The position numbers and the translations under genes were made by a program. The notes below the pieces were generated by a model. The model worked only from the letters and a program-made list of their open reading frames with translations. It was not told where the DNA came from and searched no databases. Shown piece by piece: positions 1 through 64,000 of a DNA stretch of 64,000 nt (within the stretch, counting starts at the first letter, position 1; every line of letters begins with the position of its first letter). The DNA comes from Zeus faber (Eukaryota > Chordata > Actinopteri > Zeiformes > Zeidae), in contig OY482855.1 in the NCBI GenBank assembly GCA_960531495.1, forward strand, positions 7,550,026-7,614,025, written 5' to 3'.

Positions 1-450
1 CAGGATCAGGAGACTCCCAGAAAAGTCAACCAAATACAGTTGGTGGATAATAAGAAGAAGAAAAAGAAACAAGCTGTGGTTATGCAGAGTCAGTCACAAC
101 TAAATCAATTACCACCACAACCACAGCAAGGACAGATTCAGGTACTACCACCTGTGGTATTCACTGTCTCCTTTCCACAGCCAGTTTTTGACCAACCACA
201 AACATGGAGAGGAAGAGGCCAAGGAAATTTAGGAAGAGGAAGAGGAGGAAATTTCCAACAGTCTCAAGGAGCGTGTCATAATTGTGGACAACAAGGTCAT
301 TTTGTACGTGACTGCTACAGGTTCAGAGGAGGCTTCAGAGGAGGCTTCAGAGGAGGCTTCAGAGGAGGCTTCAGAGGAGGCTACAGAGGACAACCACAGC
401 CACCCAGAGGACCAGCGAACCCTTACAGGGGTCCGGAACCTGGTTTCTAG
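1..450 (+). CDS. gag: ERV-A gag, nucleocapsid end (partial)
   Basis: The frame is open from the first base of the window to a TAG at 448-450, so the Gag start is outside the window. A lysine-rich stretch is followed by a glutamine/proline-rich segment. One CCHC zinc knuckle follows (C-x2-C-x4-H-x4-C, reading [14 protein letters not shown], about nt 273-314). Next come five RGG(F/Y) repeats encoded by a 12-bp tandem repeat at about 326-388, then a proline-rich end. In retroviruses this region binds and packages genomic RNA, and the RGG box is expected to add RNA binding. The TAG is followed in the same frame by pol, which points to Gag-Pol production by readthrough. No late-domain motif is visible in the part that is present. 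Confidence 0.85.
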
Positions 451-522
451 GGGTGCCCAGAAGACTCGAAAGGGAGGTGTCAGCTGGTAGTATCAGGGCC
501 GGAGCAAGATCCAAAAATAGAG
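448..522 (+). promoter_or_regulatory. gag-pol UAG readthrough junction
   Basis: The gag stop TAG (448-450) is followed directly by G and then by 24 sense codons in the same frame that lead into the protease. There is no overlap or -1/+1 frame change. This is the gammaretrovirus layout, where a few percent of ribosomes read through UAG with the help of a downstream RNA structure. The bases after the stop are G- and purine-rich, but I could not demonstrate a pseudoknot by eye. Confidence 0.6.
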
Positions 523-3500
523 GTGAAAATAAATGATAAGTCATTGGAAGTAATGGCAGATTGCGGAGCAGCTTTCACCTGTGTTCGGCCTGAAGATGCT
601 ATACATCTCCCCATGTCTGACCAATTGGTACGGACAATCGGGTTTGAGGGTGTGAAACAGCTGATTCCTCTCACAAAACCAACTGAGCTCTGCTGTAGAA
701 ATCGGAAAATCACACTACCTATTTTGGTGTCAGAACATACGCCCATTGCACTCTTGGGAAGAGATGCTATGTGCAAACTAAATTGCACAATACGGTGTAC
801 ACCGGACAGCTGTCTGGTGGATGTGCCACCTGATGTCTACCACCAATTATTTAGCGCACCAGAGACCGAGACTTCTTCAGTATATTGGATTGGAAATCTT
901 AGTCCAGAGCTATTAGAGCCAGCCAAGATGTGGGAGAAGTTCATTGTGGCAAATATGCCTGATGCTAAGCCCCCTGAGTATCCACATCACTGCACGTTGA
1001 AATATTTCAAGAAAACTGACCAATTGGATCCAGAAGAATGGTTGAGTAGTCAACCGAAGCATGTTCAGCTGACCTCATGCTGCATAATTGTGAGACCACA
1101 AGGAGCAGCTATGAAGATAAACATCAATGAATATCTTGAGAAAGAGTTTGACATTGTGAAAAGTGTGCCACATGTGACTTTAATGGTGGCTGAAGGATTT
1201 GAGCAGAAGCAAATAGGAGAAATGATGGCAGAAGCTGAGGAAGCCATTTTTTCACCAATAAAGGAGAATCTTGATATCTGGATAAGTGAAGAACAGAAGT
1301 TCATGAAAATCATGATTTCAGCTCAAGGACAAGGACAACCACAAGTGATACAGATGACACATGAGTCAATGTTCAGCGCTAAATTGGACTCAGACAGCAT
1401 GAGAGAGGAGATGCTGCAACAAATTCCAGAATGTTTGTGGTCACGACATAGTACGGACATCGGACTTGTGAAGTCAGCCCAACCGGTGAGAGTTGAACTG
1501 AGACCAGGAACCAAACCTCCTTGGAAGAACCAATATCCACTAAAGGAGGAGGCAATCAAAGGGATTGAACCACAAATTGAAGGACTGTTAAAAGCAGGTG
1601 TAGTGGAAATATGTTTGGATCCTCAGAGCAATACACCTATATTGCCTTTAAAGAAACCAGATGAGTCCTATCGCTTGGTACATGATTTAAGAGCGATAAA
1701 TGAAGTGGTGCAGGATTTTCCAGCAGATGTACCAGATCCACATACCCTGTTAGCCCAAATTCCTCCAGAGGCTACACACTTCACAGTGTTGGATTTGTGT
1801 GGAGCATTTTTCAGTGTTCCACTGAGCGAAGAAAGTCAAGGATTGTTTGGGTTCACGTACAAAGGACAAACCTTCAAGTACAAGAGGCTCCCTCAAGGAT
1901 TCAAACACAGCCCTCACATTTTCAATAAAGTATTGCAAGATGACTTGGCTGGGATTGATCAGATCTTGAAAAGTACTGTCATTCAGTATGTGGACGACAT
2001 CGTCATCTGTTCACCGGATAAGGAAACATGCCATGAGGATTCAATCAAACTGTTACAGCAATTGGCAGACAAAGGTCACAAGGCCTCTCAGAAGAAGCTA
2101 CAGTATTGTCAAGAAAAAGTTGTTTATTTGGGTCAAACAATAACCCATGGACACAGAAGCATCTCTGAGAGTCATTTGGAAGCCATTCGAACGGCACCAA
2201 AGCCTAGAACAGTCAGAGAGATGATGACATTTCTTGGCATTGCGGGATATTCTTCAGCCTGGGTAGAAGATTATGCCTGCCTAACAGAGCCTTTGAGAGC
2301 CATGATAAAAGAGACTGGGAATGCTCAACTCCATTGTAACCTCACCTGGACCCAGGAAGGTCTTATGGCATTTGAAACGATCAAACAGAGGCTACAAGAA
2401 GCTCCAGCACTAGCGCTGCCAGACTACTCTAAGAACTTTTTGCTGTATGTGGCTACGTCCACTGGAGGCAAATATGCATGTGCAGTTCTTGGTCAGCCAA
2501 CAGGTACAGGGACAAGTCCTCAACCTGTGTCGTATTATTCTACTGCCTATTCAGAAGTAGAATCGGGGCTACCACTGTGCTACAGAGCAATGGTGGGAGT
2601 TTATCTAATGTATGAGAAAGCATCATCACTAACTATGGGTTACCCAGTGACAATTCTTACCCATCATAGTCTCAGAAATCTTTTGAACTTCGGTAAATGT
2701 ACATTGACTATGTCTAGGCTAAGAGACTATCATAGGCTCTTAGAGCAGGAAGATGTCACCTTAGTAAGATGCGTCACGGTAAATCCAGCTGATAATTTAC
2801 CAACACCAGGGGATGGAGAGCCACATGATTGTATTCAGGAAGTAGAGAGATATGCAAAGCTCAGATCAGACTTGCAAGCTTTCCCACTTCATGTGTCAGA
2901 TGTGGAGTATTGGACTGACGGGTCCTGCTATCGAATAGAAGACACATTGAGTGCTGGTTATGCAGTAGTCAAAGCCCAGGGAACTGAATTTGTTGTTGAG
3001 AAAGCAGAAGTAATACCACAACCTGCTTCTGCACAGCTTGCTGAGCTTGTGGGCCTGACTGAAGCTTGTCTATTGGCCGAAGGCAAGCGAGTGACAATAT
3101 ATACAGATTCGGCATATGCACATAATGTGTGTCATTTATTTGGATCAGTATGGAAAAATCGAGGATTTAAGAAAACCGATGGTTCTCCGATACAGCATCA
3201 TGCCCAAATAATGAAATTGTTGCATGCAATGATGAAACCAAAGGAAATAGCTGTAGCTAAGTGTGCAGCTCACAAAATGGACACGTCAAGGGTCACACAA
3301 GGTAACAAAGCGGCTGATGAGGCTGCTAAAGCAGTTACAGGAGCAAACAAAGCAGGCAAGGTTCTTCTGGTCACTCATGAAGTGGACTTGGAAGATAAAA
3401 TCACGCTCAGAGATGTGATCGCGATGCAAGAAGCGGCGTCAGCCATCGATAAACAATTATGGTTGTCCCGAGGGGCCACACAAGATTCTACTGGTCTGTG

Positions 3501-4137
3501 GAGAAATCATGAAGGACTGATGGTAGCACCCCCTGACCTACTAGGTCTGATGATTCAGGAAGCACATGGGTTAGCCCATGTTGCAAGGGGGGAGGTAAGG
3601 AGAAAGATCACGAAAGAGTATGGTTTTTGGGCACCGTACTTGCTTGAGCAAATTGATTATGTCATAGGCAGATGCACAATCTGTCTTAAAAATAACGTTC
3701 GGAGGGGTGTGTTGAGTCCACCCGGTCACATTCCAACTCCGACAGGTCCTATGCGTGAGTTGGTTGTGGATTTTGTTGACATGATAAGACCAATAGGAGG
3801 TAAAAGATACATGCTAGTCGTCGTGGATAGATTTTCACGGTGGCCTGAGGCATGTCCAACCAAGCGTAAAGATGCTCAGTCGGTTGCCAAGTTCTTGTGG
3901 CGTGAGGTCATAAGCAGGTGGGGACTTCCAGATCGAATATCCTCAGATAATGGGAAAGAGTTCGTGGATAGAACAGTAAAATTAATTCTGCAAAAATTGG
4001 GAATTAAACAACGTTTAGGAGCTGTTTATCATCCACAAAGCCAAGGAGTTTGTGAAAAAATGAATGGTGTGCTGAAAAATGGCATTGTTAAAATCTGTCA
4101 GCATACAAGTCTGAATTGGGTAGAGGTGTGTAGTTAG
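451..4137 (+). CDS. pol: ERV-A pol: protease, 2H-like domain, RT, RNase H, integrase (truncated)
   Basis: Residues are numbered from nt 523; the frame is open from 451. Protease: active-site triplet D-C-G-A at 13-16 (usually DTG/DSG) and the flap-side LLGRD at 77-81. Residues about 135-268 are an extra domain with HCTL at 156-159 and HVTL at 217-220, described separately. Reverse transcriptase: about 330-590, with LPQGF at 456-460 and YVDD at 489-492. RNase H: about 795-940, with D799, E841, D862 and D932 as likely metal ligands. Integrase: zinc module H1015, H1019, C1051, C1054; catalytic D1083, D1142 and E1178 with a D-35-E spacing. The frame stops at 4135-4137 shortly after the catalytic Glu, so the C-terminal DNA-binding domain is missing. 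No frameshift interrupts more than 1,200 codons. Confidence 0.92.
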   Translation, partial: GCPEDSKGRCQLVVSGPEQDPKIEVKINDKSLEVMADCGAAFTCVRPEDAIHLPMSDQLVRTIGFEGVKQLIPLTKPTELCCRNRKITLPILVSEHTPIALLGRDAMCKLNCTIRCTPDSCLVDVPPDVYHQLFSAPETETSSVYWIGNLSPELLEPAKMWEKFIVANMPDAKPPEYPHHCTLKYFKKTDQLDPEEWLSSQPKHVQLTSCCIIVRPQGAAMKININEYLEKEFDIVKSVPHVTLMVAEGFEQKQIGEMMAEAEEAIFSPIKENLDIWISEEQKFMKIMISAQGQGQPQVIQMTHESMFSAKLDSDSMREEMLQQIPECLWSRHSTDIGLVKSAQPVRVELRPGTKPPWKNQYPLKEEAIKGIEPQIEGLLKAGVVEICLDPQSNTPILPLKKPDESYRLVHDLRAINEVVQDFPADVPDPHTLLAQIPPEATHFTVLDLCGAFFSVPLSEESQGLFGFTYKGQTFKYKRLPQGFKHSPHIFNKVLQDDLAGIDQILKSTVIQYVDDIVICSPDKETCHEDSIKLLQQLADKGHKASQKKLQYCQEKVVYLGQTITHGHRSISESHLEAIRTAPKPRTVREMMTFLGIAGYSSAWVEDYACLTEPLRAMIKETGNAQLHCNLTWTQEGLMAFETIKQRLQEAPALALPDYSKNFLLYVATSTGGKYACAVLGQPTGTGTSPQPVSYYSTAYSEVESGLPLCYRAMVGVYLMYEKASSLTMGYPVTILTHHSLRNLLNFGKCTLTMSRLRDYHRLLEQEDVTLVRCVTVNPADNLPTPGDGEPHDCIQEVERYAKLRSDLQAFPLHVSDVEYWTDGSCYRIEDTLSAGYAVVKAQGTEFVVEKAEVIPQPASAQLAELVGLTEACLLAEGKRVTIYTDSAYAHNVCHLFGSVWKNRGFKKTDGSPIQHHAQIMKLLHAMMKPKEIAVAKCAAHKMDTSRVTQGNKAADEAAKAVTGANKAGKVLLVTHEVDLEDKITLRDVIAMQEAASAIDKQLWLSRGATQDSTGLWRNHEGLMVAPPDLLGLMIQEAHGLAHVARGEVRRKITKEYGFWAPYLLEQIDYVIGRCTICLKNNVRRGVLSPPGHIPTPTGPMRELVVDFVDMIRPIGGKRYMLVVVDRFSRWPEACPTKRKDAQSVAKFLWREVISRWGLPDRISSDNGKEFVDRTVKLILQKLGIKQRLGAVYHPQSQGVCEKMNGVLKNGIVKICQHTSLNWVEVCS
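925..1326 (+). other. 2H phosphoesterase-like domain inside ERV-A pol
   Basis: Pol residues about 135-268 sit between the protease and RT, where gammaretroviruses have no domain. Two motifs of the form hydrophobic-H-x-T-L are present: H156-C-T158-L (nt 988-999) and H217-V-T219-L (nt 1171-1182), 61 residues apart. Each lies in a predicted beta strand and is preceded by a proline, as in 2H enzymes such as LigT/RNA ligase-like proteins, AKAP7 and the 2',5'-phosphodiesterases of some coronaviruses and rotaviruses. A first strand (FIVANM) and a last strand (KFMKIMIS) frame them. What is seen is the motif pair and its place; catalytic activity on 2',5'- or cyclic phosphates is inference. The spacing is shorter than the roughly 80 residues common in the family, which lowers certainty. 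Confidence 0.6.
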
Positions 4138-5125
4138 GAGCTAACACTACATTTACTCAACACTATTGTCAACAAGGGAAATACATGGACAAAGGAGGAA
4201 AAGGAAAATGTTAATCATATGTTGGAATAATGTTAAAGTATAATGCAAAAGTGAAATTATTATACTGTATTTGATGTTTGTGCAAGATACTGGCTGGTGA
4301 TTCTTTCTTTAAGGACCAGTCAGAGGATGGCTGTGTCCAGAGATCCTAACAGCCTAATGGACTTGAACATTCAAACATGGACACTCGAAAATGGACGGCG
4401 GACCCTGAATGAAGACATCATGATCAGGAGTGTCGAGTGAAATATCATTAAAAGTTGATGGTGTTAAAAAGCAACAGTTTAATACATACATGTGTGTCCT
4501 GAATGTTTTTATAATATTGGAGTTTGTTTACTACAATGTAACCTGTATTATTGATGAATATCCTGTACTCTAGGCTAGATATTTTTAGCAAGACATATTA
4601 CTTTGATTTGCTATTGTTTTCTTTGAGTTGTCTGTAGTAGGATGAAGTGAATACATTGGGACCTCAGGTATTTTCTTTTTTTGCGGTTTTTGAGGGACAT
4701 TGGTGCTAGGCAGGGAAAGGTCCACTGGAAGGTCCGATGGGTCGACCAGCCTGACTTTGGACAAATTTTTTGATTTATTTCTGAGGCTCTTAATGTATGC
4801 ATTTATATGTAACATCCTATATAGTAGTCTAAACCCTTCGTCTTTTTCTGTTAATTGATTTGGAGTACCTTAGGTGGTTGCCTGGGGCAGAGGGACCGTG
4901 AGAGAATTTTCCTGTCTTGATTGATTGATGGATGTTCTAAGAAATGAAGCTGCCAGATGGGTTTTTCGCTCTCACACTCCACAAATTTGCTGTATTGCTA
5001 TGACTAAGCATGGTCAGAGGGGTATATTATAACCAATTGTGTTTGTTATTAAGTGATTTCTGTTAAGCCAATTAACATCGTATGTTCAATTACTCTTCTC
5101 TCTGTCGAGACTTTGTGTAGTCTCG
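4138..5125 (+). other. ERV-A post-pol region without recognisable env
   Basis: About 1 kb between the truncated integrase and the polypurine tract. No envelope surface or transmembrane motif was recognised in any frame. A 76-codon antisense frame at 4585-4815 has no recognisable content. Either env was deleted or this lineage is env-less. Confidence 0.5.
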
Positions 5126-5137
5126 AAGGGGGGAATA
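5126..5137 (+). promoter_or_regulatory. polypurine tract of ERV-A
   Basis: The purine run AAGGGGGGAATA lies immediately before the TG that opens the 3' LTR. In retroviruses this tract primes plus-strand DNA synthesis. Confidence 0.7.
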
Positions 5138-5578
5138 TGAGGTGTCTGGAAGGTTTGAGGTGAATAGGTTACTGAGCTCCCAAAGCTGAGATATAGTGCG
5201 GTCATAATATTAACTATGTTAGTATTAGATTTATTGCCTTGATGTCATACGAAGAACGAAAACAACAATGGGTCTATTGAGAGGTCCTATGGGAGAGGAA
5301 TTTTGTTGATTCTTCCAGCTCGACCAGAGGAGGAAAGGTTTACATTTAGGACAGGATATAGGCTGAGCGGGCACCTATGGATTGGAACCAGATGTGGTAT
5401 GTTATCTTTGTACCGCTTTAAAAGCGAGTGCAGAGCGTCACTTGGCAGAGATTCCATCTGGCTCGGGTCTCTCCCAGGACATCCATGGCAAGTCTGGTTT
5501 GATGCTGATTTGTGTAATAAAATTATTATTTTATTCAAGTCAGTGTCAGCGGTCACTCCTTCATTCTTCAACACATCA
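5138..5578 (+). repeat. ERV-A 3' LTR
   Basis: The LTR starts TGAGGTG directly after the polypurine tract and probably ends CACATCA, an imperfect inverted match of the start. Inside are a TATA-like CTTTAAAAG near 5416-5424 and a polyadenylation signal AATAAA at 5516-5521. Length is about 441 bp. The 5' LTR lies outside the window, so the right boundary rests on the CA end and the terminal inverted match only. Confidence 0.65.
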
Positions 5579-5867
5579 CACCCATCTAGAAACTAAACCA
5601 CACCTACACTATCTATGAACAGATCAGCGTCAGGAATACACGCCCTTTTTCTTCTGCAATGGACTAAAGTTTTGCCGGCCGCTACCACGTCCCAGCCATC
5701 CGCTAACAGAGTAACGAACTAGCGTAACTGTACTCATGCACAAACCCCGTCCCAGAATGCTGGCAAGGTGCTGTGCAATGATTTGCAACCACACATCCAA
5801 AAAAGGTCTGCAGTAGTTGGTCAGGGTATAACAGCAAGTTGACAGAAGCATTCTTACCCTGATAACA
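5579..5867 (-). repeat. probable 3' LTR segment of ERV-B
   Basis: On the minus strand a purine run, AAGGGGGG (about 5868-5877), is followed by TGTTATCAGGG, a typical start of an LTR after a polypurine tract. The sequence continues down to the end of the ERV-A LTR. The other LTR end was not found, and no second copy was recognised in the window. Confidence 0.4.
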
Positions 5868-6729
5868 TCCCCCCTTGGGGTTTGAGACTTGTTGTTTCAT
5901 CAGCTACATTCATTATTGTACTACATTTGATGAACTGTCCTATGCTAACATTACCTCTCTGAGAGTAGCACTCATGTATTCCAAGAACCTTTCGATTTCT
6001 TACCAGCGGAACCATTCTATCTGCAATATCCTTAAATATTCTTACATCAACAGAATTCCATCCCCTTGTGATCATTTCGTACACAAGCTTCTGTGCTACT
6101 GGTGAAAGGGCAGTACTGGAGTCTGCAGCTCACCAGTGTACAGTAGAGCTAAGCTATATCATACAATCCACAGCACAACAATCACGATATGGTAGAGTCA
6201 GAACCTGAGTCACGTCCTGGCCCCATGCTTTGATTTTTCTCTGGTACTGGCGCCAAGTATCTTTAACTGGGACCACCCTTAATGAATCTTTTCCCCCTTG
6301 AGCACTTGCCCAGCACGAGTCCGAAGTATGTTGCTGGGCTGTATATGACAGCCACGCATATCACTCGTTGCCTAGTGCTTCATCATATAAGTGTCATTCC
6401 TCAACGTCCTGAGTGTTCGAGTGTGTAACATCAGCATGTGCCGAACCAAACCAATCACTTATATTTTACCTGATGGATTCCCACGGACCATCCCTCTCCT
6501 TTCTCAATTAAAGGAGAGGTGGTGTTCACTAAAGTGACTCCGGGAGTAGTCACTTCTCTGGCCGGGACTGTCCACTCCACCCGGATTTCCACACTACCAT
6601 CCAAGTATCCTGTCCTACTCACCAGTATATAAGTATGGCGTATCTGCACCTGCCCATGCACTTCCGCCCATACATCCTATTGTCCGTCTGTCCGGCTCAT
6701 AGTCACCCTCGTTTTGCGTTGTTTGGTTG

Positions 6730-7167
6730 TCAGGCCAGGTCATCCATGTTGATGGTGGTGAGGTCCTCATTCGGACCTCCTCCACAGTCATCCCTTGGAC
6801 CGATAGAATCCGCCAGGGTCCGCAGCTGATCATCAGCAGCCTGAGTATGATCAGAGCCTGGGGATTTGACTGGTTCATACCTCCTTGCACTGGACTGGTC
6901 TCGGGCTCTCTGGAACCAGAGCCATGAGGATTCCTCCTCAGGTCTGAATCCCTGTCGTGGCCCCATAGTACACTGGTTAAGATGATACCATGTGGTGCGT
7001 CCTTCTACCTGAATGGCTGTTGGAGTCGCCCTGACCACCTTGTAGGGACTCTCCCTCCTTGGCTCGTTCCACCGTCTCCCCAGTTGACCTGGTTCCACCC
7101 CCCTTACTGGCTCTTCCTCGGGCTCTGGAACCCTGCTTCTCCCCTGTTGGAAAATCACTTTATACAT
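6730..7167 (-). pseudogene. ERV-B integrase C-terminal domain and beyond
   Basis: The frame carries SPYKVVRATPTAIQVEG and TTWYHLNQC, the small barrel domain at the end of gammaretroviral integrases (usual pattern GPY-V-L-TPTA-KV-G-W-H-S-C). An acidic, proline-rich tail of about 80 codons follows, which could be the start of an overlapping env in another frame. Frames further down (6455-6661) are not recognised. Confidence 0.6.
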
Positions 7168-7239
7168 AGCATACTAGCATACTTTATACATAGCATCAGG
7201 CAACTAACTGCATAGCAGTTAGTTGCCTGATATAATCTT

Positions 7240-8224
7240 TTAGTTCCATTTCCAATTTTTCCAGTGGTCTACCTTTGTAGGGCCCTCGGAGCACTGGTAC
7301 AGCATGTGTCTACCCGTTAGCACCTCATGCGGAGTTAGATGCGTCATTCTGTTAGCCTGCATGCGATAACTCATTAATGCCAGTGGTAGTGCATCTACCC
7401 AATTAAATTTAGTGCTTGCACAAATTTTGTTTATTTTTGTCTTTCCTGTTCCATTCACTCATTCAACCTTTACCTCTGACCGAGGATGGTACACACAACT
7501 TAATCTTTGTTTTATTTTCAAATGCTGTAGCACCTGTTTCACTGTTTTTTGAATGAACGACAAATCATTATCTGAGCTAATCCCAGTTGGAATACCAAAC
7601 CTTGGCATCACCTCTCTGGTCAGAAACGTTATCACCGTTCCTGCTTCATGGTCTGCTGAGGGAACCGTTTCCACCCATCTGCTAAACCTGTCAATCACCA
7701 CCAGCATTTATTTTTTCCCATGGACCTTCTTATTCATGTCTACGTAGGCTGAGACCAGATGTCTGAATGGTCCTTCAGGTGTTGGAATGTGTCCTAATGG
7801 GGTAGTGATTGTTTTTCTTACTTTTATTTTTTTAACATATCACATTCATTTCGTTGATTCTCAACCATTGTTTGCAAGTATGGTGACCAAAAACCTTGTT
7901 TTCTGATTTTTCTCACTATTTCCCCCCTTGCGCAATGGTTAAAACCATGCGCATTAGTGATAAGCAATACTAACAACGCTGTTGGTCTCGACAACATTTC
8001 ATCATGGGTTCTCCATAACCCTGTGTTATGGAGAACCCATGATGAAATGTGCTGCGCACAGCACCCCTCTTTATCCACATGTTTTGCTCATAAACATCAG
8101 CCTTGTCCTGCATCCTTACAATGTCATCCATGTTTGGTGCTGCTTCTGGGATTGACAGTGGTGCCTGTATTCCTGATACACTCTTCGATGCCTGTTTTGC
8201 TGCCTCAGCCGCATTGTTTCCCAA
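7240..8224 (-). pseudogene. pol: ERV-B integrase remnant
   Basis: Pieces in several frames match the integrase of ERV-A in order: the RNase H end and the start of integrase (7970-8224), the zinc module HGFNHCARGE with GFWSPYL (7824-8078), the core with VVIDRFSRW, SSDND and YHPRSE (7459-7707), and the late motif [10 protein letters not shown] (7240-7458). The catalytic second Asp is in SSDN; the catalytic Glu region is interrupted by a stop. A 57-bp palindrome at 7994-8050 breaks the frame near the zinc module. Confidence 0.75.
7994..8050. repeat. perfect palindrome, 26-bp arms, 5-bp loop
   Basis: Left arm 7994-8019 and right arm 8025-8050 are exact reverse complements around a 5-base loop (8020-8024). 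The left arm encodes, on the minus strand, the integrase motif TGLWRTHDE that aligns with TGLWRNHEG of ERV-A. The right arm is the inverted copy and has no counterpart in ERV-A. Confidence 0.95.
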
Positions 8225-8513
8225 GATAATATAATAATTTCCTTTTTCATGTGCCTGACACGTAACTATTGTTTAGGTAGTAGTAACAACAATGTCAGCA
8301 GATCATTAATCTGGGTGTGATGGAGTATTGGTGGACCGTCTGTTTTCTTATACCCTCTTTGCTTCCAAACTGTTCCAACAGATGACACACACCATGTGCA
8401 TATGCAGAATCTGTGTATATTTACCGTTTTTTTTTCTTTTGTTCCTTCTCGACAGTCGTAAGCACTTTCAACTCAACTAACTGTGTTGAACATGGCTATT
8501 TACAATAAGAACT

Positions 8514-8946
8514 TTAAATAACAGCAACCGTTTTGTCTGGGTTCTGTCTCACTGCTGCAAACTCTGTATGGTTTCCCAAATTATCTTTGTGGCAAGATCC
8601 ATCCACAAGCATCTCTTCTTCTGCCTTAACTATGGGTGTTAACAATATACTGTATCTAGAAATCAAAGAATCTTCTTCTGGGGTGACCTTCCTGATTGCA
8701 TTCCTAACACTTAATAGGCCATTTGTGATAGTTAAGGGGTCCCTGCTCCTGAGCATATCTAGACTGTCCTTGTTGCCCCCTATATTGTCTCTGTCTGTAC
8801 CCCTCATGTGGATGTTGTCTGGGGTTCTTAGCATATACATTGACTATAGGATTAGTGGGTGACCATGGGCCCTGCGGTTGCTGTACTGGTTGTGAACCTG
8901 GTTGAGCGAGCGAGGTCATTGGGTTAATCTCGACTGCAGCTACCAC
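8514..8946 (-). pseudogene. ERV-B nucleocapsid remnant joined to RNase H
   Basis: From 8946 down, a basic Gln/Arg-rich stretch of nucleocapsid type runs within about 100 bp into the RNase H start (VDGSCHKD, GNHTEFAAV in the frame 8514-8840). Protease and the whole RT are missing between them. An internal deletion removed about 2 kb relative to ERV-A. Confidence 0.6.
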
Positions 8947-9045
8947 GCCTTGTACTTTATTTTTTTCCTTGTATTTTCTTGTTAGCTCATCCAGTTGGAG
9001 CTGTGTCAGCTTTCTCTGTACCTCCTTGCCTTGTTCTGCCAGTCT

Positions 9046-9402
9046 CTACTCACTTTGACGGTGCTTATCGACAGCATGAATAACATGATCACAGTATTCC
9101 TTTTGGCTTTTAGATGAAGTCAATCCCACCACATGGTCCAACTTATTTCTGACTTGCCCTGGCAATGTCTCAAGCATTGAGTTCCTAAAGAGTACAGATA
9201 TGATCGAATCTGTTTCCAGGTCTTTGTCTGTCTCCATCTGCCATGTCTTGACCTGACTTTTGATATAAGAGGCAGGGTTCTTTGCCTCTCCCAGCAGTTG
9301 TCCCTTCAATGCTTTTGGATCTACACGGATCGGATACTCCCCCCTCAGTGCTTCCCACAGTTGTGGTCTGTATCCATCAATAGCAGTGCCATCCCAAAGC
9401 AC
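9046..9402 (-). pseudogene. gag: ERV-B gag capsid C-terminal part
   Basis: A 118-codon frame that reads like the C-terminal half of a gammaretroviral capsid: LWEALRGEYPIRVD, then a segment with ASYIKSQVKTWQMETD and LPGQVRNKLDHVVGL, the region around the capsid dimerisation domain. It sits between the matrix piece and the nucleocapsid/RNase H piece in the right order. The N-terminal capsid half (about 9403-9905) has no clear frame. Confidence 0.6.
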
Positions 9403-9905
9403 TTTGTGCGTAGCTTACTCTACTCATGCTGGTCACCCCTAGTACTCTAGCCAACAGCGCTTTCAGGTCTCCCACCGCTATTATCTTTCCCATTGTCTGC
9501 TCTTCAAATATTTTATCCACTTACTTGCTCTCTCATTTATGTTGGGTAAGGTCAATATTAAGTCTTGTGTTCCCTATGAGATATGTTGGCCTGTTTCTCC
9601 TTTAATTAATATTGGACATTGGGATTGGGCTACAAATAAAATATCCTGTATTTGGAGTGCTTCTTCTCTTTTCAAAGCTTTTATCTTTTCCTGCAACTGC
9701 TGGACAAATGATGAGCTCCTAGGTTGTCCTGAAGTTCCCTCACCTGGGTCTCATGTCCCTCCAGTCCAGGTCAGACAGAGAGCTGTCCCTCATACTCCAA
9801 GTCTGGATATAGGCTTCTGGCCATTTTTTCTTGTATCCTTTGTGACAGTCCAACGTTAGCTTTTTTTTCCAGGCTATCCTGTTCTCGTTTGTACTGTTCT
9901 TCTTC

Positions 9906-10313
9906 TTAATTTTCTATCTCCACTACTCCCATGATATCTACCTTTCCTTTAACTATTGGGTATTGCCCTTGATTGTATGGAGGTGGTCTCTCCTTTTCAT
10001 CTACCATTCCCTTCTTCATCTCCTTTCTTTCCATCACCATTTCTTTTACCTTTTCCATGCTCTTTCTCCACCCCTCACCTTCTTCCCTGAACATTTTTAA
10101 TACCTCTAGTTCTCTTCCTTTCTTCTCTATTATTTTCTCTTTCTTATCTACCCGTTTATAGTCTATTATTAGAACGTCAATCTCCTCAAACAACGTTACA
10201 TCATATGTTCCTTCTCTTGGCCGTTTAGTGGCTAACTTTGCTGCGCATTTAGCCCACTTTTCTGATGTCTTTGGTATTTCTTCCTTATTCAACAGAAACC
10301 TCTTTCCCACCAT
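9906..10313 (-). pseudogene. gag: ERV-B gag matrix region with PPPY late motif
   Basis: A 135-codon frame starting at an ATG (10313), rich in Lys and Glu, with a likely coiled-coil stretch over residues 50-105 and RPPPY near residue 110. PPxY recruits NEDD4-type ubiquitin ligases in retroviral budding. This fits the matrix/p12 part of a gamma-like Gag. The frame ends before the capsid, so the gene is broken here. The ERV-C gag piece at 22880 has the same charged-then-PPPY layout. Confidence 0.6.
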
Positions 10314-10329
10314 CTGTTCTGATGTAACC

Positions 10330-11280
10330 TTAATTTTTAATTTTTAATGCTTAACTATAGTATCAAACACTATTTTTTTGAAATTTGAAAATGTAAACTT
10401 AAACCACAAGTTAAACAAGCTATCTTTCTGTTACACAAGATTATAGTAACAAATAATAATTTATTGTTGTATATATAATTTTTACAATTATTCCACTTAT
10501 CTAGCCCTCCTTCTCTGACAGGGACGGAGTGGTATATGTGATTTCAACCCAACCTTAACTCTTCTATTCAACTCTTCTCTCCAGTGAAAAAGAGGAGGCC
10601 GAAAGGAGGCGGTACCCACAAATCTTTCAAATATTTGCTTATTTATTCATCTATTTTTATAGTTCTTAATCCACCTGTATATTAAATATAATTTTACATT
10701 AATTGATTTGCTTTTAGTTTATCATCACAATGTCATACATGGATTTTATCCTTACTTATCGGCTTATACTTATACACTCATACCTTTATATATTTTTACT
10801 TTACCTAAATACTGAAGAAAGTAATTAATTCTTTATTCCTTATACTTTTTAAATGATCCTAGACTTCTGTTTTTCTATTTCTTTCTCCTTCTCCGCTTCT
10901 GACCTCTGGACCCGACCTCTTGTTACCAATATAGCTCCTTAGGGTATTCTCTTACAGCCCCACTCGTCACACACTCAACTCCTTAGTTCTTTACAGACCT
11001 TCGCGGGAGTATTCCCTCGGGAATCATGCTCATCAACACAAACCGACACAATTCAATTTCCAACCTGTATATAAACTGTGTATACACACTAAGTTATCAG
11101 AATTCACAATAATTAGACAATATATTATAAACAGTTACTTTTAAGGGTCTTATCTACTTTAATCACAACATTTCTTACCACTATTATTATAAACCGCAAT
11201 TTCACACTTTATAGTTCCACAAGCAGTTTCATCAAACACAATTTCACAACCAGCTTTGCTGCTACAACACACACCCACTC
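10330..11280. other. AT-rich stretch upstream of ERV-B gag
   Basis: No coding signal. It should hold the ERV-B leader and perhaps its 5' LTR. A minus-strand TGGTAACAAGAGGTCGGG near 10914-10931 could be a primer-binding site because it starts TGG, but the base pair before it is not the CA expected at an LTR end. Confidence 0.3.
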
Positions 11281-11289
11281 ACACACACG

Positions 11290-11290
11290 T

Positions 11291-11385
<95 letters not shown>
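11290..11385. repeat. (CA)n microsatellite
   Basis: About 95 bp of nearly pure CA dinucleotides. Confidence 0.97.
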
Positions 11386-11387
<2 letters not shown>

Positions 11388-11544
11388 CACAGGGAAATGT
11401 CTTCCTTGTTTCCTCTGCTCTCTGCTCAAGTCCTTTTCCTTCACCAGCCAAATACAATTTCTATAATTTTATACTCCACCCGTTCAGTCCTTTGCAAGCT
11501 TTTTATTGCTAAGCAGTATCTGCAGTGTTCGGTTCTACCCAGCA

Positions 11545-12030
11545 AGACCCTCTAGAAGTGAACTTTCTTAAGGTGGTATCGTAGAACCTGTTAGTCTTTC
11601 CAAGCAGGCCCATATGAGACTTATCTCCTTAAGGCGGTATCATAGACTTCAGATTTCATCTGACCAAGCAGTCCCTCTTTATTTGAGGCGGTATCTCAGA
11701 ATAAAAACACACTTCTGACAGAGCAGGCCCTCTCTACTAGAGGTGGAATCTCAGAATAAAAACACACTTCTGAACAAGTAGTCCCTCTCCACTAGGGGCG
11801 GTATCTCAGAATAAAAACACACTTCTGACCAAGAATATCCCCTCTACTAGAGGTGGTGTCTCAGAATAAAATCACACTTCTGACCAAGCAGACCCTCTCT
11901 ACTAGAGGCAGTATCTCAGAAGTGCACCTTCCTCTAACCATTCAGAACGTCAAGAAACCCTTCTCTGAGGTGGTATCGTAGAAACCTGCCCTGTCCTTTA
12001 TAGTATTTTTCCTCTAATTTGTATCCATAA
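11545..12030. repeat. minisatellite array 1, about 55-bp unit
   Basis: Seven or so diverged tandem units of about 54-56 bp. Each has a 'ctactagaggcggtatctcag' core followed by 'aataaaaacacacttctgac' and 'caagcagtccctct'. The array ends in a unique tail ('cctgccctgtcctttatagta') that recurs after array 2. Confidence 0.9.
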
Positions 12031-12074
12031 GTTCACAGGTTTATTTTACTATTATTATGATGATTATTTTTGTA

Positions 12075-12800
<726 letters not shown>

Positions 12801-12824
12801 TTTATTTATTTCAAATACCATCAA

Positions 12825-13400
12825 CAATAAATCACAGAGCTTTTAAAAATATCAACAATGAACCACAAGGTTTTGAAAAAAAACAATAAACTCCAATGCT
12901 TTTCAGAAAATACCAGCAATAACCCATACAACTTCTGACATTACCTGCAATAAACCACAAGGCTTCCAAAAATATCAGCAATAAATTACAAAGCTTTTCA
13001 AAAATATCAGCAATAAACCATAAAGCTTCCGAAAATATCAGCAGCAAACTACAGAGCTTTTCAAAAATATCAGCAATAAGCCATAAAGCGTTCGAAAATA
13101 TCAGCAGCAAACTACAGAGCTTTTCAAAAATATCAGCAATAAGCCAATGAAGCTTCCGAAAATATCAGCAGCAAACTACAGAGCTTTTCAATAATATCAA
13201 CAATAAGCGATAAAGCTTCTGAAAACATCAGCAATAGCCCATATAGCTTGCTAGAATATCAGCAGTAAACTACAGAGCTTTTCAAAAATATCGGCATTAA
13301 GGTAAAATAGCTTTCGAAAATATCAGCAGTAAACTACAGAGCTTTCAGAAATATCATCAGCACTTCAACAAACCAAAAAACTTTCAAAAACCTTATTAGC
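12825..13400. repeat. minisatellite array 3, about 60-bp unit
   Basis: Tandem units built on 'actacagagcttttcaaaaatatcagcaataa' alternating with 'gccataaagcttccgaaaatatcagcag'. A second, shorter block of the same family is at about 13865-14090. Confidence 0.9.
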
Positions 13401-13427
13401 AATTTATTTATAAATCACAAAGCCTGA

Positions 13428-13860
13428 GTAAAAACACACTTCTGACCAAGCAGTCCCTCTCCACTAGAGGCAGTATCTCAGAATCAAAACACACTTCTGA
13501 CCAAGCAGTCCCTCTATACTTGAGGTGGTATCTCAGAATGAAAACACACTTCTGACCAAGCAGATCCCCTCTACTAGAGGCAGTATCTCAGAAAAAAAAC
13601 ACACTTCTGACCAAGCAGTCCCGCTCTACTAGAGGTGGTATCTCAGAATAAAAACACACTTCTGACCAAACAGTCCCTCTCTACTAGAGGCGGTGTCTCA
13701 GAATAAAAACACACATCTGACCAAGCAGACCCTCTCTACTAGTAGCAGTATCTCAGAAGTGAAACTTTTTCTAACCATTCAGACCCTCGAGAGACCCTTC
13801 TCTGAGGCGGTATCTTTGAAACCTGCCCTGTCCTTTATAGTATTTTTTCTCTAATTGGTA
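13428..13860. repeat. minisatellite array 2, same unit as array 1
   Basis: Seven units of the 55-bp repeat seen at 11545-11960, followed by the same tail. Arrays 1 and 2 therefore look like two ends of a duplicated block with other satellites between them. Confidence 0.9.
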
Positions 13861-13864
13861 GCCT

Positions 13865-14090
13865 ACTTTTCAAAAATATCAGCAATAAGTCAATAAAGAT
13901 TCAGAAAATATCACCAGCGAACTACAGAGCTTTTCAAAAATATCAGCATTAAGGTGAAATAGCTTTAGAAAATAATAGCAGTAAACTACAGAGCTTTCAG
14001 AAATATCATCAGCACTTCAGCATACCAAAACTTTTCAAAAACCTTATTAGCAATTTATTAATAAATCACAAAGCTTTAATCTGCAATTTA
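13865..14090. repeat. second block of the 60-bp minisatellite
   Basis: Same units as 12825-13400, including the 'agaaatatcatcagcacttca' end, so the order array-tail then 60-bp repeat occurs twice. Confidence 0.85.
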
Positions 14091-14770
14091 GTAAATCACA
14101 GGCTGTTGATGATTAATGCATGCACAGTCATCCATTGCTTCCTTTCTCATTTCTTTTACATATACTATGGTTCATATATTGGAGAGACACTCAACTTACA
14201 CAATCTTTATATAAATAAGTAAGAACATTGCTTACCTTTCTCAAATGAGTGGCCACTCAGTTTTTGTGTGACCCGTGCGAACCTGAACCTGTGGATCAGC
14301 AGCTGTGTTGGTCCCTTTCTTCAATCCTGTTTAAGACGGCAATCTATGTTATGGAAAAACAACACCTAACAAATTGAGAGAAAGATTAGGAAAAACCAGG
14401 GAATTCACTTCAAAAATACTTTAATCACAACTTTAAACAAGTAGCATGAAGGCCGAGCAGAAGCATCACAACCTACATTAAAGGAAATGTCCTCCCGGAC
14501 ACTGTCTTCCTTTCTTTGGACACTTGTCCGGTGTATCCACAAAATATCCATGACAAAATCCTGTGTGTGCACTCCCTCGGGGTTGTGTTGTCAGCTGCCT
14601 CAATATTTCAAACACATAAAACCGTACGTAAAGGGGGCCTATGATTCTCCTTTTCAACAAATTTGTTTTTCACAATTGTTTACACACTAAAATTGAAAAC
14701 ACAATCACTGGAACACGAACCTTATGTACCAAATCTCTAAACCAAGTCTGCAAAATTGCAATGTTTTCTT
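14091..14770. other. no recognised feature
   Basis: Unique-looking AT-rich DNA. No gene, RNA or repeat signature was recognised. Confidence 0.4.
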
Positions 14771-14789
14771 ACTGAATGTTTTCCTCGTT

Positions 14790-15110
14790 ATGGGGAAGGT
14801 AGCTCAGGAGGTAGAGCTGGTTGTCTAGTAATCTAAACGTTGCTGGTTGGATCCCAGGCTCCTCCTGCTAGCATGCTGTAGTGTCCTTGAGCAAGACACT
14901 TAACCCCTAATTGCTCCTGATGGCTGCGTCCGTCGGTGTAATCTAAACGTTGCTGGTTCGATCCCAGGCTCCTCCTGCTAGCATGCTGTAGTGTCCTTGA
15001 GCAAGACACTTAACCCCTAATTGCTCCTGATGGCTGCGTCCGTCGGTGTTTGAATAATTGTAAGTCGCTTTGGATAAAAGCGTCTGCTAAATGCAATGTA
15101 ATGTAATGTT
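14790..15110 (+). mobile_element. tRNA-derived SINE with internal duplication
   Basis: The head has a pol III A-box-like 'tagctcaggaggtagagctgg' and a B-box-like 'ggttcgatccc'. The tail 'ggataaaagcgtctgctaaatg' followed by 'caatgtaatgtaatg' is the widespread fish SINE end. A 110-bp middle segment is present twice in tandem, 14829-14938 and 14939-15048. The two units differ at the B box (ggttggatccc against ggttcgatccc). Confidence 0.9.
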
Positions 15111-15770
15111 ATCTCATCCCTTCCAGAGCATGAGGCCCCGAGTGCTCTGCTGGTTGGCGAAGGCGTGGCCAGACTGTTGTGGGGGCTGCTTGAGGGGGTG
15201 GCCTGGCTGAGGGGCTGCTGGATGGTCCTGGCGGTGGTTGCTGCGGCTGCTCCTCTCCCGGTCCTCTGCCGGACCCCCTGGGTGCTGCTGCTGCCAGTCG
15301 GGAGAGGGTTGGTGTTGGGGCCGCCCGTTGACCCGCTGGTGGCTCCAGGGCATCTTCAGACGTAGTCTTCTGTGTAGTGTTTTCAGGGACCTCAAGCACA
15401 GAGACACAGACGACAGGGCTGGAGACACCAGTTTATTGTTGAGATTGGGCAAGTTGGAATATGACTGGGAGCAGATAGACATGTGTCATGACAGGGGCTC
15501 CTCTTTTGAGTGTGTGTGGGGATCGGGGTTTTAACCTGTTGCTTGTTAAAACAACCATGCACCTAGGTCCCCAATTATCTAGATCCAGGTCAGGTGTGGC
15601 TGCTCAAACCACACCATCCCCACACCACAATCATGCAGGTAGAAACAGACCAATGGAGACGGTGACAACCAAGATGCCACCGTAAATAAGTACCCTGGAC
15701 ACCAACGTCCCTAAAAAGGGCAGTCAAAGCTGCCACACAGAGTTGTCATGGAGAGTGGTTAGTGTAATCC
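15111..15770 (-). other. possible LTR-element fragment
   Basis: GC-rich DNA. On the minus strand a TGTCATGACA-like motif, a possible polyadenylation signal (AACAATAAACTGG near 15430) and a proline/glutamine-rich 122-codon frame (15114-15482) could be the LTR and start of an LTR retrotransposon. No diagnostic domain was found, so this is tentative. Confidence 0.25.
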
Positions 15771-16131
15771 GACCCGTGGACTCACAAGCCACCACAATAC
15801 ATTTGCATTGCCAATGAGATAGTCGCTGCGCAGGAGGGAGCATGCTGTGATCTCGCAGGGAGCATGCTGTGATCTCATGAGAATATGGAAGCGGAAGTGA
15901 ATAGTGAGTGGAGACCTAACATGGTGGCGCCCTGCTATACTAACTAACACACCGGCAGCTCCACCTCAGACAAAATAACAAAGCGAATTGCAAATAAAAT
16001 GTATATATATAAATATAAAAAAGGGAACACTGCGCAAAACCAAAGTGGAGGATCTCGAGGGTAATATAGATTTTTTTTATAATGACTACGTGAGGGAAGA
16101 CTACCAGGTCTGCAATAATCCCGGGAAAAGG

Positions 16132-16843
16132 CATAGAAACATAGAAACAAACAACATTTACACAAAAACATGAACATTGGATGACAACATGTGTTGAAAA
16201 ACTGAATAAGGTCCAGGATAACTGGAACTGCAACTGGTCACGTGGCCTCTTCCTGTGAAAGTTATGGCAGTAAATGAGGGAGGAAAGGAGAGGAAAGCAC
16301 CCCAGGATGCTGGGGTGCACTCCAAGCAGGTTTGCGTGTGTGCGTGTGTGCGTGTGTGCGTGGATGTGTGTGTAAGATGTCCACCAGTGAGTGTACATGA
16401 CTTAACCCCATTGGTACTGGTGTAGAAGGTCGATATTATGTCCCGGCGCCTCCAAGCAGCGCAAGGGGCCCTGAAGCCCGCCCGAACTCCACAGCCCTCG
16501 GACAACCCCCGGCTGCAGAAGATCCCCGGTTACCTTGCCCTGTGCCCACAGAAGACCCCCGGGCCACCAGAGAAGCCAGAGGGCCGTGGAGCAACTCCCA
16601 CGCCCAGCCCGAGGAGCATGACCAAGTCCCAGGTAGCACGGGGAGACCCTGCACCCCAGGGGCGCACACATACAACCAACCCCCGGGCGCAGGCACAAGA
16701 TGCCGCCACCGGCACAGAACTTGGGCCACGGCCCGTTATAAGGGGGGAATCCCGCCCCACCGCAGCCGACCAGGCGCCCCGTGAGTGCCAAGCGCCCATA
16801 CACCTAGCAGCAAATGCCCAGCGCGGGGCACCTCAATGTTGAA
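16132..16843 (-). mobile_element. internal fragment of retroposon R inside L1-A
   Basis: The fragment starts after 'ccgggaaaagg' and ends before 'aagactgactcagc', two sequences that are adjacent in the L1 copy at 63400. It lacks the poly(A) end of R. It is almost identical to 20374-21066 (about three substitutions and one 8-bp gcgtgtgt unit noted by eye). Long frames inside it on both strands are GC-driven and not genes. Confidence 0.85.
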
Positions 16844-17290
16844 TAAGACTGACTCAGCAACGGACACAAACAATCCATATAAAATAATGAAAGAGACTAT
16901 CCGGGATATACAACCCAGAAGTATGCAGGACAACCTCATCTTTTCTGGGATCCCAGAGAACAACGCCGAGTCCCCAGAAAATATGGTGAAAGACTTTTTC
17001 CTCAACGCCCTGATACTCCCGACAGACACCGTGAAAAAGATCACCTTCCACTGAGTTCATCGATGAGGACACCGCGTGGGTAACTGTCCCCGCTCCATCA
17101 TTGCCAAGTTTGAAGACTTCAAGCACAAGGAGCTGGTTAAAAGCAAAGGACGGGAGCTAAAAGGAACCACGCTGGGTATGGACTACCAATTCCCCCGGGA
17201 GAGCAACGACCGAGGGAAGGTGCTGTATCCTGTCCTTTAAGGAGAACCGGCAGAAGGGTAAACGCGTATTGATGGTTGATAAACTATATA
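16844..17290 (+). pseudogene. L1-A ORF1 remnant
   Basis: Frames contain SATDT, then DNLIFSGIPEN, MVKDFF, VKKITFH, RSIIAKFEDFKHKELVKS and VLYP, the order seen in L1/Tx1-type ORF1 proteins with an RRM and C-terminal domain. The frame changes after ITFH, and the part between SATDT and DNLIF is shorter than in the 63-kb copy. It is not functional. Confidence 0.8.
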
Positions 17291-17752
17291 TAGACAGTTT
17301 GTTATACTGAGACTCCTCCACCACACCCTGCTTATTTTCATCATTATATATGTATGCATGTAATTCTGGTTATTATATACTGCAAGATGTAGGAATAGGC
17401 ATGGATTTTGTCAGGATTTAAAATATCGCTCACTCTCATCTCACCCACCTAATTTCCCCTCCTTACTTCTCTCATCATCTCACCTCCCTCATCCCTCTCT
17501 CCTCACTTCTCTCACTCTCACTGAATGTCTCTCACTTTATGTATGTCTAGTCCAGCAATGTTCTATGTTTATCTTTGTCTACTTTTCTGTGTAGTTTGTG
17601 TAGTTATGCATCCCTACAAACTTCCTGCAACACTATAACAGTAAAAAGGAATGTAGGGGGGGAAATCCCAGACGTTTCTATGGGAAAGCATGGGAGGGGT
17701 AGTATAGCTATGGCCTTGGATGCACTGTGCCATCACCCCCTAACTAACTTCA

Positions 17753-19960
17753 ATGACACCCATTAAGTTTGTTAGTTGGAATGTGAGAGGCTTGGGCTCA
17801 CCTGCTAAATGTAGCAAAATTTTAACTCACCTTACCAGGATGAACCCCAGCTTCTGTCTACTGCAAGAAACCCACCTAACTGCATCTGAGCACCTCAAAC
17901 TCAAAGCTAAATGGGTTAATCAGAAGTTTTCCATATCATACAACTCAAAAAAAGAGGTAGAGGTAAGATATTGATCAATAAAAGTATCCCATATCAAAAT
18001 TGAACCACAATATCAGACCCAGAAGGGCGTTACATAATGATTAATGGGGTTTTAGGTAATATCAAATTAACCATAGCTAATATTTATGACCCCAATGAGG
18101 ATGACCCAAATTTCTTTCACAATATATTTTCAAAACTCATCGAATTTTCTGAATCAATGATCATATTGGGAGGAGACTTCAACACAGTACTGGATCCAAG
18201 TTAAGACCGTTCTCAAGCCAGAAATATTCACAAATCCTGGCATTTGTCAGATACTATAAAACAATATATGAGTGATCTTGCTCTTGGGGATTGTTGGCAA
18301 TCAAATAACCACATTCTAGAGAATACACATATTATTCACCACCCCACCAAAGTTTCTCTAGATTCTACCTTTTCTTGACAAGTAACTCCGCACTGTCCAC
18401 AATCACTAATCCTGAAATGCACCCTATTGTAATTTCCGATCATGGGCTGATTAGTTTCAACCTGATAAATGAAACAAATCGGAACCCTCCCAGCAGGTGG
18501 CGGTTTAACGCCTCACTTTTGACAGATAAGGAATTTAACCATTTCTTCTCCAAAGAATGGACTTCCTTCATTGAACTGAATGACTCCCCAGAAATAAGAC
18601 CATCCTTACTTTGGGAAACAGCTAAGGCAGTTCGAAGAGGTAGTATTATTTCATTCTCCACTCACAGAAAAAAAAAAGGACAAGAATGCCAAAATAAACT
18701 CGAACAGCGACTAAAGGAGTTGCACTCCCAACAAGCCCACTCACCCACTGAGCGAATCCAAAATGAGATCCGGAAAATTACATCTCAACTTGATACAATC
18801 ATCCATCAAAAGACACAACTCATTATGCAAAGAACAAGAGCAAATTATTTTGAATTCAATGATAAATCAGGTAAATTTCTTGCCAATCAATTGAATGGTG
18901 ATAGAAAAAAATTACTTATTACACCATCAAAGATCCACAGGGTAGAATAACATACTCCATGCAAGACATCAATAAGATATTTAGAGACTTTTATGATAAC
19001 CAATATCACTCGGATAATTCATCTAATATATCAAACATTCACTCATTCCTTGATGATATTGACCTTCCTAAACTTTCGACGGAGCAGACTACCACCTTAG
19101 ATCAACCACTTACTCTTATAGAACTCAGGATTACGCACATTTTGGTATTTTTTAGTATTTATAGAGCTTATTGTGAGTAATCACCGGGTGTCATGACATT
19201 TCACTGCATATATGTATGAACGTATGTATATGTATGTGACAAATAATCTCTTGAACTTGAACTTGAACTTGAACTTGAAAGCTCTCTTCTCTCTGCTGAA
19301 CAATAAATCACCTGGATCAAATGGCTACCCAGTGGAATTTTATCAACACTTCTGGCCACTTATCTCCCCATTATTCATCAGAATGGTTACAGAGGTCAGG
19401 TCAACCTCCACCATGCCTCCGCACATGAATACTGCTCTCATTTTGGTTTTGCCCAAACCCAATAAGGACCTAACCCTCACCTCCAGTTATAGACCCATAA
19501 GCCTTATCAATTGCGACCTTAAGATTATAAGTTTTAGAATTGAAAAAGTAATTCCATTTATAATTCACTCAGACCAAACTGGCTTTGTCCAGGGCAGACA
19601 CTCATTCAGCAATATGCGTCGTTTAGTCAGTCTGATCAGCATATCTCAAAGGAACAACTAAAATACTGTTGCTTCTTGAGATGCCGAAAAAGCATTTGAC
19701 AGAGTTAATTGGACATATATCTTTTCAATCCTTAACAAATTTGGATTTGGAGAGTCACTCATTCAATGGATCAGAATCCTCGACAACTCCCCCTCTGCTT
19801 CTGTCATCACCAATGGTTACACTGAACAGCGTTTCACTCTACAACGCGGCACAAGAGAAGAACCCCTCGCGGCGGACATCTGTCAAAACAGAAATATTGT
19901 AGGCATACAAACAGGAAACTCTGTTCACAAAATCAGTTTGTATGCAGACGATATCTTGTT
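17753..19960 (+). pseudogene. L1-A ORF2 remnant: endonuclease and RT
   Basis: The APE-type endonuclease starts with KFVSWNVRGLGSP and LLQETHL (17753-17974), followed by IANIYDPN and ILGGDFNTVLD in another frame (18050-18200). A linker frame covers 18375-18950. RT motifs follow: SPGSNGYPVEFY, LVLPKPNKD, SYRPISLINCD, DQTGFVQGR (19280-19660), DAEKAFDRVNW (about 19680) and YADD (19939). At least four frameshifts or stops are present and the C-terminus is missing. Confidence 0.85.
19180..19278 (+). mobile_element. 3' tail of a CR1/Rex-like LINE with TTGAAC repeats
   Basis: The segment 'tgtcatgacatttcactgcatatatgta' to a CTTGAA repeat matches the 3' end of the LINE at 25481-28745 (reverse strand) and another end at 49080-49170. 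It breaks the RT of L1-A. Confidence 0.75.
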
Positions 19961-20038
19961 GTACATACCAAACCCAATATCATCTCTACCGGAGGTGTTT
20001 AATATTATATCTAAATTCTCAGCTATCTCAGACTATTC

Positions 20039-21938
20039 TTTTTTTTTTGAATTTTTTTTTTTTGTGTGCTGTCAGCATGCTGGGCATACAACACGGAGTA
20101 TTTGTATGCCATTTGCATCAAGGACAGAGTTAGTCTGCAAATGGAGTTCACGTTCTCAACCTGTAATGCAACTCTTTATTAATTCTTAAATCATCAAGAA
20201 CTGCTGCAATTACTCTGTCCTGTGGATGACCAGTAGAATGACAAGAGCACAGTTTTGGTTATAGAGAGCCACCACCAACCCCCCTCTTTGGAGAACTATT
20301 TATCATGTTTGGGTCTATAAACAACTGATCACTACTCCAAGAGGGGGAGAATCACCACGGTGAGACAAATAAACATAGAAACAAACAACATTTACACAAA
20401 AACATGAACATTGGATGACAACATGTGTTGAAAAACTGAATAAGGTCCAGGATAACTGGAACTGCAACTGGTCACGTGGCCTCTTCCTGTGAAAGTTATG
20501 GCAGTAAATGAGGGAGGAAAGGAGAGGAAAGCACCCCAGGATGCTGGGGTGCACTCCAAGCAGGTTTGCGTGTGTGCGTGTGTGCGTGGATGTGTGTGTA
20601 AGATGTCCACCAGTGAGTGTACATGACTTAACCCCATTGGTACTGGTGTAGAAGGTCGATATTATGTCCCGGCGCCTCCAAGCAGCGCAAGGGGCCCTGA
20701 AGCCCCCCCGAACTCCACAGCCCTCGGACAACCCCCGGCTGCAGAAGATCCCCGGTTACCTTGCCCTGTGCCCACAGAAGACCCCCGGGCCACCAGAGAA
20801 GCCAGAGGGCCGTGGAGCAACTCCCACGCCCAGCCCGAGGAGCATGACCAAGTCCCAGGTAGCACGGGGAGACCCTGCACCCCAGGGGCGCACACATACA
20901 ACCAACCCCCGGGCGCAGGCACAAGATGCCGCCACCGGCACAGAACTTGGGCCACGGCCCGTTATAAGGGGGGAGGCCCGCCCCACCGCAGCCGACCAGG
21001 CGCCCCGTGAGTGCCAAGCGCCCATACACCTAGCAGCAAATGCCCAGCGCGGGGCACCTCAATGTTACACCCCCCCCCCACCACCACCCCCCCCCCCCCT
21101 CCACCACCCCTGGCACCCGGGGCGCCCGCCGCAGAAGCAAAAGGCCAACAGCCGCTATCCACACCCCAACCCACACCCACAATGACAAGCAGTCCCCACA
21201 GGCGCCCTGGAGGGCATCCGGCGGTGCTCTCCGTAGCCCCGCCAGGTCGTAGCACATCCCAAGGCACCAGGCGCAAGCCGTCAGGACTCCAGCTAGGCCG
21301 GGAGGGGGGGCCCTTCCGACCGCCCCCCGGCCAACCACGTCCCACACCGACCCGCCAGCGATCACAACCCCGTAAAAAAATAAAAAATAAATAAAGAAAA
21401 AAAATACAGGAAAACCCCAGTGCTCAATGTGTTCTGTTGGTAACTGCAGTTAAAATTGCTGGGTTGGGGGTGCGAGTCCTTCAGGCAAGTCGAACCGCGT
21501 TCACTTGCACCCCTCCTGTCCCGCAGGCCCTGGTCTAATGGAGTGTTGTTCGGAGTAAGATTGGTGTGCCAGTGTATGTGTTCTAAGCTAATGCGAGTGG
21601 GATTCAAATTTTTGGGATGGACGAGAAGCACACTTGGGCAGGAGCGTGACAGGCAAGATGGCAGCTGCCCACCGCATCCCCACCCTCATAGCCTACACCC
21701 CGCCCATTCCGCAAGCCCTCGGTCTATTGTGTGGTGTATGTGCTGAGTATGAGTTTTGGCACTGGGAGTGATAGGCGGGTCGCGACTGAATCGATCGAGG
21801 GGTGCAGCAGGCCGGGGTGCAACCACACAGACCCCCTCCCCCCGTCCCAGTGGGCCCACCTCCCGCACCTGGTGGTAGCCAACCCACAGCGATCAGCCAA
21901 GGGCGCAGAGCGTCCACCATGCGCCTCTGCCATGTCTA
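20039..21938 (-). mobile_element. retroposon R, copy B
   Basis: The 3' end is a T-rich run at 20039-20072 on the plus strand (poly(A) on the minus strand) next to 'tgtcagcatgctgggcatacaac'. A polyadenylation signal AATAAA is at about 20175-20180 on the minus strand. The body is GC-rich with a gcgtgtgt microsatellite near 20568-20600. It collinearly matches copy C (61042-63146) until 21938, where ERV-C sequence begins. No credible protein is encoded. Confidence 0.8.
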
Positions 21939-21945
21939 AGAGAGC

Positions 21946-22067
21946 TGCTCTAGAGCACATGTCTGACGCGACCCTTGTACAAGTAAAAACCAGCATCTGT
22001 CTGCCTCTTTATTTGAAACCAACGACTGACAAACTGCGGGTTAATGCAACCCTTTAATTTCTGTAAC
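21946..22067 (+). repeat. ERV-C 5' LTR end (truncated)
   Basis: Matches 25140-25265 with scattered substitutions. Both copies contain 'gctgctctagagcacat', 'cccttgtacaagtaaaaac' and end 'tttaatttctgtaaca'. Confidence 0.65.
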
Positions 22068-22339
22068 ATAATCTGGCGTCACGGAACAGGATCGAGCTGC
22101 ATCCAGGGGGGCCATCGACGACCAAGCCGGCATAGACTAAAACCCTGGTATGGAGGACCGTCCTTCGGTGGGACTCCAGGGCGCCACCTTGGTCTACGTT
22201 CCTGAGAGCGGGGTAAGACAGATGTTGTGCAAGTGTTTGAAATAAATCTTCTAATTCTAAATTAAAAATTTTAAATATTCAGGAATTATTTTATGATCCA
22301 AATACCAAAAGATTTTCCTAAAGTGAAGACATTGGTTGT

Positions 22340-22850
22340 TTTATTCTCAAATTTTTATATTTTATATATATTTTATATTTCCAGGTTTCTTCGAAACCCA
22401 AGGTCGCTTTACAAGAGAGGGGCAAGGGGGGGGCAGATTAAGGGAGAGAGGAACAAAACAAAAACAAAGGAATAGCTAAACTAACTAATTAATGGAGAAA
22501 TGATGGGTCGTGAGGGTTGTTTTGAAAGTGTCCAGGATCGGCCTGTTACGGATTGCAGGAGGGAAAGAGTTCCAGAGGATGGGGGCTGCCACGCTGAAAG
22601 CTCTGTCTCCGAAAGTTCGTAATCTAGTACGGGGGATGGGCGGCAGACCCATGTCAGAGGACCGCAAGTGCCGGGATGGAGTGTGCTGGTGGAGGAGGTT
22701 GGACAGGAATTGGGGACGAGTGCGTCAAGGGATTTGTATGTGAGGAGGAGGAGTTTGCAAGAGATGCGAAACTTGACCTGGAGCCAGTGGAAGTGGATGA
22801 GAGTGGGGGTGATGTGTAGCACCATGGGTACCACAAGAAAGAACAACAAG
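22340..22850 (-). mobile_element. L2/Maui-type LINE 3' fragment
   Basis: The minus strand reads HFHWLQVKFRISCKLLLLTYKSLDALVP in one frame and SSDMGLPPIPRTRLRTFGDRAFSVAAPILWNSFPPAIR in another. This is the highly conserved C-terminal end of fish L2/Maui RT proteins. The 3' UTR 'ttgtaaagcgaccttggg' follows. The fragment is 5'-truncated and disrupts ERV-C. Confidence 0.85.
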
Positions 22851-22879
22851 TTAGAGAATTAAAGGAATGTTACAAATGT

Positions 22880-23293
22880 ATGAAAGGAAAAGATGACAGA
22901 ACAGTGATAAGTTTGGTAGATTGGGAAAGCTTAGGTTTTCCCAGAGGAGTAAGCTTTAGTCAAAATCAGCGACAGCAGAAAGAAATAAAAAAGAGGAAGT
23001 ACAAGGCTGATTGGTGGGCTTTTGGAGAGTGGGTAGAGGAAGCTAATAACAGAGAAAAGAAAATGAATAAGAAGCAGGGAGAGGAAAAGGGTCAGAGAGA
23101 CAGAGATCAGGAAAAGAGACAGGGCCAGGAAAGGGGACAAAGAAAGCAGAAAGCATCAGCACCACCACCATATACTTCTAATCAATTTACTTCTTTGTAT
23201 CCCATGTTACCGGTTAAAAATACTGGATCTGGACCTGGACTCCCATCCTCCCGTACAGCATCAACCTCCAAATCCACCCAACCTCGCCCTTAA
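22880..23293 (+). pseudogene. gag: ERV-C gag matrix with PPPY late motif
   Basis: A frame of 137 codons with WESLGFPRGVSF near the N-terminus, a long highly charged middle (K/E/R/Q, likely helical) and ASAPPPYTSNQFTSLYPM near residue 95. PPPY followed by LYP is the layout of gammaretroviral p12. The frame stops at 23293. The sequence continues in another frame to about 23490 (VVDLDSDDDETPQAYAG, then PLTPYETHLW), so the gene is frameshifted. Confidence 0.65.
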
Positions 23294-23639
23294 CGACGAG
23301 CCAAACATCATCAACGCAGAAAATACCAGTGGTCGACCTTGACAGCGACGACGACGAGACACCACAAGCCTATGCCGGATGCCTAGAAGTTGTTTTCCAC
23401 AACCAAAGTGGACTGGTGAAACCTGAAAACATGGGGGCACCTCCCCTGACACCATATGAGACTCATCTATGGTTCGCATTCATCAACTGACTGATGTTCC
23501 CACTAGGTGACATTGAAACGCTTGTTTGTCACCTGGAAGACGACAACTGCGGTGTTCTTTTCTTTGTATAGATGAGATGAGGCTTGGATTCTTTCGTTGG
23601 TTTTTATTTTCATGGCAGTTCTTTAGCAAGCAAAAGGAG

Positions 23640-23945
23640 GGAATATTAGTTTTAATGTGCACATTGAGATTCTAAGCCTCGTGTGCTGTGACAGTCCGCT
23701 ACGAATGTCCGGAGTTCTTTGTGTGTATGTCTCTTATATAGTGTTAGCTCCTCCATCGGGGATGGGCAGTGTTCCTCCTGGAACTTGCCCTGCCTGCAAG
23801 TTCCAGGAGGAGGTGCAGTCCAGAGTGGTCCAGAGTGCGGCTCCTTGTTATTTGAGACTGCTGACTATGTGCATGTGAGTTATCGCGGGATGTTGTGTGA
23901 GGTCTCTAAAGGACAGTTGTTACACAATGTTTTGTGTGATTAACA
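23640..23945 (+). repeat. LTR-like block inside ERV-C with a strong stem-loop
   Basis: A purine run (AAAAGGAGGGAATATT, about 23632-23647) is followed by U3-like DNA with a TATATAG at about 23737. A perfect 15-bp stem (23773-23787 with 23797-23811, loop of 9) follows. This could be the 3' LTR of a second provirus recombined into ERV-C. Confidence 0.4.
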
Positions 23946-23989
23946 TATATGTGTGTGCCTATTTATCTTGACACAACCCTCGCTGACCC

Positions 23990-24300
23990 CATCCTCCACG
24001 CTGAGCATAACTATGAGACACACCAAAGGGACAAAGACTGCAAACAAGATCAAAAGAAACAACGGGAGACCCAGACCCAGATGACCATGCTCACTAAGGC
24101 CATCACTCATGGTCAGCAAGGTCCATCACGGCCTCAGCAAAACACCTCAGGCCAGACCCAACGAGGCGGAGGATTCCGTGGAAGCCATCTCAATCGCTGA
24201 GGCCGAGGAAGTCCCACACAGGCCGCGACATCTTCTATCTCTGCGGCCAGAAAGGACACTGGGCACGCGAGGGTTCCATGCTGCGACAGAGATGACCACA
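23990..24300 (+). pseudogene. gag: ERV-C gag capsid end and zinc knuckle remnant
   Basis: One frame (23949-24200) is rich in Gln, Lys and Asp, as in the capsid-nucleocapsid linker. The next frame has LCGQKGHWARE, a zinc knuckle that lacks the first Cys and ends in Glu-Gly where Cys is expected. Not functional. Confidence 0.65.
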
Positions 24301-24559
24301 GGGCAACTGGGGTCAAATAGGAGAATCTGGACACTTTCAGAGTTGACGCTGGGAGGAGGGGACCCCAGGGAACGACCCAAGCCATGGCTCTGCACCCCCT
24401 GATCAAGTGACGTACACACACAAATGTGAATATTGTGAAGGGCACCCACACACACTCCATTAAACTGGATGATAAAAGTAATGATGAAATACACACGTCC
24501 ATGTATTAGACTGCCGTTGTCGAGTTCCCAACCCTTGATTTATATATTTTAAGTCACAA

Positions 24560-24670
24560 ATTAAGCTTTCTCGTCGATTCGGGAGCCTCATGCTCACTAA
24601 TATCCTTCACCGCAACACCTGTTAAACATCCTTTGTCCACTAAAACATCGGCTGTAGCAATATTTGAAAA
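24560..24670 (+). pseudogene. ERV-C protease start remnant
   Basis: A frame reads FLVDSGASCSLISF and continues for about 30 codons. DSGA is the retroviral aspartic-protease active site. The frame is lost soon after. Confidence 0.65.
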
Positions 24671-24689
24671 TAATGACAATACACTACAC

Positions 24690-25139
24690 TACTCATCTTT
24701 GGTCCAAAGGCTCAAAGACAGACAATTGCAGCTCATCTTAATTCTCTGTCTCTGGAGAGCAAGAATGAATCCAGAAATCTGGGTGTTATACTAGATGGCG
24801 ATCTCTCTGTTAAATCTACTTAACAAATCCAATCCAAGTCTACAGATACAGTAATGACTTGTAACAATATATCTAAATCTATGTTATCACATGAACATAC
24901 TGTATATGCACACACATAATGAAGAACACAACCTCAACCCACTCACATATCTTTATTTTCCCATGGATTTCCAAACCATACAAATGGGAGTTTAGTCTGT
25001 ATGCTATCGTCTTTTCGGCCTACCCCCTCCGATGCAGCTGCAAAGCAAGAACACACCTCACTATCTTGAACACGTATAAATCTGTGACGCAAAACTGACC
25101 ATATTCTCTGACTCCCTGAAAATAAACTGTTTGTCTCAG
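24690..25139. other. unclassified ERV-C 3' region
   Basis: No frame of interest. It lies between the protease remnant and the right LTR end and probably includes the upstream part of that LTR. Confidence 0.3.
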
Positions 25140-25265
25140 GGAGCTGCTCTAGAGCACATCTCTGGCCCCACCCTTGTACAAGTAAAAACTAGCGTCTGGC
25201 TTCATTATTTTAAACCACCGACTAACAAACTGCAGATTAAAGCGACCCTTTAATTTCTGTAACAG
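25140..25265 (+). repeat. ERV-C 3' LTR end
   Basis: Counterpart of 21946-22067, ending CTGTAACA. Its own 5' boundary could not be set. Confidence 0.6.
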
Positions 25266-26007
25266 ACTCACTGTACACAATATTGCTACATTTAAGAACA
25301 TTTGGGTGTCATACAAAAAGGTAAGTCTATCCACCAAACACATGTAGACACATGTCTCATTGGCTGCTTATTATTAAAGGGAGGGCTATTGAACTTAAAT
25401 TACTTACTGAAATTTCATATTCACTTGGAGTAATAGCAGCCTGCAAAACCTATACAACCAAAAGTCACAGGAAGCAGGGATTCAAGATTCAAGATTCAAG
25501 AGGTTTATTCGTCACATACATATACATACTTTTATACATACAATATATGCAGTGAAATGTCAATGCAACCCATCCAGTGAATTACGCACAATATGTTCTA
25601 GACTGAACACAATAGCTACCTAAAAATTTCTACTCGATCTAACTAACTTATTCCTAAAATGCAATGCTGTAAGTAAGTTGAATAATATAGAATAAAATTA
25701 AATAAAATAAGAACTCAAAGATAATGCAGAGTGTGGGTACAAAATAGAAATAAAGGTAATAGACTTATGTATATGGGACAGGCTATTATGTATATACAGA
25801 TATGTGCATTAAAGTGGCATGTGAATAAAGTGAGGTAGTGTGCGTGGAGATATACAGTACAGTATACAACAGTACGGCGTAGCAATACAGTAACACCGAA
25901 CAGAACAGCATTACAGCACAGTATGCAGTAACCCAGAACAGTGACACAATATGCAGTACAGTATGCTACATACAGTACAGTAAGGTAGTGGAGCCTATGT
26001 GTGTGAC

Positions 26008-27918
26008 TCAGTGAGGACCCCTGGTGAGATCAGCATTGACAGTTCTTATGGCTTGAGGGAAGAAACTCTGTCTCAGTCTCTCTGTTCTCGCTGTGTGACT
26101 GCGGAAGCGCTTGCATGACCGCAGCAGCTGGAACAGTCCGTTGTTGGGGTGATGAGGATCCTTCATGATCCTACGGGCTCTGCTACTACACCTCCTGTTG
26201 TATAAGTCCTGCAGGGAAGGGAGGGTAGTTCCAGTGGTACGTTCAGCTGAACGCACCACCCTCTGCAGGGCCCGTCTGTCCTGAACAGTACAGTTCCCAA
26301 ACCAGGCCGTGATGTTGCCTGTCAGGATGCTCTCCACTGCTCCAGAGTAAAAGACCTTAAGGATCCTCACGGAGACCCGGAATTTCCTCCCTGCCTGAGG
26401 TGGTAAAGACGCTGCTTCGCCTTTCTCACCAGAGTGTCTGTTTGTAAAGTCCATGTTAAATCCTCTGTGATGTGGACTCCCAGGTACTTGAAGCTGCTCA
26501 CCCTGTCCACAGAAGGCCCATTAATCACCAACAGCGCGTGCGTCCTCGGTTGTAATCCTCGCCTAAAGTCCACAATCAGCTCCTTGGTTTTGCTGACGTT
26601 CAGGTCGAGGCTGTTGTCCTGGCACCAGAGTGACAGATCCATCACCTCCTCGCTGTAGGCCTTCTCATCGCCGTCGGTGATCAGGCCCACCATAACGGTG
26701 TCATCAGAAAACTTGATGATGGTGTTGGAGCTGGACCTGGCCACACAGTCATGTGTGTCCAGGGAGTACAGTAAGGGGCCGAGGACACAGCCCTGGGGGG
26801 ATCCTGTGTTCAGGGTGAGGGAGCTGGACATGTGCTTCCCCACCCTAACCACCTGGGACCTGGCTGTGAGGAAGTCCAGGATCCAGGCACACAGCGGAGC
26901 GCTCCTGCAGCTTGACAGCCAGTCTGGTGGGGACTATGGTATTGAAAGCTAAACTATAATCGATAAACAGCAATCTCACATAGCCCTACTTCCGGCCATC
27001 CAGGTGCGTGAGCGTGGTGTGTAGTACCTGGGAAACCACGTCATTTGTGGATCTGTTCTGCTGGTACACAAACTGCAACGAGTCCAAGGTGCGGGGGAGG
27101 GAGGCGCAGATATAATCCTTAATCAGCCTCTTGAAACACTTCATGACCACCGAGGTGAAGGCCACCGGACGGTAGTCATTCAGGCAAGCAGGAGAGGCGA
27201 TCTGCGGGACAGGAACGACAGTGGACCTCTTGAAACAGGACGGGACCACTGATTCAGCCAGGGAGATGTTGAATATTGTCGTGAGCACTGGGGCTAGTTG
27301 GTTAGCACAGGTCTTCAGTACTCGCCCAGATATGCCATCTGGGCCCGCTGCTTTCCTGGTGTTCACACGCATAAGAGCCCTCCTGACGTCACGCTCAGAC
27401 ACTGAGAGTGCGCACTCATCCCCAGCAATGTAACTCCAATTAGCCGGCGAGCTAGCGGTGTTGTTGCCAGACTCAAACCGCACATAAAAGGAGTTCAGTT
27501 CGTTAGCTAGGGAGGCGCCCACCCTCGTGGCTTGGGAGGGGCTGCTCTTATAGTCCATTATAGTCCGCAGTCCCTGCCACAAGCATCTGATGTCCCGTTG
27601 CTCCATCTGTAGCTCCACAGTCTCTCTATACATCCATTTAGCATCCTTCACCGCCCTCCGCAGATTGTACAACGCCACTTTGTAGTTGTCTATATTTTCG
27701 GATACAAGACCCTTATTGTAAGCGGCCGTGTGAGCATTCAGAGTGCAGCGGATGGATTTATCAACCCACGGTGTCTGGTTTGGAAATATCCTAACTTTCA
27801 CTGTGGCAACAATGCTGTCCGCAAACGTGGCTACGAAGCTCACAGTCACTTCCGTAAACTCGCTGACGTCACTGGAACTTGATTTGAACATGTCCCAGTC
27901 GTCCTGTCGACATGTCAC
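26008..27918 (-). pseudogene. LINE reverse transcriptase and C-terminus
   Basis: RT motifs in order: RKAAGPDGISGRVLK, VVPVP, NDYRPVAFTSVVMKCFKRLI, FVYQQNRSTNDVV (26986-27918); FIDYSLAFNT after a stop; [25 protein letters not shown] (the catalytic block, with FSDD in place of FADD) and [10 protein letters not shown] (26367-26852). The C-terminal segment has SILTGNITAWFGNC and RVVRSAERTTGT (26008-26454). Three reading frames are needed, so it is broken. Confidence 0.85.
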
Positions 27919-27929
27919 TCAGAGCGTCC

Positions 27930-28666
27930 TGAAGCGCAGCCTCTGCTTGGTCTCTCCACCGCTTCACTTCCCTTGTCACCACCAATTCCCGCGTGATCGG
28001 AGGCTTGTAAACGGAAACCAGCAAAATTGTGGTGTGATCAGATTTCCCGAAAGCAGGGAGGAAGACGGTCTTGTATCCGTTCTTGTAAGGTATATAACAA
28101 TGGTCCAAAGTTCTATCTCTCCTGGTGGCACATGTGATGTGTTGGGAGAAATTAGGCAGAACTTTTTTAAGGTTCGCCCTGTTTAAGTCCACAGTCACCA
28201 CCACAGCCGCGTTGGGATGTTTGTTTTGAAATCCGCACAACACATCATACAGGTCCGATAGTGTTGTGTCGGTGTCCGCTTGCGGTGGAATGTAAACGGC
28301 TGTAATGATGACCGTGCTGAATTTCTGGGGGAGGTAGAATGAATGGCATGAGATGGTCAGCTGTTCCAGGTTCGGGGAGCAGGAGCGGGAGAGAGTGTTG
28401 ATGGTGTTGGGGGGGCACCAGCGGCTGTTTACCATGAGGCATACGCCTCCACCCTTGGATTTCCCCGACTCCCCCGATCTGTCGGTGCGGAACATGGAGA
28501 AGGACTCGGCTGGACGTATGGCGTGGTCAGCCATGTCTCCGTCAGGCAGAGACGCAACCCGTTGGAATGAAATCCTCGTCGGAAGTTCATCCATCTTGTT
28601 CTCTAGAGATTGAACGTTGGCAAGAAGGATGCTTGGCAGAGGTGGACGGTAAGGTTGCGTCCTCAT
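27930..28666 (-). pseudogene. LINE endonuclease domain
   Basis: The frame (27869-28666) begins near LPSILLANVQSLENKMDEL and contains GGGVCLMVN, VYIPPQAD, VTVDLNRANL and FGKSDHTTI, matching the APE-like endonuclease steps of Jockey/CR1-group LINEs. The catalytic Asp-x-Asn motif (DLNR, usually DFN) and the SDH motif are present. The early glutamate region (usually FTETWL) is altered to LPDGDMAD, so the enzyme is probably inactive. Confidence 0.8.
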
Positions 28667-28745
28667 TCTGACCCAAAGGCCGTCTCGTTTACTGCGGTGC
28701 TTTCTCCGTGGACCCGCTTGTGGAACCGCGGCTCCATTTTTGTTG

Positions 28746-30373
28746 TTGTTAAACTATGAGATAAACTATGTGGGATTCAATGTATCCCGTAACAAATAAA
28801 CAGTCTCTGGAACAATTTTTATTATTTGTATTATTCCAAAAAATTGAACACACTAACAAACTAACATAAAAAAACATAATGAATAATCATTTTAGTGGTT
28901 ACTTTTTTCCTTGGATTATTTCCAATAAGTTACGTTTCCATGATATACAATAAACATTGTGGTATTTCTGTGAGTAATTGCCATATCAGCCCTATGGTAA
29001 TTACCCTCCTGCAGCTTTTCACTGTGCCTGAATGCAGCCAAATGGGGAAACTTTTTCATCATATAAGATAAAAGTTTTTTAATATGGAAAACTCATATTA
29101 TAGTGATTCCTCTTTGTGTAGTTATTGGTGTGCATTCAAAGGTGTTGAATAACAATAATATAGCATTTTACTTAGGACTACTTACTGTAATTGCCACAGC
29201 AACAGTAACATTGGCTACATTATAGCCCCTTTCACACTTGGAATCCGTAACATTGTTGGATAGAAAAAATATTCGGCAAAGAGAGTAATCATTCCCACAT
29301 TGGCCTCCTTTACGAAGAAGTTCCGTATGGAGTCTGTTCCCATATAAGATGACTTTTACGGTTACAGTACGTAATGGGTTAGGGTAAGTACGTTACGTCC
29401 AGTGTAGATGCGATTGTTTGGACAATCTGTCGGCAATGGACGTAAAATCTGAATCTGTTTGTTTTTTTTCCTGGCTCTCAGAGACCAGTGATTCGTTTTC
29501 CACCTCCCCGTCTCCCCACCCCTTCCAGACAGACTAGGCTCCCTCCACTGACGGAGCGGAGAAAGAGCCCCGTTCCTGGACGTAATAACCCTATCCCAAT
29601 CTTCACTGTGATCATTTTAAACCTGTACTACACTCTCTGCCTCCAGAGAAGGCACGTTCTCCACCCGTTCTCTCTCTCTTCCTGTCTACTCGCACCCTCT
29701 CCATGTTTCTATGCAGCTGGTGGGCAAGCGAAGTACTTGTGCCCAATGCCAACGCATCACACCCCTAACTGTAAAAGACACGTCTAGGGTCTGAGTGGCA
29801 TTTTTAAGAAGAAAAATAAGAAAATCTAAGAATATAAACTAAAAACCTGTCTCTGTAGAGACTGGAATTGTTTCGGGTTCATGTATTTGAAGCTGAGCTC
29901 TACAGTTCGGACCTGACTCGCTTTTGTCCAAATGTTTTCTTTCTTCCCGATAACAAATAATTTTTTAAATATTTGTACGAAATAATTCTACAAAAAAAGC
30001 CACTATTTGTACTTTGTCGGTATTCTGTCTCCGCTCAACCCCTACTGTACATGCTAGTCCACGCAATGTTACAGCTTCCATTCACACACACTTCCATTCA
30101 AAGTCGTACCAGCATTTTCCCTGAAATTATACAAGGTTAAGAGTGGGGAGATATATGGAACACATTTTACGTCACATTTTACTTAAGACTATTTTGAAAA
30201 GCAGAGTTGAGAGAGAGAGTTTGTGTGTGTGTGCGTGTGTGTGTGCATATGTGGATGTGTATGCGTGTGTGGTTTTGCGTCTGCCTCTCTGGTTGCAATT
30301 TCATACCTCCTGGACACCACGGGGATGGGATAATGACGTGTCAGTCTTTGAAGGGTTCCACTGCTAGAATTCC

Positions 30374-30428
<55 letters not shown>

Positions 30429-30990
30429 AATAATTATTTTTCTCCTGTAATTTGTAAAATAACTCATCCATAGATTGGTAAGTTTTCCATTGGTTCATTT
30501 CAGCACACGCATAGTCCAGACCATGTGTAACCTGGCCACAAACAGTGGCACTGACCTATTGGGGGCGCTATAACATACATTCTGACTCAAAAGCTCATTG
30601 CTGCCGCCACTTTTGTCCTAGCGAAGTGAAACTTGCAGCTGCTTGTGCAGCTGGACATTTTGAACAATTTTGCAACTGGGACCTACAGTATAAAGTTTGC
30701 CAATATATTTTTTCTGACATTTTGAATTTTTTAAAAAACCTTCAAAAGTCTTCTCAAGAACCATGACACAAAATTCGTGGGCAGGTCCACAGGGTACACA
30801 TGAACATAGTTTGAAAAAAATTAAGGGATTGGTCAAAATTTGGCTAAATTATTAGGAAATCAGTGAAAATAAATGTCAAAAACATTCAATTTGCTGTAAA
30901 ATCATGACAGTAATAAATCCACTTGAAATTTGTCAGAGCAGCAAGAAACATGATGGTAAACATGTCTACCATATCAAGACAGCAGTCCAC
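28746..30990. other. no gene recognised
   Basis: AT-rich intergenic DNA. Contains a (GT)n-rich patch at about 30221-30275 and an (ATT)n run at about 30374-30425. No coding motif. Confidence 0.5.
30374..30425. repeat. (ATT)n microsatellite
   Basis: About 17 ATT units, followed by an AT-rich imperfect continuation. Confidence 0.95.
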
Positions 30991-30999
30991 AAGGGTGAT

Positions 31000-31262
31000 G
31001 TGAGGTAGAGGTAGAGCAGGTTGTGTAGTAATCAGAAGATTGGTGGTTGAATCCCTGGCTCCTCCTGTTAGTGTGCTGATATGCCCTTGGGCAAAACACA
31101 GTACCCCCTAACTGCTCCCTGGGCACTGCTACATGGTGGCCCACTGCTCCTAGATATGTCAGTTACTAGGTACTTGGTTAAATGCAGAGACTGCATTTTG
31201 TTGCCTCTGTGCGATGATAATTTGTTGAATCTAATTGAATCTAATCTAAAAAAAAAAAAAGG
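31000..31262 (+). mobile_element. diverged tRNA-derived SINE
   Basis: A head of 'gaggtagaggtagagcagg' with 'ggtggttgaatccctggctcctcctg' matches the SINE at 14790 in its head and middle. The tail differs: 'gaatctaattgaatctaatct' plus poly(A). Confidence 0.75.
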
Positions 31263-32970
31263 AAAAAAAAACGTACACCAGAGGGGCTCTTTGGCCCAGA
31301 GTTTACTGCTGTCCACATTACGAACTCTACCTTTAAGGTATTCCTTTTTGTACTGTCCACATGGCACAATTTCAAAGGCACATTTCCATCTATTTTGCCA
31401 TATTGCCAGTACAGCTCATTGCTGCCATCCAGGTGGATCTAGATGATGGAACCCTGTCCATTAATACCATGCAGCTATATATATTTTTTTTAATTCTGAA
31501 AACATTCTCAAGACATTTTTTAGATTTAATATTTAATTAAAAGTACATACCAATGAATTGTATGCATATGTAAAAAAGTAATGATGTGCAGATCCAAGGT
31601 ACTCTTAAAACCAATGCATTTCCTTTTCTTCATAATAAAGTAACAAAATCAAAAAAAAAAAAAACTATTTTTAAAATAAAACTGGTAGAAACGGTAGAAT
31701 GAAAGATAAAGAGAAATTATTTTCAGTGCAGTCACTTACAGTCCGCAACAGTGCAATTTAATCTTAAGGTGCAGAGGTTAATGAAGTGATATGCATGCTT
31801 TACACCGAATCCAACAAAGGACAAGAAAAAAACGGAAGTCCACTCATTCCTATGGAGAGTCAGATTCCGCACACAAAAAGCTGTGGCGTGCTGCGGTGCA
31901 ACAAGTTTTTTATTGGAGCTGGGCTTAAAAATAAGTAGATAAGTCACATATATAAAATTATGTTAATAACATTTAACCTTGGATGTCACCATATTCACTC
32001 TCAATAAATCTGCTTTCACGCAAGTGAATTTTGTATTCATCCACCGACCCGACTGTCGGATGCGAATATGGATTCGGTGTGAATCCCACTCAAGGCACAA
32101 ACACTGAGAGGGGAAGTTTTAGCTATTTTAACCATTTAAAATCACCATGGATGTTGGCAAACTTGAATCTCAAACTCATTTTGTTTTTATTTTGCTGTAA
32201 AGAAAAATACCGGAAACAACATTAGGAAACCATAGGAACCACTGAATTGGAAACCATAATTTTGGTATAGTGGTAAAAGTGATTTTTTAAATTCTATTCT
32301 ATTAACCTTCCTGGTCATTACTTTGATTGCATACTCACTTAACAGTTACAATTAATTTAAATTCAACATTTTGTCAATTTCCTTAGGACTGGGACTGAAT
32401 GTAAAATGTCAAAAAGCCAGCCCAGAGAGAGTTTAGGTAGTTAGTCAACAATGTGCCTAAATCTTTAAAAATAGAAATTCTAAAACGCCACAGCACAACC
32501 GCGGTTACATTCTCAACGGGACTTTACAGGCCCACATTTGCCATATGATTTCAAATTAAATCACGTCATGTTCATAGAATAAAATCAAAACATGAGGAAA
32601 GGTTGGAACTTCCGTAATAACTACAGAAGGACTAGGCATGCATTCAGTGCAGAGCAAAGAAGTTTGAAAAAGCATGACTAGAGGAGACGCGCTGGGTCTC
32701 TTCCATACAAAAATTGGAACGTTCAGCTCTTTTCAATCCACTGTCTTCGCCAACAACACTTTAGAGCTGTTATTGAGGTTTTTTTGTATTGAGTAAAATA
32801 ACATTTTGTATACAGTATTTCAGGCCTAAATACATCGCATGGTAGCTGCCAGGTCTCAATAGGTCTTATTCGTCCCTAATTGGTTAGAAATATATGGGCA
32901 GAATATGTGTAACTAGAAACTGAATTTGAATCATATCTATTTGAATTTGAATTGCTCAAATTCAATAATT
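31263..32970. other. no gene recognised
   Basis: AT-rich DNA with short A runs and no coding or repeat signature beyond that. Confidence 0.5.
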
Positions 32971-32977
32971 GCATTAA

Positions 32978-33655
32978 AATTTTTAATTTTAATCACATAA
33001 TTTGAATTTGTATTGTTTAATTTGAATAATTGCATTGAAAAATTGAATCTGAATAGCATAATTTGAAATATAATTTATTTCTTTGGAACTGAATTCCAAT
33101 TAGCTTGAAACCAAATGTAATATTATGCTCTTTAATTTATTTGCTCTGAAACTGTATATGAGCCTCACTGAAAATTAATTCAGTTCTCACAATTCAGTTT
33201 AGTTTACTGAGACACACATCCGGATCGTTGAGGAAGAGCAATAGAGTGCAGATTCACAGTACTCCATTTCACGTACTGTAACCACTATAGAGCTCAGTGG
33301 TGCGTTTCCGCAAGTGAGGATTTTGATTATTAGCCATAATGTCCTAACCATTCAGGGTAGACTGACCACGAGCTATGAAAGTCATTGGAAAGTTATCATT
33401 CGCAATGGTTAATGGGATCAGTAGTTCCTTCACTCTTAAAATAATTATTGCACCGTTTCCTTCTTTTTCCCCTTTTCAAAAATGATCCAATGGGTGCCTT
33501 AGTAAACTGAATTTGAATTGTGAGAACTGAATGAATTTTCAGTGAGGATCAAATACAGTTTCAGAGCAAATTAATAAATGAAATAAAGAAAATGTAATGT
33601 TTTTAAATACAATTATTTAAGTTAAACAATACAAATTGAAGTGATGTGATTCAAA
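32978..33655. repeat. foldback (inverted-repeat) element
   Basis: Left arm about 32978-33212 and right arm about 33497-33655 are imperfect reverse complements. For example, 'ctctgaaactgtat' through 'cacaattcagttt' on the left pairs with 'aaactgaatttgaattgtgag' through 'cagtttcagag' on the right, and 'gtattgtttaa' pairs with 'ttaaacaatac'. The central 285 bp are unique. The structure fits a non-autonomous DNA transposon or foldback element. Confidence 0.65.
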
Positions 33656-34044
33656 ATCCCCAAATGATGACCCCAACATTGGTAGGCACTGTGGGCATAT
33701 AACAGTGAGAATTCTTGAGTAAATTCTCAGAATTTCGGACATTAAACTCACAACATTTTTAAATCTGATTTTATTCTTTTCCCCCCTCGTAATTCTGATC
33801 TAAATCTCAGAATTCTGACTTGAAGTCAGATTTTCAAAAAAAAAAACCATTTAAATTCAGAGATACATTTCTTGTATCTCTCTTGCATTTCTTCTCACAT
33901 GGAGCTAATCTGTTTTTCACTGTAGAGGTCTTCCTTGACAGCTCTTTGACCTGAAACCTTGTTTTTTCTCTTTTTTCAAACAAACATAGTTCTGGCAGAT
34001 GGGAGCGGGATTCTGATCCTTATTCTGAATTTGACTCATCAGAA

Positions 34045-34326
34045 TCAGTCAAATTTCATGACTCCCTCGAAGCCATGGTAAGTGAATGGTTCCAGTGCTG
34101 GACTGCAGGTCTCTTGAGCAAAGCAGGCCATCCTGTTGTCGTGGCAGCTCTGCTCGCTGCCAGGGCTGATATACACCGAGTCAGGCGAGTGGATGGACGG
34201 GTCCTCGTCAAAGTAGTTGTGGGGCCGCAGGATGACCCCGCCTCCGTTGCCCACGGTTACCGTGTTTGGGATGTCCTCGGCGTGGGGAATGTGTAGGAAG
34301 CCGGTGGTCACCCAGGCGACCAAGTC
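34045..34326 (-). CDS. aoc3: aoc3 exon 5 (terminal)
   Basis: The acceptor CTCCTCTAG is followed by [20 protein letters not shown], then [14 protein letters not shown] and a cysteine-containing tail ending VMKFD and TGA (34047-34045). GFLHIPH supplies the third copper histidine. The RGD present in human AOC3 is not visible in this exon. Confidence 0.93.
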
Positions 34327-34960
34327 CTAGAGGAGAGAGGATACTGAGAATGGCTCAATGGGAATGGCTCAACTTGATTCAATGGGATAGATCTTGTTTT
34401 ATTTTTTTTTTAACCTATGCTGTCGGAATGCTGGGCATACAACACCACGTATTTGTATGTTATTGCATCTAGGACAGTCTGCAAGTGGAGTTCAAGTTCT
34501 CAACCTGCAATGCAACTCTTTATTAATTCTTAAATCATCAAGAACTGCAGCAATAACTCTGTCCTGGGGATGACCTGTAGGATGACAAGAGCAATTTTTT
34601 GTTGTACAGAACCGCCACCAATCCCACTCTTTGGTGAACTATTTTACCATGTTTGGGTCTATAAACAACTAATCACTATTCCAAGAGGGGGAGAATCACC
34701 ACGGTGAGACAAATAAACTAAGAGCCAAACAACAAACACATGGAAAAACACAAACACAGAAAAAAAAAACATGTACACGGAAAAACACATACATCGGACG
34801 ACAACATGTATTGAAAAAAAGTTAATTAGGTCCAGGAAAACTGGAGCAGCAATTGGGCACGGCCTCTTGGCCTCTTCCTGTCATAGTTATGGCAGTAAAT
34901 GAGGAAGAAAAGGAGAGGGATGCAACCAGGAGGGTGTTGGGGTGCGTTCAAAGTATGTAT

Positions 34961-35037
<77 letters not shown>

Positions 35038-36510
35038 GTGTGTGTCTGTTTGTGTGTGTGTGTGTTGAAAAAGATATATATGCATATATACATATATTTT
35101 TTTGTTTTGTTTTGTTTTGTTTTTCTCTTTTTGCCAGGTAAAAGGGGAGTACCAAACAACATCTCCAGGCTGGTGCGCCCCTGAGAACCAGACCAAATAA
35201 GTTATGTGCACGCCTGTTTATGCACCACAAAAGACACAAATTCCCATTTCCCCTTAACACTAATTTATGGGGACCACGTTCCCATTTCCTGACCTAAGAA
35301 TTCCAATTGCACTCTCACACAATTGGGGGATTTGGTGAGAGTGTGCCACCGGGTCAGCAGGCCACACTTTGAAGGTCTGAAAGCAGACCTGCCTTGAAAT
35401 TTATCACTTCACTCGCCCTTACTTACATCCTTTTAAAAGGGAATTTCCTTCATATTTAATATTAATTTAAATTGATAAACAAAAGTGAACATGGGTGGCC
35501 ACAATGCATTCCAAGCTATGTGTGTGTGTGTGTGGGGGGGGGGGAGACTTTAGGGAGTTCAGAATAGGAATCTTTCCAGGAAAATACTTGAATGTATCGA
35601 GACCAGGGTCAATGAAAACAGTCATTAATAAAGCTTAAGCAGGAGCAGACGTGCACATGCAAGGGTCTGAGTGTCCAGGTGAGTGTACAGGATTTATTCT
35701 ACTGGTTCTTGTGTATAAGGTTGGCACTCTGTCGTGGCACCTCCAAGCAGCGGAAAGGGCCCCGAAGCCACCCTGAGCTCAGCAGCCACACATACACCCC
35801 AAGGCTGCAGGAAACCCTGAGCACCCTGTCTCACAGCGACAGAATACCCCTGGGCCCCCACAGAAGCCGTAAGCCCGCGGAGCAACCCCCACACCCGGCC
35901 CCGAGGAGCACAACCTAATCCCAGGGAATGCGAGGAGACCCCGCACCCCTGACGTGCACACATACAACCCACCCCTATGTGCAGACACAAGACGCAGCCG
36001 CAGACGCAGAACCAAGCAAATATGCTCCGCAAAAGCGACTCTCTTCCCTCCTTGGAAGTCTGTGTGGCATTATATGTACATAAACCAATACATACACTAT
36101 ACTTTAAGATACAATACAACAACATATACTACACTATAAATCACTTAATCTTAATATTTTTTGTATTATCCGTGCACTATATTAACACTGTTATAATAAC
36201 ACTGTCGTGTAACACAGAAATAATTGAGTCAGACATAGTAATAAGTAAGTAAGTAGTATTAGTAATAGTAGTCATTTACAGTAATATATACACTATATAC
36301 ACATGCCAATAATTTATCCTGTGCATAGAATCCCACTTTGTATATTCTGTATATATTTTTATATATTTCGCTACTTCTGTTTTGTATATTTGGCTACTTT
36401 TGTTAAAATTTTTAGCGTATTCTATTATATTTTGTTGAACAGGAGATAGCTACAACTTCCCAAACTTAATCTACCATAAATAAATGAAATGGATGGTAAT
36501 TTGCATGCCA

Positions 36511-36580
<70 letters not shown>

Positions 36581-37634
36581 CATTGTCGATGCTCTCGTTG
36601 TCTTCTATGTACTTGCTGAAGTCGACAGCGGGAGACCACACATCATTCTGACTGTACAGGCTGCTGCTGGTCTTCTCTGAGTCCTTGTGCTTGGTGATGG
36701 CCACTTTATACCTGGAGAGAGGAAGAATAGAGGTTTTGTACCGAATATTGAGCCACGGCTGTCCAGAGATGATCCAACCCTTTTTTTCTGACTTTGGAGT
36801 TGGGTTCTCTCACCTGGCCCAGGACATGGACTTCTCCTCGGCCTCGCTCTCCGGGAGGTGGTCCCCTGCAAAGCTGATCACCTGGAGCCTGTAGGAGCGC
36901 TGGTGGCCCCAGCGGTTGGTCTTGTCGCTGGCGATGTGGAGGTAGCGCGGAGTCTTGGTGCCATGACGCAGCGCCGCTTCCTGTGTGGTGAAACGCCCAA
37001 TATCCTATGTTCATAGGTGTTTTACTTATAAAAGAGTGGATAAGTTGTCATGATCCTCTCCTGCCTGGATTCCCTGTCTGTCTCTAGGTTCCTCTGCCCC
37101 TCTCTGGCTCCCTCTGTCTGTGTCTGGTGTCATGTCACATCTCTGTTACTTCACACCTGTCCCCAGTCAGTAATCTCACCACCTGTCTCCACCTTCCTCT
37201 TCACTCCTTTTGTATTTAACCTGGTCCCATTCACTCTGTCGGTGTCGGTTTGTTGCATGTGATTTTCGCATGTCTTGAACGTCTTTCTTCGTGCCTTTTT
37301 CCTTGGGTGTGTGCCCCAAACTCTTGATTCCTGATCCTCCACTGGCTCCTCTGCTCCTCGTTCCTGAGTCCCTGCCTTCCCCGTCACGAGTCCCTGCCAG
37401 TCCTGATCCCCCTTCTGTTGCCTGTTCCTGATTCCTGCCTGTCTACCCATGAAACCCCTGTTTAAACTCCTAAAACCGTGTGTCCTGCGTTTGGGTTCAT
37501 CTTGACCTCATCCCTGACAGAAGTAAAAAGACCATTCATTTTTTTCATGGAAAATATATATATATATAGGCAGTGTATATATATATATATATATATATAT
37601 ATTGTGAAAGCACAACACAAATATATATTCATAG

Positions 37635-37669
<35 letters not shown>

Positions 37670-40600
37670 AGTTACAGTCTATCCAGTCTTAAATTGTTTC
37701 CTTTCAGATTTATTTCAATTTTGTTAATTTTCCAATTTATATTTATTGGTTGTCATTAGGTTTATTGTATATTTGTATGTTGTTTAGGTTATTTTTTCTG
37801 GCTTATTGTTGGGTTTATTTTTTAAAACATAGTTCATGCTGCTACTGTGGTTTATTGTATATTCAAAACATGTAATTAATTTCTATCTTAGTTTCTATCT
37901 TCGAGTCATTTCTTTGGTTTGTTGTATATTTTTCCTGTTTCTTGTAAATTTTTTGGGATTATTTTATTGTTTTTGTTAATTCAGTTTGTTAATCTATCTT
38001 TAGGGTAGATTATTGTGGCTCAATACTGGTTGCTAGTGGCTGGTTTAAAGTTAGCCTCGATGGTAACTTTGCCTTCCCTCATCAACCAGTTTAAAACCCT
38101 GAAGCCCGCCTCCTATGAAATATAATTAGTCGTCTCACATTTCATCGGTTCAATCACAAGCGATTGTAAATTTTCCTATTCTATTTCTCTCACTTCATGC
38201 TGTGTTTCTGAGACAGGATGCCAAATAATCTGTTTCGAGGGTGTCTGTATAAACCAACAGGGCTACCTTTTCCGTTTTGAGCTGTTTCTCCACCAGCGTG
38301 GGGATCATGGCGTGGTGCTCAGGCATCCAAGGCATCGACATGTTGACATACTCCATGTCTTTGGTCGTGAACACGTTCTTCACACCTGGAGGAGGAGACC
38401 AACTATGTATTAGTGGTAAAACTATTACCTTTGAATCCATATTTGCATTAGAATAGCCCTTACAAAGCCCCAATGAAACTGACATACGTGTACATGATAG
38501 CCTGTTGATTCTAAGTGGTGACGTACTGGATACTACACTGCCGAGATGTAATAGTGCTTCACAGGAAGTGATATGATTCACATACTACAAATGTCAGGAA
38601 GGGACATATTTACACCGATCAGCCACAACATTGACAAACGTGATTCATCAGATCACGCCACCTTCTGCCTTTGTTCCATGGTCTAGTTCTGATGTTCACG
38701 TGCCCATTGTAGGCACTTCGGTGGTGGACAGGGGTCAGCATGGACACTCTGAAGGGTCTGCGGCTGTGCAGCACAATACGCAGCAAGCTGTGATGCACTG
38801 TGTGTTCTGACACCTTTCTATCATAGCAGCATTAACTTTTTCAGCAATTTGTGCTACAGTAACTCTTCTGTGGGATCGGAGACCAGACGGGCTGGACTTC
38901 ACTCCCCACGTGCATTAATGAGCCCACGGGCGCTAATGACCCTGTTCACCGGTTGTCCCTCCTTGGACAAGTTTTGGAAGGTACTAACCACTGCATACCA
39001 GGAACACCCCACAAGACCTGCCGTTTTGAGATGCTCTGACCTAGTGATCTAGCCTTCACAAGTTGGGCCTTGTCAAAGTCACATGTCAAAGTGTTATGCT
39101 TGTCCATTTTTCCTGCTTTTAACATGTCAACTCCAAGAACTGGCTGTTCACTTGCTGCCTAATATATCCCACCCCTTGACAGGTGTTATTGGAACGAGAT
39201 GATCAATGTTATGCACTTCAGCTGTCAGTGGTTTTAATGTTGTGGCTGATGGGTGCATATTGCCCTTGTATGAACGGAATAGGAATGCATTTGCCTTGTC
39301 TTAATATCAGTTTACTGGAATTTACTATTTCTTTATTTTTGTGGATGGCACATAACGCACATAACACCGCCTGTGTTATGTACGTCCTCATCCCACTTCT
39401 TGAAATAGTATTCTTACTCCCCGTAAAATATTGGAGTATTTTAAGAGTTTGGTATGAACTAGCTTCGACATGAAGCCTTTTTCCTTTTAAGTACAAAAGT
39501 GTGCCTTGGGGAATTTTTAATACATGGAAAGCTGAAGAGTGAAGAAGAGTTCTCCATATGAAAAACATGTATATGGTGGAATTTTTGAAGTAAAGACAGG
39601 GGAAAATCTTCGCAAATCATTTTCGACTCAACTATTAAAATTATTTGATGAGTGAAGGGTGACCAGGCATCCCTCTTTATGCTGTACTGCACAGCATTTT
39701 CATCACGAGTCCCACATATTGAGACAACGTCCCACATTTTGATTGGCTGGTCAAAACTCAAACCACTGCAGGACGGACACTTTCCCAATATCTGTTTTTT
39801 ATCCAATTGCTGTGAAAAAGCAGGGAAGGCTGACATCACAAGGCTGGTTTGGAGGTCAATCAAACTGCGCACACGTGGGTCACAGTGCAAGTTGACCTGT
39901 CACCATCTTTGCTACGCCCACTGGGGGAAATTGCAAAACACCAAAGTCACAAACTATGCAGGTTTAGGCGGAATATGACGGAAACTACCAAAATGAAAAA
40001 GATATGCAGCTACAACAAAGACTGGGAAACTACAGTACTTATAACTGGGTGAAGTCAGTCGAAGGCGTTTCTCAGTTTTTTGCTAAATTTTCTAAAATAG
40101 TGGAGTTTTTACATTTTGCTCGGGGAGGAATAAGATGTAAAACAACACAGTACATGTGAGGCTCACAAAAAAAATGTGCATAGAGATGTTACGAGCTAAG
40201 GGGTCCTACACAAAGAACATACTATTTATTCCACAGTTGGTTCGTTGACATCTGGTCACCCTAACGACGACTTGTGTTTCAATTGAGAGTTCTGTGTGAA
40301 TCCTGCCTTTCTCTGTGTGAGTTCGAATAAAATGATCTCTGTGTGAGTTGATTATATTTGAAAATCATTTGCTGAGGAATGATTGTGATCATTCAATGTT
40401 CTAATGACCCAAATCTGAAATTTGTATAATATTCACCGATATTTCGCTTGTTTGCTTTAATTTTAATATTACTATTTGATTGCCTTCTATTAATGTAAAG
40501 TACTTTGAGTTGCATGTCATGTATTAAAGGTCCTATACAAATAAAGGTTTATATTATTATTATTATTATTAATTGAGGAGGTTTGAGGATCCAAGATTAA

Positions 40601-42464
40601 AGTGTAAATATTTCACAACAAGCAGTCCATTTAAACGTGTTATATACAAATATTACAAAGAAAAATATACAACTAATTACATTTTTATCTTATTTTTGAG
40701 GAAACACTGGGCAAGAAGTACTTGAAGTGCTTGAAGACCCTCTTGGGGAATGTGTTAAAAAACAGGTAGAGGTGAGTTCAATGTTTAAATGTAAATTATA
40801 ATAAGGAACTGTCAAAAAGTAGTTCATGTTTAGGGCTAACTACATACTGTAGTGCTTCATTTGGTGCAAGAAGTGTTTTTCTACTTGAGAATTATGTAGT
40901 GTCGTGCACTTTTTGGCAGACGTGGTCCGTTCAAATTCCTTTCTTTTTTTTAATTTAATTAGGACCACATTTCATGAAGCCAGCGTTAGGGGAATTTGTG
41001 TATTTTAGCTCCCTAGTATGAGGCCAAGGTCCAAGGACCAAGTCCCCGATAATGGTTGATGCCGAGGAGCCAGAACCATAAGGAAGGTGTAGAGGTCAGG
41101 AGTATCACTTATCAATGCTGCAGTTTTTTTGGGGTAGTGTGGAATTTAATGTATTTTTAAAAGAGGGCACTTAAAAAGCCACCTGTAATGGTTTAGAAGC
41201 ATGTTATAGACATGTTTATATGCAGGTTTTGAATATTTACCTTTTCCAAAAATTATACAAAAACCAGGAATTTTTTTCAAATGCAATGTTCACATTTGTG
41301 TGACTATGACCCCTTTTTCAGGGAATGAAAACCCAAAATAATACACCCACAAAGGATGAGCCCTACAACACAAACTGGAGAGCCAGTCTGGAACTCAAAA
41401 CTTTTGAATCCCAGAAATTTGCCGTTGATTGCGGACTCACTTACAGTTCAAAGGAATGTTGTTGTACATTGATGAGAGGAACTTGGAACAGCGGAAACAG
41501 GAACAACATATGGCCTAGACATTGCACAATAGCCATCGCTTGACGCAGCTGCAGTGTTCACACACTCACATCCCACATGGGACTAATACTTTGCACTTTC
41601 TCACTGAAATTACACCAAAACACCAGAAAATGTACACACAACCCGCTGCACCCGCACATTCTGACTTTTTCCTTTTCCTACATTATTTTTATGTTATCAA
41701 ATGAAAAGTAAATTATTCTGTGACATTCTATACTTAATTTTACAGATTCAGAAAAGTAAAATCCTACTCCGGGATTTTGTGTCAACCGGGTGGATTTGCT
41801 CATTATCCAGAACAGTGCATGGCTGCAGCCAAAACACGACAGGCTTTTAACTTTGTGAACCTGGCATCATCCGCCTCTGCTAAGTCATTTATCTCTTTGG
41901 CGATATCCAAATATCATTCATGGTTCATTTGAAATGTGTAATGTATTTAACCACCTGAAACGATAAAGGAACATATTGGGGGAAAATAAAATGGAAACCC
42001 ATGAAAACCACTTGACTGGTTTCCATTGAAATTGTGGTCAACATAAACAACTGAAGTATTTTTGGGACAGCTTAGCCATGCAATTGCACACAGCTGGGAG
42101 TCCATCTACAGCTGCACAGCAATTACTACTTAATGTGTTACGCTAACACGTGGTCTCTTAATGTGTTTAGAAACCTTGCTCCTGCAAAGGTTGAAGACAT
42201 GCAAATTTAAGACATCCAAAAGTGCAAAATAAAGCTTGTATATTTCACTTGCTCCTTCCCCTAACAATAAGAAAAGTCAGGAGATATAGAAAATTAACAA
42301 ATTTTCTTTTTGTTAATCCTTATTCCTCCTAACGTATGCAGATTATTATGTATGATGTATGCACATTAGTTAGATCACAGTATACAAAAAAATATTATTA
42401 TTATTAATATTATTATATTCATATATATGTGAATGTACGGAACATACCCTTGCATTACAGATGT

Positions 42465-42526
<62 letters not shown>

Positions 42527-43212
42527 TGACTATATATATATATAAACACATCTGTAATCTAATGGTATGTTCCGTACATTCAGTATATTCATACTAGGTA
42601 ATATTCAGCGTACATCTATTACATTTTTTATCGGGTTAACATCTTTACCTTGAAGCGGCAATCATTAAAAAATCTTTGGTTGTTTTTTTTTTTTACTTGA
42701 GTTGGTGGGGATATTTTTTCAACCCGTGAAGCTGTTTTTTTTGGTGAATGTTCATTTATATCGACGGTTTACTGACCACAACGAGTTACGCTGCTTTATC
42801 AAATTCACCGCGGCTGCCATTTACTTCTTGTGTGTGTCTGATAGTTTAATTCTCGCCAGGAATGGAGGACCGTACCACCAGCAATGGAAACAGCACGACA
42901 AAGGAGCGCATGCTTAACACAAAAACACCTAATCTCTGTTTCTAAGGCCTCGTCCACACGAAAACTGCGCTTTGATTCAGTGAAATTAAAACTTTGAAAA
43001 CGAAGCTCACATTCCATGCTCCAAATGTTCATCTGTGGCGGTTGACGTCAAGTCTTGTGAGATATTATCGTCCCCTAGCGGCCTGAATGCTTATTATAGT
43101 GTTTTAAATCGGGTTTTTTTTTGTAGAAGTAGTAAATATTATTTTATTTTTTTCTGAAAAAACTGAATACGAGTGGATATATCTATATCTATATCTATAT
43201 CTATATCTATAG

Positions 43213-43308
<96 letters not shown>

Positions 43309-45014
43309 CTTATATATCTCAGCTAAATAAATTGGATTTCTTTTTTTTTTTTAACAAAATAATCTCACGGATTTCCACTTTAAATACAGACACGGTGCAG
43401 TTTAGAGTGGGAGGTGGAGGGCGCGCCCGACTTACCCAGCACATCCAAATCCACCTTGAAGTTGATGAAATGGGTGTGGATGTTCCCGAGGACGTTCTCC
43501 GCCACCTGGTTACCGAACTTCAGCGCGCCCTCCATCATGTAGGACGAGGAGATGTAGCCGGTGGCGTGCACCTTGGCCTCCACCGAGCCGCTCTGATAGA
43601 AGATAAAGTCCCACATGTAATCGTAGTTCCCGATGGCGGTGATCGTCCGGAACACCAGGGCGCTGTTGACCATCCCGCCGTAGCTATTGCTGAAGAAGTC
43701 AGAGAAGTGCCGGCGGAGGGGCTGCCCGGTATTGTGCTCGAACACGCAGATGGAGTTCCTAAAGCGCACTGGCTCCGACACGTCGACGTAGCGGTGGGTG
43801 GTGACGTAGGTGGCGTCGTAGGGGCAGTCCACGCCACGGGTCAGCTCGTGCGCGAAGCGGCCGATCCCGATGCTGGAGTCCAGGAACTTTGTCAGGATCA
43901 TGCCGGGCGTGACGGAGCCGTACACGGACATCGCCTCCTGCACACTTAGCTCGTAGGCGATCCTCTCGCCGCGGAACCGTATATCGAACGCCCGCATGCC
44001 CGTGAGGGAGCTCAGGCCGAAGGCGAAGCTCCAGTCCAGGTAGAGGACGTGGTTGTTCCGCACGCTGAAGCGCTTGCCCTGCGCATAATACTGCTGCGGT
44101 CCGAGCTGCAGGGGTCTGTGCCTCGGTTTCAGGGAGCCGTAATCGGGCGTCTCCTTGTAGACGATCTTCCGAACGGTGCCCGCCTCGTACTGTCGTCGCA
44201 GATCCTCCACCGAGTCGAAGTACTGGCCGTTGTAGAGCAAACGCTCCACTCTCCACTGCGACGCGTTGACGCTCCCGTGGTCCACCAACACCTCGAAGCC
44301 GACAGGGTTGATGTACATGCCACTGCGGTCCCTGAAGAAGGACACCCAGGTCTTTCTGTCCCCGGATCGGACCCCGCGGGGCATCTGCTCGAAGGCATTC
44401 AGAGTCTTGCCCTGGCCCACGTCGAAGCTCTCCTTCAAGAGCTTGCCCAGTTTGGAGAACACTTTGGCTTGGAGCATTTTGAAAAGCAACCTGTACTCCC
44501 CGATGGTCACGGTGCGCGCGTTAATGTGCAGCTCCCTGCCGTACCTCTCCACCGTCACGTCCTTGTGGTAGGTGGGGTTGGGCAGGGGTCCCACCACGTA
44601 CTCCTTGATGTGACCCGTCGTGCCGTGGAAAACCACCGCCGTCGCCTCCCGCGCCGGCCGTGCGCCTTTGCCGTCCAAGTAACCGAGCGCGTCCGCTTTC
44701 CTGGGCAAGGACAGGTCGATCACGAATAAGAAGTTGCGGGAAGGTTCGGCGAACGCGTCGTTGGTCACATCCAGTCCCTTGATCCGGATCATGTAGTCCC
44801 GGACCTGGATGTACTCCTCCCGGGAGAGGTCCGCAAACACTCGGCTACGCTCGTCGTGCTCGGCCCCGGGTGGGAGGCGGCGCGGCTGGACGGAGCATCT
44901 GGGCGCCTTGCTGGAGCTCAAGCAGATGAGGGCGATGTTGAGGATGACGGAGATGAGGCCGAGTAGGATGAGGGTCCACTTCACTATCGGGGACATCTTC
45001 TTCTGAGCGACCAT
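34045..45014 (-). CDS. aoc3: membrane primary amine oxidase (AOC2/AOC3-like), five exons
   Basis: A copper amine oxidase of the vascular adhesion protein-1 type: it oxidises primary amines to aldehydes with release of ammonia and hydrogen peroxide, and is anchored in the plasma membrane facing outward. Coding exons on the minus strand are 45014-43436, 38385-38267, 36980-36814, 36711-36579 and 34326-34045. They total 2,280 nt, or 759 residues, close to the 763 of human AOC3. All junctions have GT/AG and consistent phase. Residues 13-32 are a type II signal anchor. Y464 in NYDY is the topaquinone precursor, D379 in FLDSSIGIG the catalytic base, H513 and H515 (HTH) copper ligands, and the third histidine is in GFLHIPH of exon 5. 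The gene looks intact. AOC2 and AOC3 cannot be separated by eye. Confidence 0.93.
34965..35062. repeat. (GT)n microsatellite
   Basis: About 95 bp of GT repeats within R copy D, immediately before repeat S. Confidence 0.95.
35063..35665 (+). repeat. repeat S, copy 1
   Basis: From 'tgttgaaaaagatatata' to 'gtgcacatgcaaggg'. The same sequence occurs inverted at 46435-47127. Contains ATTAATAAAGC near its end. Unclassified; a short LTR or DNA element is possible. Confidence 0.75.
36021..36505. other. no recognised feature (aoc3 intron 4)
   Basis: AT-rich intronic DNA with short TA runs. Nothing coding. Confidence 0.5.
36510..36578. repeat. (CA)n microsatellite at the aoc3 exon 4 donor
   Basis: About 34 CA units with one G interruption, ending at the base next to exon 4. 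Confidence 0.95.
36579..36711 (-). CDS. aoc3: aoc3 exon 4
   Basis: 133 bp. The acceptor CTCTCTCCAG is followed by the codons for [10 protein letters not shown], then [21 protein letters not shown] and an acidic end. The donor GT at 36578-36577 is the first unit of a (GT)n run on the minus strand, so the 5' splice site is embedded in a microsatellite. Confidence 0.9.
36814..36980 (-). CDS. aoc3: aoc3 exon 3
   Basis: 167 bp between CACACAG and GTGAGAG. Encodes [20 protein letters not shown] and the following strand [12 protein letters not shown], a very conserved AOC segment. Ends in phase 2. Confidence 0.92.
37046..37519 (+). repeat. solo LTR in aoc3 intron 2
   Basis: Bounded by TGTCA (37046) and TGACA (37515-37519). 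CT-rich body with GTATTTAACC as a TATA-like motif and an ending 'ctgcgtttgggttcatcttga' familiar from fish Ty3/Gypsy-type LTRs. A 5-bp flank TAAGT/GAAGT may be a diverged target duplication. Strand assigned from the TATA-to-end direction. Confidence 0.7.
37555..37665. repeat. (TA)n microsatellites
   Basis: Three TA runs (about 37555-37568, 37577-37602 and 37636-37664) separated by short unique DNA. Confidence 0.9.
38267..38385 (-). CDS. aoc3: aoc3 exon 2
   Basis: 119 bp. The acceptor is a pyrimidine-rich CCTCCTCCAG. It encodes [15 protein letters not shown] and [11 protein letters not shown], corresponding to the segment after the HxH copper site in AOC3. The donor GTAGCC is weak but keeps phase 0. 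Confidence 0.88.
38611..39257 (-). mobile_element. internally deleted Tc1-type transposon in aoc3 intron 1
   Basis: Terminal inverted repeats: 'caccgatcagccacaacatt' at 38613-38632 and its near complement at 39236-39255. The minus strand has transposase pieces: [13 protein letters not shown] followed by [14 protein letters not shown] (38619-38813), and further up sequence for [12 protein letters not shown] and AEKVNA-like segments. The catalytic C-terminal part is absent, so it can only move with help. Confidence 0.85.
39258..42425. other. aoc3 intron 1, little recognisable
   Basis: AT-rich intronic DNA. The only clear repeat is an L2-type 3' end at about 40470-40571 (separate entry). Confidence 0.5.
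40470..40571 (+). mobile_element. L2/Maui-type 3' end with (ATT)n tail
   Basis: 'gtaaagtactttgagttgca' followed by 'tattaaaggtcctatacaaataaag' and an ATT repeat. This is the usual terminus of fish L2 LINEs and of SINEs that borrow it. Confidence 0.7.
42431..42581. repeat. imperfect palindrome around a (TA)n core
   Basis: Arms of about 42 bp ('gaatgtacggaacatacc' through 'attacagatgtgtttata' on both strands, with a 4- to 5-base mismatch patch) flank about 65 bp of TA repeats. It could fold into a long hairpin. Confidence 0.9.
43173..43308. repeat. (ATATCT)n then (TA)n microsatellite
   Basis: Six or so ATATCT units followed by about 90 bp of TA repeats, some 130 bp from the aoc3 exon 1 donor inside intron 1. 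Confidence 0.95.
43436..45014 (-). CDS. aoc3: aoc3 exon 1
   Basis: Holds the start codon, the signal anchor, the N-terminal domains and most of the catalytic domain (residues 1-526). The first in-frame ATG is at 45014 in a good context (G at -3 and +4). The open frame upstream to 45113 has no in-frame ATG. The donor is GTAAGT at 43435, splitting a glycine codon (phase 1) after VDLDVL. Confidence 0.95.
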
Positions 45015-45129
45015 TACGCACGACCGTAGAGGGCAGCGCGCAGTGGGAACAGGGAGAGCTATGGGTCGCAACTGAGCGCGTCTACGAAATTTGGAAGAAG
45101 CACAACCCCCCAAACGACATCATTTGTCC

Positions 45130-45160
45130 CTCCCACATCCCCCGCCTCTTCCAAGAAATT
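45130..45160 (-). promoter_or_regulatory. possible GC box upstream of aoc3
   Basis: The minus strand has 'agaggcgggggatg' about 130 bp upstream of the ATG, an Sp1-type GC box. No clear TATA box. The start of transcription is unknown. Confidence 0.25.
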
Positions 45161-45282
45161 TCTTTATTTCTCCTTCTAGTCCGAGTCCTGCTGGAGCCCC
45201 ATCCGGTCTTTATGGAGTGTAATAACATGTTGTTGTTGATATGCTGCTGCTCCTGTTGTGTCCATTAGGTCTTGCCACCAGG

Positions 45283-45283
<1 letters not shown>

Positions 45284-45321
<38 letters not shown>
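45284..45321. repeat. (TC)n microsatellite
   Basis: About 19 TC units, upstream of aoc3. Confidence 0.95.
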
Positions 45322-45322
<1 letters not shown>

Positions 45323-46380
45323 GTAAATATGTATAGTTGCTTCTATCATATGCATATGTGACATAAGTACTACTGATTGTACAGCTTTTCAAAGAAATTA
45401 GTGTGCATAAAAAAATACTGTTCACAAGAGCTATGAAATACTATTGAGGTTAACTACATTTGCCCACACACAGTTAAATATCAACCTTTTCAATCAAACA
45501 CAGATGTGTACTCTGAACTACAAACAATTGCAAGAAATGTGGAAACCTCTACACACCGCAACACAGAAAGCTCTGCTGAGAGAGCAATATTGTTACAAAA
45601 AAGGAAAAGGCATCATTCAATTTTCTTTCTTTGTTTATTACAAAATTTCTAAATTGTTGCATGCTTAAATCTATAGAATTGAGTTGGACTTGCAATTGTA
45701 AAGCAGTTTGAGCAATTAAAAGTCTCAATTTATTCCAGCCTGGAACAATGAAGCATTTTGTAGATCCAACAGAAAATAAAAAATATATAATTGTGAGGTG
45801 ATGATGGGGTAATTTCGCAGATGGGGTTTAATCGAAATAAGGACTAAGATAATCCTAGTTAAATGAATCCAGAATTGTAGTTGCTTAATTTAAGAATAAT
45901 TCATTCTACACTGGGAAATAATCTAGGTCTAAGTGAAGGTTAAAAATTAAACCCGACCAGACCTAGTTTAATCCAGGTCTAAGTAAAGCTTAAAATTAAA
46001 CCTGACCAAACAGAAGGAGCTGACTTGTCCAGAATTACCTTAGACTAAACCAGGGCTAGGGCAGATCTGGGAGAAAGGCTATTTCACTTTGGCAGATTAA
46101 AGGTGAGATTTAGTCGGAGATTAGGCCTTGTCTGTGTCCGCTAAACCCTCTTAAAATGAAACAAAGTTCTGATTAGGTCTCTCCTTGAGTTATGATTTTC
46201 TATGGTTGCTTTAAAAACGCCAAGGCCAAATTCTCCGATGAATTCAACCAAGACACTGTTGGGACCTTCAAATCCCAAACCTTACCTTTAATATTCATCC
46301 TGTTGTCATTTTGGAAACGATGCCCTGATAAAGAAACTAGGCTAGGCTGCTTTGTGTGTGTTGCATTCCTCATCGTGCAC
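45322..46380. other. no recognised feature upstream of aoc3
   Basis: AT-rich DNA. A pair of similar segments at about 45925-46010 ('aatctaggtctaagtgaagg' and 'aatccaggtctaagtaaagc') suggests a small old tandem repeat. Confidence 0.4.
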
Positions 46381-46434
46381 TCACGCACGCACGCACGCAC
46401 ACACACACACACACACACACAGACACAAACAGCA

Positions 46435-47127
46435 CCCTTGCATGTGCACGTCTGCTCCTGCTTAAGCTTTAAGCTTTATTAATGACTGTTTACATTGACC
46501 CTGGTCTCGATACATTCAAGTATTTTCCTGGAAAGATTCCCAATCTGAACTCCGTAAAGTCCCCCCCCAACAGACACACACATAGCTTGGAATGCGTTGT
46601 GGCTGCCAATGTTCACTTTTGTTAATCAATTTAAATTAATATAAAATATGAAGGAAAATCCCTTTTAAAAAGATGTAAGCAAGGTCAAGTGAAGTGATAA
46701 ACCTTAACTTAATTTACAGCTATGCAGACCTTCCCTTTTAAAAGGATGTAAAAAATTCCCTTTTAAAAGGATGTAAGTAAGGGCGAGTGAAGTGATAAAT
46801 TTCAAGGCACGTCTGCTATGCAGACCTTCAAAGTGTGGCCTGCTGGCCCGGTGGCACGCTCTCACCAAATCCCCCTGAGTGGAATTGGAATTCTTAGGTC
46901 AGGGAATGGGGACGTGGTCCCCATAAATTGGTGTTAAGGGGAAATGGGAATTTGTGTTTTTTGTGGTGCATAAACAGGGGTGCACATAACTTATTTGGTC
47001 TGGTTCTCAGGGCGCACCAGCCTGCAGATGTTGTTTGGTACTCCCCCTTTACACGGTAAATAGAGAAAAACGAAACAAAATAAAACAAAAAAATATATGT
47101 AAATATAGATGTATATCTTTTTCAACA
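46435..47127 (-). repeat. repeat S, copy 2 (inverted)
   Basis: Reverse complement of 35063-35665, about 90 bp longer because the segment 'cccttttaaaaggatgtaagtaagggcgagtgaagtg' has been duplicated and triplicated at 46660-46800. CA repeats flank it on both sides (46398-46421 and 47126-47134). Confidence 0.75.
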
Positions 47128-48412
47128 CACACACATTTTAAATTGATTAATATTGTATAATATTGAATATTTAATTATTTTTACTAATTGTAATTTTAAT
47201 ATGACAATTACATTTAGTGGAAGTTTGTCAACATCATTTTCCAGTACGTCTTGAGGCCCAGTGATAACCTCCTGATTACAGTCATCCATGGTGGTTATTG
47301 GCATGAATATCAAACAATACCCTAACCCAAGCCTAAGGAAATAAACAATTCCATTTTTATATGAATATTTGCTTTCGTGCAGCATGTTGTCTGAAACTAA
47401 ACTTTCTTTTACCAATATATATATGACATATTTTGTCAGGATAGACCAATTAGATGATAATAAAAATCACTCACATTCAATTTGATTCACATGATAATTT
47501 GTTCTGCGGCCGCACGTGCACAGATATAGCGAACGATTCGTTCGCAGCGAACGAATCTTTTACATTTTTTAAGATTCTGGATTCACTCCGGCACCGTATT
47601 CGAGCAAAATAACAATTTTGACCGAATTAAATAATTCCTGTGGGAATGCTATTCACAAACTCAGAGTCTCAGACTCAGAGACTCTTCTGACTGTCGTTGA
47701 CTGGTGACCAGAAGTCCTCCTTCGCGCTCATTAAACCCAACTGAATCACATCGAACGACTCTTTTGACTCGTGGCTCGTCAAAAAAGAGTCGAACCTTTC
47801 ATCACTAGTGGAACGCGTGCACTACAAACAGCAACCAGCTCCGTTGCAGTGAGAGCGATAGTAGCACAGTGTGCACAATTTGTCATTTGAAATTTTTAAT
47901 CTATTATTTATTTTATTTTATTTTTCCAAAAAAATACCTGCCGTGCTAGTTGGTGCGCAAATGCGCGTCCCGAAACTATTTCGACCGCGCATTTCCGGTT
48001 TTGGTCACGCATGCGCATCTACGCACCAGTTATGCGCACCCCTGTGCGTGAAAGTAATAATGAAGATAAGTGATGGGTGGGTTTTCAGGGTTAATAATTT
48101 GGAAAAACAAAAATACAAACAGAATAGGGCTGCTCATAAAAAGCAGATGGCAGCAGGAAAAAAAACAATAGCCCAAATTTCAGTCATATTAGAATAAATC
48201 CAATAAAATGACAGTATTAGTAGTTTGTTTTACGCTTTTAAAATGGGGGGTTTGATGAACGGCATTAGATTAAACTGTTATTAAAATTGTTTTGAATACA
48301 TTTGCTTGAAACTATTTTAACAATGGATATTTTATGACCAGCAACTTGTAAATTTGTGAAAATGAAATAAGAAAATAGGCTCCAATATGCAAAACAACCA
48401 ACATCGAGTAAA

Positions 48413-48447
<35 letters not shown>

Positions 48448-48950
48448 TTAAAAGTGCATATTTCGATTTTTATACTGTAAGTCATTACTCCTTTAAATAC
48501 AGTATGATTTGTTTTGAAAGTCAAACTCATTATCACGAAAAATAGAAATATCATGAATGGGGATGTATGGGGACTCCTTACAGAAATTGTCACAAACAAA
48601 ATCTACTGACTGAATAATAGTATGCTCTCCTGATGTGGGTATAACATTGTCAGGGCCAAATCACATTATCTTTATTAACGGCTAAGTTTTCATTTTTCAA
48701 ACCAAGCCTGGTTGGTTGTTGGTTCCCATCCTTTTTAACTTTTCATAAACTATTCTCTACTGTACTGAGAAACGTACCACTATGCTGCAGCTACTCACTG
48801 TGCGCAAAGGCGGTCCATCGGGGCAAGCGTTTAAGCCTTAAAGTGTGTTGCTGTTAAATCTCCTTTTCAAAAAAAAACACAGGAAGCTCACAATGTAATC
48901 AGGCAGCCTTTAAATGGTATACTGAAGGGAAATGCCTGAAAGGCATGCAC
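47128..48950. other. no gene recognised
   Basis: AT-rich intergenic DNA. Includes a palindrome at 47535-47557, a GC-richer patch with 'gcgcatttccgg' motifs at 47940-48050, and a pure 26-base A run at about 48418-48443. Confidence 0.45.
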
Positions 48951-49078
48951 AAGAGACTAGAAACAGGATGTGCCACTTCCTTCTGGAAACCCGCTGGAGA
49001 AAGCATTTCCTGGGGCAATTGCAAAAAGGATTTTTGAATAAAATTTGATTTTTCTGTTACTCAAGATATGTAAATACA

Positions 49079-49170
49079 CTTTCAAGTTCCAGTTCAAGTT
49101 CAAGAGATTATTTGTCACATACATATACATACGCTCATACATATATGCAGTGAAATGTCATGACACGTCT
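49079..49170 (-). mobile_element. LINE 3' tail, antisense
   Basis: 'ttcaagttcaagagattatttgtcacatacata' through 'gcagtgaaatgtcatgaca' matches the 3' ends at 19180-19278 and 25481-25560. Only the tail is present. Confidence 0.7.
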
Positions 49171-50797
49171 AAAATGTGAGTTTCCAGTTTTCAAAAAGAA
49201 GACTTTTATTTTAATTTACATTTTTTTATGTTATTTTTAAAGGCTTAAATATTGAATTCCACAACTTGAAATCAATTCCCAAAGTTTTCTCATGTGGCCT
49301 AGTTTGCTGAAGCCTTCCCTTTCCCCATGACCTCGCATCCCTACGCCTCAACTTAAATGTGGCACCAGCGACTTGTGTTATGACACCAGCGCTTCACTAG
49401 TCTAAACACCACAGTGTGCGCTTAGAGTCAGCTATGCCTATGTATGGTGGTGGAAGCCTCTTCTTTTTTTATTCCAGGACGGTCGTAGGCGAGCCTTTGA
49501 GGTGCTACAGAGCACAGGGTAAGGAGTGTTGTAGGCAATGTGGGCCCAGGCATGGCCTGTGGGGGTGGGGGGTGGGGGTGGAGGGCGCCCGAGCACCTGC
49601 CCCTTTGCCCCCCCCCCCCCCCCCCCCCTTCCTCCCCCCGTCAGCAGATGAAAGAAAAGAATGTACTACTACTATCACTGGTATAACCACTTTGGTCGGA
49701 AAACTCAGTAATATCAGGGTTTGCATTGTCTGGAGTAACATAAAACTGCAGTTCTCATCAGGCCACATTTTCTTCTTGGTGACAAGAAATAACAGTGAAG
49801 TTTCCACTCTCAAGCAAGTTAACTTGAAAATAGTTGGAAGTTAATATGTGCACACTGAAATCAGGTTTGATATAGTCCCCTTAACAGACCAGGCAAAAGG
49901 AAATTAAAAGATTTACAATGACAACCCCAGGATGATTTTTTTCTTTTTGACAAGCTATAGTAACAGAAAAGTTCCTCAGTAACTTAAATTTCTCAAATAA
50001 AATGTTAGCAAAATGTTAGCTAATGCAATCTATTTAAAACTGTCCGGTGAAAAGTTGTAGGTATATCTAAGGTGTCTTAATTTTAATAGTTCCCGTTTCA
50101 AGTTCTCAAATTCCCCAAACTTGTCACTGTTACCATATGTCTTAGTTAATCCACAATTACATCCATCCCCATTGTTACTGTCAATTATACTCCACGTGGA
50201 AATTGTACATGCTGTGCTCATTGTCCAATATTTATTTTGTTTAATTAATAATAGTAATAATAATTATGAACATAGCTGCAGGCAGCAATACACAGTGTCC
50301 AGTTTCTTGGTGTTAGGTACGTATTACAGTTTTCTGAGTTTCTGTAATCAGACTAAACAAATTAAACCGGATTTAGACCCGATTTTGGTGTGGATTTTTT
50401 TGTATTTTCCTGCCTAGTCTGGAAAAATTATGCAATTCAACCTGATATATAACCAAATGAATTATCTATCGCGAAATATAATCTTGTTCTAATGGCAAGA
50501 AATCTGGCTTTGACAATGAAATATAATAATATAATTACTTTGGAATTTGACTTAATATCGAAGTACTAATATAAATTTATGTAACCGTCTTCACAGAAGT
50601 GTGTTTTTTCATGTTACTTACCTAAGTCTTAAATTCCACCTCCTTTTTCAAACAGAGTCATCAGAGTTTGGCTGTAAACAAGGGTTTGTCATTGCTTTAA
50701 CTCACTGTGATGTGTGTGTTAATGCAGCCGTACTCTCAGAGTACACTGATCAACCGCAACAACAAAACCACCAATCATTTAAAACAATTTTTTTACA
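49171..50797. other. no gene recognised
   Basis: Contains a G-rich tract followed by a C run (about 49560-49640) and AT-rich unique DNA. Confidence 0.45.
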
Positions 50798-50958
50798 CAG
50801 TGCCATCAGCATGCTGGGCATACAACAAAGAGTATTTGTATGCCATTGCATTTAGGACGGAGTTAGTCTGCAAGTGGAGTTCAAGCTCTTTGGAGAACTA
50901 TTTATCATGTTTGGGTCTATAAACAACTGATCACTACTCCAAGACGGGGAGAATCACT
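50785..50958 (-). mobile_element. retroposon R, copy E (short)
   Basis: A T run and 'catcagcatgctgggcatacaacaaagagtatttg' mark the 3' end. It jumps from 'agtggagttcaagctc' to 'tttggagaactatttatc', so about 140 bp are deleted internally. It ends at 'ccaagacggggagaatcac'. Confidence 0.75.
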
Positions 50959-50993
50959 GTTAAATTGTCTCACCTCTGGTCAGACAATTTAAC

Positions 50994-51955
50994 ATAGAAC
51001 CAGGTTGTGTGCAAAACAGTGGTCAGGGTCCGACCGTAAGAAACCCAAGAAGGAGTTGTCTGAACATGACGGCAGATCCAGCAGAGATAAGAGATTCCTA
51101 ACAAATTAAGGTGAGGACCTACTGAGATATTATACCTATTAGGAAAAGCTTTGAGTATTAGATTAGCTTAGATATTGTATCGATCAGGGAAGATCGAATG
51201 AAATTGCTATTGTGAAGGAAATAGCTCTGAGTAAGCTTAAATATTGCACAGATCTAGAGGATCATTGAAGAAGCTTTGTTAAACTCAGAAATTCCCCCTT
51301 TCAAACAGACGTGTTCGCCAACTGCTCAGGTTAGGAACGGGTGCTGGATGATCGGTCTGGAGGACCGTGGAAGTGCCCATATTGCATCGATCAAGAGAAT
51401 TGTGGTTTTTGTTTGTTTATCTTTCATTATAATTTTTTCAATAATAAAACGACATTATTGAATACATAATTTTTAACGATTATTCTTGATCCCTCCAAAA
51501 ACCAGTGAGGCCAAGAAAAAGAATAGTACTCCCTTTTTTCCTCCTAGCAAAAGGGTTGAGGGTAGGTGAGGAACTCCTGGAATTGTCAAGATTACATTAG
51601 ATTAATTAATAAATAAAGTGGTTCTCTCTCTTTTTTCCCAAGAGCAAAAGCATTGAGAGTCGGTGGGAAACTCCTAGTGTTGTAAAACTACAATAAAATG
51701 AATTAATAGCTAAGGTAAAATTATTATTGTTTTTTTTAAATTATTTTAAATGATTTTTATTTTATTTTGGAGGTACTGATAATCCAGCTATGCGAGTTAC
51801 ATTCTAACTGGTGTCAGTAAGTTTTTAATAGTTAGGAAGAGGAAGGAGTTCAAGGACCCATTGTGTGACTCTATTTGCAGCATAATACACTTTCACATGA
51901 ATCCTGTGTGATCCATCTGGTGTCTGGGGCGTGTGACCGTCTGGCCGAGGGATCA
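50994..51955. other. unclassified repeat-like region
   Basis: A polyadenylation-like 'ataataaaacgacattattg' at about 51440 and two diverged copies of a segment of about 110 bp ('agcaaaagggttgagggtaggtgaggaactcct', 51547 onward and 51641 onward). Could be an LTR fragment; not assignable. Confidence 0.3.
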
Positions 51956-51959
51956 ATCT

Positions 51960-52061
51960 GGGTTAGGGTTAGGGTTAGGGTTAGGGTTAGGGTTAGGGTT
52001 AGGGTTAGGGTTAGGGTTAGGGTTAGGGTTAGGGTTAGGGTTAGGGTTAGGGTTAGGGTTA
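51960..52061 (+). repeat. interstitial telomeric array, 17 x GGGTTA
   Basis: 102 bp of perfect TTAGGG-type repeats with no interruption. The G-rich strand is the plus strand. Both flanks are ordinary unique-looking DNA. Confidence 0.97.
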
Positions 52062-52765
52062 CGTATGGATGAGATGAGATCGGAGAGATTCTATCAATGT
52101 CTTGGGGTATGTTTAGCCTCCTGGCTGAAAAGAATCTCGATGGAACAAGTAAATGAATAAATGCGAGATAATCGTGGTATGTGTGCTCTGCATAACATGT
52201 CAAATTAGTTTCACACATAAGTCCTTGGTGTACAAGTAGCATTATAATCTAAAATATCTGGTAGGTTTACCTGAATGGACAATGTAAAAATTATAACAAG
52301 GCGAGAGAGAGCTGTAAAGTTAGTGATGGACTGAAAGGATAAGGGAAGTTGATGTGAAAGACAATGAAAGTGGAAAAGTAGGATGGAACTTGGAGCAAAG
52401 AGAGTTGTAAAAGTCATTTTAGTAGGATATCGGTTCAGCAGAGGAAGCTGCAGGACTGAATGATTTAACTAATAGTCAAATGGTGCACTATGTGATTATG
52501 GTTAACTACTGGTGTTTAGCAGACTCAATTAAAATCAAATTGAATTTAAGTGCCAGTTAACAACAGTAGTCTATGCTGAAGTAGTATGAATAGATATTGA
52601 ATGGTTTGACCTGTTGGATTGTGTTTAGAGAGATAATAGTGATGTTGATCAAAGTGGTGGGGTGAGTTGTTACAGGTTTTAAGTTGCTAGAAAGTGTATT
52701 TTGTTCATTAATGCGACTTTGCTAAAGGTTAGGAGTATGGTTTGTGCTTTGTTAATAGATTTTAT
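52062..52765. other. no recognised feature
   Basis: Unique-looking DNA without coding signal. Confidence 0.45.
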
Positions 52766-54716
52766 CGCAAAGCATTCAAATTCTCTCCTCTCTCCTTCAT
52801 TCCGCTGCTCCCGTTAGGGGTTGCCACAGCGGAACATCTGCCTCCAATACCTTCTATTCTGCGCATCTTCCTCCCTTACACCAGTCACCTGCATGTCTTC
52901 CCTCACCACACCCATAAACCTTCTCTTTGGCCTTCCTCTTTTCCCCTTGCCTGGCAGCTCCATTGTCAGCATCCTTCTCCCAATGTAACCCTCATCTCTC
53001 CTACACACGTGTCCAAACCATCTCAATCTCGCCTCTCTCACTTTTTCACCAAACTGTCCAACCTGAGCTGTCCCTCTAATGTATTTATCCTTAATCCAGT
53101 TCGTCCTTGTCACTCCCAATGAAAATCTCAACATCCTCAACTCTGCCACCGCCTTTTTGTCAGTGCCACCGCCTCTAAACCGTACAACATAGCTGGTCTC
53201 ACTACCGTCCTCTAGACCTTCCCCTTCACTCTTGCTGGAACCCTTCTGTCACAGATCACTCTGGACACTGTTCTCCACCCACTCCACCCTGCCTGTACTC
53301 TCTTCCTCACCTCTCCCCCGCACTCTCTGCTGCTTTGGATGGTCGACCCCATGTACTTGAACTCATCTGCCTTCTCCACCTCCACTCCTTGCATTCTCAG
53401 CTTTTTGCCGCCCTCCCTACCATTCAGGCACATGTATTCTGTCCTACTCCTGCTGACTTTCATTCCTCTTCTCTCTAATCCATGCCTCCACTTCTCCAGG
53501 CTCTCCTCAACCTGCTCCCTACTCTTGCTACAGATAACAATGTCATCCGCGAATATCATAGTCCATGGAGACACCTGTCCATCACCTTTGCAAACAAGAA
53601 AGGGCTCAAAGCTGATCCTTGATGCAATCCCACCTCCACTTTGAATGCCTTTGTCAAGCCTATTGAACACCTGACTACTGTCTGACTGCCCTCATACATA
53701 TCCTGTACCACTTTTACATACTTCTCTGCCAACCCTCTGACTTCCTCACGCAATACCACACTTCCTCTCTCGGCACCCTATCATATGCTCTCTTTAAATC
53801 CACAAAGACGCAGTACAACTCCCTTTGGCCTACCCTGTACTTTTCCATCAGCATTCTTAAAGCCAACATTGCATCTGTAGTACTCTTTCCTGGCATGAAA
53901 CCATACTGCTGCTCGCTGATCCCCACCTCTCCTCTTAACCTAGCCTCCACTTCCCTTTCCCATAGCTTCATGCTGTGGCCGATATATTCCCTGTAGTTAC
54001 TACAGCTCTGTACGTCTCCCTTATTCTTGAAGATGGGTACCAGTACACTTCTTCTCCACTCCTCCGGCATCCTGTCTCTTTCCAGGATTGCATTAAACAG
54101 TCTCATTAGGAACGCCACTGCCATCTCACCTCAACATTTCCATGCTTGCTGTGTTATGTCATCTGGGCCAACTGCCGTTCCACTCTTCATCTTCTTTACT
54201 GTTATTCTCACCTCATCCTTGCTAATTTGCTGCACTTCTTGAACCACTATCCCCACATCATCCACTCTTCTCTCCCTCTCATTTTCTCCATTCATCAACT
54301 CCTCAAAGTACTCCTACCTTCGCAACACATGCTCCTCACTAGTCAGCACATTCCCATCATTATCCTTCATCACCCTAACCTGCTGTACACCCTTCCCAGC
54401 TTGGTCCCTTTGTCTTGCCAATTAGTACAAGTCCTTTTCTCCTTCCTTACTGTCCAACCTCTCATACAACTCATTGTATGCCTTTTCCTTTGCCTTGTGC
54501 CGCATCAGCTTGTACTCCTGTCTACTTTTTTCATCTCTCTGACCATCCCATTTCTTCTTCACCAACCTCTTCTGCTCAATGCTCTCCTGTAGTTCCTCAT
54601 TCCACCACCAAGAGTCCTTGTCTTCCTTCCTCTTCTCGCATGATGCCAAGTACCTTCTTGGCCATCTCCCTCACCACTTCTGCAGTTCTTTCCCAGTCAT
54701 CTAGTAACCATTCCTT
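52766..54716 (-). mobile_element. 5'-truncated RTE-type LINE
   Basis: Minus strand. Starts inside the linker before RT (54649: KEDKDSWWWNEELQES), carries the RT and ends at 52766 with 'ggttgccacagcggaa' near the 3' end, a typical RTE terminus. No endonuclease. Several stops and frameshifts. Confidence 0.85.
52814..54649 (-). pseudogene. RTE-type reverse transcriptase
   Basis: Motifs in order: MPEEWRRSVLVPIFKNKGD, SNYREYIGHSMKLWE, ISEQQYGFMPGKSTTDA, VFVDLKRAYDRVPRE (53714-54124); VEVGLHQGSALSPFLF (53556-53759); MIFADDIVICSKS with the catalytic ADD (53212-53670); and the C-terminal LRWFGHVCRRDEGYIGRR (52814-53149). Four frames are needed to follow it, so it is dead. Confidence 0.88.
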
Positions 54717-55558
54717 CCCACCTATTGCTATATATATATTGTTACATATATTTGCTTTAAAAAAGTGATTGGATTGATTGGAAATGCCAAATAACCTCTA
54801 CATTTTTCTCTAATCAGACTGCAGAATGATATGACTTATAGCTGAATACTACCTGGCCAAAAGGTAAGACTTGCAGTTCAAAGCTTAGCACATAATATTT
54901 GTAATTTTTAGGAGTTGAGTAACTCCTAAAAATCATGAGATGGTGGTGAATTGACCGTGAGATGGTGGATAGTTGATCAAATGTTATTCATCAATGCCAG
55001 TTAGGCTTCTATTAGATTGATGACTGCTGAGATCTCAGGCTTATTGTTTCCAGTTATTAATTGTACCTTTAAGGGTATAAGTAAGAATCAATACTCAAAA
55101 AAATAAAATAAAATAAAATAAAAAATTTGAATATAGTATTGAACGCTAAATTTTAAAATATTTTAGTATGTGAATCACATTTTTCCTGACCATCTCTAGT
55201 CGCTTATTGTTGAAGTTATGTGGAGCCTCTGGTAATGTTTCTTCTGCCACATACAGAAATTTATTTTGACTGATTTTGATTTTATTAATGGCAGCACACT
55301 AATTAGAATATTGATGGTTTATTGATCTGCTTTGGTCGTGGATACACAGGACTTTCTAAAATACTTAGAACAAGTTGATCACAGTTTATTTTTATTTTCC
55401 CTTATAATTCCAGCCAGCACAAAAGAATGTTCATTATTTGAGTCATGACATTTATTTTATTTGAATTATTTTTTTCTCTTCAGAGTTTCACCCTGGCATG
55501 GCCTTTCTTGGCTGTTGTGGATATTGTTGTTTTCGGATCGTAGAATGAAGCAACACTT
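54717..55558. other. no recognised feature
   Basis: AT-rich DNA between the RTE fragment and ERV-D. Confidence 0.45.
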
Positions 55559-55584
55559 GCTCAGCCATTAGATGGGAGAACATT

Positions 55585-55960
55585 TTGTTGCTTTTCAAAC
55601 AAGCTTTTTGCTGGATTAGCTTTACTGTGGATGAGGGAGATGGTTCTATGTTAGCTGTGTTGTTGCAATCTTATGGAGATGAATTACGTCTTGTTGCATA
55701 CGATGCTTGGAAACTTGGTGCCGGGGTTATTGGGTTGATAACATGTTGTAGCCTTTATCTTGCTACAAAGCAAACCGGCTCATTTCTCTCAGGCAACACC
55801 TCTCCATCATCAACATGTACAACTTTCACTTCGCTGACTCTAACTTCTCTTCTTCCCTCTTATGGAGATTCACATGACTGCTTGGTAGCGATAGCTTTTG
55901 TGGCTTCGCCCCACCCAGATCGTGCTACTGAAGTTCTTGAAAAGTTAAACTATGATGATT
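55585..55960 (+). pseudogene. pol: ERV-D RT connection remnant
   Basis: ISFTVDEGDGSMLAVLLQSYGDELRLVAY recalls the RT-to-RNase H connection of gammaretroviruses (usual pattern LAVLxQ-GDxxRPVAYxS). Further on, SLTLTSLLPSYGDSHDC resembles the TLNPATLLP-type motif with a following H-D-C. The frame continues to 56118 into hydrophobic residues that are probably chance coding. Confidence 0.65.
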
Positions 55961-56744
55961 TAAACTCATCAGTACAAAAAAAGAAGAGTTTTCTTTTGGT
56001 TTGTCTGTCTGTCATCTGTTTTTTTGGTATAAAACAGTGCTTGTCAATCTTTGTACAACCGGTTGTGGTTGTGTTTCTATCTGTGGTAAACTGTCTTTTG
56101 TTTTATTTGGTTGCATGAATATGTATGGGCAAGTGTGATACAGTGTGGTGTAGCTGATTGATGAGACATAAAGAACATCTGTTTAATGTTTTGATATCAT
56201 AACCCCCCCATTCTTATCTTCCTATTTGTGTTGTTTACATTAATGTACTTGACCCTATCTCAATAGGAAAAGTTGGAGCCAATGCAGCCAACAAAGCACA
56301 CAATATTGCTCTTGTCTAATAATGATGGTTGTCTCCTCCACAGACGACACAGGATTTTTCACTAACCTTGTTTTACCTCTACTCAAAGACATCCTGCACT
56401 GAATTATTGAAGTGACAAAGCCACTTGGTACTGTATGTACTGAGCCGAATCGCTCTTGCTAGATTTTCATTGTTTTAATTGTTTGACATAATGGTAAGTA
56501 CCATTTGTCAAAAATGGGGGATAGTTAGACAATTTTGGAAACATAATGATTGTGCTTAGAACAATGCAGGAACCTCATGATGGACTTACTGTATCAAGCT
56601 GATGCTTTGTCATGGTTAAAATATTGTTTGGTGAGTTTGACATGGTTCTCTTAATGGAATTCCAGTGAAGGTAAGCTCAACTGAGTTTAATTTCTGCCAT
56701 TAGTGATGAGGGGAATGTGAGGATGATCACAGGGTGTGACAGGA

Positions 56745-57439
56745 CTGTCCCAGCATGAAGTGCTAACTGGCAGACCAATGCGGTTCAGTCTGTCTTCTGT
56801 CGACAAAAGCCACATATGAATTAGATCACGTGAACCAGTAGGGATCAGATTGTCCAGTTTAGTATTTATCACTTTTAGGTTTGACTTTATTAATGGATTG
56901 TGTAGATAGGATTATGTTCAGGCAGCATTCGAAAAATGCATTCTAGGAAATTTAAAAACCTTGCATGATTTACATGCTGTTAGTTATTTTGTAGCCTTAT
57001 CGATATTCTATTAACTTTATCTCCTACATATTAGACATTGTGATAATATTATTCTGTTGTTACATGAGTGTGCATACATTTATTTTTGAGTCTGTCGTCG
57101 TCTATTCAACATAACTGCTTGGGAAATCACAGAATGTACGTACCCAATTTTACAATTGTGGACCTATACCAAACTATTTTGTCATAATGTGTGTCTTTTA
57201 CCCAAGTGTTTAAGTCTATGTGCCCAGGTCAGGACCTATACACGACCTCTGACCGGATGACTGGGGTGGTGAGACTTCCGGAGGAAAAGCTGAATCTCTC
57301 CACATTCCTGGGACCATTCCAGATCCTCCGCACCACTGCAGCAGCAGTTAAGGTGGCAGAACAACCAACGTGGGTACACGCATTTTACTGCAAGAAAATT
57401 TCTACTCCCCTCGAGGTACTTGCTGAGGAGACAACGTAA
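56745..57439 (+). pseudogene. pol: ERV-D integrase end
   Basis: At about 56748 a frame reads HEVLTGRPMRFSLS, matching [10 protein letters not shown] of ERV-B. In 57191-57439 the C-terminal domain reads LGPFQILRTTAAAVKVAEQP followed by TWVHAFYCKK, matching the ERV-B domain and the general gammaretroviral pattern. The two are separated by about 360 bp of broken sequence. Confidence 0.75.
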
Positions 57440-58085
57440 GTGTACGCCGAATGCTGCTCACCCTGCAAGTGCGATGGAACCATGTCGAACACACATACGT
57501 AGGCTACATTGGTTACTTCCTGGGTTTCCCACTGGGTTTTACCGGATGTCAAGGGCTAGTTTTTTTCTGATAACCACATACAATGTGCAATTATTAGGCA
57601 TACTGTGTATTTCTTGTGTGACGATCATTTATTTTTTTGCATTTGTTCATGTACTGTACCTATTGTTGTTGGTCAGGGATTTATTTTTGTCTTGTTTTGT
57701 TTTGTTTTAAGTTTTAGTTTTGTGTTTCGAGGTTTGTTCTTGTTTTGTTTTCTGTTATGATTTTCTTCTACGTATATATTTTCTTCCCTGTGTGTGTTGT
57801 CATAGTATAGCGTAGATAACCCTTACTGGTCTTTTATTCTTCTCTAGTCAAATGTGGGAAGAGAGATTTGACCAATTTGAGGTGGAGATGTCCAGGGATA
57901 ATATCTGGAATGTGTCTTTCCCCAGTTGAAGACCACGAGATAGAATTCATAGGATATCTCTGTAATATAACTGTATTGTATTCAATTTATATGTAATTTT
58001 CTGATCCCTTTGCCTCAGTTATATGAAATTTTAACATTATTGGATTTTTATTGTGTATCGCTCCACTGGGAACAACAGGAGGGAG
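57440..58085 (+). other. ERV-D post-pol region
   Basis: Where env would be. No convincing envelope motif. The last bases (GGAGGGAG) are a short polypurine tract next to the LTR. Confidence 0.4.
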
Positions 58086-58581
58086 TGTGAGAGAAAAATG
58101 ATGATCAAGGTTAATGAATGATACAATTCTACCACCAAGTGATGTCTAAATGCTGAGGAATATGTTTGTTTGGTGCCGCTTGACTCTTTTACTGGAGATC
58201 TTACATTTCTGTATACCAGTCACAAATGTTTTAGTTGTTATTTCTGTTTTTCTAGATCGTAAAAGGACCATTTGTGTAAACACTCAACGTATGCTTTCCT
58301 GGCATCGAAAGAGTTCTATGTTTTCCTTGTTAAAACTTGTTCTCAGCTGTTACTAAAGACAACAGCGAATGACATGGCTAGTCTCGGAATGGGACACAAC
58401 CTCTCATGACTATAAAGGCCTCTTCAAGTAAAGTAGAGGCAGACTGATCAGAACACTGCTTTTAAGCATGACTGTATCTTTCTCTTTATTCAGCAGAATA
58501 AATATCTTTAATACTCTCAGTTTTGTATTCCTGTAGCGGACAGATTAACCTCACCGACCACACAGCAAAACTTCTCCAACA
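58086..58581 (+). repeat. ERV-D 3' LTR
   Basis: Begins TGTGAGAGAA and ends TTCTCCAACA, an imperfect inverted pair. Matches 60488-61000 at both ends, including 'cagattaacctcaccgaccac', 'gactgatcagaacactgctt' and an AATAAATATCTTTAAT polyadenylation region (58497 onward). Confidence 0.8.
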
Positions 58582-58589
58582 CCCCCTGT

Positions 58590-58735
58590 ATGTGTGTGTG
58601 TGTGTGTGTTTGCGGGTGTGTGTGTGTGTAAGGTGTCCAGTCGGTGAGCGTACATGACTTATCCCAATTGAGTCTGGTGTAAAAGGGAGGTTTTATGTCA
58701 TTCTGCCTCCAAGCAGCAGATCACTCATACTGCTT
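58590..58735 (-). mobile_element. fragment of retroposon R
   Basis: A GT-rich stretch and 'ggtgtccagtcggtgagcgtacatgactta' to 'ctgcctccaagcagcag' match the middle of R. No poly(A) end. Confidence 0.65.
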
Positions 58736-58739
58736 TTAG

Positions 58740-59259
58740 AGTCCGACGAACGCCAGGATTTGTGAATATATCTGATTTAAGAACGGTCTAAACTTGGATC
58801 CAGTGCTGTGTTGAAGTCTCCTCCCAATATAATAACTGAGTCAGAAAATTCTAAGAGTTTTGAAAATATATTGTGAAAGAAATGTGGGTCACCCTCATTG
58901 GGGCCATAAATATTAGCTATGGTTAATTTGGTGTTACCTAAAATTCCAATAATAATTATTAATTATTAATAATTAATAATTAACACCATTCTGGGTCTGA
59001 TATTGTGGTTTTATTTTCGATATGGGATACCTTTTTTGATCAATATAGAGACACCTCTTTCTTTTGAGTTGTATGATGCGGAAAACATGTGATTAACCCA
59101 TTTAGCTCTGAGTTTGAGGTGTTCTAATGCAATGAGGTGAATTTCTTGCAGTAGACAGAAGCTGGGGTTTATCCTAGTGAGGTGACTTAGGATTTTGTTA
59201 CATTTAGCAGGTGAGCCCAACCCTCTCACATTCCAACTAACAAACTTCATGTGTGTCAT
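58740..59259 (-). pseudogene. L1-B ORF2 endonuclease remnant
   Basis: MKFVSWNVRGLGSPAKCNKI and LLQEIHL open the frame (59011-59259); FHNIFSKLLEF and ILGGDFNTALD follow in another frame down to about 58790. Matches L1-A closely. The catalytic Glu and Asp-Asn motifs are still visible, but the frame is broken. Confidence 0.8.
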
Positions 59260-59508
59260 TGAAGTTAGTTAGGGTGTGATCTCACAGTGTTTCAGAAGTC
59301 ATAGCTATACTACCGTTCCCATGTTTTCCCATAGATAAGTCTGGGATTTCCTCCTTTACATTCCTTTTTACTGTCCTAGTATTGCAGGAAGTTTATTGGG
59401 ATACATATCTACCCAAACAAGTGACAAATAGACAAAGATAAACATAGAACATTGCAGGATTAGACATACATATAGTGAGGGAAGGAGTATACAGACGTAA
59501 GTCATATA

Positions 59509-60133
59509 CAGTGGTATATGACTTACGTCATAGTACCACTGTGACAGATCATTTTTGGCTTCTCGCAGAGGATACCTTCCGTCACGCTATCTCCTGCGAG
59601 CTGCTTCTCCGTCAACCACACCAACAGCAGATTCTCCATCTCTTCATGGACAGCGGTCCGCAGCTTAGACATTATTTTAACGCCCTTTGCTGGTGTATTA
59701 CCCTTTATCTTCTCCTTCTGCTTCAGTACGGTACATATCATAGAAGTACTACACTCATACTGCCTCGCCAATTCCATCACACGCACACCTCGCTCATGTT
59801 TTTCTACTATTTTGCGCTTTAGGTCAATAGACATCATCCGCTTCTTCTCAGCACTTACTTTTTTCGGACCCATGTTTCGAAAAAATAAATTGGCAAAATA
59901 ACTGCACAAAAAACACAAAACACAAAAGAGATTCTTCCACGATCAGGTAGCCATGTGAAGTGAACGAGTGAGACGCGGGATGAAGGCCGGATTCGCTCGC
60001 CACGCCAACTACCGGTGGCACCTGAAGCTCGCTCCTTGTAACTCACATTTTTGCTCGCAAGTCAATACAAAAAATCGACGGAACAACCCGGAAAACTCGT
60101 ATGTTAGTGCGCTCGTAACTCAAGGTACCACTG
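59509..60133 (-). mobile_element. Tigger/pogo-type transposon remnant
   Basis: Ends CAGTGGTA (59509) and TACCACTG (60133), flanked by TA on both sides. The minus-strand frame 59523-59918 reads MGPKKVSAEKKRMMSIDLKR and continues through IVEKHERGVRVMELARQY, a CENP-B-type helix-turn-helix. This is the DNA-binding N-terminus of Tigger transposases. The DDE domain is missing, so the copy is non-autonomous. Its left end carries an extra palindrome at 59494-59529. Confidence 0.85.
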
Positions 60134-60487
60134 TATATATTTTATCAACAACCATCTATAGGCTTTTACCCTTCTGCCGGTTCTCCTTCAGGATGGGGTA
60201 CAGCACCTTCCATCTGTCGTTGATCTCCTGGGGGAATAGGTTGTTCATGCCTAGCGTGGTTCCATTCAGCTCCTGTCCTTTGCTTTTAACTAGCTCCTTG
60301 TGCTTGAAGTGTTCAAACTTGGCAATGATGGAGCGGGGTCGGTTCCCCACCCTGTGAACCCGGTGGAAGGTGATCTGCTTCACGGTCTCCGTGGGGAGTT
60401 TCAGGGCGGTGTAGAGGAAGTCTTTCACCATGATTTCTGGGGACTCTGTGATGTTCTCTGTGATTCCAGAAAAGATGGGGTTGTCCC
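60134..60487 (-). pseudogene. L1-B ORF1 middle and C-terminal part
   Basis: Frame 60156-60431: MVKDFLYTALKLPTETVKQI, FHRVHRVGNRPRSIIAKFEH, ELNGTTLGMNNLFPQEIN, VLYPILKENRQKGK. This is the conserved C-terminal half of L1/Tx1 ORF1 and is more intact than in L1-A. Confidence 0.85.
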
Positions 60488-61000
60488 TTTGAGAGAAAAA
60501 TGCATATGATCAACAATTTGAATGAGGACAATAGCCTCTTCCTGTTGAGGGGTTTAAAACATTGCCTCTGGGTTTTTAAGGAGCCCCCCTGCCCCAGAGT
60601 TTATGTAAAGAGACTGTTCTTTCTCTACAATGTAAATTCTAATATTGAAGAACCAGTTTACATTTCATCCACAGCTTGAAAGATCATTATAAGGGATCGC
60701 AGTCTGCGTCTACAACCAATGCTTGCAAGTACCTGTGATATCACTGTTTGAGTGTAACACCCGGATAGACGATTGAGGGGCACAGGCTTGTAAATGACAT
60801 CTGACCAATGGCACACAACCTCTCTTTGGTATAAAGCCCTCTTCGTCAGCAATAGGGCTAGACTGATCAGAACACTGCTTTGGAGCAGTACTGAATCTTT
60901 CTATTTATTCTGCAGAATAAATGTCTTTAATATTTTCAGTTTTGTTGCCTTGTAGCAGGCAGATTAACCTCACCGACCACGCAGGACAATTTCTCCAACA
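60488..61000 (+). repeat. solo LTR of the ERV-D family
   Basis: 513 bp matching the ERV-D LTR at both ends. It is flanked by a 4-bp direct repeat TCCC (60484-60487 and 61001-61004), the target-duplication size of gammaretroviruses. The first TG has decayed to TT. It is inserted in L1-B ORF1, whose sequence resumes on both sides. Confidence 0.85.
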
Positions 61001-61041
61001 TCCCTCATACTTCAGGATTGTCTATCCAGGATAATCTCTTT

Positions 61042-63146
61042 CTTTTTTTTTCTTTTTTTAAATCTGTGCTGTTAGCTGCTGGGCATACAACACAGAGAAT
61101 TTGTAAGCAATTGCATTCAGGACACAGTTAGTCTGCGAGTGGAGTTCAAGTTCTCAACCTGCAATGCAACTCTTTATTAATTCTTTAATCATCAACAACT
61201 GCTGCAATAACTCTATCCTGTGGATGACCTGTTGAATGACAAGAGCACAGTTTCTGGTTAAGGAGAGCCACCGCCAGCCCCCCTCTTTGGAGAACTATTT
61301 TTATGTTTGGGTCTATAAACAACTGATCACTACTCCAAGAGGGGGAGAATCACCACGGTGATACAAATAAACATAGAAACAACCAACATTAACACAAAAA
61401 CATTAACATTGGATGACAACATGTATTGAAAAAACAGTGAATTAGGTCCAGGATAACTGGAACTACAACTGGTCACGTGGCCACTTCCTGTCATTAATAT
61501 GGCAGTAAATGAGGGAGGAAAGGAGAGGAGTGTGTGTGTATCCACCGGTGAGTGTACATGACTTATCCCCATTGGCATTGGTGTAGAAGGTCACTAATTT
61601 GTCATGGCACCTCCAAGCAGCGGAAGGGGCCCCGAAGCCCCCCCAAACTCCGCAGCCCCGTGGACACCCTACGGCCGCAGGAAAGCCCTGGGTACCCTGC
61701 CCTGCAGCCACAGAAATCCCCCAGGCCCCCAGAGAAGCCAGAGGGACGTGGAGCAACCCCCATGCCCAGCCCCGAGGAGCATGATCCAGTCCCAGGTAGC
61801 ACGAGGAGACCCCGCACCCCAGGGGCACACAGACACAACCAACCCCCAGGTGCAGGCAGAAGACGCAGCCGCCGACATAGAACCCGGGCCATGGGCGCAA
61901 GGGCCGGGGGCCCGGATTCTGGACCCACGGTGACAGACCGACACCCCGCCCGAGCCCCCCGCCCAACGGGCGAACCGGCAGGACCCCCATGCCCACCCAC
62001 AGCCCGCACAAGGGGGAGGCCCGCCCCACCGCAGCCGACCAGATGGCCCGGCGTGAGTGCCAAGTGCCCATGCCGCCAGGTATACAGGCCCTCTGCCAAC
62101 CCCAGCACCCGGGGAGCCTGCCGCAGAGAAGGCATGTCACAGAAGTAAAAGGCCAACAGCCGCCCCCAACACCCCAACCCACACCCACAACAGCAAGCAG
62201 TCCCCCCAGGGGCCCCAGAAGGCACCCGGCAGCGCTCTCCGTAGCCCCGCCAGGTCACAGCACATCCCAAACCACCAGGCGCAAGCCGCCAGGACTCCAG
62301 CCAGGCTGGGAGGGGGGGCCCACCCGGGGGGGCCCACCCGACCGCCCCCCGGCCAACCACGGCCGACCACCGACCCGCCAGTGACCGGTCACCCCGGAAA
62401 AAAAACAAACAAAAAAAAACAACCCCAATGCTCAATGTGTGCTTTGGTAATTGCAGTTAAAATTGCGGGGTTGGGGGTGCGAGTCGTTCAGGCAAGTCAA
62501 ACCCGATTCACTCGCACCCCTCCTGTCCCGCAGACTCTGGTCCGATGGAGTGTTCGGAGTGCGATTGGTGTGCCAGTGTATGTGTTGTAAGCTAATGTGA
62601 GTGGGATTAAAATGCTGCCTGCCGCATCCCCACCCACATAGTCTGGCCCCGCCCATCCCACAAGCCCTCCGTCTATTATGTGGTGTATGTGCTGAGTATG
62701 AGTTTTGGCACTGGGAGAGATAGGCGAGTTGCGACCGGATTGATCCAGGGGTGCAGCATGCCGGGGAGCAACCATGCAGACCCCCTGTCCCCGGACTCAA
62801 CTGCGCCCCAGTGCGCCCACCTCCCGTAGATGGTGGCAGGCAACCTACAGCGATCAGCCAAGGGCGCAGAGCGTCCGCCATGCGCCACCGCCATGTCGGG
62901 CAGGCCCGCGCCCCCATCAGGCACCTGGTCAGCCCCCAGCTGCCGAGCATGCGGACTACAGAACAGAGGGTGGCAGACGACACCCCACCGACGGCCTGAC
63001 CCCCCAGCGGCGATGCCCCGCGCACCGAGAGCGTCAGAGGGCAGGTACCTCGGCAGCCCGGTGCGATGACAGGAGACCGCCCCCCACGAAGGAGGTCACA
63101 TGGTGAGCCCCTCACCCGCACAGCCAGCCAGGTTCAAAACTCAGGT
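61042..63146 (-). mobile_element. retroposon R, copy C, apparently full length (2.1 kb)
   Basis: Bounded by a target duplication of about 10 bp (taatctcttt at 61032-61041 and tagtctcttt at 63147-63156). On the minus strand it ends in a poly(A)-like tail (61042-61060 on the plus strand is T-rich) preceded by an AATAAA at about 61176. The body is 60-70% GC. Open frames of up to 277 codons exist on both strands, but they look like GC-driven chance frames without domain motifs and are not shared in frame with copies B and D. Confidence 0.85.
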
Positions 63147-63480
63147 TAGTCTCTTTCATTTTTTTCATTTTTTACAACTTCCATCTCCGTTGTGAGACGC
63201 TTCGCTAAAGGTTTTTAGATCTGCGTTATCATTTTGCGTCTCGCCAACCGTGCATGCATGAAATCAAAGCTGGCTTTGATATCGGTATTGTCTCGCAGAA
63301 GTTGACCAAGCATGTCCAGCTTATTGTTAATCTCATCCAAGACACTATCCTCTACAGCACCCTGGATTTGATCGTCTGTGTCCGTTGCTGAGTCTGTCTT
63401 CCTTTTCACAGGATTATTGCGGTCCTGGTCATCTTCCACCACATACTTGTTATAAAAGAAAATCAGTATAATCCTTGAGG
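63147..63480 (-). pseudogene. L1-B ORF1 start
   Basis: Frame 63215-63442: MVEDDQDRNNPVKRKTDSAT followed by LDEINNKLDMLGQLLRDNTD, a likely coiled coil as expected at the N-terminus of L1 ORF1. It stops at 63215. The region down to 63147 continues the ORF in another frame. Confidence 0.7.
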
Positions 63481-63660
63481 TCCTCCACTTTTGTTTTGCA
63501 CGGTGTTCCTTTTTAAAAATGTATATATATCAATATTTTTTGCAATTTGCTTTGTTATCTGTCTGAGTTGGAGCGGATTGTCTGTGTTTTAGTCAGTACA
63601 GCAGGGGGCCACCATGTTGGATCTGTACTCCCTTCTGTCTTCACGTGAGATCACAGCATG

Positions 63661-64000
63661 CCCCCCCCCCCCGCCACCTGAAACCACCAATAATAAACAC
63701 TAATATTGTGTAGCTCTCCCTAATACAACAACTGACACTTAGTCTCAGTTTTTTGCATAGAAGATTGACCAGCGGGGAGTACTTCACAAGTCACACAGAA
63801 AATAAGAAAACATTCCCCTGTACTCAGTTGTGTGGGTGATTACATTGACTATATCACATGGGTTGTTACTTCAGCGGGAAGGTTGTTACTTCACCGTCTG
63901 CCAGGACCAGGGCAGATGGTGTAGCCTGGTTTCCTGTCACAACTGTCTGGTGGGGTGCGAAAAGTCAGACGATCGAAAGGTGACTTCTCCTTTCGGTCAC
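63661..64000. other. no recognised feature
   Basis: A C run at 63661-63672 and unique-looking DNA to the window end. Confidence 0.4.

Follow-up and report, generated by a model that had tools for sequence, protein, structure and literature searches.

The pol gene of a provirus in the Zeus faber genome encodes, behind the protease and ahead of the reverse transcriptase (RT), a domain of the 2H phosphoesterase type with a predicted CNPase-like fold. It lies near one end of the window, by which we mean the whole stretch of 64,000 nucleotides that was analysed, and we consider it, on balance, likely to act as a phosphodiesterase inside the virus particle. Related sequences occur in a broad range of fish ERVs, in which the domain is a real and likely old part of Pol. 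The presence of the 2H/CNPase kind in fish retroviruses is already known, and the place inside Pol looks like a variant of it; what is added here is that position and the likely old age of the domain.

The features of the provirus are collected in Table 1. A single open frame covers protease, 2H segment, RT and RNase H, and a sequence-only reading of this DNA had correctly placed the segment in frame between protease and RT. Its account of an intact protease and RT stands, but pol as a whole is not intact, being truncated in the integrase region. The long relatives (P0025, P0026 and P0028 to P0031) comprise 1457–1498 amino acids compared with the 1228 codons found here, and the match of the window to the integrase tail of P0025 on this strand stops at 4122. 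The copy in the window is thus a non-working provirus, as its pol ends where those of its relatives continue. Gag and pol share one frame across a stop codon and the order of the pol enzymes is protease, RT, RNase H and integrase, both of which are traits of class I (epsilon/gamma-like) ERVs. A stable RNA fold was sought near the TAG, at 448–540, and nothing unusual was seen (z −0.16, in a model that does not include pseudoknots). All close relatives bearing a name in the protein searches are from fish; for P0047 of Oreochromis one source also gives a ferret label.

Table 1 Features of the provirus, in positions of the window
Feature	Position	Strand	Basis and remarks
gag 3' end	1..450	+	one CCHC zinc knuckle and a GGFR-type repeat; zf-CCHC E 3.5e-05
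TAG stop separating gag and pol, same frame	448..450	+	sequence; readthrough arrangement putative
pol open frame, 1228 codons	451..4137	+	early end inside integrase region
Aspartic protease PF00077	526..792	+	Pfam E 2.8e-04, 21.6 bits, cut-off 20.7
2H phosphoesterase-like domain, predicted CNPase-like fold	871..1356	+	structure models, conservation in relatives
First motif HCTL (H156, pol counted from 523)	988..999	+	His in 42/43 two-motif relatives
Second motif HVTL (H217, pol counted from 523)	1171..1182	+	His in 43/43 two-motif relatives
Linker, 2H domain to RT	1357..1494	+	61-89% identity with nine long relatives
Reverse transcriptase PF00078	1651..2142	+	Pfam E 3e-30
RNase H PF00075	2899..3333	+	Pfam E 9.4e-22
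Integrase core PF00665	3745..4035	+	Pfam E 2.4e-20; frame stops shortly downstream

In members of the 2H superfamily, either half of a two-lobed, duplicated alpha/beta fold carries an HxT(S) motif. Both motifs are present in the segment, one per half and exactly where the sequence-only reading had seen them, and the predicted structure has the two-lobed fold. The same reading had called the segment a 2H domain and had named a profile search, a structure prediction and a comparison of relatives as ways of checking it. The motifs by themselves say little, since a lone HxTL is not rare: there are 26 occurrences in the six frames of the window. This count, together with the lack of a Pfam match in the window copy, is what could be said for a chance reading, in which a hydrophobic linker that happens to hold two HxTL motifs has been over-read as an enzyme. 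We rejected it as extremely improbable, because a CNPase-like fold predicted in two models and the conservation of the motifs in 43 relatives together exceed what chance would give.

Profile searches gave a divided answer. The window copy alone matched no 2H family in a single-sequence Pfam search and nothing relevant among PDB sequences with phmmer, whereas its relatives match 2H families weakly. Three alignments were used: A2, with 24 of 31 rows (the window and 23 of 30 proteins, omitting P0015 to P0020 and P0023); A3, with 12 selected pieces of the domain besides the window; and A6, with the window and 12 chosen, mostly distant pieces, which is more diverse than A3. In A2, four rows matched PF13563 (best E 0.0047) and four matched PF02834 (best 0.044). 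In the 13 domain-only rows of A3 the matches rose to eight for PF13563 (best 1.3e-4) and nine for PF02834 (best 9.2e-4), and fewer were found with A6, where one of the two 2H families was matched by 2/13 (best 0.026) and the other by 3/13 (best 0.024). Wherever a cut-off was given, the 2H matches of the relatives lie below the curated one; in the six members concerned they fall on the first motif in some and on the second in others.

Searched against PDB sequences, the A3 profile found no match. With A6, 16 of the 21 rows up to E 10 were CNPase or plant cyclic phosphodiesterase, none of them significant; the best of these had an E-value of 0.25, two unrelated proteins ranked higher, and the CNPase rows come down to variants of a handful of proteins. 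The best stretches of the CNPase rows run from A6 positions 43–47 to 97–98, the region that holds the first motif. NCBIfam gave two single-member matches, neither to a 2H family, and PHROGs gave weak matches, the best being to a family without a name (0.0085) and to an RNA-ligase family (0.065). No phage matched in a tblastn search, and pattern scans of viral contigs with four queries matched 7, 32, 2 and 43 stretches, of which none was confirmed and none was a walleye locus.

The structure model of window positions 844–1392 has a CNPase-like 2H fold over residues 10–171. The domain therefore extends over about 871–1356, and the limits proposed earlier, 925..1326, were too small. Three of the five models of the first modelling run were poor (33–36). 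Segment 871–1356 almost certainly adopts a 2H fold, and this fold is predicted to be closest to CNPase, which was the nearest solved structure, with the fungal enzyme 6u05 next. In both models the Z of LigT fell below that of CNPase, and a LigT-type origin was rejected on this comparison, which ranks folds only.

The likeness to CNPase concerns the fold: vertebrate CNPase and goldfish RICH are 13–19% identical to the domain. CNPase proper has a kinase-type P-loop domain in front of its catalytic domain. Here the upstream neighbour is instead the retroviral protease, the only Pfam family above cut-off on that side, with no sign of a kinase-type domain in Pfam; we therefore say that the domain would work like CNPase, not that it is a CNPase.

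Relatives were collected in three protein searches, two seeded on the 2H domain (19 and 11 hits) and a third using a profile of eight whole pols, whose 47 hits included 36 new ones. Of the resulting 66 proteins, 43 cover the two motifs, 12 contain a part of the domain and 11 have no significant match to it. Four of these 11 (P0041, P0043, P0046 and P0056) start close to RT, and the other seven (P0061 to P0067) are distant reverse-transcriptase proteins, of which P0062, P0063, P0065 and P0066 carry Pfam entries of protease type and lack a 2H domain. The protease of the window was matched in 40 proteins, and the 2H domain follows it by at most 33 residues in all 40; the same holds for 17/17 protease-matched proteins among the new hits of the third search, and the order protease, 2H, RT was found in 34/34 proteins that have both protease and RT, counts which lean towards presence of the domain because every query contained it.

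All four catalytic residues, two His and two Thr, are kept in 39 of the 43 two-motif relatives. The structure prediction and the comparison of relatives both bore out the proposed 2H domain. The residues are retained along with considerable divergence, as identity to the reference row P0021 is below 50% in 13 of the 43 and falls as low as 26%. Mean pairwise identity among the window and nine long relatives is 0.61 for the 2H domain, 0.67 for the linker, 0.74 for protease, 0.75 for RT and 0.78 for RNase H; the domain is thus the least conserved of the five compared pol parts, yet its motifs are kept. RT and the 2H domain each gave a tree for 21 chosen relatives and the window. Both trees set P0047, P0055, P0057 and P0058 apart from the rest and both contain the same 15-row group (support 99 and 88); support is lacking at many inner forks, and some rows sit on long branches. 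Since the two trees show the same separations, we read them as pointing to a single old acquisition, before those splits, after which the domain would have been inherited with pol.

The exceptions to motif conservation are P0055, in which the first His is Tyr, P0007, in which the two Thr are Met and Ala, P0051, with Val for a Thr, and P0053, with Ser for a Thr. These natural variants can serve as comparators. They also agree with an alternative in which the domain does not cut at all and acts in Gag-Pol as a folded spacer, an RNA binder or a Gag-binding module. A CNPase-like fold can contact Gag, since PMC7471995 tabulates host CNP as an inhibitor of HIV-1 particle formation that binds matrix. 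A scaffold would, however, have no need to retain four catalytic residues in 39 of 43 relatives that have diverged down to 26% identity, and ERV copies decay after insertion, which would account for single losses. A non-cutting role is thus unlikely, and we hold that the domain was very probably catalytically competent in the active ancestor.

In a viral structure library the best match among those listed for the 2H model was Q2VF30 (E 8.1e-12), which we take to be the Gag-Pol of Atlantic salmon swim bladder sarcoma virus; identity is 22–24%. The best named matches listed were walleye epidermal hyperplasia virus 1 (E 1.2e-9) and walleye dermal sarcoma virus (WDSV; E 4.7e-8). When protease and 2H domain were modelled together, the two walleye records gave 1.5e-9 and 2.2e-7, respectively, and Q2VF30, alone among the top three matches, improved, to 1.5e-15. 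The model comparison suggests that Q2VF30 may have protease and 2H domain in the same order as the window. Only its better E-value counts for this, because the alignment to WDSV Env also lengthens with the larger model, from 193 to 263 columns, at an rmsd of 26 and with a worse E-value. The matching 2H records of the walleye epsilonretroviruses are labelled Envelope polyprotein, whereas the domain of the window is in Pol; the sole WDSV Gag-Pol piece among the matches listed, A4GTG2_1 (875 residues), had an E-value of 0.31 and a probability of 0.11 with the protease and 2H model. According to PMC3185748, the two membrane helices of WDSV Env are joined by a cytoplasmic loop at about amino acids 874 to 1045; its length of about 170 residues would fit a 2H domain.

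WDSV is named as a 2H carrier in PMC9503650, and PMC4977317, citing Basta 2009, states that some ray-finned fish ERVs have additional open reading frames, e.g. a CNPase. The latter likewise concerns a CNPase-like gene in epsilon-like fish ERVs; it is termed an additional open reading frame, which might or might not denote the in-Pol domain described here. The earlier suggestion that no retrovirus with such an arrangement had been described is not supported in its general form. Our literature search, whose coverage did not extend to Mazumder 2002 and Basta 2009, found no text that puts a 2H domain between protease and RT, and we do not claim that this is unpublished; neither phosphodiesterase nor CNP occurs in PMC2684134, published by the same group in 2007. 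The viral 2H immune antagonists listed in PMC11410667, where they are called LigT-like, comprise coronavirus and rotavirus 2',5'-phosphodiesterases, an avipox LigT-like protein and phage Acb1. These act against nucleotide signals and have the two-His fold in common with the window domain, which differs from them in being structurally nearer to CNPase and in lying within a retroviral Pol.

Readthrough of the TAG would produce a Gag-Pol that carries the 2H domain, and because it would be made as Gag-Pol the domain would be present in the particle at the dose of Pol. The viral protease might then release or retain it, and the domain would be packaged in the virus particle; we regard such an association with the particle as fairly probable. 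There the domain would use its two His/Thr pairs to attack either a 2',3'-cyclic phosphate or a 2',5' bond, in the manner of other 2H enzymes. The target, the weakest step, might be a host nucleotide signal near the incoming core, for example a cyclic dinucleotide made upon sensing of viral cDNA. We favour a host signal over RNA-end processing or assembly tentatively, given that cyclic-dinucleotide signalling responds to retroviral cDNA and that the 2H domain changes fast. A further reason is that the viral 2H enzymes described in PMC11410667 degrade 2-5A or cGAMP. Fish are listed among OAS carriers in PMC6307210, and for this reason 2-5A is kept as an optional target.

The enzyme could also be active and be aimed not at a host signal but at RNA ends in the particle or the infected cell, where it might open, for example, the 2',3'-cyclic phosphates that host ribonucleases leave on the genome, the tRNA primer or fragments. 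The CNPase-like fold makes this possibility nearly as likely as a host-signal target, as the nearest solved folds, CNPase and then 6u05, presumably act on 2',3'-cyclic phosphates, and PMC9503650 mentions the processing of such ends as a possible task of some 2H domains of RNA viruses. Conversion of a cyclic phosphate to a 2'-phosphate alone, however, heals no RNA; Pfam sees no ligase or 2'-phosphate remover in pol; and conservation below that of protease and RT suits a host-facing role better.

If active, the domain would be a retroviral enzyme beyond the usual four, kept in Pol across a broad range of fish ERVs, and would offer a natural test of whether retroviruses carry an in-particle enzyme against nucleotide alarm signals. 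Its location in Pol in the window and in Env by the label of the walleye records could stem from one capture that moved or from two captures, which can be tested with public sequences. The most far-reaching version, which we put forward as doubtful, is that of a fifth standing Pol enzyme in a large, old fish-retrovirus clade with a walleye relative in Env, one capture having served two polyproteins, delivered by the particle against the cyclic-nucleotide or 2',5' alarm that reverse transcription raises.

No second domain of this kind was found in a six-frame search of the window with the A6 profile (next best E 0.96); A6 contains the window copy, and its match to the window's own domain is by construction. 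A second ERV belonging to the wider clade, now decayed, occupies 6802–9508 on the minus strand and is nearest to P0046 of Esox (56–62% in pol pieces between 8260 and 6925); its pieces of RNase H and integrase lie near a gag-like sequence. As the profile search of the window found no 2H domain in this ERV, its protease-2H-RT part seems to be deleted. Two smaller fragments are an RT-like one at 53434–53667 on the minus strand (29% identity to the window RT over 79 residues, E 5.8e-05) and one resembling the integrase tail of a fish ERV pol at 57311–57403 on the plus strand (E 4.9e-07 to P0056). The region 11249–14000 holds a CA microsatellite followed by arrays spaced 8–12, 31/63 and 55 bases.
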